Shown here: in pieces, positions 1-64,000 of the stretch
Numbering within the stretch: position 1 is the stretch's first letter
Layout of the letters: the number at the start of each line of letters is the position of its first letter
Source of the DNA: an uncultured Lachnospiraceae bacterium
GTDB lineage: Bacteria; Bacillota_A; Clostridia; TANB77; CAG-508
Assembly (NCBI GenBank): GCA_947165105.1
Contig: CAMUZC010000002.1
Coordinates: forward strand, 5,912 to 69,911
Length of the DNA stretch: 64,000 nucleotides
Reading direction: 5' to 3'
Notes under the pieces: generated by a model
Databases searched by the model: none
The model's input: only the letters and a program-made list of their open reading frames with translations
Told to the model about the DNA's origin: nothing
Program-made: the position numbers and the translations under genes

Positions 1-18
1 GAGCGTGAACTTGCTTAA
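1..18 (+). CDS. C-terminal tail of an upstream gene (partial)
   Basis: The window opens in a frame that reads five codons (ERELA) and then TAA. The rest of the gene lies outside the window, so nothing can be said about its function. Confidence 0.3.
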   Translation, partial: ERELA

Positions 19-101
19 AATTATAGGACAGATTTCGTTAATAAAATTTATTTAACTTCTATATATAATAGAAAAAAATATAGAAGGAGATATTTATTAA
101 T

Positions 102-1088
102 ATGGCAAAAGCGATAGATTTAACTAATTAGGATTTTGGATATTTACATGTAATAGAAAGAGATTATGAAATTTAGAAACAACATCCAAATGAAAGATAG
201 GCTTGGTGGAAATGTGAATGTAAAGCCTGTGGAAAAATAAAATCTTTTAGAAGTTCTGTTATTAAAAAATCTAAATCTTGTGGTTGTGTAAAAAATTATG
301 GGCCATTAACTGAAAAAGCAAAAAATCATCTTAAAGAAATGACTCAAAATAATAGTTTAGATTTAACAGGTTAGCGCTTTTCTCGCTTATTAGTTTTATC
401 TTATGCTCCCAAAGAAAAATAGATTTACTATAATGGAAAACATAAGCGAACTTGGCTGTGTTAGTGTGATTGTGGCAATCAATGTTATGTAACAACAGAA
501 AATTTAAGACGAGGAGATACTCCTTCTTGTGGTTGTATTACTCGTGAAAATAGAAGAAAACAATTAAAAGATTTATCTGGATAGAAATTTGGTCATTTAT
601 TAGTATTAAATTATATTGGCATAGTTAATGGAAATACTAAATATAAAGTTAGATGCGATTGTGGGAAAGAATATGAAATTTTTGCTAATAATTTGACACA
701 AGGGAACACGACAAGTTGTGGTTGCATAAAAGAATCCCATGGAGAAAATAAAATTCGTGAAATTTTAACTCAAAATAATATATTATTTATTAATTAGAAA
801 GTTTTTCCAAATTTTAAATTTAGTGATACAAAAGGAACGCCAAAATTTGATTTTTATTTGCCAACATTAAATACTTGTATTGAATATGATGGAGAACAAC
901 ATTTTTCAAAAGTATTTAATTTTGATACAGATGAAAGTTTTTAGCAGAGACAATAGCACGATATTGAAAAAAACAATTATTGTTTAAATAATGGAATTAC
1001 TTTAATTCGTATTCCTTATACGCAATATTCATTTTTAAATATAAAAGATTTATTACCAGATAGTTCAAATTTTATTATTAAGGAGTGA
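102..1088 (+). CDS. Zinc-ribbon repeat homing endonuclease with Vsr-like nuclease domain (TAG-recoded)
   Basis: 328 aa when TAG is read as Gln; the frame holds ten in-frame TAG codons and ends in TGA. The N-terminal two-thirds has three repeats of the phage type DLTGQRFG...CxCxCG...SCGC, probably zinc-binding DNA-recognition units. The C-terminal ~100 residues carry FDFYLP, IEYDGEQHF and LIRIPY motifs typical of Vsr/PD-(D/E)XK-like nucleases in phage homing endonucleases. The ATG follows AGAAGGAGA by 11 bases. It sits directly upstream of the RNA ligase gene, as a free-standing homing gene would. The nuclease fold is inferred from motifs only. Confidence 0.8.
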
Positions 1089-1094
1089 TTTTTA

Positions 1095-2357
1095 ATGTTA
1101 GATTCAACTGGGACTCGGCAACTCGCATATGTTGTTCTTATTGATGGCATTGAGCCTATTCCTGACTATGATCGAGTAGAGCATGCTATTGTCGGCGGTT
1201 GGCGAGTAATCGTTCAGAAAGATCAATTTGATGTAGGTGATCCTGCTATCTATTTTGAGATTGATAGTCGTGTCCCGAAGGATAAAGAATGTTTCGCTTT
1301 CCTTGAAAAGCGTAATTATAAGGTAAAGACGTTAAAGATGTGTCACACGATCAGCCAGGGACTTCTTATGCACGCAAGTGACTTTGGCTGGGAAATCAAA
1401 GAGCAAATTTATATTGATCATAGAGATGGTAGCGAGGAGCGAATTCCCTATATCGTTGATGATAAAGGAATTGAGCATTATGTTGATGATGAATCTCGTT
1501 TTCTTACTAAAATTCTCGGTGTAACTTATGCCGATGAAGAGGATAATCAGCGTAAGGCTGAAAATATTGACCCTAATGCTAAATATCTTTCTATGAAGGC
1601 ACGCCATAAGAAATTTTTTAGTAATAAATTTATAAAGAAAATGTGGAAATATTCTTGGTTTAGAAAATTTTGTTTCTTCTTTATGGGAAAGAAGAAAGAT
1701 AAACCTCGTGGATTTCCTACTAAATTTCCTTTCGTGCATAAAAGTGATGAAGAGAGAGTTGAAAATATTCCATTCATTCTTAAAGATAAAGAGCCTTGGA
1801 TTAAAACTCAAAAAATTGATGGAACTAGTTCAACCTATATTCTCGAACGAATCGGTAAGAATAAGTTTGAAGAATATGTGTGTTCTCGTAATGTGCGGCA
1901 ATTAACTCCTTCACAAAAGAATTATCATACTGATATTGAAGGAAATGTATATTGGATGATGGCGGATAAATATAAGATTTTCGATTTTCTTAAATCTTAT
2001 CTTATTGAAAATAATCTTGATTATGTTTGCCTCCAAGGTGAAACTGCTGGACCTTCCTTGCAGGGTAATCCTCATAAATTTAAAGAAATTTGTTTCTTCG
2101 GTTATAATTTTATTCGATCTGATACTGGACGAATGAACAGTATTGAAGCAGCAAAAATTTGTAAAAATGCTGGTATCCCTTGGGTTCCTATCGCTGATAA
2201 AGCATATATTCTTCCCGATGATATGGAAACTCTTAAACTTGATGCTGATGGTCCTTGTCTTATAGGGGAAGGCCTTCGTGAAGGTTGGGTTTATCGTAGT
2301 TACGATGGTAAACAATCTTTTAAAAATGTTTCAAGAGAATATCTTCTTAAACATTAA
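1095..2357 (+). CDS. RNA ligase with N-terminal OB-like domain
   Basis: 420 aa, no TAG codons. The nucleotidyltransferase motif I KIDG is at about residue 240 (the Lys is the expected adenylation site), followed by a GETAG-type motif IV and a C-terminal EGWVYRS...SFK motif V. The ~130 N-terminal residues resemble the OB-fold domain that precedes the ligase core in the DRB0094/Rnl5-like family. This family seals RNA 3'-OH/5'-phosphate ends using ATP; the exact substrate is not visible here. It starts 7 bases after the preceding endonuclease, with AAGGAG upstream. Together with Thg1, kinases and the nucleotidyltransferase it suggests phage tRNA/RNA repair. Confidence 0.85.
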   Translation: MLDSTGTRQLAYVVLIDGIEPIPDYDRVEHAIVGGWRVIVQKDQFDVGDPAIYFEIDSRVPKDKECFAFLEKRNYKVKTLKMCHTISQGLLMHASDFGWEIKEQIYIDHRDGSEERIPYIVDDKGIEHYVDDESRFLTKILGVTYADEEDNQRKAENIDPNAKYLSMKARHKKFFSNKFIKKMWKYSWFRKFCFFFMGKKKDKPRGFPTKFPFVHKSDEERVENIPFILKDKEPWIKTQKIDGTSSTYILERIGKNKFEEYVCSRNVRQLTPSQKNYHTDIEGNVYWMMADKYKIFDFLKSYLIENNLDYVCLQGETAGPSLQGNPHKFKEICFFGYNFIRSDTGRMNSIEAAKICKNAGIPWVPIADKAYILPDDMETLKLDADGPCLIGEGLREGWVYRSYDGKQSFKNVSREYLLKH

Positions 2358-2431
2358 TAAATTGTCAAGGACAAGAATATTCAAAAATGGCACTATAATT
2401 TTTATATTATATAGAAAGAAGGTTTGATAAT

Positions 2432-3184
2432 ATGAAAATTTAGCCAGGAATGAAATTTGGACACTTAACAGTTTTAAAAGATAGTGGACAAAGATAGTAG
2501 CGAAAGATTATGTGGGAATGCGAATGTGATTGTGAAAAGCATAATCACATTTGTGTTCGTACAGATGCTTTAACCAGTGGAAATACTATTTCTTGTGGAT
2601 GTGTAAAAAAAGGTAATAAAAATCGTAGAGTCGATTTAACTGGAAAGAGGCATGGGCATTTAGTAGCGTTATCTCTCACTCCAAATGAAGATAAATATAA
2701 TTAGAATTTACTATGGATATGTCAATGCGATTGTGGCCATTAGATAATAGTTAATTCAGGAAATTTTTATCATACAAATTCTTGTGGATATTGTACTCAA
2801 AGTAAAGGCGAAGAAAAGATAGAACAATTATTACAAAATAATAATATAAATTTTATTAGAGAAAAACGTTTCTCTAATTGCCGTTTTCCAGATACAAATG
2901 GATATGCTAGATTTGATTTTTATATAAATAATAAATATTTAATTGAATTTGATGGTAGCCAACATTTTGAAGGATGGGGTAAATTAACTTCATTAGAACA
3001 TATTTAGCAACATGATAATTTTAAAAATCAATGGTGTAAAGATAATGATATACCATTAATTCGTATTCCATACTGGCATCTACAAGATTTATGTATAGAA
3101 GATTTACAATTAGAAACAAGTAAATTTATAGTAGGAAAGGAGTGTGACAAAGTCACACATGTTAAATAGAGAAGAGCGCCGTGA
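2432..3184 (+). CDS. Zinc-ribbon repeat homing endonuclease (TAG-recoded)
   Basis: 250 aa with at least six in-frame TAG codons. Two Cys-rich repeats (CECDCE...SCGCV and CQCDCG...SCGYC) are followed by a Vsr-like domain with RFDFYI, IEFDGSQHF and LIRIPYWHL. It is a paralogue of the proteins at 102, 30738 and 62886. Its end is ambiguous: TAG at 3167 would end it if amber still terminated, while the recoded frame runs to TGA at 3182 and overlaps the next gene. It follows the RNA ligase gene, so the ligase is flanked on both sides by members of this family. Confidence 0.8.
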
Positions 3185-3431
3185 ATATTTGCGACGTAAT
3201 AAAAAAAATAAAAATCTTTCTAAATGCCCGAAATGTGGTTTTAAATCTTTGTTTTATTCAACAGCAAGGGGCGAAAATGATACAGTTATTAAATGCGATA
3301 TATGTCAAGATATAGTTTTTGAAGGCCCTGATGTTACTCGCATGGTGCCGCCTGGAATATATCTACCGCTTCCTTTAGATATTTTTGAAATAGCATTAAA
3401 AGCTCCTCCAGAAGAAGAGAATGAAAAATAA
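3159..3431 (+). CDS. Small zinc-ribbon protein
   Basis: 90 aa from ATG 3159. It has a CPKCG...CDIC pair, a likely single zinc ribbon. A GTG at 3144 is in frame but only one base from the AAAGGAG site. ATG 3159 is preferred because a 6-bp inverted repeat (TGTGAC/GTCACA) in the spacer could loop out and bring the ribosome-binding site close to it. The last base is shared with the NADAR gene, implying translational coupling. Function unknown. Confidence 0.6.
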   Translation: MLNREERREYLRRNKKNKNLSKCPKCGFKSLFYSTARGENDTVIKCDICQDIVFEGPDVTRMVPPGIYLPLPLDIFEIALKAPPEEENEK

Positions 3432-3859
3432 TGATTGATAAATTTGATAATAAATATGCTTTTCTAAGTAATTTTTATTATTCTCCTATTTCACCTTGGG
3501 CAGACAATATTGTTTACCCAACTGTCGAGCATGCTTTTCAAGCTATGAAATCATTAGCTATTGAAGACCGTGAGTTAATTGCAAAAGCACCTTCTCCAGG
3601 TAAAGCTAAATTTCTTGGAAGACGACTTAATTTGCGCCCTGATTGGAGAGAAGTAAGAATTAATATAATGTATGAAGCATTAAATGAAAAATTTAAAGAC
3701 CCAAAACTTCGTGAATTGTTACTTGCTACTGGGGATGAAAAGCTTGTTGAAGGTAATTATTGGAATGATACATATTGGGGAGTATGTAATGGAATTGGAG
3801 AAAATCATTTAGGTAAATTATTAATGGAAGTTAGAGATGAAATAAAAAATGAAAATTAA
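3431..3859 (+). CDS. NADAR-family (YbiA-like) protein
   Basis: 142 aa. Carries the family signatures FLSNFYYSP, YPTVEHAFQAMKS and, near the C-terminus, NYWNDTYWGVC with GENHLGKLLMEVR. NADAR proteins are N-glycosidases; members cleave riboflavin intermediates or remove ADP-ribose from nucleobases, and some phages carry them against ADP-ribosyl-based defence. Which reaction applies here cannot be told from sequence. It overlaps both neighbours by a few bases, so it belongs to a tightly packed operon of TAG-free genes. Confidence 0.85.
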   Translation: MIDKFDNKYAFLSNFYYSPISPWADNIVYPTVEHAFQAMKSLAIEDRELIAKAPSPGKAKFLGRRLNLRPDWREVRINIMYEALNEKFKDPKLRELLLATGDEKLVEGNYWNDTYWGVCNGIGENHLGKLLMEVRDEIKNEN

Positions 3860-4163
3860 TTGGAAATATATTTCAAAAGGTGAAATTCCTATTAAAGATA
3901 CGCCTGTAATTTGTCTTTTTCCTGGTACTGAAAATGATTATGCTCTTTGCGTTTATGCTTATAAACAATGGTTTTCACAACCTGGAAATGTTTGTTGGAG
4001 TGACATCTTTGATCAATGGACTTATTTACCTGATGAATTTTATAATCGACAAAATTTTTGTAGCTATTATATAGTTGATAATGGAATAAGTTATTGTTAT
4101 AAAATAAAAGACCGAAAGTGTTGTTATTGTAACGGTAATCAAAAAAATTGTGATTATTATTAA
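3849..4163 (+). CDS. Hypothetical protein with Cys-rich tail
   Basis: 104 aa, overlapping the NADAR gene by 11 bases. It is aromatic-rich with no membrane segment, and ends in a CCYCNGNQKNC cluster that may bind metal. Not recognised as a known family; the overlap argues for translation together with the NADAR protein. Confidence 0.6.
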   Translation: MKINWKYISKGEIPIKDTPVICLFPGTENDYALCVYAYKQWFSQPGNVCWSDIFDQWTYLPDEFYNRQNFCSYYIVDNGISYCYKIKDRKCCYCNGNQKNCDYY

Positions 4164-4184
4164 TAAGGAGAAAAAAAATAAATA

Positions 4185-5057
4185 ATGAAAATTGGTAAAA
4201 TTATTGCATTTAGTTTAAGCGCAATTTTTGTAATTATAATGCTTTTATCTTGTTTTGTTTCTGTTCCCGCAGGATTTACAGGTGTTCCAGTTACCTTTGG
4301 TAAAGTTGCTAATTATACTCTTGATAGTGGTTTCCATTTTAAAAATCCTTTTACAGAAGTTGTTAAAATGGATAATCGTATTCAGAAGCACACTGTACAT
4401 TTAAGCGCTTTTTCTAAAGATATTCAAGAGACTGAAGTAACTTATACAATTAACTATCAGATTAGTAAAGATAATGCAATGACTATTTATCGTACTATTG
4501 GTAAAGAATATTTTGATACAGTTATTGCCCCTAATATTAGTGAAGCTGTAAAGACTGCAACGGCTCATTATACAGCAGAAAGTTTAGTTAATAATCGTGA
4601 TAAACTGGCTCAAGAAATTGAAGATATTTTAATTGAGCTACTTAAACGATACAATATCGTAATTGTTGGCACTTCTATTGAAGATTTAGATTTTACTGAT
4701 GCTTTTACTAATGCTGTTGAAGCTAAACAAGTTGCTCAGCAGAATAAACTTCGAGCCCAGACCGAGCAAGAACAGGCAACAATGGAAGAAGAGGCAAAAG
4801 CAAAACGAGCAATTATTTCAGCCAATGCAGAAGCAGAGCAGGCAATTATTGCGGCTAATGCAGACCTTGAAGTTGTAAAAATTCAAGCAGAAGCTAGTTT
4901 ATATGCAGGTCAGCGTGAAGCAGAAATGAACCAGCGTATTAGTGAAGCTCTTACCAAAGAATTAATTGATTATTATTGGATTAAACAGTGGAATGGTGAG
5001 CTACCTACTACAATGCTTGGAGAAGGCACTAATGTAATGCTTACCTTTGATAAATAA
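4185..5057 (+). CDS. SPFH/prohibitin-like membrane protein
   Basis: 290 aa. One N-terminal membrane helix (about residues 5-25) is followed by an SPFH (stomatin/prohibitin) domain: VPAGFTGVPVTFGKV, DNRIQKHTV, then a long Ala/Glu/Gln-rich coiled coil from about 190 to 260. Such proteins form ring-like membrane scaffolds; several large phages carry one, with no settled role. RBS AAGGAG upstream and a strong terminator directly after. Confidence 0.85.
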   Translation: MKIGKIIAFSLSAIFVIIMLLSCFVSVPAGFTGVPVTFGKVANYTLDSGFHFKNPFTEVVKMDNRIQKHTVHLSAFSKDIQETEVTYTINYQISKDNAMTIYRTIGKEYFDTVIAPNISEAVKTATAHYTAESLVNNRDKLAQEIEDILIELLKRYNIVIVGTSIEDLDFTDAFTNAVEAKQVAQQNKLRAQTEQEQATMEEEAKAKRAIISANAEAEQAIIAANADLEVVKIQAEASLYAGQREAEMNQRISEALTKELIDYYWIKQWNGELPTTMLGEGTNVMLTFDK

Positions 5058-5063
5058 AAAATA

Positions 5064-5096
5064 AACGAGAAAGATTAATTTATCTTTCTCGTTTTT
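5064..5096 (+). terminator. Rho-independent terminator
   Basis: 12-bp stem (AACGAGAAAGAT / ATCTTTCTCGTT) followed by a T-run, just after the prohibitin-like gene. Confidence 0.85.
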
Positions 5097-5123
5097 CTTA
5101 TTTTATTGAAAGGAGAGATAAAT

Positions 5124-5297
5124 ATGCATTTTTTAACAGGTCCTGAAATTTGGCTAGCAGTAACAATATGGGCTTTTGGAGCAGGATGCGGAATTATATG
5201 GATGAGTATTGTTTTTTATATTGATAAAAATAGAAATAAACCCAGGTCAGGTGCTCACTGCAGCGATAAGAGGCGTGCAAACCGAGGCATAAAATAA
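5124..5297 (+). CDS. Small single-span membrane protein
   Basis: 57 aa. ATG 5124 is chosen because AAAGGAGAG lies eight bases upstream. One membrane helix spans about residues 7-30 (WLAVTIWAFGAG...), followed by a basic tail. The final ~18 codons are noticeably more GC-rich than the surroundings. Function unknown. Confidence 0.5.
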   Translation: MHFLTGPEIWLAVTIWAFGAGCGIIWMSIVFYIDKNRNKPRSGAHCSDKRRANRGIK

Positions 5298-5326
5298 AAA
5301 TTGGTTTAGATTTTTTTAATACAAAA

Positions 5327-5358
5327 AAAGGAAGAGATTATCAAATCTCTTCCTTTTT
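5327..5358. terminator. Bidirectional terminator between convergent genes
   Basis: Stem AAGGAAGAGATT / AATCTCTTCCTT with an A-run on one side and a T-run on the other. It serves the plus gene ending at 5297 and the minus-strand permease, whose stop codon lies inside the stem. Confidence 0.8.
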
Positions 5359-6573
5359 ATCTTTTAATATCAGATTAAGAATAACTCCTGCTACTAATGC
5401 TAATGCTGTTCCTGACAAACTAAATACAGCTCCACCTAATGCTATGCCACTAATACCAATAGCAAGAACAACAGAACAAATAATTAAATTCTTTGAAACT
5501 TCTAAATCAACATCTTTAAGAAGTTTTATACCAGAAGAACTAATAAACCCATATAGTACACAAGCAGTTCCTCCGCCAATAACACAACTAGGAATAGATG
5601 CGATAAAAGCTTGAATTGGTTCAAAGAAACCTAATAATATCATTAAAATAGCACTAATTATAGTTACTTGTGAAGATGCGCACTTACTAAAACCAATAGT
5701 TCCTACACTTTCTCCATAAGAACACGCGCCCAATCCTCCAAAGCAAGAAGAAGCAACATTAGCAACTCCTTCTCCTATAAAAATTCTTGAAAGCCCTGGC
5801 TTTTCATAAAGGTCTTTTCCAATAATATTACCTAATGCTTTATGATCGGCTAAACATTCACAAATAGCACTAACAGTAAAAGCTAAATACATTATGATAA
5901 TAGGAATAAGTTTTGTAAATTCAACAGCTTCAAATTTTGTAAAAGCAAAAGTTGGAAATACAAATAAATGAATATTATCAAATTTTGTAAAATCTACTAA
6001 ACCAAAAGGAATAGAAATTACATAACCTACTAATGTTCCAATAAGAAATGGAAACATTGACCAAATTCCTTTAAGATAATGATTGGCAAGAGCAATAGCA
6101 AGGACTGTAACTAAAGCAATTGATACACCGAGATTACCTGTATCACCTATATAACCACCAATAAAGCCCATAAGATTAATACCAATAACAATAGTTACTG
6201 AACCAATAAGAACTTTCGGCATAAATTTATATAAATTATCAACTGCAATATACTTAAAAATAATACCAAAAATCATATAAGTAAGGCAAGCTACTAAACC
6301 ACCTACTGCAACTGCCGTATAACCACCCGCAGCAAGTGCTGCTAAAACTGGTGCAACAAATGCTCCACTATTAGAAATAAACATAGGGGACTATCTATTA
6401 GTAATTAACCAATAAACAACTGTTGCCATACCTGCTCCAACAAAAGCTCCTGATAATGGCACATTACATATCTATGCTATTAAAGCAGTAGCTGTAAAGC
6501 AAGATAGCATCATCTAAATTGCAAATAAAATTAATTTATTAAAAGGTAGTTTATCATCTACATTATAAATCAA
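5341..6573 (-). CDS. uraA: Uracil/xanthine permease (NCS2 family), full length only with TAG read as Gln
   Basis: 410 aa. A standard-code reading would start at 6384 and miss about 60 N-terminal residues. Read through three in-frame TAG codons, the frame extends to a TTG at 6573 giving LIYNVDDKLPFNK, the classic N-terminus of uracil permeases. The body has about 12-14 hydrophobic spans and the family region AICECLADHKALGNIIGKDL. It would import nucleobases across the host membrane. The TTG overlaps the stop codon of the upstream gene (TTGA), so it is translationally coupled. A permease is unusual in a phage. Confidence 0.85.
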
Positions 6574-6779
6574 GATTCTTCACTCTCCATTAAATATTTA
6601 TTTATTGTATCTCTTATAAAAATTAATTCTTCTTTTGGAATATCTATAAGAAAATCAATTCCATAAGGTAAAATTAATACTTTATCATTTTTTGGTAAAA
6701 CATTTTGTAATCTTTTTGTTAAATTAGAAATTTCATCAGGATGATATTCATTTCTATTAAACTTAATAATATGAAACAT
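6570..6779 (-). CDS. Hypothetical protein upstream of the permease
   Basis: 69 aa, no recognised domain. Contains a hydrophobic VLILPYGIDFLIDIP stretch and a charged C-terminus. It is the first gene after a promoter at 6809-6837 and its stop codon overlaps the permease start. Confidence 0.6.
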   Translation of the reverse strand: MFHIIKFNRNEYHPDEISNLTKRLQNVLPKNDKVLILPYGIDFLIDIPKEELIFIRDTINKYLMESEES

Positions 6780-6808
6780 AATACAAACCCCTTATAATAT
6801 TTTATTTT

Positions 6809-6837
6809 ATTATAACATATTTTTTTCAATTAGTCAA
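6809..6837 (-). promoter_or_regulatory. Promoter, minus strand
   Basis: Read on the minus strand: TTGACT, 17 bases, TATAAT. Located about 30 bases upstream of the small gene preceding the permease. Confidence 0.75.
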
Positions 6838-6871
6838 AAAGAAGTAGAGGTCAATCCTCTACTTCTTTTTC
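6838..6871 (-). terminator. Rho-independent terminator
   Basis: Stem AGAAGTAGAGG / CCTCTACTTCT plus T-run on the minus strand; the stop codon of the 123-aa gene lies in the loop. Confidence 0.8.
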
Positions 6872-7222
6872 TGCTACAATATAAATACTGCCTTCTTGAC
6901 CAAGTAATTCATAATGATTAAAAAAATCATTTAAAGTAACTGTATCTTCTGCAATTATTTTATAAGTAGTTCTATCTTGCATTTCATCATGCCTAAATAC
7001 AGCAAATATAATAATTATTCCTATTAAAAAAGTAACAAGAGCAAATAAAAAAAACATTCCTTCATCTTCATCTATTGCTTTATATATAAAGAAAATTATT
7101 CCAGTTAGAAGTAATGCAAGGACAACTACTCCTATCCAACTACCAATATTAGAATTAAAACCCCAATATTCTCCTACTTTAATTATTTCAGTAGTTTCAC
7201 TTAATACTTTAATTCCATTCAT
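6851..7222 (-). CDS. Two-span membrane protein
   Basis: 123 aa with two hydrophobic helices (about residues 28-48 and 57-75) separated by an acidic turn (IDEDEG), and a soluble C-terminal part. Not recognised. Its start abuts the nucleotidyltransferase stop, so it is the last gene of that operon. Confidence 0.6.
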   Translation of the reverse strand: MNGIKVLSETTEIIKVGEYWGFNSNIGSWIGVVVLALLLTGIIFFIYKAIDEDEGMFFLFALVTFLIGIIIIFAVFRHDEMQDRTTYKIIAEDTVTLNDFFNHYELLGQEGSIYIVAEKEVED

Positions 7223-8077
7223 TTATTTAATCCTCAATGTTTTTTTAATAATATCTCTTTGAATATCATTTAAAATTATATCTACTTCTTCATTAATATT
7301 AATAGGATGACGATTAATAAAATTATCAGCATTATTTTGAATTAATTGATAATTTAATTCGGCAAGTTGATTAGCTTCTTCTTTAGAAAAATAAGTATTT
7401 TCTTTTAATTTAAGAATTATATCTTTACCATCTGGATGAAGACAATCAGCATATGGCCAATAAGAAGTATATTTTATAAGAAAATCAAAGATTCTAATAA
7501 GATGACTAATTGCTTTACCATCATAACCATATTTATTAATAATATTTGCTCTTTGAGCATGAGTATTATAAATGGCTTTATATCTATCTTTGGCAATACC
7601 CGCAATAGTTTTTACGGCTTTTACTTCATTATATCTAGCAATTAATTCTCGATTTTCAAAAAGTCTTTTAATTTCATCTTCATATTCTCTGTTAACAAGA
7701 ATCCAAGGAGAAAAAAGAATTTCAATAAAATTAATATTTTGATTTCTTAAAATACTAAAATAATTGCGAATATCAATATAATTAGTATGTTCATTATTAT
7801 CTCTGCAAGCTGTTGAAGAGACAGGTCGCCGTCCATAAATTACATCATTCAGAGTAGGAAGAACAATGAGCTTAGTGTCAACATCACTATCAAGTAAATC
7901 AAGCCCATAATTTTGGCTACCTTCAAGAGCGATAAAGACAATATTATGAGGGTTCATCCCATTATTAATAGCATCAATAAGATGGTCTTCTACTCTTTGA
8001 CGAATAGCAATATCTTTTTCAGTTTTAATATCACAAAATTTATCTGTGAAGAAAAAACTTAATTCACTTCGTGTCAT
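7223..8077 (-). CDS. Predicted nucleotidyltransferase (DNA polymerase beta-like superfamily)
   Basis: 284 aa. The GSQNYGLDLLDSDVDTKLI region is the GS-x(n)-DxD active-site pattern of the predicted nucleotidyltransferase family (PF10127-like, including phage RlaP-type proteins); a helical C-terminal half follows. The substrate is unknown, but RNA-end modification is plausible given the RNA ligase and Thg1 in the same phage. It overlaps the upstream gene by 14 bases. Confidence 0.75.
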   Translation of the reverse strand: MTRSELSFFFTDKFCDIKTEKDIAIRQRVEDHLIDAINNGMNPHNIVFIALEGSQNYGLDLLDSDVDTKLIVLPTLNDVIYGRRPVSSTACRDNNEHTNYIDIRNYFSILRNQNINFIEILFSPWILVNREYEDEIKRLFENRELIARYNEVKAVKTIAGIAKDRYKAIYNTHAQRANIINKYGYDGKAISHLIRIFDFLIKYTSYWPYADCLHPDGKDIILKLKENTYFSKEEANQLAELNYQLIQNNADNFINRHPININEEVDIILNDIQRDIIKKTLRIK

Positions 8078-8513
8078 TAAAATCTTCCTTTCTATAAGTT
8101 TTCATTATACATTTCTTTTTTAATCTAGGAGTTCTACCCCAATCATAGCCAAGAGGATGAAGAACTCTATAATAAGCATTCCTACGGCGATTGTCAACCC
8201 AAGTGCAAAAGATAGTTATTTCATTTTCATAACCATTTATTAATTCTTTTTCAATAAGTGTTTTTTCAACTTCTTTAAACATTTCCCGCGCTTTGGCAAA
8301 AGTTTTAAATGGATTAAGTCCAGTGATAGTATGTTTATCCATATTAGAAAACATATCTTTACGTTTATTAAAAATAGTTATATAAATATTCCACCAACTA
8401 GAACTACGAGCATCATTAAAATATTCACAATCCATGCCTAATTCAATTGTTTGGTTATCTACACGCTCTCTAGCATAATACATATCACTTTCTTTATCAT
8501 GGATAACTTCCAT
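8064..8513 (-). CDS. Hypothetical protein between Thg1 and the nucleotidyltransferase
   Basis: 149 aa, soluble, rich in charged and aromatic residues, ending in a basic stretch (RTPRLKKKC). Not recognised. It begins immediately after the Thg1 stop and overlaps the next gene, so the three are likely co-translated. Confidence 0.6.
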   Translation of the reverse strand: MEVIHDKESDMYYARERVDNQTIELGMDCEYFNDARSSSWWNIYITIFNKRKDMFSNMDKHTITGLNPFKTFAKAREMFKEVEKTLIEKELINGYENEITIFCTWVDNRRRNAYYRVLHPLGYDWGRTPRLKKKCIMKTYRKEDFNDTK

Positions 8514-9311
8514 TTAAATCAACCTTTCAAGAAAATCTCTACCTTCACCTTTAAGCATTGGCATAGTTTTATCAAGCACCCAAACGCCATCTTCATTTTT
8601 ATAGCAGCAAGTGCCTCGTTGTGCGCAAATTGGCATAGTTTCCCAATTTACGCCTTTTTCAGTTTTAAGCATTTCAAGAATATCTTTGGTAGTTTTTCTA
8701 TGTAGTTCTTTTTGAGAGAAGTAATATTGACCGCAAGACTGAATTGAATTACGCACTGCATCCAACTGACGCCAATAGATGCAATTTACTACTTCTTCTT
8801 TTGGAATATTAAAACAACGAGAATCAAACAGTGCCCCACATTTAATACAATTATTAAGATGGCTATGGTATTCATTTGCTTCACGCTGAATTTCCATTGA
8901 CTGCGGGATAAGACTATGATGCCAATCCCAAATCTCTTGTTCTGCTAGACGACGAAATTCCTGATTAAAATAAAGAGTTGCCATACTAGCTGATACAGAA
9001 GTAAGTTTTTCTACTTCATAGCCAAACCAAGCATCAGTAGTCAAAGTTTCATAATCAGTAAGAACAAGTGAAATTTCATCTGATTGATTATAAGCAAATA
9101 CACAACCTTGAATATTTTGAGCAAGCAATAACATAGTATTATCCATTGCTGCATGTAAAATATTATCCCAAGGTTTATTTAGATGTTTTGTAAAAGTATG
9201 AAATGCTTTGCCATCAATACGAATAATTACAGGAGTTCTTCGCATTAGACTGATTTGCGGAACTGCTTCATATCTTTTAATTCTTTTTCCTAATTCATCA
9301 TTCACCGGCAT
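8514..9311 (-). CDS. thg1: tRNA-His guanylyltransferase (Thg1-type 3'-5' polymerase)
   Basis: 265 aa from the ATG at 9311, chosen because AAGGAGG lies just upstream. Thg1 landmarks are present: IIRIDGKAFHTFTK (first metal-binding Asp), AYNQSDEISLV (second metal-binding region), FDSRCFNIP and YWRQLDAVRNSI. Thg1 enzymes add G-1 to tRNA-His; bacterial and phage Thg1-like proteins repair truncated tRNA 5' ends by 3'-to-5' synthesis. The phage also encodes a tRNA-His (12866), whose G-1 is already in the DNA, so end repair is at least as likely as G-1 addition. TAG-free. Confidence 0.9.
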   Translation of the reverse strand: MPVNDELGKRIKRYEAVPQISLMRRTPVIIRIDGKAFHTFTKHLNKPWDNILHAAMDNTMLLLAQNIQGCVFAYNQSDEISLVLTDYETLTTDAWFGYEVEKLTSVSASMATLYFNQEFRRLAEQEIWDWHHSLIPQSMEIQREANEYHSHLNNCIKCGALFDSRCFNIPKEEVVNCIYWRQLDAVRNSIQSCGQYYFSQKELHRKTTKDILEMLKTEKGVNWETMPICAQRGTCCYKNEDGVWVLDKTMPMLKGEGRDFLERLI

Positions 9312-9507
9312 TACTATTTTCCTCCTTATCATCATATTTAAATCTTTGATAACCAACAAACTTATCATCTGGATCTTTAACAGTTACACCATAAACTTTA
9401 ACAGTTTCTTCTACTTCAAAATGTTTTTCAAGAAGCCAGTCAATCCAATCTTCTGCCTAATAAGCATCTTCGGCTTCAATATCTAATGTAACAGTATATT
9501 TATTCAT
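9298..9507 (-). CDS. Small acidic protein (one TAG codon)
   Basis: 69 aa, one in-frame TAG near codon 17. Rich in Glu/Asp, with VTLDIEAEDAY and GVTVKDPDDKFVGYQRF; no known domain. Its end overlaps the Thg1 start. First gene of the Thg1 operon, behind the promoter at 9540-9568. Confidence 0.6.
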
Positions 9508-9539
9508 TTTTTACCCCTTAAATTATATTTTCTATAAAT

Positions 9540-9568
9540 ATTATAATATATTTTTTTAATATTTTCAA
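9540..9568 (-). promoter_or_regulatory. Promoter, minus strand (Thg1 operon)
   Basis: Minus-strand TTGAAA, 17 bases, TATAAT, followed by the ATAGAAA start-region motif shared by many promoters in this window. Divergent from the promoter at 9678. Confidence 0.85.
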
Positions 9569-9589
9569 TTAAAAAAATATATATAAAAA

Positions 9590-9664
9590 GTGCGCTTACC
9601 AAATTTTTGCTATTTTGTTTAAAAACCATTGGGCTTAAAAATGGAAGAAAATTGGTAACCGCAC
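9590..9664. repeat. Dispersed inverted repeat, copy 1
   Basis: About 75 bp, arms starting GTGCGCTTACC and ending GGTAACCGCAC. Sits between two divergent promoters. It matches copy 5 in reverse orientation, including the same GCGCTTACC variant. Confidence 0.85.
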
Positions 9665-9677
9665 TGCCTCTTTTTAA

Positions 9678-9706
9678 TTGAAAATATTAAAAAAATATGA
9701 TATAAT
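9678..9706 (+). promoter_or_regulatory. Promoter, plus strand
   Basis: TTGAAA, 17 bases, TATAAT. Drives the small-protein operon from 9734. Confidence 0.85.
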
Positions 9707-9733
9707 AAAATAAAAAAAGGATATAATAATAAA

Positions 9734-10132
9734 GTGATTACACTTGATGAAAATTTTGAAAAAAACTATAGTGTTCTATATCGTAATTTTATGATTGAAA
9801 ATAATGAAATAAGTATGGGATATCTTAATGGACTTTATGAAGTCTGGCAAGCTAAACAAATTAATAATAAATTAAATAATAATCCTCATAGAAATATAAT
9901 TGAAAAGATTGCAGAAATTCTTTACTTCTCTAAAGAAGGTTTTATGAATGAAGAAGATTTATATATTGCTTTTAAAGAAAAAACAAAAATTAATTTTTCT
10001 GCGATAGTTTTTAAATCTTTTCTTAAAGAAGGTTGTGAATGTGATCTTTTTACTAAAGGATATAATAAAGAAATGTTTTATAAACTTTTTGAGCCTGCTG
10101 GACGACTTTATTACGAGGTTTATAAATTATGA
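9734..10132 (+). CDS. Hypothetical protein
   Basis: 132 aa from a GTG start, first gene after the 9678 promoter. Mostly helical-looking, with no recognised motif. The end overlaps the next gene in an ATGA junction. Confidence 0.6.
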   Translation: MITLDENFEKNYSVLYRNFMIENNEISMGYLNGLYEVWQAKQINNKLNNNPHRNIIEKIAEILYFSKEGFMNEEDLYIAFKEKTKINFSAIVFKSFLKEGCECDLFTKGYNKEMFYKLFEPAGRLYYEVYKL

Positions 10133-10332
10133 GAAATATTGTTATAATGATTCTTATTATTGCAGCATTGCTTATGCTTGCAATATGTATGATATTTTAT
10201 TCTAATGCAGTTACCGGTATTTATCATACTCCAGGTAATTGCCCAAAATGCAATACTCATTTGGTCAAAGGTATTTATGGGATGTATACTGCTAATATCA
10301 TTTGGTATTGTCCTAATCCAGATTGTAGGTGA
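10129..10332 (+). CDS. Membrane-anchored zinc-ribbon protein
   Basis: 67 aa. One N-terminal membrane helix (residues 4-24), then CPKC...CPNPDC, a likely zinc ribbon. Unknown function; overlaps the upstream gene by four bases. Confidence 0.55.
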   Translation: MRNIVIMILIIAALLMLAICMIFYSNAVTGIYHTPGNCPKCNTHLVKGIYGMYTANIIWYCPNPDCR

Positions 10333-10338
10333 AATAAT

Positions 10339-10587
10339 ATGTCTTTATTTTATGAAGCTTATCATATCACAGCAGAAAAACTTGCCAATGAAATTGGATG
10401 TGGATATTGGGATTTAGTAATTTATTTTACTAATAATTATGTTGATGATATAACAGGAAGAAGTTATCCTTTTTATCTTAAAAATGTATCTCCAAATTCA
10501 GATGAAAAGGGTATTGATAATGATATTTTTGCTTTTCTCTGTGACTGGAATTTAGAATATGAAGATGTAATTTATATAGATTTTTAA
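10339..10587 (+). CDS. Hypothetical small acidic protein
   Basis: 82 aa, acidic and aromatic-rich, no recognised domain. Six bases after the preceding gene. Confidence 0.55.
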   Translation: MSLFYEAYHITAEKLANEIGCGYWDLVIYFTNNYVDDITGRSYPFYLKNVSPNSDEKGIDNDIFAFLCDWNLEYEDVIYIDF

Positions 10588-10598
10588 AGAGGTAAAAT

Positions 10599-10901
10599 AT
10601 GGAAAATAAAAAATTTTATTTTATTACAGTATATGCAGGTTATAATGAATATGGTCCTTATGATGGTAGATGTTGGGGTTTTTATGATAATTGGGATGAT
10701 GCTAATGAAGTTCTTCATCATAATATAACTGACCTTAATGAAGGCATTTACCCTTATGGGATAATTGAAGAATATAGAATGGGAATTAGCGGATATAATT
10801 TTAGACGTTGGTTTTATAAATATAACTCAAATACTAATTGCTATGATATGGCAGAAGAGCCTAAAGAATTAAAACATCTTTGTAGTTTTAGTATTGGATA
10901 A
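10599..10901 (+). CDS. Hypothetical protein
   Basis: 100 aa, rich in Tyr, Trp and Asn (CWGFYDNWDDANEVL), no recognised domain. RBS AGAGG upstream. Confidence 0.55.
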   Translation: MENKKFYFITVYAGYNEYGPYDGRCWGFYDNWDDANEVLHHNITDLNEGIYPYGIIEEYRMGISGYNFRRWFYKYNSNTNCYDMAEEPKELKHLCSFSIG

Positions 10902-10933
10902 ATAAATTTTATTATATTATAAGGAATAAAAAT

Positions 10934-11149
10934 ATGACTAAAAAAGAGCTTCAAAAAAATACTTTTGGGTCAGTTTATACTATTGAAGAATTTTGTAATC
11001 TTTGCGAAGAAGGGTATATTACAAATTATGATGGATGGGGTTACTTTCTTTCAGATGATGGAATAGAAAGTAATTTATCTGTATTTAATCTAAAAGTAAC
11101 ACCAGAATATGCAGCAAAATATAATTTTATAGTGTGGTATAATAAATAA
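10934..11149 (+). CDS. Hypothetical small protein
   Basis: 71 aa, RBS AAGGA upstream, no recognised domain. Contains a YTIEEFCNLCEEG helix. Confidence 0.55.
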   Translation: MTKKELQKNTFGSVYTIEEFCNLCEEGYITNYDGWGYFLSDDGIESNLSVFNLKVTPEYAAKYNFIVWYNK

Positions 11150-11238
11150 TTAAAATTATAAAAGAACCTACAAAAAAATTTATTTATTTTAACTAGAATT
11201 TATAAAGGAGTAAAAAAAATAATTAAAGGAGTGATATT

Positions 11239-12105
11239 ATGAGTATTCAATCTCTTTCTGTAATGGTTCCTTGTGGTGGTCATTGTATGAATAATTGTAA
11301 ATTTTGCGTTTCTAGGATGCGAAACGATGAAGGCATTTTTGGACCTGAAATCATTAGTGCTACAAATATACCACAATCTTATATTAACCGTATTAAATAC
11401 GTGCGTGATGCAGGCTGTGATAATATGATTATTACAGGTACGACTGAACCACAGCAAAATAGACCTTTCATTAATACGCTTTTGGCTATTAATTTTAAAA
11501 TGGATAGACCTTTTTATAATATTGCTATTCAAACTACAGGCGCGGGAATGAATGAAAAAGATATAGAATCTTTAGTTCTTAATGGGATTAATACTCTTGC
11601 TCTCTCCGTAGCATCTTTTAATATGGAACATAATTGGGATATTATTCAAACTCCAAAAACTGCAAGAAAATTATCTATTGAGCAACTTATTAAAATCGCT
11701 AAAGCTAATGATATGAATGTTCGAGTATGTCTTAACCTTACAGATGAATTTATCTCATATCCTATTAGTTTTATATTTGAATGGGCAAATGAGAATAATA
11801 TTAATCAATTAACTTTTAGAAAAATATATAAGAACAATATTTCTTGCCCGCAGAATGATTGGATTAGAACACACGAATATCCAATAGAAAAATTAGAATA
11901 TATTAAACAGTTTGTGCGTGAGCACGGTACTCCAATTCGTAAGCTTTCTTTTGGAGCGACTTTATATGATTGTTTTAATATTGGAGTAGTTATTGATGAA
12001 GATTGTATGGCTAAAGACAATCTTAATGAAATGCGATATGCTATTTTAAGACCTAATAATAGATTATATAGTAGCTGGGATAAACCTGGTAGTTTGATTT
12101 TTTAA
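11239..12105 (+). CDS. Radical SAM protein
   Basis: 288 aa. The CxxxCxxC 4Fe-4S motif is at Cys16, Cys20 and Cys23 (HCMNNCKFC), followed by an IITGTTEPQQNR segment in the usual strand-2 position. The fold looks like a minimal radical SAM barrel without an obvious SPASM or auxiliary-cluster domain. Substrate unknown. Strong AAAGGAG; TAG-free. It lies directly before the tRNA cluster, so tRNA modification is possible but unproven. Confidence 0.8.
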   Translation: MSIQSLSVMVPCGGHCMNNCKFCVSRMRNDEGIFGPEIISATNIPQSYINRIKYVRDAGCDNMIITGTTEPQQNRPFINTLLAINFKMDRPFYNIAIQTTGAGMNEKDIESLVLNGINTLALSVASFNMEHNWDIIQTPKTARKLSIEQLIKIAKANDMNVRVCLNLTDEFISYPISFIFEWANENNINQLTFRKIYKNNISCPQNDWIRTHEYPIEKLEYIKQFVREHGTPIRKLSFGATLYDCFNIGVVIDEDCMAKDNLNEMRYAILRPNNRLYSSWDKPGSLIF

Positions 12106-12187
12106 AAATTTTTTAGTATAATATTCATAGAGAATTGAAAATTATTTAATAAAAATGTTTAATGAGTTGCATTAGCAACTCAATACG

Positions 12188-12263
12188 GGCGCCTTGGGCA
12201 AATAGGTAAGTCGCAGGTCTGCAAAACCTTGAGATAGCAGTTCGATTCTGCTAGGCACCTCCA
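12188..12263 (+). tRNA. tRNA-Cys (GCA)
   Basis: Full cloverleaf with encoded CCA; anticodon loop CTGCAAA, canonical GG in the D-loop and TTCGATT T-loop. One acceptor mismatch (C3/A70). Confidence 0.9.
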
Positions 12264-12266
12264 TAT

Positions 12267-12344
12267 GCCGTCGTAGCTCAGTTGGATTAGAGCCATGGAT
12301 TTCTAATCCATTGGTCGGGGGTTCGAGTCCCTCCGACGGTACCA
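12267..12344 (+). tRNA. tRNA-Arg (TCT)
   Basis: Cloverleaf with encoded CCA and anticodon TCT reading AGA, a common Arg codon in AT-rich genomes. Three bases after tRNA-Cys. Confidence 0.9.
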
Positions 12345-12430
12345 AATTCCGTAATCATATAAATACTTATGGTCAATTTAAAGTAAATTGAATAATTAAA
12401 TTTAAAAAAAATTAAGAGAGGAATTTAAAA

Positions 12431-12577
12431 ATGTTTAATGATTATCCTGTTGAAAATAAATGTAAATATCAAACTAGTGAAGAAGATTATTGGCGTACAA
12501 CTATATATCCTAAATGTACTTGTGGGATGCGGCATTGTGATGAATATAAAGGATATTGTCCTATAAGAGACGATTAA
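12431..12577 (+). CDS. Tiny Cys-rich protein
   Basis: 48 aa with six Cys, spaced as in a small metal-binding module (C...CTCGMRHC...C). Lies between tRNA genes; resembles the next protein (12682). RBS GAGAGG upstream. Confidence 0.6.
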   Translation: MFNDYPVENKCKYQTSEEDYWRTTIYPKCTCGMRHCDEYKGYCPIRDD

Positions 12578-12580
12578 TTT

Positions 12581-12657
12581 GCGCCGGTAGCATAACGGAT
12601 AGTGCGCTGGGCTACGGACCCAGGACTGTGAGGGTTCAATTCCTTCTCGGCGTACCA
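12581..12657 (+). tRNA. tRNA-Arg (ACG)
   Basis: Cloverleaf with encoded CCA; anticodon loop CTACGGA. It reads CGN codons if A34 is deaminated to inosine. Four bases after the stop of the Cys-rich gene. Confidence 0.9.
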
Positions 12658-12681
12658 TAAAAAAATAATGAGGTATTATAT

Positions 12682-12861
12682 ATGATTGAGTGTCCTTTTA
12701 AAGTTCATTTAACAAATTATCAAGAAATGACTTTATGTATGTTATATTGTAAATATACTATTGATGGTAGACATTGGGCAAATTATCCTGATTGTAATGA
12801 AGATAATTGTCCTTATTTACATGCTGAATTACTCGGCAATTTAATTTGGAAAAATGAATGA
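12682..12861 (+). CDS. Tiny Cys-rich protein
   Basis: 59 aa with five Cys (IECPF...CMLYC...CNEDNCPYL). Similar in style to the 12431 protein and probably metal-binding. Its TGA is only four bases before tRNA-His, so mRNA and tRNA must share a transcript. Confidence 0.6.
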   Translation: MIECPFKVHLTNYQEMTLCMLYCKYTIDGRHWANYPDCNEDNCPYLHAELLGNLIWKNE

Positions 12862-12865
12862 ATTT

Positions 12866-12940
12866 GGTGGAATTAGTGTAATAGTAACACGGCAGTTTGT
12901 GGCACTGCAATCAACGGAGCATAACCGTTATCCCACCCCA
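12866..12940 (+). tRNA. tRNA-His (GTG) with altered elbow
   Basis: G-1 is encoded (12866), opposite C73; anticodon loop TTGTGGC; CCA encoded. Unusually, the D-loop is AATAGTA (A18 G19) and the T-loop is AGCATAA (G55 C56), so the near-universal G18-Psi55 pair and TTC are replaced. The CUA tRNA at 19835 shows the same paired change. One acceptor mismatch (A5/C68). Confidence 0.85.
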
Positions 12941-13020
12941 ATAGAAAATAAGTAGTATGGACCGAGACCCAATAAAATGGGAGAATGCGCAACAGGATTA
13001 CCAGCATTATTTTCTAAATA
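12941..13020 (+). other. Structured RNA segment directly 3' of tRNA-His
   Basis: An outer stem (AGAAAAT / ATTTTCT) encloses two hairpins, CCCAATAAAATGGG and AATGC...GCATT, in a three-way-junction layout. It is placed between the CCA of tRNA-His and the next gene. Could be a processing element; no known family recognised. Confidence 0.45.
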
Positions 13021-13047
13021 TTATATTTGTAAAGTGAGGAATTTACA

Positions 13048-13392
13048 ATGAGAATTTTTAGTGATAAGACACATAAGGAATATGCAACTGTTGAGGAATG
13101 CGTAAAAGCAGAAGAGGAATTTGATAAAAAAGTTGCTGAAGAAAAACTTGCAAAAGAAAAAGCTCTTGCTGAGCGTAAAGCCAAAGAAGAGAAAGCTCTC
13201 GCGACACGTAAAGAGGCTGCTGAAAAAGTAGAAGCTGCTCGTAGAAAGATGGTTGAAGCGAATAAAGCTTACCATGAAGAGTTAGCTAACTTCTGCAAGA
13301 ATTATGGGGCATATCATTTTAGTTATAAGATTGACCCAAATACTCCTTGGGAAAGCCTTTTTAATGATTTCTTCCATCCTTTTTGGTTCTAA
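13048..13392 (+). CDS. Coiled-coil protein
   Basis: 114 aa. Residues ~15-80 are an unbroken Ala/Glu/Lys-rich coiled coil; the C-terminus is aromatic (FHPFWF). Codon use is richer in G/C at third positions than neighbours, as in the 19435 coiled-coil gene, perhaps reflecting high expression. Function unknown. Confidence 0.65.
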   Translation: MRIFSDKTHKEYATVEECVKAEEEFDKKVAEEKLAKEKALAERKAKEEKALATRKEAAEKVEAARRKMVEANKAYHEELANFCKNYGAYHFSYKIDPNTPWESLFNDFFHPFWF

Positions 13393-13404
13393 TCTCTAAA
13401 CAAA

Positions 13405-13430
13405 TGGGGCGCACATAACGCCCCAATTTA
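13405..13430 (+). terminator. Hairpin, possible weak terminator
   Basis: GGGGCG / CGCCCC stem with a 7-base loop after the coiled-coil gene; the following T-run is short. It also sits just upstream of tRNA-Trp. Confidence 0.5.
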
Positions 13431-13431
13431 T

Positions 13432-13506
13432 AGGTCTCTAGTGTAATGGTAACATAGCTGACTCCAAATCAGCCTGATGTGGGTTCAAATCCTACGGGGC
13501 CTGCCA
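13432..13506 (+). tRNA. tRNA-Trp (CCA)
   Basis: Full cloverleaf with encoded CCA, anticodon loop CTCCAAA, canonical GG and TTCAAAT loops. Its anticodon arm is close to that of the CUA tRNA. Confidence 0.9.
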
Positions 13507-13585
13507 GTAAATCTTTGGTCAGTATAACTTAATAATATTAAAACATTTTTTATATTGTATAGAAAATATAAGGAGTGATTTTTAA

Positions 13586-14044
13586 ATGATTAGTAAAGTT
13601 TATCAAGTATCTGATGAAGATTTTAAACATATTATATAGCAATCTAATACTTATTCTGATTGTTTAAGAGCATTAGGATTAGGGACTAATGGAGGTTCAT
13701 CTACTGATATATTAAAACGAAGAATAAAAGAATTAAATTGTTCTACTGAACATTTTAATCAAAAAAATAAATAGTCATATCAAGCAAAATATTCTTTAGA
13801 TGAAATACTAGTAGAAAATTCTTCTTATGCAAATATTTCTTCATTAAAACGAAGATTAATTAATGAACATCGTTTAGAGTATAAGTGCGCTATATGTGGT
13901 TTAACAGAATGGTTAAATAAACCTATTTCATTACAATTAGATCATATTAATGGAATTAATAATGATCACCGTATTAATAATTTAAGATTTTTATGCCCCA
14001 ATTGTCATTCATAGACTGACACATTTGCGGGTAAAAATAAATAA
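13586..14044 (+). CDS. HNH homing endonuclease (TAG-recoded)
   Basis: 152 aa with three in-frame TAG codons, RBS AAGGAG. N-terminal helix-turn-helix-like region (TYSDCLRALGLG); C-terminal HNH with CAICG...LQLDHINGINNDHRINNLRFLCPNCHSQT, i.e. two CxxC zinc knuckles around the His-Asn-His core. Typical free-standing phage homing nuclease. Confidence 0.85.
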
Positions 14045-14104
14045 AAAAAAATAGATTTAGATACATCAGAGACAAAGGAGATTACTTCTTAGGAGTGGTC
14101 TTTT

Positions 14105-14665
14105 ATGCGAATTAATTATCAAAATTTAATTGAATATTTAGGAACAAGTAATTTTTATGTTAAAAGATTATTTAATATTAAACCATTATTATAGAATGAT
14201 TATGGTGAAGATAATGATTGTACTTTAACATCTTTAACAACTTTAATTCATTGGTATTGTCCTGTTTAGAAACCTCAAATAATATATAACATTGTTGAAT
14301 CAATAGCACGCAAATATTTATATAAAGGAGACAAAGGAACAAATCCAATTTTTATTAAAAAAATATGTGATTAGGCTTGCTCTCAATTTGATTTATCTTA
14401 TATTTTTGGTAGTAAATATGGAAAAGGTATTGGATATACTTTTGATTTTATAAAAAGAGAAATCATATATCATAATAATCCTATTATTTTAAATATGTGG
14501 AAAGATGGTAATAATTGTTATTAGAATCATACGGTTTTAATAATAGGTTTTGTTGAAACTAATAATAAAAGATTACTTGCAATTTATGATAATTGGTATC
14601 CTGAAATTAGTTATATTGATTATGATAAGTTATCATTTATTAGTAGTATAAATTATATTAAATAA
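14105..14665 (+). CDS. C39-like cysteine peptidase-fold protein (TAG-recoded)
   Basis: 186 aa with four TAG codons. DNDCTLTSL gives the candidate catalytic Cys; HTVLIIGFV and YDNWYPE give the His and Asp/Asn positions of the papain-like C39 fold. The next gene is a secreted protein, which may be a partner. No signal peptide seen. Moderate confidence in fold, low in activity. Confidence 0.6.
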
Positions 14666-14678
14666 GAGGAGAAAAAAA

Positions 14679-15083
14679 ATGAAAAAGATTTTTGCTATTT
14701 TTATAGTTTTAATTTTGCTTTGTTCAATTTCTGTTTTTGCATTTGCAGATTATTTTCCAAGCCCTGTTGTGACTACTGAAAATATATTATCTCGTTTTGG
14801 AGTAACTATAATTACTGACCTTTATCATATTTATGATAAAAATACAGGAGAATTACTTCGATTTATCCAAAAAGATAATGTAAAAATAGAATTTAAAGAT
14901 AATTATTTTATAATCACTATTAATCCAGAATTAAAAGATAATGAATATCTTGAATTAATTATATCTAATACAAATGATAATTTTAAAGTATTTGATAATT
15001 TTAATAATGAATTAATAGTTGAACATATTGATAATTATTATATTATTCATATAGAACATTCTTGTTTAATAACTTTTATTTGA
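14679..15083 (+). CDS. Secreted hypothetical protein
   Basis: 134 aa with a clear signal peptide (MKKIFAIFIVLILLC...AFA), then a beta-rich, Asn-rich domain. Ends in TGA inside the -35 region of the next promoter. Function unknown; in operon with the C39-like protein. Confidence 0.65.
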   Translation: MKKIFAIFIVLILLCSISVFAFADYFPSPVVTTENILSRFGVTIITDLYHIYDKNTGELLRFIQKDNVKIEFKDNYFIITINPELKDNEYLELIISNTNDNFKVFDNFNNELIVEHIDNYYIIHIEHSCLITFI

Positions 15084-15108
15084 AAATATTAAAAAAAAAT
15101 AATATAAT
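15080..15108 (+). promoter_or_regulatory. Promoter for RNA motif copy A / tRNA-Val
   Basis: TTGAAA, 17 bases, TATAAT. The first recognisable element downstream is RNA motif copy A, about 35 bases away. Confidence 0.85.
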
Positions 15109-15142
15109 ATAAATATAAAAAATAAAGAAAAAAATTTTTTTA

Positions 15143-15310
15143 AAGGCACATACAGCAACCATTTTTTTGAAAATATTAACTTGTTTTCTAAGATAAAAAT
15201 TTTTTAGAGGTGCGGTTCCCTCTAACGACGATAATAAACTAAATCATTTTTCTCAAAAGAGAAGCACCAGAAAAATGATTTTATTATTTGGTAAGCTTCT
15301 TTGTGTCTTG
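15143..15310 (+). ncRNA. tRNA-like RNA motif, copy A
   Basis: AAGGCAC, two bases, ACAGCAA at the 5' end; GTGTCTTG at the 3' end, forming a 7-bp helix with one G-U pair. Inside: a GAAAA/TTTTC hairpin, a hairpin in the T-arm position (AGAGG/CCTCT), a long hairpin in the acceptor position, then a D-loop-like TTGGTAAGC. Followed by a GAAAC-stem hairpin and tRNA-Val. Confidence 0.65.
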
Positions 15311-15336
15311 TTTTGAAACTTTTAAGTTTCAAATTT

Positions 15337-15413
15337 GCGAGGTTAGCGCAACTGGTTAACGCACATGCCTTACAAGCATGGGATTCCGAGTTCAAGTCTC
15401 GGGCTTCGCACCA
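15337..15413 (+). tRNA. tRNA-Val (TAC)
   Basis: Full cloverleaf with encoded CCA; anticodon loop CTTACAA; canonical D- and T-loops. Confidence 0.9.
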
Positions 15414-15438
15414 TATATTAAAAATAGGAGTAAAAAAT

Positions 15439-16023
15439 ATGTTTCTTTATGAAATTTTTTTACAGCATTATCCTGTAGATGAAAATGGTTGGACTGAAAT
15501 TGCATATCGTGAAGATTTAATTAAACTTGACTCTAGATTTGATACTAAAAATGGATGTAGTTGGGCTAGAAGTGATGCAGTTTGGCTTCGCCCATATAAT
15601 ATTAAACGTTTTTCTGCAAAAGAACTTGGAGGGAAAGGTAATAAAACGGTAGCATTTCAACTTCAAGGATTTAAAAATACTGCAAAAAATCGTGCTATTC
15701 CAGCTGAAGTAAAAAAAGCTCTAAAGGGAAAACCTTGTGTAGTACTTGGAGTTGTTACGGCAGATATGGAAATTGACCATAAAAATGGTAGATATGATCA
15801 AGAATCTTATACAATAGATGATTTTCAGCCAATGAGTAAAGCAGCTAATGATGCAAAAAGAGAACATTGTAAAAAATGTATAAACACTCAATGTCGTTTT
15901 AAAGCGACTTCTTTAGGCTATCCTATTGATTTCTATAAAGGAGATGAAAACTCGCCTTTTTGTCCTGGATGCTTTTGGTATGATCCAATAGCATTTAGAA
16001 ATTCACTAATGAAAGGAGTTTAA
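15439..16023 (+). CDS. HNH restriction-type endonuclease (putative)
   Basis: 194 aa from ATG 15439 (AGGAG upstream). The C-terminal half has MEIDHKNGRYDQ, then DDFQPMSKAANDAKREHCKKC and CPGC, an HNH core with a split zinc knuckle. It directly precedes a DNA adenine methyltransferase gene with only two bases between, which suggests a restriction-modification pair. It could instead be a solitary host-DNA-degrading nuclease. TAG-free, while its partner has one TAG. Confidence 0.65.
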   Translation: MFLYEIFLQHYPVDENGWTEIAYREDLIKLDSRFDTKNGCSWARSDAVWLRPYNIKRFSAKELGGKGNKTVAFQLQGFKNTAKNRAIPAEVKKALKGKPCVVLGVVTADMEIDHKNGRYDQESYTIDDFQPMSKAANDAKREHCKKCINTQCRFKATSLGYPIDFYKGDENSPFCPGCFWYDPIAFRNSLMKGV

Positions 16024-16025
16024 AT

Positions 16026-16748
16026 ATGTTTAAATATTTAAATGAAGATTGTTTTAATTTTTTAAAAACTATTCCTTCTAAATCAGTTGATTTAATTTTA
16101 ATTGATCCCCCATATGAAATTTCTCGCCCTACTAATTTTTAGTCTGGAGAAGAAACAGGTAGAGATACTGATCGTTTTAGAATTTCAATGGATTTTGGAG
16201 AATGGGATAAAAATTTTACTGGTTTAAATGAAGTAATTAAAGAAGGGTATCGTATTTTACGAGATGGTGGAACATTTATTTGTTTTTATGATTTATGGAA
16301 AATTACTCTACTTAAAGAAATGTTTGAAAAAAATAAATATAAGCAAATTCGTTATATTGAATGGTTAAAAACAAATCCTGTTCCAATTAATAGTAAAATT
16401 AATTATTTAACTAATGCAAGAGAAATTGCAGTTTCTGCTATTAAAATTTCTAAACCTACTTTTAATAGTTCATATGATAATGGATTATATCAATATGCTA
16501 TTTGTCAAGATAAAGGACGTTTTCATCCAACTCAAAAGCCATTAGCTTTTATGGAGGAACTAATTAAAAAACATTCTAATGAAGGAGATATTGTATTAGA
16601 TTGTTTTGCTGGAAGTTGTACAACTGGTTTAGCAGCAATTAATACTAAAAGACAATTTATTGGATGCGAAATTGATTCAGAATATTATCAAAAATCTATT
16701 GAAAGATTATTTAAAGTTTTACCAGAAGATGCTGAAATATCTAAATAA
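16026..16748 (+). CDS. DNA adenine-N6 methyltransferase (one TAG codon)
   Basis: 240 aa; one TAG at about codon 39 hides the N-terminus in a standard-code reading. Motif IV is DPPYEI at about residues 26-31; HPTQKPLAFMEELI and DIVLDCFAGSCTTGLAA (motif X/I) come at the C-terminus, the beta-class order of N6-adenine/N4-cytosine methyltransferases. Likely protects DNA against the adjacent HNH nuclease. Confidence 0.85.
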
Positions 16749-16778
16749 TAATTTAATTAAAAAAATAAAAATTTTTAA

Positions 16779-16807
16779 TTGATTTTTTAAAAAAAATTTA
16801 ATATAAT
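16779..16807 (+). promoter_or_regulatory. Promoter for RNA motif copy B and methyltransferase-like gene
   Basis: TTGATT, 17 bases, TATAAT, then ATAGAAA. A TATAGAAAATA / TATTTTCTATA hairpin follows at the transcript start (about 16810-16842). Confidence 0.8.
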
Positions 16808-16852
16808 ATATATAGAAAATAAATAATAGATATTTTCTATATATATTATTAT

Positions 16853-16922
16853 AAGACTCTAACAGCAATTTTTATTTTTATAATGCTGACTGTTAATCTG
16901 CTAACTATAAAAATGAGTCTTG
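16853..16922 (+). ncRNA. RNA motif in mRNA leader, copy B
   Basis: AAGACTC, two bases, ACAGCAA at the 5' end and GAGTCTTG at the 3' end. The helix has a compensated U-A pair where other copies have A-U or G-C. The interior is an ATTTTTATA / TATAAAAAT hairpin topped by an arm resembling a tRNA-Asn anticodon arm. It lies between the promoter and the ribosome-binding site of the 16952 gene. Confidence 0.65.
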
Positions 16923-16951
16923 CTAAAATAAAATAAAAGGAGATATTTGTT

Positions 16952-17506
16952 ATGCCATTAAATAAAGGTTATTTAACTGCAAAAACAGATAAAGCCTCCG
17001 ATGAAACATATACTCCAGCTTATGCTATAAAACCTTTAATAAAGTATATATAGGATTATATAAAAAGAAATAATAAAAATACTTTAACTATTTGGTGTCC
17101 TTTTGATTTAGCCAATAGTAAATATGTAGAAGTTTTATCTACTGTTCCTAATGTTAAAGTAATTTATACTCATATTGATAATGGAGAAAATTTCTTTTTT
17201 TATGAACCAGAAGAGGCTTATGATATAATTATTTCTAATCCTCCTTTCTCTTGTAAAGATGATATTTTAAAACGTTTATATGAATTAAATAAACCTTATG
17301 CAATGCTTTTACCAATTCCTACTTTACAAGGTTAGAGTAGATTTCCTTATATGAAAGATATTTAGTATCTTGGTTTTGATAAAAGAATTAATTATTATAG
17401 AGATGCAACTATGACTAAAACTCAAGATGGTGTTTCTTTTGGTTCATGTTATCTTTGTAAAAATTTTCTTCCAAAAGATTTAATTATTGAAGAATTAAAA
17501 AGATAA
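16952..17506 (+). CDS. Methyltransferase-like protein with NPPF motif (TAG-recoded)
   Basis: 184 aa, three TAG codons. YDIIISNPPFSCKDDIL is motif IV of N6-adenine methyltransferases; an LTIWCPFDLANS segment stands where motif I is expected but lacks the usual Gly pattern, so the enzyme may be degenerate. The leader carries RNA motif copy B. RBS AAAGGAGA. Confidence 0.65.
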
Positions 17507-17507
17507 A

Positions 17508-17536
17508 TTGAAAAAATTAAAAAAATATTATATAAT
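17508..17536 (+). promoter_or_regulatory. Promoter for tRNA-Pro / motif C / tRNA-Gln
   Basis: TTGAAA, 17 bases, TATAAT, then ATAGAAA; 36 bases before tRNA-Pro. Confidence 0.85.
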
Positions 17537-17571
17537 ATTTATAGAAAGTTGATAAAAAATATATAATATTT

Positions 17572-17647
17572 CGGGGAGTAATTCAGTTGGTAGAATGCTT
17601 GATTTGGGATCAAGATGCCGTGAGTTCGAGTCTCGCCTCTCCGACCA
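17572..17647 (+). tRNA. tRNA-Pro (TGG)
   Basis: Full cloverleaf with encoded CCA; anticodon loop TTTGGGA. Confidence 0.9.
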
Positions 17648-17648
17648 T

Positions 17649-17757
17649 AAGACACAGACAGCAATTACACATAACTTGTGTGTCATCGGTTCGATTCCGA
17701 TATTGCGCGCTTGCGCTATTAGCTTAGATGGTAGAGCAACAAAAAAAACGTGTCTTG
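17649..17757 (+). ncRNA. Circularly permuted tRNA-like RNA, copy C
   Basis: In order: AAGACAC, AG, ACAGCAA; hairpin ACACA/TGTGT; a canonical T-arm (17685-17701, loop TTCGATT); an acceptor-like stem closed by the tetraloop GCTT (17702-17719); TA; a canonical D-arm with GG (17722-17737); an A-run; GTGTCTTG. The tRNA modules are present but permuted: the acceptor end is closed and the anticodon side carries the RNA ends. It lies between tRNA-Pro and tRNA-Gln and is followed by a strong GTGATTGC hairpin at 17757-17775. Confidence 0.75.
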
Positions 17758-17781
17758 TGATTGCTTCGCAATCACTTATAC

Positions 17782-17855
17782 AGTCCCGTGGTGTAATGGT
17801 AGCACGTCGGGCTTTGACCCCGCCGGTGTAAGTTCGAATCTTGCCGGGACTGCCA
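17782..17855 (+). tRNA. tRNA-Gln (TTG)
   Basis: Cloverleaf with encoded CCA, anticodon loop CTTTGAC, weak A1-T72 pair and G73, which fit glutaminyl-tRNA synthetase identity. It reads CAA and may also read CAG by wobble. One base mismatch at 27/43. Confidence 0.85.
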
Positions 17856-17943
17856 CCATGGTGTTTACCCTGGGTTTGACCACATTTCATAAGAACTCAA
17901 ACCCATAGAACTAAAAAACCAAAATTAAGAAAGGTTTAAAATT
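17856..17943 (+). other. Intergenic hairpin region
   Basis: A TGGGTTTGA / TCAAACCCA hairpin (17871-17905) with a 17-base loop but no T-run. Otherwise no feature seen before the next gene. Confidence 0.4.
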
Positions 17944-18135
17944 ATGGAAAAATTATATCAGTTAAATACAGGTGATATTTTTACAGTATCTGCTGATATA
18001 TTTTTAAAAACTAATTGGGATACTAATAAATTTAATTTTATTCAATATAATTATTATCCTAAACCTTGGTGGAAATTTTGGGAAAAAAGAAAATTAAAAA
18101 ATGTTACAATAATATATATAGGAGAGAGAAAATGA
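17944..18135 (+). CDS. Hypothetical small protein
   Basis: 63 aa with a Trp-rich basic segment (KPWWKFWEKRKLK) that could be membrane-associating or nucleic-acid binding. Overlaps the next gene (ATGA). Not recognised. Confidence 0.5.
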   Translation: MEKLYQLNTGDIFTVSADIFLKTNWDTNKFNFIQYNYYPKPWWKFWEKRKLKNVTIIYIGERK

Positions 18136-18404
18136 TGAGAGCAAAAATTCGTATTGATACTGTTTCAGATGTTTCTAATTTTGTTCGTGAAATTAATTCA
18201 GATGGTAGTATTAATAAATATATTGTTGAGAATGAAAAAGGTACACATCGTGTGAATGCTCGTTCTTATCTTGGTATGATTTATGCTTCTGCAGAATTTG
18301 GTGATGGAATGTATCTTGTTAATGAAACAGAAGATGGCCATTTCCCTGCTTTTATTAATAAATGGCGTCATACTGGAGAAGATGGTAATTTTATCCATAG
18401 ATAA
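18132..18404 (+). CDS. HPr-like protein lacking the phospho-His
   Basis: 90 aa from ATG 18132. The KYIVENEKGTHRVNARSYLGMIYASAEFG region resembles the HPr segment that follows the first helix (VNAKSILG-like). The His/Ser phosphorylation sites of real HPr are not apparent. Similar small HPr-fold proteins occur in phages of low-GC hosts. Fold assignment is tentative. Confidence 0.5.
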   Translation: MMRAKIRIDTVSDVSNFVREINSDGSINKYIVENEKGTHRVNARSYLGMIYASAEFGDGMYLVNETEDGHFPAFINKWRHTGEDGNFIHR

Positions 18405-18606
18405 TGGTATTAAAGTAGCTGGTATTTTCCCAGTGAATTAATAATACAATATACCAGGAGGTAGGGTTAGAAGCTCATCCTTTAAAGAGCGGATTGCGGC
18501 AGCTGGGTAATTCCTTGCGCGATAGCGACACTGGTACAGTTTAGGATAACTGAAAAAGCCTGCCGGGCAGGAGGAAACCGGGATATAAATGTCTCCTATA
18601 AAAAAT
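18405..18606 (+). other. Structured non-coding segment upstream of the tRNA-like gene
   Basis: About 200 bases with no gene. A 5-bp closing stem (AGGAG near 18457, CTCCT near 18596) surrounds several small hairpins: GCTC/GAGC, CGC-GATA-GCG, CAGTT/AACTG and CCTGC-CGG-GCAGG. It is much more GC-rich than its surroundings, which suggests a folded RNA. It ends about ten bases before the tRNA-like gene at 18607. No known family matched. Confidence 0.4.
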
Positions 18607-18730
18607 GGGGAATTAGGCGAAACTGGTACAGCCGCGTTATAGACGTGTCTTGATAAAGACAATGACAGCAATGTTTTTGCTTGCATGTGGAGCACGTGTA
18701 TTCGAGGTTCGAATCCTCGGTTCCCCACCA
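18607..18730 (+). tRNA. tRNA-like gene with RNA motif copy D in place of the anticodon arm
   Basis: Perfect acceptor (GGGGAAT / GTTCCCC), D-arm, canonical T-arm (CGAGG TTCGAAT CCTCG) and encoded CCA. Between the D-arm and T-arm are 68 bases with no 7-base anticodon loop. Instead GTGTCTTG-ATA-AAGACA forms a closed hairpin followed by ACAGCAA at the same spacing as in the other motif copies. A second pairing ACGTG/CACGT flanks the insert. It may be a tRNA-like RNA rather than a decoding tRNA; no amino-acid identity is assigned. Confidence 0.6.
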
Positions 18731-19351
18731 TCTTTTTAATAAGTGATTATTAAATGGTTCCCTGCCAAAAGAGGGACTTATTAAAAATATATCCTATAGG
18801 TGTATGATTTAAATCCTGGGGATGAAGTTGTTTAAGGGACAAGTTTAACTTAAACCGCGCGTCGTAGTGAAAGAGCGATTATTTTGGGTAAGGATTATTA
18901 TTATTTATTAATGTTATGTGTATTGCGGCAGTCTCACCGTTTTGTAAAAGATTCCCTTCTTCTGGTTAAAACTATTATCCCCAAAGTAATAGGATGAGAA
19001 ACGTTATTGTTTAACAATAAAAAATATTAACTGGAGCTGTGGCAGAAAAGCTTTTTTATATATGATACATAATTTTTGAGGGAGTTTGGGATTAAACCCA
19101 ATGGATATTTTTGAGGGAAACGATTTGGTGTAAGATATTGGGGCACACTTGATAGTCCTATAAAGGTCAGAGGAGTTAAAAACCCATTTAACAATCGTAG
19201 GTTCAAGTAGGGCAACCGGAGCTTGAAATGTAGAAAATTATGTTAAATATATAAAAAGCTTTTTTGTTTATGATAGTAAAGTAGTATATAATTTACTTAC
19301 AAATCATACTATTCAAAAACCATCTTTACTTTTTAAATAAAAATGATTTAA
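18731..19351 (+). other. Gene-free stretch with possible folded RNAs
   Basis: About 620 bases without a credible gene. One segment (about 18816-18985) has a TGGGGAT/ATCCCCA closing stem and an internal GTTTAAG/CTTAAAC hairpin. Another (19035-19225) contains a T-loop-like GGTTCAAGT but no complementary T-stem or acceptor, so no tRNA is called. The moderate GC and many short hairpins suggest RNA function. No group I core could be shown. Confidence 0.35.
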
Positions 19352-19380
19352 TTGAAAATATTAAAAAAAAATGATATAAT
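19352..19380 (+). promoter_or_regulatory. Promoter
   Basis: TTGAAA, 17 bases, TATAAT, upstream of the 19435 coiled-coil gene. Confidence 0.85.
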
Positions 19381-19434
19381 ATAAATGTAAAATAAATAAA
19401 AATAAATTTTTAAAAGAAAAGGATTTAAAAAACT

Positions 19435-19782
19435 ATGTTTACGTTTCCTATTGAAAAGTATCATTTCTATCAAGCTGGTAATAAAGTTATTGCCGTTAGT
19501 ACTTATTGCAAACAGACTGTAAGAGGAACTGCAATTTGTGCTGATGAAGATAATTTTAATCTTGATATCGGTAAAAAGCTTGCCGCTGCTCGTTGTAATC
19601 AGAAAGTTGCTTTGAAGCGTTTTAGACGAGCAACTAATGAGTATGATAAAGCTCTTGCTGAACTTGAGCAGGCAAAAGTTAAGCTCGCAAAAGCTCGTGA
19701 ATATTGCTCTGATGCCGAGGTTGCTTGCCAGAACGCTAAAAAGCAGACTGAAGATATTATTAATTCAGTTGTCAATCATTAA
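19435..19782 (+). CDS. Coiled-coil protein
   Basis: 115 aa; N-terminal ~40 residues beta-like, then an Ala/Lys/Glu coiled coil from about 45 to 110. Same codon style as the 13048 coiled-coil protein. Its 3' end contains the -35 element of the promoter for the CUA tRNA. Confidence 0.65.
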   Translation: MFTFPIEKYHFYQAGNKVIAVSTYCKQTVRGTAICADEDNFNLDIGKKLAAARCNQKVALKRFRRATNEYDKALAELEQAKVKLAKAREYCSDAEVACQNAKKQTEDIINSVVNH

Positions 19783-19797
19783 AAAATATGATATAAT
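19769..19797 (+). promoter_or_regulatory. Dedicated promoter of the CUA tRNA
   Basis: TTGTCA (inside the end of the coiled-coil gene), 17 bases, TATAAT, then ATAGAAA. An ATAGAAAA / TTTTCTAT hairpin occupies the transcript start before the tRNA. Confidence 0.8.
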
Positions 19798-19834
19798 TTT
19801 TATAGAAAAGATTAAATTTTTTCTATAAAAATAT

Positions 19835-19908
19835 TGGGGATTGGAGTAACAGTAGCCCACCTGACTCTAAATCAGGATGCCCCGGGGCGGCACCGGGATC
19901 CCCTGCCA
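19835..19908 (+). tRNA. Candidate amber-reading tRNA (CTA), probably Gln type
   Basis: Anticodon loop CTCTAAA on a perfect CCTGA/TCAGG stem; 7-base acceptor with T1/T72 unpaired, G73 and encoded CCA. An open 1-72 pair and G73 are features glutaminyl-tRNA synthetase favours. The elbow is non-canonical: D-loop AACAGTA (A18 G19) and T-loop GGCGGCA (G55 C56), the same swap as in tRNA-His. D-stem has one A-C mismatch. This is the obvious decoder for the recoded TAG codons. Confidence 0.75.
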
Positions 19909-20004
19909 TTTTTACCTGAACAAATGCGGTAATAAAAACTATCTGTCCCTGGCAAGGTAACTGCCTATCTCCCTTTCCTATTTCTTATATAAAGGAATGA
20001 TTAT

Positions 20005-20349
20005 ATGGGTAAAAGAACGAGAGCTTGGCGTAGATATAAAAATTATACTAAAGCCAAAAGAAAAAGAGAAATTGATTTACAATCTAATTGGCGGCATTAT
20101 CCTTATGAGAATTTTTTAACATTTTGGGTAAATGGCTATCGTTGCGGTTGGTATGATAATCTGCATCAATATAGTAAAAATAAAATTCATTGTTCATGCC
20201 CAATGTGCTCGGCAAAAACAAGAAATAAAGGCAAGCGTAGGCATAATAAACCATATGCGCCTGCAATAAATTATCGTATGATGGATTTGCGGCGTCAAAT
20301 GGCAATGGATGATGATTTAAAAATATTAGAAGAAGATTATTTTAATTAA
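20005..20349 (+). CDS. Small basic protein with SKNKIHCSCPMC motif
   Basis: 114 aa, very basic at the N-terminus (GKRTRAWRRYKNYTKAKRKR), with WYDNLHQYSKNKIHCSCPMCSAKT and a further basic stretch. I recognise the pattern from small proteins of low-GC bacteria and phages but know no function; the CxCxxC and basic charge suggest nucleic-acid binding. Confidence 0.65.
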   Translation: MGKRTRAWRRYKNYTKAKRKREIDLQSNWRHYPYENFLTFWVNGYRCGWYDNLHQYSKNKIHCSCPMCSAKTRNKGKRRHNKPYAPAINYRMMDLRRQMAMDDDLKILEEDYFN

Positions 20350-20379
20350 AATTTTATTATAATATATATAAAAAATAAA

Positions 20380-20452
20380 AAGACACTTACAGCAATTTAT
20401 ATAAAATCGCCATTTTTTTTATAGAAAATTTGATTTGTTTTCTGGTGTCTTG
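20380..20452 (+). ncRNA. RNA motif in mRNA leader, copy E
   Basis: AAGACAC, two bases, ACAGCAA at the 5' end; GTGTCTTG at the 3' end. Interior: an A/T-rich hairpin and an AGAAAA/TTTTCT hairpin, no T-arm. It lies 17 bases after a TATAAT (20358-20363, weak -35) and seven bases before the ribosome-binding site region of the next gene. Confidence 0.65.
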
Positions 20453-20469
20453 AAAGGAATTTAAAATTA

Positions 20470-20738
20470 TGAAATATGTGCGATTTTCAGGTGGCAATGG
20501 GTATTGTGGATGTGATTATGAAGAATATGTAATGTTTGATGATGATTGCCCCGAAGATGAAATTGAAAACTATTCTATTGAATTAGCATATCAAAATGCT
20601 GAAAATTTTGAATATGTAGAAACTGGTTGGGATAGTGATTTTGAAAATGAGTATGACCGTGAAATGTATTATGAAAATGCTTTAAGTTATTGCGGTTGGG
20701 ATTATTGTAGCGAAGAAGAATTTAACGAGAATAAGTAA
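20470..20738 (+). CDS. Very acidic small protein
   Basis: About 89 aa with Asp/Glu over most of its length and a CGCDYEEY motif. Such charge could mimic DNA, but this is only a guess. Its mRNA leader carries motif copy E. Start ATG at 20469/20470 with AAAGGAA upstream. Confidence 0.6.
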
Positions 20739-20745
20739 AAACATA

Positions 20746-20858
20746 AAGACGCATACAGCAAATTTTTAAAAGGTTAAAGAAAAATTGCTTGTAAAATTTT
20801 TTGAGATGGTTCAAGTCCGTCAACTGGCGTTGAGTCCAGTATAAATAAATGCGTCTTG
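20746..20858 (+). ncRNA. tRNA-like RNA motif, copy F
   Basis: AAGACGC, two bases, ACAGCAA; GCGTCTTG at the 3' end (G-C version of the covarying pair). Interior: A/T-rich hairpin, canonical T-arm (20805-20821, loop TTCAAGT), and an acceptor-like hairpin ACTGG/CCAGT closed by an 8-base loop. No D-arm seen. Ends seven bases before the split tRNA-Leu. Confidence 0.65.
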
Positions 20859-20865
20859 TTTATAT

Positions 20866-21525
20866 GCGGGTGTGGTGGAATAGGTAGACACCAGGGACTT
20901 TAGCAAAATGCTATAGAGCACTAGGATAAGAAATTACCTGAGTGAATGCTGGCTAATTCGGTGAAAGTCTTAATAAGATAACGCCGAGCTAAGTTGAATA
21001 ATGATGGCTAACGGCAGTTGAATAGACAGGTCGGGGCTAGTAAAGAAAGGCTAGTAGGTAGTACGGCGGTAGGTAAGAAATCCGCAATCCGAAATAAGTC
21101 AGGAAAACTGAATGATACGGATTAGACTTCCACAATTGTGGTTGGAAAGATATTTTAGGTAATGGGTAACAACCATTAATAACTTTCCGTAAAGTACCTT
21201 GAAACTAGGTCATAGATACCACATCATTATTCATAAATGTGTAGAGACTATATACCAGCCTCCTAAGTCGTAAGATATGGAGAAGACATAGTCCAGACTA
21301 CAACATATAAATATAAGTGCTACGAAACAAGGATAATCGTAAGCGTTGTTTTGATCGAGATTCAACACTATCTATATGGTAAGTGTTAGCGTAAATATCC
21401 TGTTGAGCTGTAGTAAATGGAGTTTGATGAACAGCTTTTATTTTGTATGGCTATGGAGACATAGAGTAGTAAGAAAATCCCTTGGTCGCAAGACCGTGCG
21501 AGTTCGAGTCTCGCCACCCGCACCA
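20866..21525 (+). tRNA. tRNA-Leu (TAA) split by a group I intron
   Basis: 5' exon 20866-20900 and 3' exon 21474-21525 join into a full long-variable-arm tRNA with acceptor GCGGGTG/CACCCGC and CCA. Joined anticodon loop is CTTAAAA, giving TAA. The insertion point is between anticodon bases 34 and 35, the same site as the well-known cyanobacterial/plastid tRNA-Leu(UAA) intron. Confidence 0.85.
20901..21473 (+). other. Group I intron in tRNA-Leu(UAA)
   Basis: 573 bases. Follows an exon-terminal T and ends in G, as group I introns do. Core signatures: AATTCGGTGAAAGTC ... AACGCCGAG (P4-P6 region) and GACTATA ... ACATAGTCC (P7). No credible endonuclease gene inside. Exact 5' boundary could be 20900/20901 or one base later. 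Confidence 0.8.
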
Positions 21526-21577
21526 TTATGTATCATTCCTTTCTTTGTGGTAGGCATTGTTTTTACTCCTTTCATTT

Positions 21578-21610
21578 AGGGCAAATTAATTTTTAATTAA
21601 TTTGCCCTTC
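21578..21610 (+). terminator. Terminator overlapping a promoter
   Basis: AGGGCAAATTAAT / ATTAATTTGCCCT stem after the tRNA-Leu gene; the 3' arm contains the TTGCCC -35 element of the next promoter. Confidence 0.75.
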
Positions 21611-21630
21611 TTAAAAAAATATGATATAAT
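21602..21630 (+). promoter_or_regulatory. Promoter
   Basis: TTGCCC, 17 bases, TATAAT, before the 21664 gene. Confidence 0.7.
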
Positions 21631-21663
21631 AATAATAGAATAAATATAAATAAGGAGAAAGTA

Positions 21664-22077
21664 ATGGAAAATTTTGATTTTAATAATATTGAAGAATATC
21701 TTCGTAAAGGGGGAGACCCTGAAACAATTGCCAATGCTTTTGCTAAAAATCTTAATTCAGTCCTCGCTATTCTTGAAGATGAATCTTCTTTAAAAGAAGC
21801 TACATCAGACCTTAAAAAAGCTTGGGATAATTATGTTGATGTTTATTTTGATAGACATTCACTTCCTGCTAATACATCAATAAAAGATTGGTATATGGAA
21901 GAAGAAGAAGTTGAAAATATATTTTCTGCTATCATTAATGTTACTCCATACCTTGACAAATGGATGTCTTTACTTGATAAAAGTATGAATTTTATTAGTG
22001 ATACAGAAAATAAAATTAAAAATTCTTCTTTTGATTCTGTTGTAAATAATTTCTTCAATAAGAATGGAATTAAATAA
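21664..22077 (+). CDS. Hypothetical helical protein
   Basis: 137 aa, acidic and largely helical (DDESSLKEATSDLKKAWDNYVD). Not recognised. Single-gene unit between its own promoter and terminator. Confidence 0.65.
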   Translation: MENFDFNNIEEYLRKGGDPETIANAFAKNLNSVLAILEDESSLKEATSDLKKAWDNYVDVYFDRHSLPANTSIKDWYMEEEEVENIFSAIINVTPYLDKWMSLLDKSMNFISDTENKIKNSSFDSVVNNFFNKNGIK

Positions 22078-22080
22078 AAA

Positions 22081-22118
22081 TAAAGAGAAAGATTAAATTC
22101 TTTCTCTTTATTTTTTTT
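22081..22118 (+). terminator. Rho-independent terminator
   Basis: AAAGAGAAAGA / TCTTTCTCTTT stem plus T-run. Confidence 0.85.
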
Positions 22119-22120
22119 AT

Positions 22121-22149
22121 TTGAAAATATTAAAAAAATATTATATAAT
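22121..22149 (+). promoter_or_regulatory. Promoter of the 22.2-24.9 kb operon
   Basis: TTGAAA, 17 bases, TATAAT, then ATAGAAA. Confidence 0.85.
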
Positions 22150-22183
22150 ATATATAGAAAATATAATTTAAGGAGTAATTTCT

Positions 22184-22414
22184 ATGATTGATTATAAAAG
22201 TTTTTCTTTACCTGGAAATGGTGTTCTCCGTATTCGTTCTGAAAAGATTATCGCTACTATATCTTCTAAGAATGAGAAAGGCGATGATATAATTGATATT
22301 TATTGTGCAGATACCACAAATCCGTTTCATATTAAAGCTACAAAACATTCTCCGCGAAAAATTATTGATTATATTTGGAATATTCCGTCTTTTGAAGAGG
22401 AGGAAGATTTCTAA
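22184..22414 (+). CDS. Hypothetical small protein
   Basis: 76 aa, first gene of a nine-gene operon; beta-rich N-terminus, acidic end. RBS AAGGAG. Shares a base with the next start. Confidence 0.6.
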   Translation: MIDYKSFSLPGNGVLRIRSEKIIATISSKNEKGDDIIDIYCADTTNPFHIKATKHSPRKIIDYIWNIPSFEEEEDF

Positions 22415-22653
22415 TGAAACTTTATTATGCGGAAGTTACATCATATGATGAATATACAGATAAAGAAGAAACTGATACTATGTTTATTTTTGGAGAAACA
22501 ATTGTTGAAGCTTCAAAAGCAATGTCTGAAGTTTATAATAATATAATAAATTTTTCTTTATCTGAAATTAATAGTTATTGTACTCCAGGGGTTTTTTATC
22601 TTCCTAAAAATTTTGGGCATATTGAGGATTTAAAAAATGCTAACTGTTACTAA
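22414..22653 (+). CDS. Hypothetical small protein
   Basis: 79 aa, starts YYAEVTSYDEYTDKEETDTMFIFGET; acidic, no recognised domain. Overlaps the next gene by 17 bases. Confidence 0.6.
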   Translation: MKLYYAEVTSYDEYTDKEETDTMFIFGETIVEASKAMSEVYNNIINFSLSEINSYCTPGVFYLPKNFGHIEDLKNANCY

Positions 22654-23044
22654 AAAGGCTTGTCAAATTTGTAATAAAGAATTTCCATCACAAACTATTG
22701 TCATTACAGAAATAGAAAATTATTGGTTAATGACTTGCCCTAATTGTTATGGTCTATTATTTAGTTGTCATTCCTGTGAATATGTTAATAAATGTAACTT
22801 TGCAAATGACCATAATGAACCTCAAATGGTTCAACAAACTATAAGACAAGGGGCTGCTATTATTTCAACAGCAGTAAAAAATCCTCATTTAATTGAAAAA
22901 CATTGTATTTCTTGTCGATGCAGTTGGGGAAATAAAGGAAATTGTTCGCGTGAAAATGATAGTGGAATGCATTGTTCTAATTATCATATGATGCCAGAAT
23001 TATTTAAAATTGCTATTCCAATTAAAGGAGATAAAAATGATTAA
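22637..23044 (+). CDS. Cys-rich putative zinc-binding protein
   Basis: 135 aa with three Cys clusters: CQICNK, CPNCY...CHSCEYVNKC and a C-terminal CISCRC...C...C. Looks like two or three zinc modules. Not recognised beyond that. Confidence 0.6.
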   Translation: MLTVTKKACQICNKEFPSQTIVITEIENYWLMTCPNCYGLLFSCHSCEYVNKCNFANDHNEPQMVQQTIRQGAAIISTAVKNPHLIEKHCISCRCSWGNKGNCSRENDSGMHCSNYHMMPELFKIAIPIKGDKND

Positions 23045-23324
23045 CACTTTTTATGGATATGGTTATTACTTTGATAAGATACCTAAAGATGTAGATTTAG
23101 ATACTCTTACAGATAGTTGTTGGTTTTTTCCTATAAAAATAGGAACAGAAGCTTTCTTTTTTGGAGTTCCTATTGCTCCAATAAATGAAGGAGAAAGCTT
23201 TTTAATTCCAATTAATCCTAATTTTAATCATAAAGATTTTATGGATATGCTCGCTGAATATAAAGAACTTTTTCATCAGCGACCTTCTGTTGCTCATAAT
23301 TATATTATAAATCAAATTCTTTAA
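23037..23324 (+). CDS. Hypothetical protein
   Basis: 95 aa from ATG 23037, placed after AAAGGAG and overlapping the previous stop. Pro/Phe-rich (FFFGVPIAPINEGESFLIPIN), no known domain. Confidence 0.6.
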   Translation: MINTFYGYGYYFDKIPKDVDLDTLTDSCWFFPIKIGTEAFFFGVPIAPINEGESFLIPINPNFNHKDFMDMLAEYKELFHQRPSVAHNYIINQIL

Positions 23325-23336
23325 GGAGTTATTAAA

Positions 23337-23807
23337 ATGAATCAGTTTCGTAATGATATTATTAATTGGCTTACTAAAAATGGTATTTCTAATATTGATA
23401 TTGATTTTAGAAAAGATTTTTGTTATGATGTTGATAATCATATTATCTATTGCGGAACTTGCGCTAATGAAGAAGGAGAAAAATTTTTTCAACAGTATCT
23501 TTATGAATATGGTAGCGATTGGGGAGCTCTTTTATGGGGACCTATGCTTTGCTTTTTACATGAACTTGGGCACGCTTGTACCCTTCCTAATTTTACTCCA
23601 GGAGAATTAAAAGTATGCAATTTTCTTAAAGGTATTATTGATGAAGAAGAACCTTATAATTGGTATTTTAAATATTGGGATACTCCTGATGAATTTGCTG
23701 CCAATATGTGGGTAATTAATTTTCTTGATACTTATGTAGATGCAGTTTATGATCTCTATTTTATTATGGTTTCAGGATATAAACATATATATGAGAAAGT
23801 GAGCTAA
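23337..23807 (+). CDS. HExxH metalloprotease-like protein
   Basis: 156 aa. CFLHELGHACT holds the zinc-binding HExxH; DEFAANMWVINF about 60 residues later supplies a likely third ligand Glu, a gluzincin-like arrangement. N-terminal ~60 residues have no known domain. No signal peptide, so likely intracellular. Paralogue of the protein at 24998; substrates unknown, host regulators being one option. Confidence 0.75.
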   Translation: MNQFRNDIINWLTKNGISNIDIDFRKDFCYDVDNHIIYCGTCANEEGEKFFQQYLYEYGSDWGALLWGPMLCFLHELGHACTLPNFTPGELKVCNFLKGIIDEEEPYNWYFKYWDTPDEFAANMWVINFLDTYVDAVYDLYFIMVSGYKHIYEKVS

Positions 23808-23812
23808 TAAAT

Positions 23813-24094
23813 ATGAAAATGATTTATATGGGAAAATATACTCCTAGTCTTGATAAAATTTTTGATGGTTTTTTTGAAACTGAAACAGAAGCATTAAAAT
23901 ATATTCGTCATATTTATAAAGCAGGAACTAATAAATTTTATATTGATACTGATACTGATGGTATTTTAATGGAGCTTAAAACTCTTCATGACAGTGGAAA
24001 AATGAAACATCTTAAACTCAAAGTCCATAAACGCTATGGCTCATATGATTTTATTAATCAAAATAAAGATTGGATAGAACCTTATTATGAATAA
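23813..24094 (+). CDS. Hypothetical protein
   Basis: 93 aa, mixed alpha/beta with a basic HLKLKVHKRYGSYDF segment. Overlaps the next gene by eight bases. Not recognised. Confidence 0.6.
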   Translation: MKMIYMGKYTPSLDKIFDGFFETETEALKYIRHIYKAGTNKFYIDTDTDGILMELKTLHDSGKMKHLKLKVHKRYGSYDFINQNKDWIEPYYE

Positions 24095-24356
24095 AATTTA
24101 TGGTTATTTTATTAATGGAGTATTGAAAAAAATATCTTTTAATAAAGAATTGCTTCAAGAAATATTAATGGATGATTATTATGATGATGCATATTATCAA
24201 TTTAATGTTTTAACACTTCAGCCTTGGAATTATCATGGTGAACATCCTATGACACCTTTATTCTTTTGGCAAGATGTTAAATCAAAAAATAGCAAATATA
24301 GTTCGCGTCTTTCATATCGCGTTATAAAAGACATGGAGGAATATTATGTTGAATAA
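24087..24356 (+). CDS. Hypothetical protein
   Basis: 89 aa, N-terminus YGYFINGVLKKISFNKELLQEI; overlaps the next gene by 11 bases. Similar start style to the 24346 protein, perhaps distant relatives. Confidence 0.6.
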   Translation: MNKIYGYFINGVLKKISFNKELLQEILMDDYYDDAYYQFNVLTLQPWNYHGEHPMTPLFFWQDVKSKNSKYSSRLSYRVIKDMEEYYVE

Positions 24357-24591
24357 AATATATGTTTTATATAAACTTGAAAAGCGGGCAGAAACAACTG
24401 ATACTCTTTTATATTATGCTAGTTATGATAAAGGATTACTAGAAGAAATTATACTTTCCATTTGGGATGAAGCTTATGATATAATTTGGGGAGCAGGAAA
24501 ACTTAATCCTAATATGGTTGAAGAAGATAAAAGAAAAGCGCTTCATCTTTATATTAAACAATTTGGAATTACGGAGGTTCCTTTGATATGA
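24346..24591 (+). CDS. Hypothetical protein
   Basis: 81 aa, IYVLYKLEKRAETTDTLLYYASYDKG then a helical end; stop overlaps the next start. Not recognised. Confidence 0.6.
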   Translation: MLNKIYVLYKLEKRAETTDTLLYYASYDKGLLEEIILSIWDEAYDIIWGAGKLNPNMVEEDKRKALHLYIKQFGITEVPLI

Positions 24592-24896
24592 GTGTTGAAT
24601 GTGGTGCTGTATTAGGGTATGGTTTTATTGTATCAAATGAAGAATTTAAACAAGTTTACAATGAAGATAGCGAATTTGATCCACCTGATTATTGTATGTG
24701 GATTGATTGTTATCATCCTCATTCTGATATTTTTTATGGAGTAACTATTGCAGGAACAGAATATTTTGATGCAATAAATCCTCCTGTTGAATATATTTCA
24801 GAAGAAGAATGGAATGAATGTGAAAAACTTTTTAAAAAAGATTTTCCTAATCGAACAGATGAACCACAATATTATATAATTTCACATTGGTATTAA
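24588..24896 (+). CDS. Hypothetical acidic protein
   Basis: 102 aa, acidic, with CGAVLGYGFIVSNEEF and a Trp/Cys-containing middle (CMWIDCYHPHSDIFYG). Last gene of the operon. Not recognised. Confidence 0.6.
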   Translation: MSVECGAVLGYGFIVSNEEFKQVYNEDSEFDPPDYCMWIDCYHPHSDIFYGVTIAGTEYFDAINPPVEYISEEEWNECEKLFKKDFPNRTDEPQYYIISHWY

Positions 24897-24924
24897 AACC
24901 TTATTTTATATAAGGTTTTTTTAT
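24895..24924 (+). terminator. Rho-independent terminator
   Basis: AAAACCTTAT / ATAAGGTTTT stem plus T-run. Confidence 0.85.
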
Positions 24925-24930
24925 TTTTAA

Positions 24931-24959
24931 TTGATTTTTTTAAAAAAATATTATATAAT
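24931..24959 (+). promoter_or_regulatory. Promoter
   Basis: TTGATT, 17 bases, TATAAT, then ATAGAAA; upstream of the second metalloprotease gene. Confidence 0.85.
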
Positions 24960-24997
24960 ATATATAGAAAATAAAATTAAAGGATATTTTTATTACT

Positions 24998-25441
24998 ATG
25001 GATTCAAATAAAATTAATTATCAACTTAACAATTGGACACAAAAATATTTTCATTTTAATGGTTTAAAATTTAGTTTAAATGAAGAATATTCAGCATTTA
25101 ATGTTACTAGAAATATGATTTGGCTTAATGGGGCAGAGCCTCATGAACATAATATTATTTTTCGCCAATTCTTATATGAATATGGAGCAACTTTAGCTGC
25201 AACTAATTTTAAAGATATTTCATTAATTTTTTTACATGAATTAGGACATTGTTTAACTCACAATTATTATGATAGTTTTAGTTTAGGTTTTTATGATTTA
25301 ATGAAACGTCTTGCTTCAGATGCAATTGCATATTGGCACGTTCAAGATGAATTTGAAGCTAATATGATAGTTGTTAATTTTATTAATAATAATCCAAAAG
25401 CAGTAAAAGAACTTGATATGATTTTTGAAGAATGGATGTGA
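24998..25441 (+). CDS. HExxH metalloprotease-like protein (paralogue)
   Basis: 147 aa. IFLHELGHCLT carries the HExxH and VQDEFEANMIVVNFI the likely third-ligand Glu, matching the 23337 protein in spacing. The shared DEF-AN signature points to one duplicated gene. Stop and next start nearly overlap. Confidence 0.75.
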   Translation: MDSNKINYQLNNWTQKYFHFNGLKFSLNEEYSAFNVTRNMIWLNGAEPHEHNIIFRQFLYEYGATLAATNFKDISLIFLHELGHCLTHNYYDSFSLGFYDLMKRLASDAIAYWHVQDEFEANMIVVNFINNNPKAVKELDMIFEEWM

Positions 25442-25445
25442 TATT

Positions 25446-26177
25446 ATGCCTGCTTTAGTCGCTAAAAGTTATAAAGATTTGGAACAATTGACTGAACCTT
25501 ATGAAGTAAATGGCAAGATGTATGTCAAAGTACGTATGAAATCTGGTCTTGCTAAACAGGTTAGAGCTTATACCGAAGCAGAATATAAAAGATATAATCC
25601 AGAAGTGAAGATTATTAAGAAAGGCAAACCTCGCTGGGAAGTTCTAGGATTTGGAGAAAAGAAATTCATTTGGATTTTTAAAGGAGATACTTACTCTGTA
25701 ATTGATTGGTTCAGAGTTTCTCCTTGCCGTTTTGCACGACCCTGGGGATGGTATCTTTCTAGTAATGAAGAATTGCCCGAGCCTTTACCCGCAGGGATTG
25801 AGCCAATTAAACTTGAATGGGACAAAGTCTCTTTTAATGATGAACTTATCCCAGAGAAAGATATTCAGCAAATTGTTGATAGTATGATTTATGATGCTGG
25901 AGCTAGTCAGTGGATGGGGCAGATTGGTGATAAATTAGATTTAACTTTAGTTTGCGATAAAGCGACTCCTGTTTTAAATAATTATGGAGAAAGTACTTTT
26001 CACGTATTTCACGATGAAGCTGGTAATATTTATACTTGGAGTACTACTGCCAAAACATTAATTCCTGGAAATAAATATGAAATGACTGGCACTATTAAGA
26101 GTTTAGATATTTATCGCAATCGAAAGCAGAATACACTTACTCGTTGTAGAGTTATTAAAGAGTTTGGTGAGAATTAA
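25446..26177 (+). CDS. Hypothetical protein with OB-like C-terminal domain
   Basis: 243 aa from ATG 25446. The C-terminal ~90 residues (DLTLVCDKATPVLNNYGES... TWSTTAKTLIPGNKYEMTG) have the strand pattern of an OB fold, often nucleic-acid binding in phages. The N-terminal half has no recognised motif. TAG-free and rather G/C-rich at third codon positions. Confidence 0.6.
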   Translation: MPALVAKSYKDLEQLTEPYEVNGKMYVKVRMKSGLAKQVRAYTEAEYKRYNPEVKIIKKGKPRWEVLGFGEKKFIWIFKGDTYSVIDWFRVSPCRFARPWGWYLSSNEELPEPLPAGIEPIKLEWDKVSFNDELIPEKDIQQIVDSMIYDAGASQWMGQIGDKLDLTLVCDKATPVLNNYGESTFHVFHDEAGNIYTWSTTAKTLIPGNKYEMTGTIKSLDIYRNRKQNTLTRCRVIKEFGEN

Positions 26178-26180
26178 AAA

Positions 26181-26354
26181 ATGAGAAATATTGACTGTGG
26201 GCATTGGTCTTGTAATAACTGCCCCGATAAAGAGAAGTGTAATATTTTAGCAAAAACAAATATTGGAATATATTTGTTAAGTGTTACTACTATTTTGGCA
26301 ATTGGGTTAATGGTATGGTATGTCTTTGATATTTTATATATCTTTTTGCCGTAA
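26181..26354 (+). CDS. Small membrane protein with Cys-rich head
   Basis: 57 aa. N-terminal CGHWSCNNCPDKEKC, then one membrane helix (about residues 29-52). Three bases after the previous stop. Function unknown. Confidence 0.55.
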   Translation: MRNIDCGHWSCNNCPDKEKCNILAKTNIGIYLLSVTTILAIGLMVWYVFDILYIFLP

Positions 26355-26361
26355 TTAAAAA

Positions 26362-26435
26362 GTGCGGTTACCAAATTTTTGCTATTTTTAATATAGACTA
26401 TTTATAAACAAAATAACAAAAATTTGGTAACCGCA
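26362..26435. repeat. Dispersed inverted repeat, copy 2
   Basis: About 74 bp; arms GTGCGGTTACCAAATTTTT and AAAAATTTGGTAACCGCA. The centre (TTTAATATAGACT...TTATAAACAAAATA) is shared with copy 5. Confidence 0.85.
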
Positions 26436-26449
26436 ACCTTCTTATAAAA

Positions 26450-26877
26450 TGAATACATTATTATTTGAAGCTAAATTAGCAAAAGAATATAAATATCAAA
26501 AACTGCCACCTGTTATTTCTAATCTTTGTCGAGAAACCTATTTAAAAAATATCCCAGCTTCTCTTTCTCTTAATGGGGGAGGCCCCATTTATACTCTATG
26601 TGGAACTTTAATAACGTCCCATTATAATCGTATTGTGATTGGCGATTATGGCGCCTTTATTGAATTTGATACTCCAAATTATAATCAACTTATTACTTCT
26701 ATTGGAGAAGAATATCGTTCTAACAGTGATTGGAAAAATTGTAAATATGAATGGCTTACAATGAAAGATAGAAGTGATATAAAAATATATTATCAAAAGC
26801 ATACAGTAGATTATGCTGATTATAAGATTGGAAAATATTATGTATCTGTTCACGAAGTAATCGCAGGAAAGGAATAA
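26450..26877 (+). CDS. Hypothetical protein
   Basis: About 142 aa starting right after inverted repeat copy 2 (ATG 26449/26450). Contains a GGGPIYTLCGTLITSHYNRIVIGDYGAFIEF core, beta-rich. No clear ribosome-binding site and no promoter of the common type upstream; transcription may come through the repeat. Not recognised. Confidence 0.6.
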
Positions 26878-26880
26878 TTT

Positions 26881-27240
26881 ATGAATATTTTATTTAAAAT
26901 TTATTGTTGGTTTATGAATAAAATTGTTCTACCATTTAAACGTTGGTGGAATTATCATATTCGTGGTATGTACTTAGAAGATAATATGCGCAATCAAGCA
27001 CTATTAAATTATCTTATTAAAATTATTAATGACCCAACTTATCAACCTTCTGGTGCTTATGAAAATTCTTTTGAAGATAGATTAAAAGAATGCCATAATG
27101 AAGTTATTACAAATATTCGAGCTGGAAAATATCATAATATTCCTATTGATATTGAAGTTCCTTATGACCAAAATCGTAGAGAATATGCTATTGAAATCTA
27201 TAATATGATGATTGAAGTTCCTATGGTTAAAGAAAATTAA
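26881..27240 (+). CDS. Hypothetical protein with N-terminal hydrophobic segment
   Basis: 119 aa; the first ~20 residues are hydrophobic (FKIYCWFMNKIVLPF) followed by a basic WWNYHIRG, suggesting membrane association. Rest is soluble and acidic. RBS AAAGGAA. Confidence 0.55.
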   Translation: MNILFKIYCWFMNKIVLPFKRWWNYHIRGMYLEDNMRNQALLNYLIKIINDPTYQPSGAYENSFEDRLKECHNEVITNIRAGKYHNIPIDIEVPYDQNRREYAIEIYNMMIEVPMVKEN

Positions 27241-27269
27241 TTGATTTTTTTAAAAAAAAATGATATAAT
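27241..27269 (+). promoter_or_regulatory. Promoter of the DUF2828 gene
   Basis: TTGATT, 17 bases, TATAAT, then ATAGAAA. Confidence 0.85.
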
Positions 27270-27329
27270 ATATATAGAAAAAATAATTCTCTTGTCCAAG
27301 AGAAAACAAAGTGAAAAAGGAGATTTATA

Positions 27330-28838
27330 ATGAATTCTTTTCTTAATGGTATGAAGAATGAGACTAATTTTGGTTATACTGAGAATGGCGCGATTACTCA
27401 TCGCACCTCTGGTAATGACCTCCTTGATATGTTCGCAGAGGGTGGAGCTTATCGCGCTCGCAGCGAGAGTGATTGCATTGTTCTTTTTAAGAAGGCATTT
27501 GCAGAGAACCCTGTATATGCAATGAAGTGCCTGTTCTACTTAGGCGACGTGCGCGGCGGCCAGGGAGAACGTCGTTTCTTCAAGGTTTGTTTTAATTGGT
27601 TGGTGAATAACCATCCTGATGTTGCCAAACGTAATCTTCAGTATATCCCTGAATATACTAGATGGGATATGCTTTATAAGGTAACTTATAAATCTAATCT
27701 TTGGAACGCAGCTATGGAGATTATCAAGGAGCAGCTTGCTGCTGATATGACTAGTTTTGTAGCTGGTTCTAACATTGGGGTTAGTCTTCTTGCGAAGTGG
27801 CTTCCTAGTGAAAATACTTCTAGCAAAGAAACTCGTATGTATGCGAAGTCTATTCGTAATGCTATTAATATGACTAGCCGCCAGTATCGTAAGACTCTTT
27901 CTGCCCTGCGTGAGCGCATTAACGTTCTTGAACGTCTTATGAGCGCAAATCGTTGGGATGAAATTGAGTTTGACCAGATTCCTTCTAAAGCTGGTTTGAA
28001 GTATCGCAATGCCTTTGCGCGTCGTGATATGATTAAGGCTAAGTATGAGGCTTTTGCTAAGGATAAGAATACTAAGGTCAATGCTACAACTCTTTATCCT
28101 TATGAAGTTGTTAGCCAGGCTATTAAGTGCAATAGTTATGATTTGAACGATACTAATCGTTTGATGATTAATAAGTATTGGGATAATCTGGCAGATTACT
28201 TTGCTGATGCCACTTTGGATGCTATTTGTGTCTGTGATACTTCTGGCTCAATGACTTGGGGCAGCAATAATATTCAGCCTATTGATATTGCTATTTCATT
28301 GTCTCTTTACTGCGCTGACAAATGTCGTGGTCCTTTCGCAGGACATTACATTTCATTTGCTTCTAGACCGCAGTTAATCCGCACTGAAGGCGTAGACTTT
28401 GTAGATAAAGTAAAGCGTATTTACAAGACTAACCTTTGTGATAATACCAATATCGAAGCTACTTTTGACCTTATTCTTAATATGCTTCGAAATGGTAAGT
28501 GCAAACCTGAGGATGTTCCTTCTACTCTTCTTATCATTAGTGATATGGAGTTTGATGCTGCGCGTGGTAGTAGCTACTACTCTCGTAGTAGAAATAGCGT
28601 GCGCACTCTTATGGAAGGAATTGAGGCAAAGTGGAATGCTCTTGGTTACAAGATGCCTAAGCTTTGCTTCTGGAATGTTAATGCCAGAAATGACAACATT
28701 CCTATGAAGGTTCAGGATGGAGTACTTTTTGTCTCTGGAGCAAGTCCTGTTATCCTCAAGCAGATTCTCACTAGTAAGGACCCTTATACTCTTATGATGG
28801 ATGTCCTGAATAAAGAGAGATACGCTCCAATTCATTAA
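27330..28838 (+). CDS. DUF2828 / Ro60-TROVE-like RNA-binding protein with von Willebrand A domain
   Basis: 502 aa. N-terminal helical-repeat part has FYLGDVRGGQGERRFF and IPEYTRWDML, the DUF2828 signature that resembles the HEAT-like TROVE domain of Ro60. The C-terminal part is a vWA domain with MIDAS motif DTSGSM at about residue 307. Ro60 proteins bind misfolded RNAs and Y RNAs in a ring. Single-gene unit with its own promoter and strong terminator; codon use is richer in G/C than its surroundings and TAG-free, suggesting high early expression. A partner for the tRNA-like RNAs at 15-21 kb is an inference. Confidence 0.8.
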   Translation: MNSFLNGMKNETNFGYTENGAITHRTSGNDLLDMFAEGGAYRARSESDCIVLFKKAFAENPVYAMKCLFYLGDVRGGQGERRFFKVCFNWLVNNHPDVAKRNLQYIPEYTRWDMLYKVTYKSNLWNAAMEIIKEQLAADMTSFVAGSNIGVSLLAKWLPSENTSSKETRMYAKSIRNAINMTSRQYRKTLSALRERINVLERLMSANRWDEIEFDQIPSKAGLKYRNAFARRDMIKAKYEAFAKDKNTKVNATTLYPYEVVSQAIKCNSYDLNDTNRLMINKYWDNLADYFADATLDAICVCDTSGSMTWGSNNIQPIDIAISLSLYCADKCRGPFAGHYISFASRPQLIRTEGVDFVDKVKRIYKTNLCDNTNIEATFDLILNMLRNGKCKPEDVPSTLLIISDMEFDAARGSSYYSRSRNSVRTLMEGIEAKWNALGYKMPKLCFWNVNARNDNIPMKVQDGVLFVSGASPVILKQILTSKDPYTLMMDVLNKERYAPIH

Positions 28839-28890
28839 GCATAAAGCTGGCTGCGACCTCTATGGCTGGCAGTCCCGACACTCAAAACAA

Positions 28891-28924
28891 AAAATCCGTT
28901 TGGAATTTTCCAGACGGATTTTTT
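28891..28924 (+). terminator. Rho-independent terminator
   Basis: AAAATCCGTTTGG / CCAGACGGATTTT stem plus T-run after the DUF2828 gene. Confidence 0.85.
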
Positions 28925-28932
28925 ACTTTATA

Positions 28933-28961
28933 TTGAAAATATTAAAAAAATATGATATAAT
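28933..28961 (+). promoter_or_regulatory. Promoter
   Basis: TTGAAA, 17 bases, TATAAT. Confidence 0.85.
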
Positions 28962-28996
28962 ATTTTTAGAAATAAATATGAAAGGATTAAAATAGA

Positions 28997-29356
28997 ATGA
29001 CATTCAATAAAAATGATTTTAATTTTGAATTTTGTGACGATTATTTCATATATCTCTTTGAAAATAATGTTCCTTTTGATAGAGAAGATATGCGAGAATT
29101 TATTGAAGGTTGGCAGTATATTACTAAGAGAGATGAATTTTGTGACCGTTGGACTAGACATATTACTACAATTTGTGAATTAAATAATCATTATTATGCA
29201 GTTGAATGGAATGCTGGTCTCACTGAAATGCAGGAAGATGAATTTTATTGTCAACCATATGAAGTATTTCCAGAAAAAGAGCAAAGACTAATTACTTTTA
29301 CTAAATGGAAGAATAAAGAAAATAATTTTATATGCGAGACTATGAATGATGAATGA
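28997..29356 (+). CDS. Hypothetical acidic protein
   Basis: 119 aa, acidic, with EDMREFIEGWQYITKRDEFCDRW; no known domain. Overlaps the next gene. Confidence 0.6.
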   Translation: MTFNKNDFNFEFCDDYFIYLFENNVPFDREDMREFIEGWQYITKRDEFCDRWTRHITTICELNNHYYAVEWNAGLTEMQEDEFYCQPYEVFPEKEQRLITFTKWKNKENNFICETMNDE

Positions 29357-29570
29357 ATTAGAAAAAGTAATTGCTGTATATGAATGTTGGAATGGCTCAT
29401 ATGAAAGAGGAAAATGCGATCATTGTCCTTATGGATACTCTTATTGGGATGACAGTGGAGATGGGCCTGGCCAATATTCTTGTGATGAAGAACAATGGGA
29501 AAAAGATGCTTATGCCTGGCTAAAAATATATCAATATTTAATAGAAAAAGATAAGAAAGGAAATGATTAA
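29349..29570 (+). CDS. Small Cys-containing protein
   Basis: About 73 aa (ATG 29346 or 29349), with CDHCPYGYSYWDD and a helical end. Possibly zinc-binding; not recognised. Confidence 0.55.
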   Translation: MNELEKVIAVYECWNGSYERGKCDHCPYGYSYWDDSGDGPGQYSCDEEQWEKDAYAWLKIYQYLIEKDKKGND

Positions 29571-29572
29571 CT

Positions 29573-29974
29573 ATGTCTTGTTAGTATTGTAGAATGACAG
29601 ATATAAAATCATATGTAAATTATAAAAGAAAAATTCCTACAAACTATTGCCCAGTGTGCGGTGAAAAACGAAAACTTAATTTACATATTTGTGGAGCTAA
29701 TTATCCAGTAACTTATTGTAATTAGAATGATATTAAAAGTAATATTTTAAGTGAAATTAATGTAAATATCCCAGAAACTTTCCCAATTATTTGTAATAGA
29801 TTAAATATTCCAGAAGAATATCGAAATAAAATTAAAGAATTATTAATAGAAGAATTATATAAAGTTATTGATTTATTAGATACAGAAGATGAATTTACTA
29901 TGTTAGTGCCGGAGAGTAATAAATGGAGTAAATATGCCGATAGTATTATAAGATATAGATAGGAACATAAATAA
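29573..29974 (+). CDS. Zinc-ribbon protein (TAG-recoded)
   Basis: 133 aa with four TAG codons; a standard-code reading gives only fragments. Starts MSCQYCRMTD, then CPVCGEKR, a likely two-knuckle zinc ribbon; helical C-terminal half. Function unknown. Confidence 0.65.
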
Positions 29975-29975
29975 A

Positions 29976-30335
29976 ATGAAATATATAATTGCTGGTGGAC
30001 GTGATTTTAATAATCGCACAATTATGGATAAGATTTTATCTGAATATATCAATCCTCCATTTGATATAATTGTTAGTGGCTGCGCGAAAGGCGCTGATAC
30101 TTTGGGCGCAGAATGGGCTACTATACACGGAGTGCCACTTCAAACTTTCCCCGCTTATTGGGATACATATGGCAAAGCGGCAGGATTCATTCGTAATGCC
30201 GAAATGGGAGAATATGCTGATGCTGCTATTATCTTTTGGGATGGGAAAAGTAAAGGAACTGCTCATATGATAAAAACAATGGAACGGCTAAAAAAGCCAT
30301 ACTATATATTTGACTATAATGGAAATAAAAGATAA
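29976..30335 (+). CDS. SLOG-family protein (DUF2493/YspA-like)
   Basis: 119 aa. KYIIAGGRDFNN, IIVSGCAKGADTLGAEWA and NAEMGEYADAAIIFWDGKSKGT are the signature elements of the small YspA/DUF2493 branch of the SLOG nucleotide-binding superfamily. These are thought to bind nucleotide or NAD-derived ligands; function in phages is unknown. Confidence 0.8.
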   Translation: MKYIIAGGRDFNNRTIMDKILSEYINPPFDIIVSGCAKGADTLGAEWATIHGVPLQTFPAYWDTYGKAAGFIRNAEMGEYADAAIIFWDGKSKGTAHMIKTMERLKKPYYIFDYNGNKR

Positions 30336-30474
30336 AAATATAGATGAAAAAAGTTGTATTGGCTGTAAAGATTTAGTATATCTAAATGATGGTTCAGTTG
30401 ATTGTTTAAAAGGACAAATTATTTATTATGTTTGTCCAAAAACTAATTTTAAATTTAGAGAAGAAGAAGAATAA
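30319..30474 (+). CDS. Tiny Cys-containing protein
   Basis: 51 aa overlapping the SLOG gene by 17 bases; SCIGCKDL...C...C pattern. Too short to assign. Confidence 0.45.
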   Translation: MEIKDKNIDEKSCIGCKDLVYLNDGSVDCLKGQIIYYVCPKTNFKFREEEE

Positions 30475-30651
30475 ATGAATCCAATAAATAAATATATAGA
30501 AGAAATTTTAATGTATGAATCAGCAAATAAAAATGAACCATTTGATTTAGCATTAATTCCAGAAGATGTTCGTGAATATGTCATTTAGATGTTAAGAAAA
30601 GAATATATAAAAAAAATATACGAAAGGGATGATACTAATGATAACAGTTAA
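30475..30651 (+). CDS. Small helical protein (one TAG codon)
   Basis: 58 aa, begins at the base after the previous stop; one TAG at codon 41. Helical, charged. No known domain. Confidence 0.45.
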
Positions 30652-30706
30652 AAAATTTTGGACAACTTCCTTTGATGTTGCTTTTAATTTTTTTATAGAT
30701 AAATGA
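30638..30706 (+). CDS. Possible micro-protein
   Basis: 22 aa (MITVKKFWTTSF...), preceded by AAAGGGATG. May be real or a leader peptide for the next gene; little support. Confidence 0.25.
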   Translation: MITVKKFWTTSFDVAFNFFIDK

Positions 30707-30737
30707 AAAAATTAAAAGCAATGAAAGGATGATAAAT

Positions 30738-31511
30738 ATGTCATAGTAGAATAATGGCGGGCGAGGAAAAGGAATTAGAGATTTTTCAAAAGAAAAAATT
30801 GGAAAATTTTAGCCATTATATATAGATGAAACAAAACCAAGAGGGGCAGGACATAATATTTATTGGATATGTAGATGTGAATGTGGTAATGAAGTGAGTA
30901 TTAGTAGTAGCACATTAAGAATTCATGAGAAGGCTAATGATACAGATTATTGTTGTAAATAGTGTAGAAAAACTCCATTAGAAAATTTAATTGGATAGAA
31001 ATTTGGAAAATTAGAAGTTATTGCTCATGATGATAATTATAAAGCAACAGCAGAAAATGATTGGAAACATAAATGGATATGTAAATGTGATTGTGGAAAT
31101 ATCGTTTCTGTTTTTGCTAGTAATTTAAAAAGATCGCATACTACTTCTTGCGGATGTGCTAATCGTTCTATTGGTGAAGAAAATATTGAAAAAATATTAA
31201 AAGAAAATAATATTAATTTTGCTCATGAATATAGTTTTAATGATTTAAAAAATAAGAAAAAATTAAGATTTGATTTTGCTATTTTTAATAAAAATAATGA
31301 ATTAATTGAATTAATTGAATTTGATGGGAGACAACATAATAATGATTATACTCCTTGGAGAAATAAAGAAACATTATTAGAAAGATAGTATAAAGATAAT
31401 TTAAAAAATGATTATTGTTAGAAACATAATATTAAATTAATTAGAATTAATTATAATAAAAGAGATAATATTACTTTAAAAGATTTGGAGTTAGAAAATT
31501 ATTATGAATGA
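30738..31511 (+). CDS. Zinc-ribbon repeat homing endonuclease (TAG-recoded)
   Basis: 257 aa with TAG codons throughout, including two in a row after ATGTCA. Two Cys-rich repeats (CRCECG...CCKQC and CKCDCG...SCGC), then the Vsr-like domain with LRFDFAIF, IEFDGRQH and LIRINY. Its end overlaps the start of the phosphoesterase gene by eight bases. Confidence 0.8.
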
Positions 31512-32379
31512 TATTGAAAATAAAAATTATACTTATCTGATTACCGGAGATAAGCATGGTAATTTTTCATTTTTATCTAATGGTAGTCTAAATGAATATA
31601 AACCAGAAAAAACAGCCATTATAGTGTTGGGAGATTTTGGCTGTAATTTCTGGTTAAATAAGTCAGAAAAACGACGCAAAAAAGAAATTAATGATAAAGG
31701 ATATACTTTTTATGTGGTTCGCGGCAACCACGAGTGCCGCCCGCAAGATCTTGAAGATATTGAAAAAGTATATGATTTTAATGTCCATGGGTTTATTTAT
31801 GTAGAACCAGATTTTCCCAATATTCGGTATTTCAAGGATTATGGCGATTATGTTATCAATGGATACTATTGTTATGTAATTGGTGGGGCATATAGCGTTG
31901 ATAAATGGTATCGTCTTGAAAGAACAGGGATGACAGAAGAAACTAATATCCCTACCAAGTCAGGCTGGTTTGCCAACGAGCAACTTACTTCTGATGAAAT
32001 GAATTCTGCTGAATGGGAAATTGATATGATTCTCAATACAGATAAAAAATTTGATTTTATTTTTACTCATACTTGTCCTCAAAAATTTGAGCCAACTGAT
32101 TTATTCTTATCTTTTATTGAACAATCAAAAGTAGATAAAAGTATGGAAATTTGGATGGATAAAATTTATGAAAAAATCGAAACAAATTCAATTAATAAAA
32201 ATGTTCCTCCTATTTGGTGCTTTGGGCATTTCCATGCTGACCGCATTGAAGCTCCTTATGTTGAACAATATTATAATGATATTGAAGATATTGATGACCT
32301 ACATCGTCGTTGGTATATTTATGGCAAAACAGGAGAGCTTGATTGGTGGATTATTAAAGGGCCGAGGATGAAAGTATGA
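31504..32379 (+). CDS. Calcineurin-like metallophosphoesterase
   Basis: 291 aa. Metal-binding motifs in order: TGDKHGN, GDFG, RGNHE, FTHTCP and GHFHAD. Hydrolyses phosphodiester or phosphomonoester bonds; substrate unknown. One of three phosphoesterases in the window (others at 53640 and 55299). Stop overlaps the next start in ATGA. Confidence 0.85.
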   Translation: MNDIENKNYTYLITGDKHGNFSFLSNGSLNEYKPEKTAIIVLGDFGCNFWLNKSEKRRKKEINDKGYTFYVVRGNHECRPQDLEDIEKVYDFNVHGFIYVEPDFPNIRYFKDYGDYVINGYYCYVIGGAYSVDKWYRLERTGMTEETNIPTKSGWFANEQLTSDEMNSAEWEIDMILNTDKKFDFIFTHTCPQKFEPTDLFLSFIEQSKVDKSMEIWMDKIYEKIETNSINKNVPPIWCFGHFHADRIEAPYVEQYYNDIEDIDDLHRRWYIYGKTGELDWWIIKGPRMKV

Positions 32380-32552
32380 ATCCATTTGGATTATTTTTAT
32401 TTCTTTTAATTTGTTTTGGAATTTTTTATTTAGCTTTCTTTATATTTTTTGAAACTAAATTAGATGGATATTTAAGAATTATTTGGTCTTTAATTATTTT
32501 AGCAGGATTAATATATTTTATAATTAATTATATGTATATGATATGGCAGTAA
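32376..32552 (+). CDS. Two-span membrane protein
   Basis: 58 aa, two hydrophobic helices (about 5-25 and 36-55), four-base overlap with the phosphoesterase gene. Stop codon lies in the arm of a terminator. Confidence 0.55.
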   Translation: MNPFGLFLFLLICFGIFYLAFFIFFETKLDGYLRIIWSLIILAGLIYFIINYMYMIWQ

Positions 32553-32580
32553 ATAATTTTTGTTTACTGCCATATTTTAT
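32541..32580 (+). terminator. Rho-independent terminator
   Basis: ATATGGCAGTAAA / TTTACTGCCATAT stem with T-run. Confidence 0.8.
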
Positions 32581-32600
32581 TTAATAGGGCAAAAGTAAAT

Positions 32601-32666
32601 AACTCTTTTCTCTTAATTTTTATTCTTATATAGAAGTTAAAACTTTGAGAAAAGAGACTTTTTTAT
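32601..32666 (+). terminator. Long-loop hairpin, probable second terminator
   Basis: CTCTTTTCTC / GAGAAAAGAG stem, 34-base loop, then ACTTTTTT. Marks the boundary before the holin gene. Confidence 0.6.
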
Positions 32667-32746
32667 ATGGCATTTAAAATAATTAACCATATTCCTAATC
32701 GTGAAAGCGCAAATATAAATAATATAAGATAAGGAGATTATAAATT

Positions 32747-33127
32747 ATGGAATTATTAGAACAAATTTTTTAGGTTTGTATTATCCCACTTCTTGGTGTT
32801 TTAACTGCATATCTTGTTGCATTTATTAGAAGCAAGATGGAAATGTTAAAAAAAGAAAATGAAAATGCTCTTTATTAGAAGTATATGGATATGCTTACTG
32901 ATACAATTATTAATTGTGTAATCGCAACAAATCAAACTTATGTCGAAGCTTTAAAAAATAAAAATGCTTTTGATGCAGAAGCTCAAAAAGAAGCATTTGA
33001 ACGCACATATAGAGCTGTTCTTGATATTTTAAGCAAAGAAGCTTATGAATATTTAAATAATATTGTTGGCGATTTAGATGAATTCATTAGACATATGATT
33101 GAAGCATAGGTTAATATGAATAAATAA
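32747..33127 (+). CDS. Phage holin, LLH-like (TAG-recoded)
   Basis: 126 aa with three TAG codons. One N-terminal membrane helix (about residues 10-28, CIIPLLGVLTAYLVAF) followed by a long charged coiled-coil helix and a C-terminal helix, the layout of the LLH phage holin family. Would form membrane lesions at lysis; the endolysin is at 58793. RBS AAGGAG. Confidence 0.75.
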
Positions 33128-33128
33128 T

Positions 33129-33157
33129 AAAAAGGGTTCTTTATTGAACCCTTTTTA
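33129..33157 (+). terminator. Rho-independent terminator
   Basis: AAAGGGTTC / GAACCCTTT stem plus T-run after the holin gene. Confidence 0.85.
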
Positions 33158-33234
33158 TTATTATAACAAATAGTAATCATAATAGTCTTAATGATTACTT
33201 ATATGACTATTATGATTACTATTTGTTATAATAA
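33158..33234. repeat. Perfect 30-bp inverted repeat with 17-base loop
   Basis: Left arm 33158-33187 and right arm 33205-33234 are exact reverse complements; the loop repeats part of the arm (TGATTACT). Located between the holin terminator and the next promoter, in about 250 bases without a gene. No T-run, so not an ordinary terminator. Confidence 0.9.
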
Positions 33235-33297
33235 AATTTTATAATAAATTTTTATTTTTATTTCAATATTTTTAGAGACTTTTTGGCAATTCTTTAC

Positions 33298-33326
33298 TTG
33301 AAATTTAAAAAAAATTTTTATATAAT
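33298..33326 (+). promoter_or_regulatory. Promoter
   Basis: TTGAAA, 17 bases, TATAAT. Confidence 0.8.
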
Positions 33327-33378
33327 GATGGTAGAAATTAGCAAAATAATTTTAAATTTTAAGAAAAGGAGTTTTTAA

Positions 33379-33498
33379 ATGCTGATTACAAAATTAGTAA
33401 CTATTTATATTGATTTAAAAATGCGTTTTGAAATTAAAGCAATTAAATGGTTAAAAAAAGATTTATAGGCTATGAAGAAATTTATGGACTTAGATTAA
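33379..33498 (+). CDS. Small basic protein (one TAG codon)
   Basis: 39 aa, amphipathic and basic (MLITKLVTIYIDLKMRFEIK), with its own promoter, AAAAGGAG site and terminator, which argues that it is real. Function unknown. Confidence 0.55.
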
Positions 33499-33504
33499 AA
33501 AAAA

Positions 33505-33530
33505 ACGAGCTGAATAATTCAGCTCGTTTT
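33505..33530 (+). terminator. Rho-independent terminator
   Basis: ACGAGCTGAA / TTCAGCTCGT stem plus TTTT. Confidence 0.85.
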
Positions 33531-33539
33531 ATTATTTGG

Positions 33540-33568
33540 TTGACTTTCATTAATTTTTATGATATAAT
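33540..33568 (+). promoter_or_regulatory. Promoter of the radical SAM operon
   Basis: TTGACT, 17 bases, TATAAT. Confidence 0.85.
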
Positions 33569-33604
33569 TTTTATATATAATTAGAAATAAAGGAGATATA
33601 AAAA

Positions 33605-34849
33605 ATGGAATTAAATTATGAACCTCATTGGGAATATCCATCAGGAGGTTGTTTAGCTATTACTGATAATTGTAATTTACAGTGTCATTATTGTTTTGTA
33701 GAATAGCACCCTAAAAATATGACATTAGATATGGCTAAATAGGCTGTTGATTTTTTATATAATAATTATCAAATTAAAAAATAGAATAATTTTTATATTA
33801 GCCCATTAGATCCTTTTATTAATTTCTTTGGCGGAGAACCTACTTTATTATGGGATGAAATTATTGTGCCATTAACTTTATATATTGAAAAAAAATATAA
33901 AAATTTTCATATTGGTATAACCACAAATGGAACATTATTAAATGAAGAAAAAATAAAATTTTTAAATAAACATAAAATTAGTATATTATTATCTATTGAT
34001 GGAGATAAAAATACATAGGATTTAACTAGACCCTGTAAAGATAAAACTTCAAGTTTCGATAAAATTATAAAAAATATTCCTCTATTATTACAATATTAGC
34101 CAAATATTGTTTTTAGAGCAACAGTCAGTCAAGAAAATGTTGATCAATTATTTCATAATTTTTTATTTGCTAAATCATTAGGATTTAAAGAATGGTTTTT
34201 TTCTCCAAATGAAAGAGAAAAATGGTCTGAAGATAATTTAATAACTTTAGAAGAACAAGTAAATAAAATTTTTTAGTATTATTTATTATTATTTCAAAAT
34301 AATATAAATGTAGATTTTTATAGTAGTTTAATAGATAACAGTTTTAGACAAGCTATAAATATTTATGATTTTTTATTATTAAATAATAATTTAAAAATAA
34401 ATAAAATTCCTATTTATTTTTCTAGATGTGGAATTGGGACTGGCACAATTTCTATAAATTGTGATGGAGATATATTTGGATGTCAAGAATAGAATAGTCG
34501 TAATAATAGTAATTTTATATTTAAAATAGGAAATTTAAAAGATGGAATTAATAAAGATAAACAATTAAAATTAATTTAGAGTTTTATTAATTCTGATATT
34601 AAATGTGAAAATCCTAAAATTTGTGATAATTGTAAATTTTCTAATGAATGTCGTGTTCATATGTGCCCTTCAACTTGTTATGATTTATTTAATTCATTTA
34701 ATTAGAAAACAGAAGTAGCCTGTCGTTATCGAAATGCTTTTACAAATAATGCTTTATTATTAATAAAATTATTAAATAATAATTAGATATTTTTAGATTA
34801 TTTAAAAGATATAGAAAGGAGAACATTACATTATAATGGCGATAAATGA
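33605..34849 (+). CDS. Radical SAM/SPASM peptide-modifying enzyme (TAG-recoded)
   Basis: 414 aa, many TAG codons. CxxxCxxC at Cys23/27/30 (CNLQCHYC), then FFGGEPTLLW (the GGEP motif) and TTNGTLLN. The C-terminal part has CGIG, GDIFGCQEQ and a Cys cluster (CENPKICDNCKFSNECRVHMCPSTC) matching a SPASM-type auxiliary Fe-S cluster region. This architecture is typical of enzymes that modify ribosomally made peptides. Overlaps the Cys-rich protein gene by 14 bases. Confidence 0.85.
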
Positions 34850-35441
34850 TTCTTGTAATGTAAAACAAACATTTTGCAATTTAAATAAACAAACAATTAA
34901 TAGTATTGAAGAGCTATAGTTTTCTTATAATACAACATTATCAAATAATCTAATTTCAGATGATATTTGGAATTAGATTATTGAAAAAATAATATAGATA
35001 TATAACTATGGCACTCGTGGAACTAGAAATCCAATAAAACCATTAAATATTACAATTTTTTAGGATATTGTTGACACTCATAGTGGTAATGAAACTAAAG
35101 ATAGCTCAATTATTTCTGATACAGAAAAAAATAAAAAAAAGAAATTAAAAAATGATTTGATTTCATTAAATGAATATAATGAAATTTTAAATTCAATAAA
35201 TATTTCATCAATTACTAATTTAAATACATTAATTTTAAAAGATGATTTTGAAAATATAAAAAATGCAATTAATAATTTACAATTAAATTCAACTCGTTGT
35301 AATAATTGTAATACTGATTGTAATACTACTTGTCAAGCTGTTAGCCAATGTTATTGCGATTGTTACTGTGATTGTTATTCAAGTGGGGGAGGAGATAGCC
35401 ATCAAGCGTGCGCCCCTTGTAGTATATGTTATAGTGCCTAA
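34836..35441 (+). CDS. Protein with Cys-rich C-terminus, candidate radical SAM substrate (TAG-recoded)
   Basis: 201 aa. N-terminal two-thirds is Asn-rich and unremarkable; the last ~47 residues hold about 14 Cys (CNNCNTDCNTTC, then CYCDCYCDCY, then CAPCSICYSA). The gene overlaps the SPASM enzyme gene, so the two are coupled. Whether it is a modified structural protein or a RiPP-like precursor cannot be told. Five TAG codons in the first half. Confidence 0.7.
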
Positions 35442-35463
35442 AATTATATAAAGGAGAATAAAT

Positions 35464-35775
35464 ATGGAAATAATGATAAATGATATTTTTAAAATAACAA
35501 ATGTTTTTAGAATTAATGAAATTATATCTGCTGAAACTAATAAAAAAATTTCTATTATTATAGAATATTCAATTGAAATATTTGAAAGTTTATAGGAATT
35601 TTTTATAAATAATAATGATTATATTAATAATTTAAAAATTTATAGAAATAATCAATTAATAGCAAATTATAACAATTATGTTCATCTCTAGTTTTTATAT
35701 CATAATTTTGGATTAATGAATGATACAATTGAATTAATTCTTGAAGAACTATCAATAAAAGAAGATGAAAATTAA
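35464..35775 (+). CDS. Hypothetical protein of the radical SAM operon (TAG-recoded)
   Basis: 103 aa, Ile/Asn-rich, two TAG codons, no known domain. Third gene of the cassette; could act as partner or chaperone of the modified protein, but this is only positional. Confidence 0.6.
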
Positions 35776-35799
35776 ATTTCATCTTCTTTTATTTTATTT
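35757..35799 (+). terminator. Rho-independent terminator
   Basis: AAAAGAAGATGAAA / TTTCATCTTCTTTT stem, overlapping the stop codon. Confidence 0.85.
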
Positions 35800-35810
35800 T
35801 AAATAATAAT

Positions 35811-35840
35811 TTGACAAACTAAAAAAAAATTTAGTATAAT
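35811..35840 (+). promoter_or_regulatory. Promoter
   Basis: Consensus TTGACA, 18 bases, TATAAT; drives the very small gene at 35861. Confidence 0.8.
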
Positions 35841-35860
35841 ATTACCAAAAAGGAGGTAAT

Positions 35861-35932
35861 ATTATAGAACATCTATCATTTTATAATAAAATTCTTGAAA
35901 TTACACAAATGCTAAATAATAGTGAAGAATAA
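35861..35932 (+). CDS. Micro-protein with apparent ATT start
   Basis: 23 aa. A perfect AGGAGG (35851-35856) lies four bases before ATT ATA GAA...; no ATG, GTG or TTG is near. The frame runs to TAA and is followed at once by a strong terminator. Dedicated promoter, site and terminator suggest a real short product or a small RNA. Confidence 0.45.
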   Translation: MIEHLSFYNKILEITQMLNNSEE

Positions 35933-35968
35933 AAAAAAAAATTATTCTTCACTATTATTTTTTTTTAC
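35915..35968 (+). terminator. Rho-independent terminator
   Basis: AATAATAGTGAAGAATAA paired with its exact complement across an A-rich loop, then a T-run. Confidence 0.85.
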
Positions 35969-35988
35969 CTTATATTATATTTTTTAAA

Positions 35989-36017
35989 TTGAAAATATTA
36001 AAAAAATATAATATAAT
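35989..36017 (+). promoter_or_regulatory. Promoter
   Basis: TTGAAA, 17 bases, TATAAT, then ATAGAAA. Confidence 0.85.
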
Positions 36018-36057
36018 ATTTATAGAAAATAAATATTATAGAAATGAGTTGATACTT

Positions 36058-36591
36058 TTGAGTAAACCTAAAGCTTTTATTATGTGCGGTCAATGTGGTA
36101 GTGGAAAAAGTTATTTCGCTAGACAGCTTGCACAGTCTCATAATATGCGTTATCTTGCTATTGATGATACATATGCATATTTTAATGGCGACCCTAAATG
36201 TCGAGATAATAAATTTCAGGTTTGGATGACTTTTTATCAGCAGATTCACGCCGCAGAAATGGCCAGACAAGATGTAGTTATTGATGTAAATAACCCTTGT
36301 GAATTTGATAGAGCAGAATTTTTAAACTGGTTTCCAACTTTCTCTCATTATCTTATTTGGATTGATGCTGATTGGGCAACTGCTTGGAAGAATAATTGTA
36401 ATCGTGATAGAGTAATTCCTTCGTTTGTTTTTAAAAGTTTATTTAATGCTTTTGAGCCCCCTACCTATGAAGAAGTTACTAAACAAAGTTATCGCGCATT
36501 TTGGGCAGGAGCATTTCATATTAAAAATGATGATAATCATTTTGGTTCTATTGAATCTATGATTGGAGAATGGCCTTATGACATTAATTAA
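36058..36591 (+). CDS. P-loop kinase (polynucleotide-kinase-like)
   Basis: 177 aa from TTG 36058, chosen because the longer frame would start inside the promoter. Walker A GQCGSGKS at residues 12-19; YLAIDDTYAYFNGD and DVVIDVNNP follow as in AAA_33/T4 Pnk-type kinases. It phosphorylates an unknown small or nucleic-acid 5' end. Distantly like the protein at 54648. Overlaps the next gene. Confidence 0.75.
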   Translation: MSKPKAFIMCGQCGSGKSYFARQLAQSHNMRYLAIDDTYAYFNGDPKCRDNKFQVWMTFYQQIHAAEMARQDVVIDVNNPCEFDRAEFLNWFPTFSHYLIWIDADWATAWKNNCNRDRVIPSFVFKSLFNAFEPPTYEEVTKQSYRAFWAGAFHIKNDDNHFGSIESMIGEWPYDIN

Positions 36592-37342
36592 ACTTTTTCT
36601 TATATGTTTAATTTTATTAGGAATTTCTTTCTTTAGCAAACTAATAATAGATTTAATAAATTATTTATGTGCAAAGTCTGAAAAAAATGCATTAAGTGAA
36701 TATAAATATAAAAAAATTCTCATAGATGTTTCTACTCTTCCTAGATTTACTTTTTCTCAATTTCTTAAATTTTATAATTTAAATCCTGATAGTTGGGAAT
36801 TTATGAATAAAGAAAATTATTTTGAGATACCTGCTAAAGTCGAATATAAAGAATATAAAACTTTAATCGGCCTTAATACATATACTGGTTATAAAGATTA
36901 TTATTATCATCCTATTTTCTTTACTAATATGTTTGAATATTTTAAGTATAAGAAATGGGCGAAAGACAAATTCAAAGAAGTAACTAAAAAAGCAAATATG
37001 GAAAGACAAACTAATGCTACAAAGGAATTTGTCGCCCTTGTCCAGGAAGATATTGACGCCATTCGTTCAGAAAATGAAAGAATTCTCCAAGAGACAGAAG
37101 ATACTCTTTGTAAAAGTCTTACAAATTTGCGGCGAGAAGAAAAAGAACGTAAAATGGTCGATGGCGAACTTTGTGAAAGCACTGTATATTGTGGAGTAGA
37201 AAGTAATGGGAAACCAGTAAGAGCATATGTTTCTACAAAGTATAATGAAAATATGTAGATTACTGGTTCAGTCGTAGTAACAGAAACTGGAAATACTTAT
37301 GTCTATAATGGAAGGAATTGGGTAAAATATAATGATTTTTAA
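36578..37342 (+). CDS. Membrane-anchored coiled-coil protein (one TAG codon)
   Basis: 254 aa from ATG 36578; a TAG at 37257 is read through to TAA. One N-terminal membrane helix, then LPRFTFSQFLKFYNLNPDSW, and a charged coiled coil from about 135 to 210. The middle motif and layout match the protein at 37556, so the two are diverged paralogues. Overlaps the next gene by 11 bases. Confidence 0.65.
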
Positions 37343-37550
37343 TTTTACAAAACAAACATTAAAATTTATTCTTAATGTTTTACTTATTGTATTAGGTATA
37401 CTTGCGGGATGCGTAATTATAGGACTTGCCATCTATAATATATTTTCTTTTTTCCTTGGAGCAAGTTTCGCTGGGCAAATTTTTGCCGGAGTCGGTATTG
37501 TTGCTTTTATTATAGCAGCAGGAATTAAAATGACGATTGGAGAGTGGTAA
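37332..37550 (+). CDS. Two-span hydrophobic protein
   Basis: 72 aa with two membrane helices (about 12-35 and 45-68) rich in Gly/Ala/Ile. Lies between the two paralogous anchored proteins; possibly all three form one membrane complex. Confidence 0.6.
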   Translation: MIFNFTKQTLKFILNVLLIVLGILAGCVIIGLAIYNIFSFFLGASFAGQIFAGVGIVAFIIAAGIKMTIGEW

Positions 37551-37555
37551 GATTT

Positions 37556-38212
37556 ATGTGGTGGCTTTTAGGAATTTTTTTTGGCGTTCCTGCTTTAATT
37601 CTTGGCGGTGCCGCAATTAGCGTTACTATTGAAGAAGCAATTAAAAAGAAAAGAGAAGCAGAACATATTCAAGAGCAATTCAAAAATCTTTATAATAAAA
37701 TTTTACAAAGTAATTATCACGATAGATTAACTGGTGACCAAGGCCAAATTAAAGAATTGCCACAATTAACTTTTGCGAAGTTTTTAACTTTTTATAATAC
37801 TAATCCAGAAAATTGGGATATTGAAATGTGTTATACTAATGTAACTAAAGATAAACGTTTTAATCATTTTCTTCCCACTTATTATAAACAGCAAAAGCAT
37901 ATTGATAAAAAAGGTAAAATATCATATATAGCTACTGTTGGTATTCCTATTTTTTGGTCAGATCCAGAAGAAATGCAGAAGTTTGAAGAATGGCTAAAAG
38001 GAGATTATGCAGTAGGTAATGTAGCTGGTTATCAGCGTGAGCGCGACGCTAAAACTTTAAAATTGGCTGAAATGCTTCAAGAAGATGTTAAAGAACGACA
38101 GAAAAAAATTCAAGAAGATTATGCACGTATTGTAGATAGTGTTGTTGTTCCAGTCCCTAATAGCAATATTAAATTAACACTGAATCAAACTGAACAGCAG
38201 GGGGGTTGCTAA
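37556..38212 (+). CDS. Membrane-anchored coiled-coil protein (paralogue)
   Basis: 218 aa from ATG 37556 (GGAGAG upstream; a GTG at 37544 is too close). Membrane helix at about 3-25, LPQLTFAKFLTFYNTNPENW in the middle, coiled coil near the C-terminus. Unlike its sister gene it has no TAG. Confidence 0.65.
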   Translation: MWWLLGIFFGVPALILGGAAISVTIEEAIKKKREAEHIQEQFKNLYNKILQSNYHDRLTGDQGQIKELPQLTFAKFLTFYNTNPENWDIEMCYTNVTKDKRFNHFLPTYYKQQKHIDKKGKISYIATVGIPIFWSDPEEMQKFEEWLKGDYAVGNVAGYQRERDAKTLKLAEMLQEDVKERQKKIQEDYARIVDSVVVPVPNSNIKLTLNQTEQQGGC

Positions 38213-38232
38213 TTTTAGCAGCCTCTTTTTAT
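38203..38232 (+). terminator. Rho-independent terminator
   Basis: GGTTGCTA / TAGCAGCC stem around the stop codon, then T-run. Confidence 0.7.
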
Positions 38233-38242
38233 TTTTTTATAG

Positions 38243-38350
38243 AGAGAGCTAGTGGGGACTGCGGTTACCAAATTTTTGCTATTTTAATTATAAATAGTCT
38301 AAATTAGAATTGGAAAAAATTTGGTAACCGCAGTCCCCATTAGCTCTCTA
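38243..38350. repeat. Dispersed inverted repeat, copy 3 (longest)
   Basis: About 108 bp; arms of roughly 40 bp including AGCTAGTGGGGACTGCGG and the GGTTACCAAATTTTT core. Immediately upstream of the 38364 promoter. Confidence 0.9.
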
Positions 38351-38363
38351 TTATTTTTTTATA

Positions 38364-38392
38364 TTGAAAATATTAAAAAAATATGATATAAT
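38364..38392 (+). promoter_or_regulatory. Promoter
   Basis: TTGAAA, 17 bases, TATAAT, then ATAGAAA. Confidence 0.85.
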
Positions 38393-38589
38393 ATATATAG
38401 AAAAAAGGGAAGTGATATAAAAAAATGAGAAAATATAATAAATGGGATAGTCATTCTGGTGGTAATCCTATACTATTTAATTATATTGGAGATATGTTAT
38501 TAAATTCATTAGATTATGTAAATAACACAGCAAAAGATATTACAGAATATCCTTCAGAAAATAATAATGAAATAAGGAGTAATGACACA

Positions 38590-39183
38590 ATGAATTTTAA
38601 TTTTGGTAATATGTTTAATGGAATGTTTGATAAGGTTAAGCCTGGTTATTGTAAGTTGGCTATGAATGGTGAAATTGCTGTTCGAACTGCGCCCAATGTC
38701 TATAAAACTTACGATGTAAAAACAGGTAATCTTGTCAATTGTAGCGATTTTGCTTTTGATATGGATGGAATGTTCTGGGTTGTTCCTACTTTTAAAGTAG
38801 AAATTGGAGATATTATTCTCATTAACCAGAAGCCTCGCAGAGTAATTTCTATCGGTGAAAATAGTATCAAGGCATTTTCTTATGATGATTGCACTATTGA
38901 TGAATTTGTGCCCGAGCATCACGTCTTTATGGGTAAGACTTATTGCTATGGTAAAATTTTCTGCCCGTTCAAGAACATTGATAAGGATGACAATATGATG
39001 ACCAATATGATGAGTATGTATATGATGTCTCAAATGTTTGGCAATGGTAATTCTATGGGGAATAATGCTTTCAATCCTATGATGTTTATGTTTATGGGTG
39101 ACAACAATCCTATGATGAAGATGTTTGAAGGAGCATTTAACTTTGGCACTAATACTACCAATGAAGTTAAGGAGGATAAGTAA
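38590..39183 (+). CDS. Hypothetical protein with Met/Asn-rich tail
   Basis: 197 aa from ATG 38590, which has AAGGAG ten bases upstream; an in-frame ATG at 38425 would add 55 residues but its site is weak. The core (MNGEIAVRTAPNVYKTYDV...) is beta-rich; the last ~60 residues are Met/Asn/Gly-rich (MMTNMMSMYMMSQMFG). Function unknown. Followed closely by the vWA gene. Confidence 0.65.
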   Translation: MNFNFGNMFNGMFDKVKPGYCKLAMNGEIAVRTAPNVYKTYDVKTGNLVNCSDFAFDMDGMFWVVPTFKVEIGDIILINQKPRRVISIGENSIKAFSYDDCTIDEFVPEHHVFMGKTYCYGKIFCPFKNIDKDDNMMTNMMSMYMMSQMFGNGNSMGNNAFNPMMFMFMGDNNPMMKMFEGAFNFGTNTTNEVKEDK

Positions 39184-39185
39184 TT

Positions 39186-40052
39186 ATGGGTTCTGGTTCT
39201 TGGAGTAGCAAAAGCTATAATGCATATACTTCTTCTACTCGCGGTGTAACTGCAGATGCTTTCTCTAAGATGTCATATGGCACTTATGAAATTTATACCT
39301 CTCGGCATCTTGACCCAATGCTTGACCCTAAAGGTATTATTCGTCTTTGTAGAGATAATGATGAACATCCAGAAACTTTACCTGTAATTCTCGCTCTTGA
39401 TGTTACTGGTAGTATGGGTGGTGCTGCTACTAAAGTTGCGCAAAAGCTCAATGAAATTATGAATGAGCTTTATGCTAATGACAATATTCACGATATTGAA
39501 TTTTGCTGTATGGCTATTGGCGACCTTGTTTATGATAGCGCACCAATTCAGATGACGCAGTTTGAGAGTGATATTCGTATTGCTGAACAACTTGATAAGG
39601 TTTACTTTGAAGCTGGTGGCGGTGGCAATAAATGCGAAAGTTATAGCGCTGCTTGGTATATGGGTTCTCGACATTGTGACCTTGATTGCTGGAAACGTAA
39701 CCAGAAAGGTATTATCATTACTATGGGTGATGAATTGCCTGATAGTGTATTGCCCGCACATAAGTTAAATAAAATTACTGGAGACCACGTTCAGGCTGAT
39801 ATTGATACAACTGAACTTTTAGAAGAGGCAAAGACAAAGTTTAATATTTTCCATATTTCTGTTAATGATAGAGAAAGTTCTTATACTTATCATCAATATT
39901 ATGATATTGATACTAAATGGGAAAATAAGATTGGAAAAGAAAATTATTTTGTTTCTACTCTTGATTCACTTCCTGGAATTATCGTAAATATCATTAATAG
40001 TTGTGTGAATAATTCTAATACATCTACTAATGAAGGCGGTATCGCTTGGTAA
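39186..40052 (+). CDS. von Willebrand factor A domain protein
   Basis: 288 aa. MIDAS motif DVTGSMGG at about residue 74, followed by a usual vWA Asp/Thr pattern (ITMGDELPD). No TROVE-like part, so it differs from the DUF2828 protein. Probably binds a protein partner through Mg; co-transcribed with the Met-rich protein. Confidence 0.8.
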   Translation: MGSGSWSSKSYNAYTSSTRGVTADAFSKMSYGTYEIYTSRHLDPMLDPKGIIRLCRDNDEHPETLPVILALDVTGSMGGAATKVAQKLNEIMNELYANDNIHDIEFCCMAIGDLVYDSAPIQMTQFESDIRIAEQLDKVYFEAGGGGNKCESYSAAWYMGSRHCDLDCWKRNQKGIIITMGDELPDSVLPAHKLNKITGDHVQADIDTTELLEEAKTKFNIFHISVNDRESSYTYHQYYDIDTKWENKIGKENYFVSTLDSLPGIIVNIINSCVNNSNTSTNEGGIAW

Positions 40053-40101
40053 AATATAATCTTTATTATTACAATAGCATTATTTGTGAAAAAATTTAAA
40101 A

Positions 40102-40133
40102 GGGGAGATATTTTTATCTCCCCTATCTTTTAA
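40102..40133 (+). terminator. Rho-independent terminator
   Basis: GGGGAGATA / TATCTCCCC stem plus T-rich tail. Confidence 0.85.
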
Positions 40134-40241
40134 GGAGTTGATACTATGAATTAGGACAAAATATTTTAATTATCTTTTATTTATTTTTAAAATATATGGC
40201 GACGATTATAAAATTTTTAAAAACAAAGGAGAATAACTAAA

Positions 40242-40958
40242 ATGAAGGATGAGACAAATAATATTTATAATAGATTAACAGTAATTAAACGAGGACCTAA
40301 TGATAATCAAGGGAATGCTCAATGGTGGTGTTAGTGTTCTTGTGGAAATCCTAATTTAATTTTAGCAAGAGGTTATGCCTTACGAAATGGAACAAAAAAG
40401 AGTTGTGGCTGCTTAAAAATAGAAAAAGCAAAACAACAAGGAATATCTAATAGACAAACAAATAAATATGATTTAACTAATGATTATGGTATAGGATATA
40501 CTAATAAAGGAAAACCATTTTATTTCGATTTAGAAGATTATGATTTAATTAAAGATTATTGTTGGTATTTAAGTGCTTAGGGGTATTTAGTTTGTAAAAG
40601 ACAAGAAAATATTTTAATGCATAGATTAATTATGGGAGCTCAACCAAAAGAAGAAGTAGACCATATTAATCATAATACAGTAGATAATAGAAAACAAAAT
40701 TTAAGAATTTGCTCTTCTTCACAAAATCATATGAATAGAGGAGCAAGCTGTATTACATCTTCTGGCATTAGAGGAGTATATTGGTATAATAATCAATAGA
40801 AATGGTCTGCGGAAATTATTGTAAATAAATAGAAAATATATTTAGGTTTATTCAATAGTATTGAAGAAGCCGCAAAAATTAGAGAACAAGCTGAAATAAA
40901 ATATTATAAAAATTTTAGATACAATGAAAGGAGTGATGTCGCCTATGAAGAAAATTAA
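40242..40958 (+). CDS. HNH-AP2 homing endonuclease (TAG-recoded)
   Basis: 238 aa with four TAG codons. An N-terminal Cys-rich repeat (WWCQCSCG...SCGC), an HNH_3 core (HRLIMGAQPKEEVDHINHNTVDN) and a C-terminal AP2 DNA-binding domain (SGIRGVYWYNNQQKWSAEI). The last 14 bases overlap the start of the purA-like gene, next to that gene's frameshift. Confidence 0.85.
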
Positions 40959-42104
40959 AATCGTCATAGGCTCTTAGCTAATTATGGAGATGAGTCGAAG
41001 GGGCTAGTAACGCATCAGTTTTGTAAAGATATGTTAGGTGCAAATCCTATTGTAATTTTTCATAATGGTTCAGCTCAACGAGGACATACAGTAGATTATA
41101 ATCCTCATTTAAGACATATTTATCATCATTTTGGATGTGGAACTGCCGAATGGATTCCTACTTATTTTGCTGATACATTTTGGGTTCATCCAATGGAATA
41201 CCATAGAGAATTTTTAGAATTAAAACAAAAAGGAATTATTCCTCCTAAAAGTTGGTGTAGCCCAGAAGCAAAAATAATTACACCTTTTGATATGCTAATA
41301 GACCACGCAACAGAAGCTTATATTGGTTGGCAAAATGGCGAACGCGAATTCGGGTCTTGCGGTTACGGGACTTGGTGCGCGACAGACAGAGAGGCATATG
41401 GATATCATATCTATAAAATTAAAGATTTTTTAAATGCTTCTTATGATGAAATGAGAGAAAATTTAAAATCTATTTTTGACCAATGTCTTAATATTTTAGT
41501 ATCTCGTAAAGTAAATTTGGATAAAATTCCAGAATATAGTAAGTATTTTATAGAAAATCAATATTATATTAATACAGTAGAACATTTTATAGAAGATTTA
41601 AAAATTTTTATGTTCTATAATTATTTTATTACTTTTGATAAATTATATGAAATGCCTTTTAATTTTATCTTTGAAAACGCGCAGGGGCTCGGACTCGATA
41701 AAGATTGCGGCAAAGAATGGCATACTACTTCATCTACTGGATTAACTAATCCTTATAATATGTTAAAAGATAAAGAAGATTTTGAAGCAGAAGTTTGTTA
41801 TGTTTCTAGGTCTTATGTTACTCGACACGGGATTGGTGCTCTTGAAGAAGAAACATTAAAAGAAGAAATTAATGCTGATATGGTAGATAAAACTAATGTA
41901 ACCAATGAATTTCAAGGCAGTTTACGTTATGCAGGGATGGCTGAAAAAGCTATGGAAGATAGAATTAATAAAGATTGGAATATCATAAATGGAGATAGTA
42001 GATTTTATAAAACACTTGCTATTACTCATTGTAATGAATTTCCAGATTTACATAAGAATAGTAATTATATTAGTAATAATCCATTTACTTTATATAAAAA
42101 ATAA
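40945..42104 (+). CDS. purA: Adenylosuccinate synthetase-like gene with apparent frameshift
   Basis: From ATG 40945 the first frame reads MKKIKIVIGSQ (TAG as Gln), the first strand of the GTPase-like fold. The rest (from about 40980) reads NYGDESKGLVTHQF in another frame and continues for about 370 residues with GSAQRGHTV, STGLTNPYN and VSRSYVTRHGIG, all adenylosuccinate-synthetase motifs. Joining needs a -1 shift or loss of five bases (CTAAT) at 40978-40982. The P-loop Asp of GDESKG is kept, which favours ordinary adenylosuccinate synthetase over the diaminopurine enzyme PurZ. Either a broken gene, a programmed event or an assembly error. Confidence 0.75.
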
Positions 42105-42128
42105 AAGGACACTTTGAAGTGTCCTTTT
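42103..42128 (+). terminator. Rho-independent terminator
   Basis: AAAAGGACACTT / AAGTGTCCTTTT stem between convergent transcription units. Confidence 0.85.
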
Positions 42129-42132
42129 TATG

Positions 42133-42792
42133 TTATCTAGCATTACGAATAATTACTATACCAGAACCTCCTGCTATATCGGCGCCTGAGCCATTCCCTG
42201 TATTAACTGCGCCTGCTACACCAGATATATTTGAACCTCCAGTTGCATATAAATCTCCTGTAGATTCACCAAATTCGCGAGTAGTAGTTCCTTGGCCTAT
42301 GCCTCCTGGAAAACTACTATTACCACTACCATTACCACCATCAGTGCCAGGACTACCAGGAGCACCAGCGCCTCCAGAACCTCCATTTCCTCCTCCATGA
42401 GTAGCTTTGCCTCCTCCCTTTGCAATTACAATATTTCCAAATTTTGAATCCTCTCCATCTTCCTCAGTTTGTCCAACTCCAACTATAATATTATAATCAG
42501 TATTAACAGTTAACTAAACTGATCTAGAAGTAGTAGTATATCCACCTCCTCCTCCTACATACGCACCAGCAAAGGTACCATTACCACCAGCTCCTACACA
42601 AAATATATCAACATATTTAGCAGAGTTTAAAGTTGTAAATCGTAATGTTCCACTTGATAAAAATTTTATCTTCCAATTTCCATCTGATTCACCAATAAAA
42701 GAAGAATCTCCAGTATATGTGTATATTGGTCTATCAGTTGATGGAACTTTATATCCTAATGACTTAACAGGAATTATAAATCCTTCGCTCAT
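42133..42792 (-). CDS. Glycine-rich tail-tip adhesin (TAG-recoded)
   Basis: 219 aa, one TAG. N-terminal attachment part (MSEGFIIPVKSLGYKVPS), then a domain with long Gly runs (VGAGGNGTF, GGGGGY, GGGNGGSGGAGAPGSPG) and end GGSGIVIIRNAR. Such Gly-rich loops form receptor-binding tips of phage fibres. Last gene of the minus-strand fibre operon. Confidence 0.75.
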
Positions 42793-42895
42793 AAAAAAAT
42801 CTCCTTATTTTAAATAAATATTTTAATATTCTTTATAAAAAAATTATTTTTTTATTTAGAAAAATAATAAAATTAAATAAAAATTTTATTATTTT

Positions 42896-44113
42896 TTAAC
42901 ATTTTAACTAAATAGGAATTGCTATACTAGGTGCCTATAAAGCATATAATGTAATCTAATTAGCCGCAGTAACACATCTATAAATATAACTATATTCCTA
43001 TAAATACGTATCAACACTTGCATATGCTATACTAGATAAATTAATTCCAACTATAGGAACATCAGTAGCTTTTATACCAGATACTGTAATTGCCTATGTA
43101 TATGGACCACTACCACTCCAAGAAGTAGTTGCTGTTGTATTATATACTCTTGAGTCAGCATTTGCACAATAAGCAGCAGTAGTGGCATACCCAGCACTAC
43201 CAGAATGAATAGCATGCGCTGCTGTACCGCTTAAAGCTCCAACAAAGGTAGTTGCGTTTAAAGTACCATTAGTAATATAGACTGCTGAATGAGAATAAGT
43301 TCTTGTACTACTCGCTTGGGCAGGAGCTCCAATAACATATAGTTTACTAGTTGAATTTGTTGATCCAGCTGTATTTAAAGTATTAGTATTTACAGATGTA
43401 TATTCAAAACTTGATAAAGAAGTAACTCTACCATATTGATCAATTGTGATACTAGGAATTGCTACTTTATTTCCATTTGCACCATTAACTGCGGCTGTCG
43501 GCCCTGCTGAACTAGCAGTTGAGCAAGCTGTTAAATAAAGAGTTCCACTAGCAGAGATTGCTCCACCATCTGCAGTTCCACCAGAAGTAGTGGTTAAACC
43601 TGCCCCGGCGGTTATTTCTGTTATCGTGCCAGTATTAGTTGTATAAGCAGTTGTATCAAGAGTCCAAGTGTTAGCCGCGGTTTTTTTTAATAGACCAGTT
43701 GTTCCAGTTAAAGCTTCAATTGCTTTAAGGTCATCTGCGCCACTTACTAGGTTTAATGGAACCGTACCGCTGGATAAAGTTCCTATAGTTGTAATATTAG
43801 TACTTCCTGTCCAAGTAGAAAGTTTAGTATTTTCAACATTACCCAAACCAATATTTGCAGCAGTAATATTAACTTGACCAGTTCGATAAGAAGATTCACT
43901 ACTTCCTTTTACTCCAGTCACACTATTATTATCAGAACCCCAATAAACACTAGATCCATTGGATTTTAAAACATATCCATTAGTGCCGGCAGTATAAGTA
44001 GCTCCGCCGGAGGTGCTAGGAGCTTTAATTGTAGTAATTTGAATTGTATTGGCAAAAGTATCACCAATTAATCTAGTAGCACCATTCACTATTAAATCTT
44101 TTAATTGTGCCAT
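42896..44113 (-). CDS. Tail-fibre protein (TAG-recoded)
   Basis: 405 aa. Repeat-rich, Thr/Ser/Gly-rich; shares the GVKGSSESSYRTGQVNI and IGLGNVENT repeat with the 800-aa fibre. Five TAG codons in the last 75 codons would truncate it in the standard code. RBS AAAGGAGAAC. Confidence 0.8.
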
Positions 44114-44140
44114 TTAAGTTCTCCTTTCAATTATTTTTTG

Positions 44141-44205
44141 TGGAACCTGTCGTTACCAAATTTTTACTATTTAAAAGTTAAATTTTTGGTAACGGCAGGT
44201 TTCCC
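44141..44205. repeat. Dispersed inverted repeat, copy 4
   Basis: About 65 bp; arms GGAACCTGTCGTTACCAAA and its near-complement, the most diverged copy (CGTTACC in place of CGGTTACC). Lies inside the fibre operon between two genes. Confidence 0.85.
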
Positions 44206-44206
44206 A

Positions 44207-44776
44207 TTAATATTCATAAAAATTATTATTTTCTATAACATTTAATTTATTTAAAGATGCTATAGGAAAATTTTCCCATGTATTATCTGTTGTTAATTGT
44301 CCCTATTTATTAATAGATATTTTATTAGTAGTTTCAGTAATCTCACGTAAACTTAAATGATATATTTTAGCAGTTACACCAGTCCCAGAACTGCCAGTCC
44401 ACTAATTTAAAATTCGTAATCTGATAAAAGCAGTTTTATTACCACTTGAAGTATTCTAATTTAAATTTATTGTACCACGTATTCTTTGTTTAGTTTTTGC
44501 AGTATTTCCAGTAGATATTTGATAAATACAACTAGAATTACTACCAGTTGTTTTATCTTGTGCATATCGTTCTATTCCTAGATAAAAAGTATTTCCTGCA
44601 TCACTTTCATAAATAATATCATATTCAAAAGTATGAGTACAATCTGCAATTGGTATATACTATTCTGTAGCAGTTGGCCAAATATATCCAGTAAATAAGA
44701 GATGATCCCCTTCTAATATTATAGAAGTACCGTTGAGTTTTACTGAACCTAATCCTTGTAATAATTCTTTACTCAT
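44207..44776 (-). CDS. Fibre-associated beta-sandwich protein (TAG-recoded)
   Basis: 189 aa, four TAG codons. Beta-rich, carbohydrate-binding-module-like (HTFEYDIIYESDAGNTFYLGIERYA); starts inside the stop of the LamG protein gene, so coupled. Its stop lies just after repeat copy 4. Confidence 0.6.
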
Positions 44777-46524
44777 ATTTCCACCAACTCTCTACTATAT
44801 ATATTTCCATTATTATCAATAGTAGCACTTATATGATATAATTCCAAAATTTGTTCAGAAGTAAGAGCAGTAGCATAAATACGAAAATCAGATAAAAAAG
44901 CTTCAATACAAGCATAAGAATTACTTGTTCCATCTTTAAAAATCCGCAATGCGGTAGGAGAGGATAGCCCAGTATTTATAGCTACAGTTGTTGAACTTTC
45001 TAAAATTCCATCAAAAAATCTTTTAACAGTGTTTCCATCATATAATAAAGTTAGCATATGCCATTCTCCATTTAAACCAGTTGTAGAAGAACAATTTGCT
45101 GCCTATCGTGCCCCATTAACAAATAATCCACCTCTAAAAAATCCAGTATTATTAATACATATTTCATACCATTGACGATTAACTGTACTATCTACAATCA
45201 TATGATATCCTCCAGTAGGAGAGGTATTTGTTGATTTAAACCAAATATTTAAGGTTATTGCTTCATTATTAAAATATAAATTTGGAGTAGTAATATAATT
45301 ATTTATACCACTATCAGTATACATAGAATAACTATTTCTTGGAGTATTATTATCAATAGTTAAAGTCCCAGAAATAGTCCCATCATTATTATATCCAGAA
45401 GAATCATAAATAATATTATTATCAGCATTGTCTTTCCATGGAGTTGCAATTGAACCTTTTTCTAATTTCCAAGCACCAATATGCATATTACGAGTTCCAT
45501 TAGCACTAGGATATGAATTATATATATTAAACCAAGCATTAGCTGCTCCATTGCCAGACGCTTGAGTAGATGTAATTGTAAAAGTTTTAACTAAATAATC
45601 AGCATGGTAATTATTTGTCCCCTATGGAGTAAAGTAAGTTGGCCCTGCCCAATTAAATAAAGTAACTGAACCACCACCCCAATACACCCAAACTCCAGTC
45701 TCAGCTGCTGTTTTTACAGAATGATAAATATCTACGTCCCATAGCTATAACGTATAAGTTTGATTAGCTTCTAAATTTTCTGTCATAGCAAATTGGTAGG
45801 CGTTATATGCAGCTGCATTAAAACTTTTTGGTATTGTATATAATAAATTAGAATTAAATTCATCTAATTTATAATGCAATACTAATCCTTTAGCAATTTC
45901 TTCAATTTCTTTATCTGAAAGACAATGATTATAAATGCGCACATCATTTAATGAACAAGCAGGATGATAATTCGCAGCATCACTACTTAAATTCCAATTA
46001 AAAATTGAAATTTTACTTTCTTCAGCATTATTAGTATATGACTAAGTTTTTTCAACCTTTCCATCAACCCATAACTAAAATTGTTCTTTAGTATGATTAT
46101 AAGTTAATGCTAAATGATGCCAAGTATCTTTTATATTAGTAGTTCCATAATAAGTATGATATGTTCTACTACTTCCATTACCAGTACTGCAACAAATTCT
46201 ATAATCATCAGTAGATATTTGCTTTACTGTAATCCCAAAACCTTTCTTAGTTGAAGCATTATGATTAGATATTAATCCATTAGCAGTATCTCCAACTGTA
46301 GCAGTAACTTTTGCCCAACAGCACATAGATAAATCTTTATCTAATAAAATATTTTCATTAGAAATTATTCTACCATTAGTTTTTACAGTTTCACGAGTAT
46401 AACACTTTCCAATTTTTCCATTATTATCTATGGTAATGTTTGAAGTATTATTAATAAAAGTTAAGTTACTTAACCCCTAATTATGTAAATCTCCATTTAA
46501 AGGAAGCCATACCTATAAGCTCAT
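44773..46524 (-). CDS. LamG/concanavalin-like tail protein (TAG-recoded)
   Basis: 583 aa. Two LamG-type lectin domains, each with WHHLALTYN or WHMLTLLYDG followed by VDGK/FDGI and DVRIYNHCLS or DFRIYATALT, plus a middle beta domain. Binds glycans or cell-surface polymers, a typical adhesin. TAG codons scattered (first at codon 4). RBS AAGGAGG. Confidence 0.8.
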
Positions 46525-46539
46525 AGATATACCTCCTTA

Positions 46540-48942
46540 TTAAACAAATACAAAATCAAGTGCATTTGTAGTTTCATTATATTGTAAAATAACTTTTTCA
46601 GCAACTTTATAACTAGTGGCATTCATCTAACCAGAAGTAGTAGTAAGATAAACTCCTGTGTCAGCAATTCCCTCAAGCGCTTGCGCAGTTGATGTAGGGG
46701 TTGTAGTAACTGCTGTAATAAATGCTTTAGAAGTATCACCTAAAGTTATATTCTATTTTGTATCAGTATTAGTAACTGTTTCTGTTCCAGTTGTATAAGC
46801 AGTAACATGTCCATAAGTATCAAAGGTTAAACCAGTAACATATTTACGGCCATTCGCTATTAAATTAGTAACAGATGATGTATCAGCATGACTAATAGTT
46901 CTAGTCCCTGATGTAGTAATAGCAGAATTATCAGTATCTAAACTAATGCCTCCACCAGCTTTTAAAGTAATAGATGTTACAGTACCAGTATTATTAGTTT
47001 TACTAGCGGCCAAATCATATGCTGCTTTAACAGCTGCTGGGGTTGCCGCGATATTAGTAGCAGAATTGTTAGTAGCAGAAGATAAAGAAACATTTAATGT
47101 GTCACTATCCATACTTAAACCAGTTCCAATCATAATGCCACCTTTAGTAGTGCTGGAAGCGGTTGGTAAAGAATAAGTCCCTCCTGGGGTTGCCCAAGTT
47201 CCTTTATTTGTTAAAAATGTAGTAGTAGAAGTTCCAAAAGTAATACTTGAACTAGTTACTTCATTACTAGAATTTGTAATTACTAAACGATTACCATTGG
47301 CAATAGTCGCAGTTGTTGTAATTGTTCCTCTAGAATTAATATTACCATGGATATGGTTTGCTAAAGCATAGTTAGTTGCTAACCCTAAAGGCTCCCATTT
47401 ATTTTCAGCCCAAATAAACTCTTCGCCACTATCTTTAACTAAAACAACATTGCCATTAGTGGCAGTAACACTAGATCCACTAACTAATGTTATTGGATTA
47501 GTCGTAGTATTTGCAGTTGTACTAATAGGAGTTGTTGTAACGCCTAAAAAGTCAACTGCTTTAGTAAGATTTAAATCTGCTAATTCAATTGTGGTATCTG
47601 TAGCTCCATTATAGGTTTTATCTCCTATTGTTAATAATCCATTTACCTATGAGGCAATACCATCTAATGCTCCAACAAAGGTAGTAGCGGTTAGCTCACC
47701 ATCAGTAGCAAAAACTTTTGTATTAGAATAAGTAACTGGATTTGTTCCCTAAGAGACAGCCCCAATAACATACATTTTACTAGTACTATTATTAGCTCCC
47801 GCGGTATTTCTAGTATTACTATCCTATTGAGTAAAAGTTCCAGTTGTTCCATCTACACAAGTATATGTAAAAGTAGTACCAGAACGAGTAATTGATTTTA
47901 TTGCTTTATCTACCCCTAAAGTAGTTTGAATGGCAGCAGTATTAGTAGTTCCAGTACCGCCATGCTCTATTCCTAAAACTCCAGAAACTGGTATATTTAG
48001 TTGATCAGAAGTTCCATCAAAAGTAGCATTTGTAGTAGATGCTAGATTTACTTGTAATTTTCTAGCATTTAATAAGCCGCCTACTCGTAAAGCACTGGCT
48101 GGTCTTCGGTGATAAGTAGTAGTAGTGGTTCCTCCACCAACATATTGAGTAATTACATAATCATTTGCTGTTAAATTTGAATTACCAGTATCTAAAGCAT
48201 TAATTAAATCATTAGCAGCATCTTTTAAGTTACCTTTCCCAGTGCCGCCTCTTGATACTGCTAAAATTCCATCAGTAATTTTACTAGCATTAAGATTAGG
48301 AATATCAGCAGCAACAAGTGCTCTAAAACTTGGGGCTACCGCACTCCCACTGCTTGGGCCAGCTAATACTGTATTAGCATTTTGATTTGAAAAACCAATA
48401 GTATAAGAACCAGAAGTCGTTAAAGCAGTATCACTTCCTCCTGTTAAAGGAGAAGAAGTTTTTATTGTAATACTAGTAACTGTACCATTATTGGCTGCGG
48501 CTAAATCATACGCTGCTTTTACTGCTGCTGGGGTTGCGGCAACATTCTAACTATTGCTATTAGTAGCTGATGAAAGAGAAACTATTCCAGTGGTAGTAGT
48601 AGTTGCGACTGGTACCTCGGTTAGTAATGACCAAGGAATACTACCTGTAGTTAATGTACCAACTTTATTAATAGCAGTAGAACCTTGCCAGGTTGATAAA
48701 GCTGTATTTTCAACATTACCCAAACCAATATTACTTTTTGTAATATTTACCTGTCCTGTGCGATAGTTAGTTTCACTATTTCCTTTTACCCCGGTAACGC
48801 CTCCATTACCCGCGGTAATGGCATAACTAGCAGTACCTGTTAAAAGACCATATATTTTCCAGATTTGAGTTGGGGATCCTAATGCATACTCTTGAGAAGT
48901 AGAGCCAGGCACTAAGTTAGCTTTAAATGTCAAATTAGACAC
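46540..48942 (-). CDS. Large repetitive tail-fibre protein (TAG-recoded)
   Basis: 800 aa, many repeats: NVAATPAAVKAAYDLAA occurs twice, and GVTGVKGNSETNYRTGQVN matches the 405-aa fibre. Thr/Ser/Gly/Asn-rich. N-terminus MSNLTFKANLVPGSTSQEYALGS probably attaches to the tail. Read as standard code it breaks into short pieces. Confidence 0.85.
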
Positions 48943-48991
48943 TATTCCTCAATCTCCTTTCTATTTATTTTTAAAAAGAAGAACAAGTTAG

Positions 48992-50920
48992 TTATTTCTT
49001 CTTCTACCAACTTATTCTTAACTAATTTGCAATTTCATTTCTTAATTTTATTAATTCATCAGTAGGATTTAATAAAGCTGCAATATCTAAATAAGCAAGA
49101 GCTTTTATTAAATCTTTCTAATAATAATAACTTAATCCAGCAATATGATAAACAAAATAATTATTTATATCATGAACATTACACCAATTGGCAGGTCCGC
49201 ATAATTTCATAGCATCTTCACATAATAAACCAGCACTTCTAAAATCTTTCATATTATATAATAACTATGCTGCATCTAAATAATTATCTGTAAATGAAGG
49301 CATAAATAATCTACCTTCTCTAAAATAAGCTAATGCTTTTGGAATATTATTCTAATGAGTATATGCTTTTGCTGCACCTGCATAACAACGAGCTTTTTCA
49401 AAATTCTATAAAGTATTTTCATTTTGAATTAACCAAATGTAATGCTCTTGTGCTTTATCCCATTTTTCTTCAATTTCATATTCAATAGCTAATTGAAGTC
49501 TCATAATATAATCATTAGGACATTCTTTTAAATCTTCTTCACATAATTCAACATAATTTTTTTGTTTAGTTTTATCAGGATAATGCCAAACTGCAATATC
49601 AATAGGAGTACTAGTTTCAACATAAAACTATTTAATTCCCATTTTATTCACTAATGCTTCATGAACTATATTTTCCCAATGATCCCAATATTTACTATGA
49701 ATACGATATTCTTTAATCGTTCTAATAATAACATCATTTTCATCTACATCTCTATGATAGTCATACATTCCTCTATCAAATAAAGGAGACCATTTTGATT
49801 TTACTTTTTTACTCCAACCTTTTTCTTTAATAACTTCATCAAGGTCAACCATAAAAAACATAACAGTTTCTTTTGGGATTAAAGTCATACTAGCATCTCT
49901 AGCTTTATCATATCGCCAAGGTTTTATAATCTGCTATTTAATAATTAAATTAGGATATTCTTTTTGTTTTTCTTGTAATTTTTCCCAAGTTCCATCAGTA
50001 GAACCTGTATCCAAAAGACAAACGTAATCAGCTTCACCAAAGCTATTTAACCATTTATCAACATTATTTACTTCATTTTTACAAATACCATAAACTGATA
50101 AAATAACTTTTTCATGTACTTTATCCCAATTAATTGTTGTTTTACAAATATCTTCTACCATTGATTTGCCTTGCGCATAAAAATATTCACTATAATGCTC
50201 ATTAGGATTTTTTAACCAAAATGTCCAAGGCTTACGTCCTACATAATGAATAAATTGACAATTCTTTTTTAAATCTTCAACCTAATCTTCTTGAACATAA
50301 GGTGCGAATACATTGTAATATTTATTTAAATGTAACTCTTTCTATTCAGGCCATTTATCATAATAAAAATTTAACATTTCCTAATCAGCAACAACATAAT
50401 CAGGATATTTCTCTTTTGGAAAATTCATAGCAAAGTTTAATATATCTTCAAATAATTCATGAGAAGGTTCAATCACTAAAAATCCACTATTAAAATGTGG
50501 CCAGCCTTGCCAAAGTCCAAAATATTCTCCATCAAGAGCTGCTGTCATATGAGGTTTTTCAAATAATTTATCTGGATTTTTAAGAAACATTAAATCAGCA
50601 TCAAGAAAAATTATTTTATCATATTGTGTCTAATCATATATTCTAAATTTAGTCCAGCAATCATACCAAGTAGTAGCGATTCCTGGATGTATTTTCATAT
50701 TATGCTCATGAATATCATTTGTTACTGAAATAGGCTCTACTACTTCATAAGAAACACCTAATTCTTTAATAAACTCTAATGTAGAAGCAGAAACTTTATC
50801 AGTAACTAATACGTGTAAAGGATATTTTGATTTTACTCGTTTTAAACTTTCAACTAATAAAGCAATCCCATAAGCATAACTATCATTAGTTAATAAAGAT
50901 ATATATGCATAATTCTTCAT
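48992..50920 (-). CDS. Bifunctional glycosyltransferase, GT8-like + GT2-like + TPR (TAG-recoded)
   Basis: 642 aa. Residues ~1-245: GT8/glycogenin-like with IIFLDADLMFLKNP (DxD metal site) and GEYFGLWQGWPHFNSGF. Residues ~255-420: GT2-like with VYGICKNEVNNVDKWL, LLDTGSTDGTWEKL and FFMVDLDEV. Residues ~445-640: TPR-like helical repeats (ALAYFREG, ALAYLDIAALLNP). TAG codons join four fragments in one frame. Placed inside the fibre operon, it probably glycosylates fibre or virion proteins, or host polymers. Confidence 0.85.
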
Positions 50921-50978
50921 ATTTATCTCCTTTATCTCTATATATTTGATTTTATTTTATCATAAAAAATTATAATTA

Positions 50979-52046
50979 TCAAGAAATGGTTACATTTCCA
51001 CTAGCATCAATTTCAAAATGAAATGTCATAGTATCATCATCGCCATTAGGAAATGTTAAATAAAAAGTTGCAGTTCCACTAGTAGGTTTTGCTAATGTAA
51101 TTCCTTTTACATAATAATCGCCATCAGCATAAGTAGAAGCATAAGAAGCAGCTATAGCAGTAGCAGGTATATAACCAGCAGTAATAGTATTAGTTAAAGA
51201 AGTCGCTGCACGAGTTGCACGTAAAGATACTTTAATATTATTATTATCAGTATCACTATTTACTAATTCAATATTACTACTATTATTTGTAAAATTAATT
51301 TTTCCTCCACTAAAACTAGAAGTAGTAGTTGCAGCAGGTATATAGATAGTTGCATCCTCGGTTTTATTAGGAGTGACAATTACAGTATTACCATTAGTTG
51401 TACTAAATACATTTGCATAACCAGCAGTTGTATTAGAATATTTAGTTTGAATAATCCCATCTGAAACGGAGCCAGTCCGAGTAAAATAATAAGGAGTTGA
51501 ATCTTCTGAAATAGCCATTGTACAAGTGCCACTTATAGTTACTGTTGGAGTAGTAGTAATAGTTCCACTTGATGATATGTTTGCTTTTGTCCCTAATGAC
51601 ATAGGATTAATAGTTATAGTTCTATTATTAGGATAATAGCCTGCTCCTATAGTTATAGTCTATTCAGTAGTTGGCTAAGAAGTGATAGCAGAAGTAGATA
51701 ATGTACTCTAAGGAATAGATACTTCTCCTGTAACTGTCACTGTTCCTGCAATAGCCTAAGAATTTGTTACATATCCATTAGTAGTTACAGATGGTTTAAT
51801 ATTTATACTTCCTACTGATTTAACTATATATCCACTTGCTGTTGCTGAATTATATATAGTAGGAACAGCTGTAATAGTTGTAGCAGGAGTTACTACTTGA
51901 CCACTCTAAACATTAAAATTTAATTCAATATCTTTATCAACAAAAGTATTTTCTGTATTTAAAATCAATTGATTATTATATTGATTACTAATTGTAAAAG
52001 TTTTTGAAAATAAATTATTAAAAACTGGTAATGTAATATTTGACAA
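50979..52046 (-). CDS. Virion surface/tail protein (TAG-recoded)
   Basis: 355 aa from TTG 52046 (GGGGTG upstream). Thr/Ser/Ile-rich beta protein with degenerate repeats (TTITAVPTIYNSATASGY), and a C-terminal FHFEIDASGNVTIS end. Several TAG codons in the first 150 codons. Confidence 0.7.
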
Positions 52047-52051
52047 TTATA

Positions 52052-52897
52052 TCACCCCTGTCCCCAAGATGCAGCCCCAGTATAAACAGGTACATTTACA
52101 TCAGCAGAGCCATCAAATGAAAATTCATTATTAGCACCAAATGTAAGGGTATGAATTGATGGAGTAATATTTACAGTAGTTGCAGTTCCGTTTGACGGAG
52201 TAATAACAAAACTATTTGTGCCACCATTAAAAGTATATGTTGTATCAGTAAAAACTGCATTAGCAGGAACAGAAGTTTCAATTGTAAAACCACTGTCTTT
52301 AATAGCTTTACCGGTTGTTCCAGTAAATGTAGCAATATGCCCTGCTGTTGAAGTAGCCGGACCTACAACTGCTCCATCAATATTGGTTTGGATTACTGCC
52401 CAATGTGCATTATTAGCAGAAGATCCCCCAGTAATACAATAAATAGTATCTCCAATTTCGCATATCTATCCAGCATATACTCCAGCAGTTCCTACCTTAT
52501 AAGTCCAACCAACTTTATGTACCGCAGGTAATTGATTATTATTATTAACTACTCCTTTAAATACCATAGCATCTGTAACATTTAAACTAATTGTTGAAGT
52601 AGTATTATCGCCTTTAGTAATAGTAAGAGTATCATTATCAAAAGAGATATCTTTAATATATGTACTAGCAATAGATTGACCATATGGAGTATCTTGAGTA
52701 ATATAATTATCATTTTCTGCTTTTAGTGCTCCCCAGGCATTAACCGCCATACGAGTTCCAGTTGAGCCACCTTCACCAGCAGTATCTATATAAAAAAGAC
52801 CTTTTATTGCATCAAAATACATATAACCTTTTGTATAAGTTGCTGGTAAAGCTGTAGTTCCACTATCAATATTATTAAATATTTTAAATAGTGCCAT
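52052..52897 (-). CDS. Tail-fibre protein, first gene of operon (one TAG)
   Basis: 281 aa. MALFKIFNNIDSGTTALP start, then beta-rich fibre with VFKGVVNNNNQLPAVHKVGWTYKVG, a motif I recognise from fibre-like proteins of gut phages. One TAG at about codon 145. RBS AAAGGAG. Confidence 0.75.
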
Positions 52898-52925
52898 TAA
52901 AATACTCCTTTCTATTTAAAATAAA

Positions 52926-52956
52926 AAATGGAGAAATCGCAAGATGCAATTTCTCC
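52926..52956 (-). terminator. Terminator-like hairpin 2 in fibre operon leader
   Basis: GGAGAAATTGC / GCGATTTCTCC stem, then ATTTTTTAT on the minus strand. Confidence 0.7.
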
Positions 52957-52959
52957 TAT

Positions 52960-52995
52960 ATAACAAAAATAAGCAGTCTCATAGTAAGAGACTGC
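52960..52995 (-). terminator. Terminator-like hairpin 1 in fibre operon leader
   Basis: GCAGTCTC / GAGACTGC stem, then TTATTTTTGTT on the minus strand. Confidence 0.7.
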
Positions 52996-53099
52996 AATAA
53001 AAATTAATCATTTATTTAGAAAGGTGAAACGTATCTTACTATTTCATATATAATAAAAATTTAAATTAATTAATTAATAAAATTTGCCCTTTAAGAATC

Positions 53100-53173
53100 G
53101 TGCGGTTACCATTTTTCTTCCATTTTTAATATAGACTGTTTATAAACAAAATAGCAAAAAATTGGTAAGCGCA
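53100..53173. repeat. Dispersed inverted repeat, copy 5
   Basis: About 74 bp; GTGCGGTTACCATTTTTC ... AATTGGTAAGCGCAG. Reverse-oriented relative to copy 1, same inner variants. Just upstream of the 53205 promoter. Confidence 0.85.
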
Positions 53174-53204
53174 GTCCTCTATTTCTAAATAAAAAATTTT
53201 TATA

Positions 53205-53233
53205 TTGAAAATATTAAAAAAATATGATATAAT
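53205..53233 (+). promoter_or_regulatory. Promoter
   Basis: TTGAAA, 17 bases, TATAAT. Confidence 0.85.
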
Positions 53234-53276
53234 TAATTATAAAAGATAAAAAAATAATAAAAAGGAGATTTTTATT

Positions 53277-53459
53277 ATGTGGTATGGATATCGTGTTAAT
53301 GACCAGCAAGATTGGGTTAAAATGAAAGATTTTAATTCTTTAGAAGAATATAATGCTTATATCTCAAAACATAAAGTTAGCACTTCAATGTGTTGCAATT
53401 TTGAAGTAGATTTAAGAGGAAAAGCTTTAATCACATGGCCAATGAATCAAAATCATTAA
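53277..53459 (+). CDS. Hypothetical small protein
   Basis: 60 aa, RBS AAAGGAGA, first gene of a plus-strand operon. Aromatic-rich N-terminus; not recognised. Overlaps the next gene by 25 bases. Confidence 0.55.
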   Translation: MWYGYRVNDQQDWVKMKDFNSLEEYNAYISKHKVSTSMCCNFEVDLRGKALITWPMNQNH

Positions 53460-53620
53460 TTCAAATCGCTATTGGTTTTGTCTCTAATGGAGGAGATGCC
53501 AATGAAAAATTAAGAACTTTTCAATTAAATTATCCTAAACGAAAAATTATAGGAGTTTCAGTTTCTCCTGTTGAACCTCATGGATATTTTATGACTATTA
53601 CATATGAAATAAATTTATAA
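53435..53620 (+). CDS. Hypothetical small protein
   Basis: 61 aa, beta-like (KRKIIGVSVSPVEPHGYFMTITYEI). Not recognised; coupled to the previous gene by overlap. Confidence 0.5.
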   Translation: MANESKSLIQIAIGFVSNGGDANEKLRTFQLNYPKRKIIGVSVSPVEPHGYFMTITYEINL

Positions 53621-53639
53621 AGAAAGAAGTTGATATAAT

Positions 53640-54398
53640 ATGAGTGTTTTTGCTTGTGCAGATTTACACGGTTGTAAATGGGCTTGGGATGCTATTAAAG
53701 ATTTTCTCAAACCAGAAGATAAGTTATATTTTTTAGGTGACGCAGCAGACCGTGGTCCTGATGGCTGGGTTATTATGAAAGAACTATTAGCCGACCCTCG
53801 TGTAACCTATATTAAAGGTAATCATGAGGATTTAATGATTAAAGCAGTAGGTAAATGTAATCCTACAACTTTTCATCCTAATGATTTCTTTTGGGACAAA
53901 TATATAGAACTCTGGTTTGCTAATGGTGGTTCAGCAACATATGAATCTTTTCGAGCTGACCCTGATAGATTTAAAGTTATTGAACAAGTAAAAAATCTTC
54001 CTTTTGTTGCAGCTTATCATAATACTTCAAATGAAACAGTATATCTTTTACATGCCGGATGTAATGCTAATGATATTGATAATCTTACAGAAAGAAATGC
54101 CATTTGGGATAGAACTCATTATATGTTGAATGATTGGGATGGCCGGCCTAATGAAGTAATTGTTCATGGGCATACTCCTATTCCTATTATGGTAGAAGAC
54201 CAAGATAAAATTGCTACTGCTTTTTCTAATTCATATCAACATACTGATATAATTGAACCAGGAGCTTATTGGTATGCAAAAGGGCATAAAGTAAATATTG
54301 ATTGTGGAGCTGTTTTTACAGGAGTTATGGTTATGATTAATTTAGATACATGGGATGAAGAAATCTTTTATCAGGAGGCAGAAAATGAGAAAAGTTGA
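53640..54398 (+). CDS. Ser/Thr-phosphatase-like metallophosphoesterase
   Basis: 252 aa. ADLHGCKWAW, GDAADRGPDG, KGNHED, LLHAG and HGHTPI are the metal ligands in order, closest to PrpE/ApaH/lambda-phosphatase-type enzymes. May act on phosphoproteins or nucleotide caps. Confidence 0.85.
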   Translation: MSVFACADLHGCKWAWDAIKDFLKPEDKLYFLGDAADRGPDGWVIMKELLADPRVTYIKGNHEDLMIKAVGKCNPTTFHPNDFFWDKYIELWFANGGSATYESFRADPDRFKVIEQVKNLPFVAAYHNTSNETVYLLHAGCNANDIDNLTERNAIWDRTHYMLNDWDGRPNEVIVHGHTPIPIMVEDQDKIATAFSNSYQHTDIIEPGAYWYAKGHKVNIDCGAVFTGVMVMINLDTWDEEIFYQEAENEKS

Positions 54399-54651
54399 AT
54401 ATCATAATTTTTATTGTATGAATTGTGGGCAGAAAACTTTTTCTTTGCCTCGTCCGGTTAGTCATAAATACAGTAAGCATCATAGAAAAGCACTTTGGTG
54501 CCCTTATTGTAAAATTATGGTAAATTGTATTGAATGTAAAAACGATAGTGAAGTATATGATTTTAAAGAAAAATTTTATGCTGGAGAATATAAAGAAGAA
54601 GCAAAAGTTTCTATTGATTATCTTAAAAAGCAGGAGTTGATTTTTACATGA
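54385..54651 (+). CDS. Zinc-ribbon protein
   Basis: 88 aa from ATG 54385 (AGGAGG upstream). CMNCGQKT...CPYCKIMVNCIEC, two or three CxxC pairs. Overlaps both neighbours. Unknown role. Confidence 0.6.
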   Translation: MRKVEYHNFYCMNCGQKTFSLPRPVSHKYSKHHRKALWCPYCKIMVNCIECKNDSEVYDFKEKFYAGEYKEEAKVSIDYLKKQELIFT

Positions 54652-55130
54652 GACTTTGGATTATGTGTGGAGAGCCTGGGTCTGGAAAAAGCCATTTCGC
54701 TAGAACTGTATTATGGGATGGAGAAGGAGTTTATTACATTTCTAGAGATGAAATTCGTAATACTATGGTTAAACCTAATCAGCCCTTCTTCAGTAAAGAA
54801 AAAGAAGTATTTAAAGAATTTGCTTATCAAATTAAAAATTTAATGGAAGATGAAGATACTTATGTAAGTGATATTATTGCCGATGCTACTCATCTTAATT
54901 GGAGTAGTCGTAGTAAATTACTTTCTGCTCTTGGTCTTTTACCTGATGGCAAAGAAAATATTGATGTAATTCCTGTTGTTATGACTACCCCTCTTGAAGA
55001 AAGTATTCGGCGTAATAATACTCGAAATGGAAGAGCATGTGTTCCAGAAGACACAATTCGTAAAATGGCTTTTTCTCGCACGGACCCTAGAAAAGACCCT
55101 TTTAAATATGCCGCAATTATGGAGGTTTAA
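54648..55130 (+). CDS. Polynucleotide kinase-like P-loop protein
   Basis: 160 aa. Walker A GEPGSGKS at residues 8-15; ISRDEIRN and IIADATHLNWSSR match the T4 Pnk kinase domain pattern (a conserved DxTHLN-type motif). Would phosphorylate 5'-OH RNA/DNA ends, complementing the RNA ligase at 1095. No phosphatase domain is attached. Confidence 0.8.
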   Translation: MRLWIMCGEPGSGKSHFARTVLWDGEGVYYISRDEIRNTMVKPNQPFFSKEKEVFKEFAYQIKNLMEDEDTYVSDIIADATHLNWSSRSKLLSALGLLPDGKENIDVIPVVMTTPLEESIRRNNTRNGRACVPEDTIRKMAFSRTDPRKDPFKYAAIMEV

Positions 55131-55132
55131 TA

Positions 55133-55306
55133 ATGATTGAAGTTCTTTTAATTATTATAGCTGTTATTTGCGGATTAGGAGCTATTGGATGTGTTGGATT
55201 GTTACTTTGTATTATTCTTATTCGAGATAGTACCCCTCCTGCATGGCCAAATTATTGGAAAAGGGAAGAAGCAAAAAAGAAGAAAGAGGGAAATAATAAT
55301 GAATAA
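55133..55306 (+). CDS. Single-span membrane protein
   Basis: 57 aa, one membrane helix (about 3-29), then a basic tail. Overlaps the next start. Confidence 0.55.
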   Translation: MIEVLLIIIAVICGLGAIGCVGLLLCIILIRDSTPPAWPNYWKREEAKKKKEGNNNE

Positions 55307-55868
55307 TGTTTGGGTTTGTGGAGATTTTCATTTTTGTCATAATAAAGAATTTATTTATAAGCCTCGTGGATTTGAGACTGTTGAAGAAATGAATACTATT
55401 CTTATTTCTAATTTTAATAGTGTAGTAAATCCAGAAGATGAAGTATATATGCTAGGAGATTTTATGCTGGGTGGAGCTGATATGCTTGATACAGGACTTG
55501 CCCTAGCATCTCAATTAAATGGGCACCTTCATCTTGTGCGAGGGAATCATGATACAGATAAGCGTTGGGAAGCATATAAAAATTTACCTAATGTAGTTGA
55601 AATGCAAAATGCTATTTATATTTCTTATCAAAAGCATCACTTTTATCTTTCTCATTATCCTACTTTTACTGGAAATCTTGAAAAAGAAAGTCTTAAACAG
55701 TGTTTACTAAATATTCATGCACATACTCATTCTAAAAATAAATTTTATCAGGATATTCCTTTTATGTATTGTGCTTGTTTTGATGCTCATAATAATTTTC
55801 CAGTAAATATGGATGATGTAATTAAAGATATGTATATGAAAGCAAAGGAATGTAAAGATGAATTATAA
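55299..55868 (+). CDS. Metallophosphoesterase
   Basis: 189 aa from ATG 55299 (GAAAGAGGG upstream). CGDFHFCHN, LGDFML, RGNHD, LSHYP and HAHTH are the metal-binding motifs of small phage phosphoesterases. Eight-to-ten-base overlap with the next gene. Confidence 0.85.
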   Translation: MNNVWVCGDFHFCHNKEFIYKPRGFETVEEMNTILISNFNSVVNPEDEVYMLGDFMLGGADMLDTGLALASQLNGHLHLVRGNHDTDKRWEAYKNLPNVVEMQNAIYISYQKHHFYLSHYPTFTGNLEKESLKQCLLNIHAHTHSKNKFYQDIPFMYCACFDAHNNFPVNMDDVIKDMYMKAKECKDEL

Positions 55869-56160
55869 TCCATCTAATATATTTGGTATTTTTATTGATT
55901 GGAAAAAAGCATTAGGATATTCTCGATGCGGTCTTTGTGCAAAACGAGAAAAATGTAATATCCTTGACCTATATGGAAAATGCCAAGATTTTGAAATGAC
56001 AAAAAATGAAATTATTTCCATTGTAACGGACAGTGGGGAAGTGTTATATTCTCGTTGTAATAAATGTGTATATTTAAAAGAAACTTGCGGTCAAACTGAT
56101 AAGGATGGTAAATGCTAGAAGTATAAGCGTGACCCACCTGATGGAGGATATTATGGCTAA
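55858..56160 (+). CDS. Cys-rich protein (one TAG codon)
   Basis: 100 aa when TAG at 56116 is read through to TAA. Two similar Cys units (CGLCAKREKC...C and CNKCVYLKETC...C), likely zinc sites. Function unknown. Confidence 0.6.
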
Positions 56161-56356
56161 ATTTAATGGACAAATTGAAATTAGTTTAGGATATGATATA
56201 ACTGAACAAATCCCTACATATGAAGGAGAAAATGTTTGGTATACAGAAGATACTTATACAGAATTTTTTCACGAAGGCTTTTATAATTCTATTGATAAAG
56301 CTATTGCCGCACTTCAATATTTAAAAGAACATATTAATGAATTAAGCGAGGATTAA
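56153..56356 (+). CDS. Hypothetical small protein
   Basis: 67 aa from ATG 56153, which has GGAGG upstream and overlaps the previous stop. No known domain. Confidence 0.55.
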   Translation: MAKFNGQIEISLGYDITEQIPTYEGENVWYTEDTYTEFFHEGFYNSIDKAIAALQYLKEHINELSED

Positions 56357-56370
56357 TTCCTCGCTTTTTC
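56344..56370 (+). terminator. Rho-independent terminator
   Basis: AAGCGAGGA / TCCTCGCTT stem around the stop codon, then T-run. The next ~120 bases hold no clear feature. Confidence 0.85.
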
Positions 56371-56490
56371 TAGTCTTCGGCCCTGACCAGATTTTTCGCG
56401 CCCATAGGAAATTTTTTTCTAAAATTGTCTAGTTTAATTAATTTATTATTTTAAATCTTCATATATAATAAGGAAGGAGTGAAAATATAT

Positions 56491-56688
56491 ATGACATTAT
56501 ATTATATTTTACTTTGGGTAGCAATGATGGTTACTGGTATTCTTATGTATGAATAGCCATTAATTACTAAAAAGAAAGGTTTTGTTTTAAAAGCTCTCCA
56601 ACAAATTGGTTGGATAATTATGTTTGTAGCTATGTTAGGTTTTTTTTATGGGATATTAGCTTTATTAGGATTAATACAAGCACTTTAA
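56491..56688 (+). CDS. Two-span membrane protein (one TAG codon)
   Basis: 65 aa, membrane helices about 2-20 and 38-62; TAG at codon 22. RBS AAGGAGTG. Function unknown. Confidence 0.6.
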
Positions 56689-56689
56689 A

Positions 56690-56720
56690 AATAGAGAGAT
56701 TATATCTCTCTATTTTTTTT
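56690..56720 (+). terminator. Rho-independent terminator
   Basis: AATAGAGAGAT / ATCTCTCTATT stem plus T-run. Confidence 0.85.
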
Positions 56721-56722
56721 TA

Positions 56723-56751
56723 TTGACTATTATTATTTTTTATGATATAAT
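56723..56751 (+). promoter_or_regulatory. Promoter
   Basis: TTGACT, 17 bases, TATAAT. Confidence 0.85.
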
Positions 56752-56782
56752 TATAATATAAAAATATAAGGAGAAATTTATT

Positions 56783-57208
56783 TTGAATATTATAACTGAA
56801 TATAATGAAGATACTGGCACTACAGTATGTGTTATTACTGATAATATAAATAATATTACTCTACAAGGGTATGGAATGGCAAAATGCCATGATAGCGATA
56901 AACCTTTTCAAAATAAAATAACTGGTGAATATATCGCTAAAACTCGTGCGCAAATTGATATTCTTCGTAAAAAAAGAGATTATGATATTAAGCCAGGGTT
57001 ATTAGCTTTAAAGCATCTTAAAGCTACAATGATTAATAGTAAAAATTATAATTCTAAAAATTATGAAAATAAACGTCTAAATAAAGAAATTAAACATCGT
57101 GAAGATGATATTCATTATTTAAATATGTGTATTAAAGAAGTAAAAAATCAATTAAAAATATATATTGATGCCAAAGACTCTTCACAAAAAGCGGTCGAAA
57201 ATAGATAA
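56783..57208 (+). CDS. Hypothetical protein
   Basis: 141 aa from TTG 56783 (AAGGAGA upstream). Beta N-terminus (DNINNITLQGYGMAKCHDSD) and a long charged coiled coil from about 50. Not recognised. Confidence 0.6.
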   Translation: MNIITEYNEDTGTTVCVITDNINNITLQGYGMAKCHDSDKPFQNKITGEYIAKTRAQIDILRKKRDYDIKPGLLALKHLKATMINSKNYNSKNYENKRLNKEIKHREDDIHYLNMCIKEVKNQLKIYIDAKDSSQKAVENR

Positions 57209-57247
57209 AATTTAAATTATAAAAATCATATAATATATAGAGAGGAA

Positions 57248-57502
57248 GTGGTCATTATTCTCAAATATATATTATATGGAGTGCTATTTTATATAGTAAT
57301 AATTCCTATTTTAGAACAACTCTCCGCTTTAATTTGTTAGGGATTAGAAGTATTAAAAGGATTTTTAGTTTATAGACAAGCGATAACATAGAATAAAGTA
57401 GATGCAATAGATAAAACATCTAATGAGAAAACTAGTTCAATGGCTATTGGTTTTGCTATCCCTAGTGATGATGAAGAGGATTAGGAGGAAAATGATGATT
57501 GA
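57248..57502 (+). CDS. Small membrane-associated protein (TAG-recoded)
   Basis: 84 aa if started at GTG 57248 and read through three TAG codons to TGA. Hydrophobic N-terminal helix, then a charged tail ending DDEEDQEENDD. The start is uncertain (an ATT at 57254 is better spaced from AGAGG). Overlaps the PhoH gene start. Confidence 0.5.
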
Positions 57503-58751
57503 TTATAAATTTTATGATACCAGTTCATTGCTTTTAAAAGCTAATAATTTATTTGAAGATAATCAACACTTTGCTATATCATCAATTACTCTCCAAGAAT
57601 TAGAAGATATAAAAACTTCAAATAATAAAGATGCTGATATTAAATACGCTGCGCGGAAACTTCTTCACGTTTTAAATGAGCATATGGGCAAATATGATAT
57701 TCATATTTTTACTGAAGATATGTTAAAACCTATATATGAAAAAAAATTAACAGTTACTAATGATACGCGCATATTAGCAACTGCAATTGATTATGATAAT
57801 AATATTCATCCTGATGAAACAATTTTTGTTACTAATGATTTATCTTTAAAAGCTATTGCTAATTTATTTTTTGGCGATGGAATTATTGAAAGTGTTGAAG
57901 ATACTGAATGTAATGAATATAAAGGATATATAGATATTACCATGAATGATGAAGAAATGGAATATTTTTATTCAAATTTATATGAAAATACTTTAAATGC
58001 ATTAATCAATTAGTATATTATTATTAGAAATAATGAAAAAAATATAGTTGATAAACGAGTTTGGGATGGAACTTATTATAGGAATTTAAATTATGATAAT
58101 TTTAATTCAAAAGAACTTGGAAATATAAAACCAATATCTGGCGATCCGCTACAATAGTTTGTGGCGGATAGTTTTTATCATAATAAAATTACAATGATAA
58201 AAGGACCTGCTGGTTCTGGCAAGTCTATTCTTTCTCTTGGATTTTTATTCCAACAGTTAGAAAAACATAAAATAGATAAAATCATTATTTTTTGTAATAC
58301 AGTAGCAGTAAAAAATTCTGCTAGATTAGGATTTTATCCAGGTAGTCGTTTAGAAAAGCTTCTTGATAGTTAGATAGGAAATTTTTTAATTAGTAAATTA
58401 GGAGATAGAGTAGAGGTAGAAAGATTAATTGATGAAAATAAATTAATGCTTTTACCTATGTCTGATATTAGAGGCTTTGATACTACTGGAATGAATGCTG
58501 GAATTTATTTAACAGAAGCTCAAAATCTTGATATATCTTTAATGAAATTAGCTTTATAGCGAATTGGAGAAGATAGTATCTGTATTATAGATGGTGATGA
58601 AAAAACACAAGTAGATGATATTGCTTTTGCGGGCGCTAATAACGGAATGCGTCGTGCGTCAAAAGTATTTAGAAATCATAATATTTATGGAGAAATAGAA
58701 TTAAAAAGAATATATCGTTCTCAAATTGGAGAAATCGCTGAATAGATGTGA
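57495..58751 (+). CDS. PIN-PhoH protein (PhoH2-like; TAG-recoded)
   Basis: 418 aa from ATG 57495 (AGGAGG upstream); TAG codons join two pieces. N-terminal ~150 residues are a PIN nuclease domain (YDTSSLL, LQELEDI, TNDTRIL, VTNDLSLK). The C-terminal ATPase has Walker A GPAGSGKS at about residue 237, ARLGFYPGS, YLTEAQNLD and DGDEKTQ as in PhoH. PhoH2 proteins are RNA-unwinding, RNA-cleaving enzymes. Fits the RNA-metabolism theme. Confidence 0.85.
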
Positions 58752-58778
58752 GGGATTAATTTCCCTCACTCTTTTTTT
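58748..58778 (+). terminator. Rho-independent terminator
   Basis: GTGAGGGA / TCCCTCAC stem overlapping the stop, then a T-run. Confidence 0.85.
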
Positions 58779-58792
58779 AAGGAGAAATAAAA

Positions 58793-60997
58793 ATGAATAC
58801 ACAAGAATATGTTTGGAAATATTTTTTAAATAAAGGTTTTTCTCCACAAAGTATAGCTGGAATTATGGGCAATATAGATGAAGAGAGTAAATTTAAAACT
58901 AATAATGTAGAAGATTATAAAATATATTTAACTGATGAACAATATACTCAACAAGTAGATAATGGAAGTTATAAAAATTTTGTAAATGATGGAATAGGAT
59001 ATGGCCTAGTTCAATGGACTTATGCTCCATTTAAACAAGATTTATTAAATCTATGTCATTCTTGTAAAAAATCTATTTCTGATTTATCTTGTCAATTAGA
59101 ATAGTTATATTTACATCTTTAGTCTGAAGGATTATTAAATAAATTAAAAAGTATGTAGTCAATAGCAGAAGCTACAGAATATTTTATGTTAAAATTTGAA
59201 AAACCAAAAGATTAGAGTCAATCAAAAATAGATACACGTATTAAAATTGCAGAATAGTATTTTAATCAATTTAATAAAGGAGGTTAGCAAACTATGAAAT
59301 ATTCACAAAATAATCCTCCATTAGTTTGTATGCAAACAAATTCTACCTGTTATCAATAGACAAGTTAGATGAATGTAGTAGGCATTTTATGGCATAGCAC
59401 AGGGGCTAATAATCCTAATCTTAAAAGATATGTACAGCCAGGCGAAAATGATAAAAATTATTCTAGTTTAATAGCAAAAATTGGAAAAAATCCAAATGGG
59501 AATGATTGGAATCATATTCATGTAAATGCTGGGCTTAATGCCTGGATAGGTAAATTAGCTGATGGTAGTGTAACTACAATTTAGACAATGCCTTGGGATT
59601 ATAGACCTTGGGGCTGTGGTAGTGGATCTAAAGGCAGTTGTAATAATGGTTGGGTCCAATTTGAAATTTGTGAAGATGGACTCAATGATGCTAATTATTT
59701 TCAATAGGTATATAAAGAGGCTTGTGAATTAACTGCTTATATTTGCCGTTTATATAATATTGGTCCATATAGAAAAGTTAATGGAGTACCAACTATTTTA
59801 TGCCATCAAGATTCATATAAATATGGAATGGGAACTAACCATAGTGATGTATATCACTGGTTTAACCGTTATGGAAAAACTATGGATGATGTACGAAATG
59901 ATGTTGCTGCTTTATTAAGTAACAATTAGTCTAGTACTACTCCTGTATTAACACCTACACCAACTACTTCTAATGATAATTTAGCTAGAGTATTGAAAAA
60001 AGGTAAAGAAGGTAATGATGTAAAATTATTACAAGAAAAACTTCTTAAATTAGGCTTTGATTTAGGCCCTTGGGGAGCAGATGGTGATTTTGGTAGTTCT
60101 ACTGAAAATGCTGTTATTTAGTTTTAGAAAGTATATAAATTAAATATAGATGGCGAAGTAGGACCAGCTACTTGGAATGCTATTAATCAAACATTAAATG
60201 GCAATATAAAACCCACACCAGAATAGCCAGAAGCAAAACCGATTTATACTGGAGTAGTTATAGGTTCAGCTTCTAAAGATGAAAATGGGCAATATTCTGG
60301 CGGTTAGGCGGGTGACCAGACAGGTAAAGAAGTATGGACTTTAAATTGGTATAATCAAAATTGGACAAGTGTAATTCGTCCAAAAGATTCTACTCTTGCA
60401 GAAAAAATAGCTTCTGCTTGTGAAAAAGCGTGTGCGAATAACAATATTGGATATAGTTAGTCCAATAGAAATTCATTATTAACGCAAGCAAAAAAAGTAG
60501 GATTTGATATTTCAAAAATTACAGCTCCTTGTAATTGTGATTGTAGTTCATTAGTTAGTGTTTGTTGTGTTTGTGCTGGATTACCTGAAAGTATATTTTT
60601 CCCATATGGAAATGGATGTACCACTTGGACTTTAAGTGATGCTTGTGCAAAAACAGGTAAATTTACTGAATTTACTGATAGTAAATATAGAACACAAAAA
60701 GATTATCTTAAACGTGGAGATATTTTATTAAATAGAAATCAACACGTTGTTATTGTTTTAAGTAATGGTTCTTAGGCTGAATCTACTACTCCTTCTACTA
60801 ATGTTAATAAGTTTCCTTATTTAGTAAAAGTAATTGTTGATACTTTAAATGTACGTCAATTGCCAAATAGTGAAGCAAAAGTAGTTGCACAAATTAAACG
60901 AAATCAAGTTTATACAATTGTAGAAGAGAAAGGAGGATTCGGTAAATTAAAATCAGGCGTTGGCTGGATTGATTTACAATATACCGAAAAGAGATAA
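58793..60997 (+). CDS. Multidomain endolysin (TAG-recoded)
   Basis: 734 aa with many TAG codons. Domains: residues ~1-160 phage-tail-lysozyme type (SPQSIAGIMGNIDEESKF, GYGLVQWT); ~168-390 amidase_2/PGRP (GILWHSTGANNPN, WVQFEICEDG, LCHQDSYKYG); ~395-475 peptidoglycan-binding (KGKEGNDVKLLQEKL); ~488-660 NlpC/P60- or CHAP-like with Cys in CDCSSLVSV and His in NQHVVIV; ~675-734 SH3-type (DTLNVRQLP). Three putative cell-wall-cleaving activities in one chain. RBS AAGGAGA. Confidence 0.9.
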
Positions 60998-61296
60998 TGG
61001 CTATTAAAAAGAAAGCATAGGGAGAGCATGAAAAAAAATTAGAGTTCTCTAAAAAACTATTAATCCAAGAGTCAATGTTAATTTGGATTCATACAATAGC
61101 TATGCTAGTTTTAGCTTATATTTGCGTTTTTATGGGGTATTTCGCAGAGTTACCTTGGCTTACTGCAATGGTAGCATTACCTTGGGGCGCATATGGAGTT
61201 AGTTAGCATGCTTATTATAAAAAAGCCCAAGCTGAAAATACCAAGGGTGGAATTGTTTATGACGCAGCCCTTTTTGATGAGGATGCATGTGGCTAA
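60997..61296 (+). CDS. Two-span membrane protein next to endolysin (TAG-recoded)
   Basis: 99 aa, two TAG codons; overlaps the endolysin stop by one base. Two hydrophobic helices (about 33-48 and 53-68) with a basic N-terminus, possibly a second holin or a regulator of lysis. Assignment from position only. Confidence 0.6.
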
Positions 61297-61302
61297 CTAA
61301 AT

Positions 61303-61350
61303 AATAGTTCTTATATAATATATTTAATTATATAAGAACTATTTATTTTA
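61303..61350 (+). terminator. Rho-independent terminator
   Basis: AATAGTTCTTATATAA paired with its exact complement, then T-rich sequence. Confidence 0.8.
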
Positions 61351-61361
61351 TTTATATTTAT

Positions 61362-61390
61362 TTGACTAATATATTTTTTTATAATATAAT
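61362..61390 (+). promoter_or_regulatory. Promoter
   Basis: TTGACT, 17 bases, TATAAT, before the RNase H gene. Confidence 0.85.
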
Positions 61391-61480
61391 ATTTATATAT
61401 AAATATAAATATAGATATATATTCCTATAAATAGGATAATATAAAAAAATAAATTTGTCAAATAAGATAGGAGATATAGT

Positions 61481-61921
61481 TTGAATATATATTATACAGA
61501 TGGTTCTGCAAAAGATAATGGCAGAGAGAATGCTATTGGTGGTTATGGTGTTGTTGAAATTGATGAAAATAATAATATAATTTGGCAATATCAAAAAAAT
61601 GATATAAAAAATGCTACTAATAATATGATGGAATTATCTGCTATTTTATCTGCTTTATATCATGTAGAAGTAAGTGATGAAACAGATGTAATTATATATA
61701 GTGATTCTGCTTATTGTGTTAATTTAATTAATACTTGGATGTATTCATGGGCGGATAATAATTGGAAACGTCCTAAAAATCAAGAGGTAAAAAATCTTGA
61801 TTTAATTCAAGAAATTTATAGATTAGCATATTTAGCAGAAATTAAAAAAGTAAAAGGACATTCTACTGATTATTGGAATAATTATGTAGATACTCTTGCA
61901 AAAGGAGAAAGAAAAATATGA
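61481..61921 (+). CDS. rnhA: Ribonuclease HI
   Basis: 146 aa from TTG 61481 (AGGAGAT upstream). Catalytic acids: Asp7 (YYTDGSA), Glu51 (NNMMELSA), Asp75 (YSDSAYC) and the Asp of VDTLAKG, with KVKGHSTDYWNN before it. Cleaves RNA in RNA-DNA hybrids, e.g. replication primers. Stop overlaps the next ATG. Confidence 0.9.
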   Translation: MNIYYTDGSAKDNGRENAIGGYGVVEIDENNNIIWQYQKNDIKNATNNMMELSAILSALYHVEVSDETDVIIYSDSAYCVNLINTWMYSWADNNWKRPKNQEVKNLDLIQEIYRLAYLAEIKKVKGHSTDYWNNYVDTLAKGERKI

Positions 61922-62382
61922 CAATCGCTGAATGTTAGGTTGAAACACAAAAACATATTGAAAAAGTTAGAAAATATATTCGATTAATTACTGATAAATT
62001 AACTACTCGTGGAGTTAATCACGATGCAGCTAAATTACAAAGTCCAGAAGTAGAATTATTTGCAGAATATACTCCAAAATTAGCAACTTTAGAATATGGT
62101 AGTGATGAGTATCAACAATGTTTAAATGAATTAAAACCTGCATTAGAACATCATTATGCTACATATAGACATCATCCAGAGCATTTCCCTAATGGGGTAA
62201 ATGATATGAATTTAATTGATTTATGTGAAGTAATTGCTGATTGGAAAGCAGCGAGTGAAAGACATAATGATGGAAATTTAATTAAAAGTATTGAAATAAA
62301 TGCTAAAAGATTTCATATAGATGATTAGTTAAAACAGATTTTGCTTAATACTGCAAAATTATTTGATGAAGAAAATAATTAA
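61918..62382 (+). CDS. DUF5662-like protein (TAG-recoded)
   Basis: 154 aa, two TAG codons. VNHDAAKLQSPE, EHHYATYRHHPEHF and LCEVIADWKAA are the signature of DUF5662, a helical His-rich (HD-like) family common in phages of low-GC hosts. Function unknown, perhaps a metal-dependent phosphohydrolase. Confidence 0.75.
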
Positions 62383-62386
62383 TAAT

Positions 62387-62427
62387 AACCCCACAGTTTT
62401 GTAATAAGCTGTGGGGTTGATTTTTTT
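62387..62427 (+). terminator. Rho-independent terminator
   Basis: AACCCCACAG / CTGTGGGGTT stem plus T-run, which overlaps the next promoter -35. Confidence 0.85.
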
Positions 62428-62445
62428 GAAAAAATATGTTATAAT
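62417..62445 (+). promoter_or_regulatory. Promoter
   Basis: TTGATT, 17 bases, TATAAT. Confidence 0.8.
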
Positions 62446-62493
62446 ATTATTGAATAAAAATATAATGGCAAATTTTATTGAAAGGAATAGTTT

Positions 62494-62802
62494 ATGAAAC
62501 AAATTTTAAGCCCTGATTGCTCTGTAATTTATTTTTGGTATGACCATCTTGTATTAAGAGAAAATGGTGATGCTGAAAAAGTTACTAAAGCAATTAATGA
62601 TGGAGATTATGATACTTTTATGAAATTTTATCATAAATATCCTCCTTTTAAAACTTATTATGAAGATTTAGGTGAATGTGAAGTGTGTTATTTTCCTAAT
62701 ACTGCTTCTATTTTTTATAATGATGAAATCATTGGAAGAATTGATATTACTACGCAAGAAGGTTTTAGCTTTATAACAGAAAGTGAGTTTGAATGCGGAT
62801 GA
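62494..62802 (+). CDS. Hypothetical protein
   Basis: 102 aa, mixed alpha/beta, acidic; no known domain. RBS GAAAGGAA. Confidence 0.6.
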   Translation: MKQILSPDCSVIYFWYDHLVLRENGDAEKVTKAINDGDYDTFMKFYHKYPPFKTYYEDLGECEVCYFPNTASIFYNDEIIGRIDITTQEGFSFITESEFECG

Positions 62803-62885
62803 TGAACTCTGCTTCGGTCAATTTTTAATAATTTTATAAAAGTTATTTTTATATATATTAGAAAATGACAAAGGAGAATTTAATT

Positions 62886-63698
62886 ATGCAAGGAGATAAC
62901 TATATTTTAAAAGATGGCACAAATATTACAGCTATTGATATTGGTAAAGCAAAATCTATTATTATAGGTGAAAAAAGAAATAGATTAATAATATGTGATA
63001 GAGCCCCAAATACAAAATCAAAAAAAGCAAGAGTTATTTGTTTATGTGATTGTGGAAATTATACCGTAATAAATCATTAGGATTTTAAAGAAGAAAAAGT
63101 CAAAAGTTGTGGTTGCTTATCTCTTGAATAGAAAATAGAAAGATGTAAAAAAACTGCCGTTAATTATAATAGTAGTGAAAGAAATATAAATCCTTTCTAT
63201 GAATATGTTGAACCAACAGAGATGCGATATGGAACTAATAACCAAGTTGTATGGAAAATAAGATGTCGTAAATGTAATAAAGAATATTTTGGGCCTCCAA
63301 ATGAATTAATTTCAGAAAAACGCTCGCACGGATTAAATCCTTGTAGATGTTGGCAAAAGCATAGTATTGGAGTCTGGCAGATTATTGATATTTTAGAAAA
63401 AAATAAAATAGATTATTAGTTAGAAAAAACTTTCGAGTCGTGCTTATCAGCAAAGGGAAATATGTTACCATTTGATTTTTATTTACCAGATTATAATATT
63501 TTAATAGAATATGATGGACAATAGCATTATTAGATAGCCTTTGGATAGGATGAATAGAAATTATTCTTACAGCAAGAAAATGATAAAATAAAAAATAATT
63601 GGTGTAAAGAAAATAATATTAAATTAATTAGAATATCTTATAAACAAAAAAATATTACAATAAATGATATAATAGAAGGAGAGTAGAATATTGGGTAA
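62886..63698 (+). CDS. Zinc-ribbon repeat homing endonuclease (TAG-recoded)
   Basis: 270 aa from ATG 62886 (AAAGGAG upstream), many TAG codons. Cys-rich repeats CLCDCG...SCGCL and CRKC...CRCW, then LPFDFYLP, IEYDGQQHY and LIRISY of the Vsr-like domain. Overlaps the start of the topoisomerase gene by eight bases, the usual placement beside a conserved target gene. Confidence 0.8.
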
Positions 63699-64000
63699 AT
63701 TATATACAGAAGATAGCATAGAATCACTCAGCCCCCTTGAATTTACAAGGCTTAGGCCGGGAGTCTATGCGGGCGATACAACCTATGCTACTCAATTAGC
63801 AATAGAAATTTTTTCAAATGCTGTTGATGAATTTAGAGCAGGCAATGGCAATAAAATTGAAGTAGAAATAAATGGGGCAAAAGTCCGTATCCGTGACTAT
63901 GGGCAAGGTTTTATCCCAAATAGTTTTCGTGAAGATGGTAAAACAATTCTTGAAGCAGCATTTAGTGTATTAAATACTTCTGGTAAATATCGTGAAGATG
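63691..64000 (+). CDS. Type II topoisomerase ATPase subunit, gyrase-B-like (partial)
   Basis: First 103 codons only, from TTG 63691 with AAGGAGAG upstream. SPLEFTRLRPGVYAGD, EIFSNAVDEF (the N-box Asn/Asp) and DYGQGFIP (the G1 box) identify a GHKL ATPase of the GyrB/ParE/phage topoisomerase family. Truncated by the window end. TAG-free so far. Confidence 0.85.
   Translation, partial: MGKLYTEDSIESLSPLEFTRLRPGVYAGDTTYATQLAIEIFSNAVDEFRAGNGNKIEVEINGAKVRIRDYGQGFIPNSFREDGKTILEAAFSVLNTSGKYRED

Follow-up and report, generated by a model that had tools for sequence, protein, structure and literature searches.

Several small RNAs beside the tRNA genes of a phage imitate portions of tRNAs, and one conserved stem is common to all of them. 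The copies in the window (the whole stretch of 64,000 nucleotides that we analysed), labelled A–F by their order along it, are probably Y-RNA-like noncoding RNAs that display tRNA mimics on a Ro-like protein, as decoys or as repair cofactors. At the level of sequence and predicted structure, the RNA family, its structure classes, its tie to a protein gene, the predicted fold of that protein and the nearness of RtcB and RlaP genes in bacteria are well supported; the binding, the display and the decoy or repair role are what we infer.

A scan of the window located five plus-strand copies in the order strand 2, insert, strand 1 (starting at 15143, 16853, 17649, 20380 and 20746), and copy D alone in the reverse order, strand 1, loop, strand 2 (Table 1). 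Strand 2 approximates AAGACNC and is followed by NN-ACAGCAA; strand 1 approximates GNGTCTTG. A relaxed scan added three chance-like matches without the consensus strand letters (11442 on the plus strand, 17276 and 58583 on the minus strand). The original prediction gave no coordinates for copies A and F but described F as keeping a T arm and an acceptor hairpin, both of which are present in the predicted fold of 20746–20858. It called copy A a looser version, which is fair because copy A fails the T-arm pattern: its predicted fold holds a T-arm-like hairpin only, TTAGAGG TGCGGTTC CCTCTAA. Copy A represents a longer subtype and resembles a 170-nt RNA in another phage (L002:3958–4127), with an inner structure of its own that is only loosely tRNA-like. 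For the insert of copy B, an anticodon arm is one possible reading, GCTGA CTGTTAA TCTGC (4/5 pairs), though the free minimum-energy fold of this copy differs. The GCCAT module of copy E recurs in the inserts of 21 of the 307 copies described below; the corresponding count with shuffled bases is 10. Searches of Rfam 15 matched no family specific to these RNAs. A tmRNA was rejected on finding no match on the window copies, as was a self-cleaving ribozyme, none being listed on them; a RAGATH-33 match at 21007–21119 sits elsewhere.

Table 1 Features of the window
Feature	Position	Strand	Detail or basis
RNA ligase gene	1095..2357	+	PF09414
RlaP-like nucleotidyltransferase gene	7223..8077	-	PF10127
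Thg1-like tRNA guanylyltransferase gene	8514..9368	-	PF04446
Copy A	15143..15310	+	168 nt; motif stem AAGGCAC/GTGTCTT; motif scan, predicted fold
Copy B	16853..16922	+	Motif stem and short insert; motif scan, fold
Copy C, putative Y-RNA-like RNA with permuted tRNA domain	17649..17757	+	Fold; YrlA RF02553 match; one of 22 permuted copies
Copy C motif strands	17649-17655 and 17750-17756	+	7-bp stem AAGACAC/GTGTCTT
Copy C ACAGCAA	17658-17664	+	Sequence
Copy C hairpin	17666-17682	+	Fold
Copy C T arm	17685-17701	+	ATCGG TTCGATT CCGAT; fold
Copy C closed acceptor-like stem	17702-17719; loop GCTT 17709-17712	+	ATTGCGC/GCGCTAT, 6/7 pairs; fold
Copy C D arm	17722-17737	+	Fold
Copy D, normal-order tRNA-like RNA with the motif as internal hairpin	18607..18730	+	Sequence, fold, acceptor pairing
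Copy D acceptor	18607-18613/18720-18726	+	GGGGAAT/GTTCCCC; pairing
Copy D D arm	18616-18633	+	D stem GGC/GCC; fold
Copy D motif hairpin	18645-18661	+	GUCUU-GAUA-AAGAC; fold
Copy D ACAGCAA	18665-18671	+	Sequence
Copy D T arm	18703-18719	+	CGAGG TTCGAAT CCTCG; fold
Copy D CCA	18728-18730	+	Preceded by A (ACCA); sequence
Copy E	20380..20452	+	Motif stem and short insert with GCCAT; motif scan, fold
Copy F	20746..20858	+	Motif stem, T arm and acceptor-like hairpin; motif scan, fold
Predicted Ro60-like protein gene (DUF2828 and DUF7788)	27330..28838	+	Pfam; PHROG 850 RNA-binding protein; predicted fold

Neither copy C nor copy D is listed by ARAGORN or by the Rfam tRNA model RF00005. The arm order first claimed for copy C is that of its unconstrained ViennaRNA minimum-energy fold (-28.7 kcal/mol), and the order claimed for copy D (acceptor, D arm, motif hairpin closed by GATA, T arm, acceptor with CCA) matches both its sequence and its ViennaRNA fold. 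The range originally given for the pair, 17649..18730, also takes in a normal tRNA-Gln and a small open reading frame, neither of which belongs. Copy C has no intact anticodon loop and is therefore no obvious anticodon decoy. The anticodon of copy D is uncertain, since a split His GUG arm, CG|TGC ATGTGGA GCACG, can be read by eye where the predicted fold has a stable hairpin. The Thg1-like gene belongs to the phage that also has copy D, with its possible His GUG reading and A73, which may be coincidence. Copy D is flanked by two G+C-richer, noncoding-looking stretches (18455–18605 and 18740–19240), each with ATTGCGGCAG, which may form a large structured RNA.

To place these copies in their family, we compiled 307 distinct copies from the window and from loci L001–L080 and L295–L374 (341 before near-duplicates were removed), of which 5 come from the window, 138 from virus loci and 164 from bacterial or archaeal loci. 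Among 191 copies chosen on sequence alone, pairs 1, 6 and 7 of the stem are Watson–Crick at frequencies of 0.927, 0.942 and 0.921, against 0.597, 0.429 and 0.617 with shuffled partners. A T arm is found in 82 of the 307: 22 copies have the permuted order of copy C, 25 have tRNA order (window copy F and L015:2752 probably being misclassed among them through a chance D-like stretch) and 35 have the T arm only, against shuffled means of 0.03, 0.0 and 0.75, respectively. The acceptor is closed in 19 of the 22 permuted copies and in 1 of the 25 in tRNA order. Permuted copies also occur in cultured phages, with arms identified by eye in Alf5 (L379:10426–10552), PJN02 (L377:5797–5924) and Porthos (L380:7383–7505). 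Anticodon-arm-like hairpins are present in 91 copies (shuffled mean 10, maximum 17), most commonly with the anticodons UUU (15) and GAA (8). In 11 bacterial loci, five copies pass the Rfam tRNA threshold (in L324, L355, L356, L364 and L374, for example L374:4651–4709). A single locus holds up to 7 distinct copies, with exchangeable modules.

Mimicry of tRNA is supported for only about half of the family, because in 167 of the 307 copies pattern search recognizes no T arm and no anticodon-arm-like hairpin. The T arm is absent from 225 copies, 58 of which have an anticodon-arm-like hairpin. The proposal that the motif is a circularly permuted tRNA mimic thus holds for copy C but not for the motif itself, which is a stem with ACAGCAA: the cargo on that constant stem is exchangeable and in those 225 copies includes no T arm.

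The reverse arrangement, in which the motif lies inside a tRNA-like body as in copy D, also recurs. The window and all loci except the controls hold 21 such RNAs in which an acceptor, a D arm and a T arm are all present, whereas of 40 anagrams of the core 38 give none and 2 give one each; copy D itself is counted in a looser list and misses the stricter D-arm pattern behind the 21. In these D-type RNAs the motif interrupts the 5′ strand of the anticodon stem. At least one full 5+7+5 anticodon arm is recognizable in 14 of the 21, with varying split positions and with T33 lacking in 3 of the 14. In several D-type copies, for example L057 (CG|GGT CTGTTAA ACCCG) and L311 (CG|AGC CTGTTAA GCTCG), the two parts of the stem pair completely and leave the loop intact, and by eye the permuted copy L048:7930 has the matching break (CG|GGA CTTTTAA TCCCG), so that one arrangement occurs with its ends either at the motif or at the acceptor. 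Both arm orders recur in related loci with the conserved strands retained, and permuted and D-type copies exceed the shuffled and anagram controls. The proposal is right that C and D represent one arrangement in two circular permutations and that keeping a fold through permutation is the mark of a selected RNA.

Closure of the split stem around an intact loop would also be expected if D-type and permuted copies were genuine precursor tRNAs, in which the motif is an insert in the anticodon stem; after its excision, the phage RNA ligase or RtcB would join the two halves into a functional tRNA. The NCCA with which the acceptor loop begins in 7 of the 19 closed permuted copies fits this idea, as do the ligase genes nearby. 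We nevertheless regard it as unlikely: the split position is variable, 7 of the 21 D-type copies have no full 5+7+5 arm and most copies of the family contain no releasable tRNA. Permuted tmRNA and the permuted tRNA genes of algae and archaea are tRNA folds with moved ends that mature to a working tRNA or tmRNA. The RNAs described here share the displaced ends, but theirs are held by the conserved stem and no splice signal was seen. Processing of the algal type was accordingly rejected, no splice signal being seen and most copies holding no tRNA.

The motif travels with a Ro60-like protein, a partner that lay beyond the original prediction. The predicted fold of the protein encoded at 27330–28838 matches Ro60 over a helical N-terminal part and a VWA-like part. 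Fold comparison alone found Ro60, which did not appear in PDB sequence searches with the protein or with its alignment. The TROVE profile PF05731 has no match in the window protein, which matches DUF2828 and DUF7788 only, nor in any of 10 motif records searched with the profile. PADLOC has no model for the DUF2828–DUF7788 protein, both domains are labelled as of unknown function in Pfam, and the mentions of DUF2828 that we found in the literature are, by title, all in plant papers. A literature search that did not reach the key Y-RNA papers returned no description of the ACAGCAA motif.

Among sequenced phages, the protein was found in 682 of 50,697 records searched. Taking 80 of the 226 virus loci retrieved through the protein, we counted 175 occurrences of ACAGCAA paired with a complementary 7-mer on the gene strand and 7 on the opposite strand, with copies in 63 of the 80. 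Forty anagram cores gave 0–12 gene-strand matches in these loci, except AACAGCA (38) and CAGCAAA (54), whose overlap with the true motif raises their counts. In 80 of 532 bacterial or archaeal loci, mostly Clostridia by title and one labelled Lokiarchaeota (L307), the motif occurs 171 times on the gene strand and 4 times on the opposite strand, with copies in 69 loci. Many of these are metagenome bins, so some of the contigs may be viral; others come from isolates (for example L304, L346, L353, L355, L364 and L365). Ninety-four control loci gave 4 plus and 4 minus matches. Against the favoured reading, no gene-strand copy lies within the fetched flanks of 17 of the 80 virus loci and 11 of the 80 bacterial or archaeal loci.

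The association also holds in the reverse direction. A scan with the RNA pattern alone gave at least 120 stretches, and DUF2828 was found on 34 of 37 contigs chosen from the matches listed (at least 50 kb long, one stretch per contig, outside the 80 loci of the protein search), compared with 2 of 17 arbitrary contigs of at least 50 kb from the 94 control stretches; its absence from the other three motif contigs speaks against the favoured reading. The anagram pattern had no matches in the collection, and neither did a first control pattern, so the control stretches come from a second. In 12 isolated-phage loci, hand-picked from the 682 records and including two Listeria and two Mycobacterium phages, 30 copies lie on the gene strand and 3 on the opposite strand. 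Phages with copies include Listeria A511, E. coli Alf5, Campylobacter PC14, Staphylococcus S-CoN_Ph2 and Mycobacterium LeBron; matches in Vibrio KVP40 (214 nt, ~5.4 kb from the gene), PJN02 (14000) and phi1_175008 (4513 and 9550) are chance-like. Among 398 genomes of the phylum of the L355 genome, DUF2828 occurs in 7 (L355's included) and TROVE in 9. None of the 9 TROVE loci, which span only ~3 kb, has a gene-strand copy, and 2 chance-like matches lie on the opposite strand.

These controls bear on one alternative, that the copies are decayed tRNA genes with chance pairing. The region is a tRNA array and copy D resembles a damaged tRNA gene, yet the anagram-core, opposite-strand and shuffling controls in the virus and the bacterial or archaeal loci speak against a chance origin, and we give this explanation almost no weight. 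Position relative to genes raises a second possibility, that the copies are cis-acting leaders or processing elements of adjacent genes or tRNA transcripts. Of the distinct copies, 124 of 138 in virus loci and 159 of 164 in bacterial or archaeal loci are upstream of the protein gene; 147 of these 164 end within 1.2 kb upstream of it, and window copies B and E directly precede open reading frames. Copy C, however, lies between tRNA genes, the Staphylococcus and Mycobacterium phage copies follow the gene, the window copies are many kilobases away from it, and tandem arrays of different modules are unlike a single leader. A cis-acting role is thus very improbable.

Among known RNAs, the closest likeness is to YrlA. 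Copy C matches the YrlA covariance model RF02553 at 17658–17770 with 33.3 bits (E 3.2e-4 in 10 kb, 6.4e-6 in 201 bases), and L048:7949–8054 and L071:9829–9944 score 33.2 and 33.6 bits, all below the gathering score of 69. The L071 match lies right before the protein gene and is absent from the copies of the motif scan. Common to YrlA and copy C are a T arm, a sealed acceptor stem and a D arm between the two strands of a terminal stem. The settings are also alike, in a partner with the Ro60 fold (predicted here) and in an operon context with RtcB, as described for YrlA and Rsr/Ro60 in the parts of PMC7790460 available to us. In contrast, the YrlA consensus has no ACAGCAA and the match to copy C leaves the motif strand 17649–17655 outside, the partner protein here matches DUF2828–DUF7788 and not the TROVE profile, and the RNAs here bear exchangeable modules that include anticodon arms and interrupted tRNAs. 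We class the family as a variant of the Y RNA kind and not as a YrlA member, since it fails both the YrlA score and the stem consensus. Permutation as such is not new: according to the section of PMC11472068 that deals with it, the bacterial Y RNA structure 6CU1 in the PDB is superposable on tRNA when a circular permutation is allowed for.

Phage-encoded Y RNAs have been described or proposed before. In Listeria phage CKA15, the Ro-like protein was found in particles (20 peptides, 57.1% coverage), three regions were strongly transcribed and the authors proposed Y RNAs, with no motif given in the excerpt of PMC12282133 available to us; the mycobacteriophage Y RNAs are taken from that citing paper by description only. 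Both resemble our family in being phage-encoded and near a Ro-like gene. The motif RNAs of the Listeria phage cka18 (25,289–25,552) do not overlap the one CKA15 transcript region compared (26,236–26,727; excerpt of PMC12282133), a point against the favoured reading. If cka15 is collinear, as we assumed, the counterpart of that region, L375:6489–6980, is free of ACAGCA in cka18 and may be another noncoding RNA. Extracts of two further papers describe a TROVE protein in a small subset of jumbo phages (PMC7824862) and a Ro60-related protein in a Vibrio jumbo phage (PMC7765460).

The surroundings of the RNAs include RNA-repair genes. In addition to the ligase, RlaP-like and Thg1-like genes of Table 1, the window phage encodes P-loop (AAA_33) proteins. 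A cluster of open reading frames assigned to RtcB (by Pfam, one member tested) is present in 28 of the 80 bacterial or archaeal loci; its members lie on the gene strand, and their median start is 1.46 kb beyond position 6001, where the gene begins in 51 of the loci. An RlaP cluster (by Pfam, two members tested) is present in 6 of the 80. Two upstream clusters occur in 30 and 29 of the 80, and 4 of 5 members tested match WYL or WCX, two of them below Pfam's cut-off. Several open reading frames of the window stay open only if TAG codes for an amino acid, which makes TAG recoding in this phage probable. The window also holds a tRNA-like gene at 19835–19905 (Rfam, 36.2 bits) with the anticodon loop CTCTAAA and, by eye, the anticodon CTA, and tRNA-Leu-like halves at 20865–21525 separated by a long insert that contains the RAGATH-33 match (128.6 bits) and is perhaps a self-splicing intron.

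We propose that the conserved stem with NN-ACAGCAA most likely docks the predicted Ro60-like protein, and that the variable part would be a displayed module, often a tRNA mimic. Such modules may be an anticodon arm, a T arm or an entire tRNA body joined to the motif through either its acceptor end or its anticodon stem. Bodies joined through the anticodon stem would come in two forms, one with the RNA ends at the motif and a closed acceptor, as in copy C, and one with the RNA ends at the acceptor and a closed motif, as in copy D. The RNA–protein complex would then offer tRNA look-alikes to the enzymes that bind tRNA, and anticodon nucleases or other tRNA-damaging factors could be competed off; alternatively, damaged tRNA might be handled jointly with the RNA-repair enzymes encoded nearby. 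Competition with an anticodon nuclease was raised as an idea for the tRNA-like domain of YrlA by the authors of PMC7790460, and the Salmonella rsr-yrlBA-rtcBA operon responds to damaged tRNA (portions of the same source). Phage T5 tRNA-Lys resists the PARIS anticodon nuclease, in the account that we draw from PMC11455837, and likewise places a tRNA-shaped phage RNA in a contest over tRNA cleavage; such resistant tRNAs replace the cut host tRNA in translation, whereas the RNAs here seem unable to decode as they stand.

The main rival to display as decoys or repair cofactors, which we favour, is gating and tethering: like a Y RNA, the RNA would cover the Ro-like ring and tether a nuclease or effector through its variable module, serving RNA quality control or decay and not defence against tRNA damage. 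The predicted Ro60 fold and the Deinococcus Rsr–Y RNA–PNPase precedent (as outlined in parts of PMC7790460 and PMC12282133) suit this explanation, a genome with several copies could use each to tether a different partner, and the pattern searches recognize no tRNA feature in 167 of the 307 copies. Gating alone leaves unexplained why anticodon-arm-like hairpins are in excess and why their anticodons vary, and we consider it a serious but distinctly less probable account than display.

Occurrence in phages and bacteria beside a Ro60-like gene points to an unstudied RNA–protein machine aimed at tRNA. One tentative extension is that the arrays are libraries of tRNA decoys, in which one Ro-like scaffold would serve many interchangeable RNAs, each modelled on one tRNA or one anticodon arm, as specific sponges or sensors against anticodon nucleases. 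If so, specificities would be gained and lost in phages and Clostridia as inserts are exchanged, with circular permutation of a given tRNA as one of the routes. If the favoured reading is right, such a machine would be carried by hundreds of sequenced phages, by some Clostridia and bacteria of other groups and by the contig L307, which bears the label Lokiarchaeota. The family would provide a second group of Y RNAs with a clear motif and natural circular permutants of one fold for comparison, and its presence in phages of laboratory hosts (E. coli Alf5 and Bacillus PJN02) would make the role of tRNA-mimicking Y RNAs testable.
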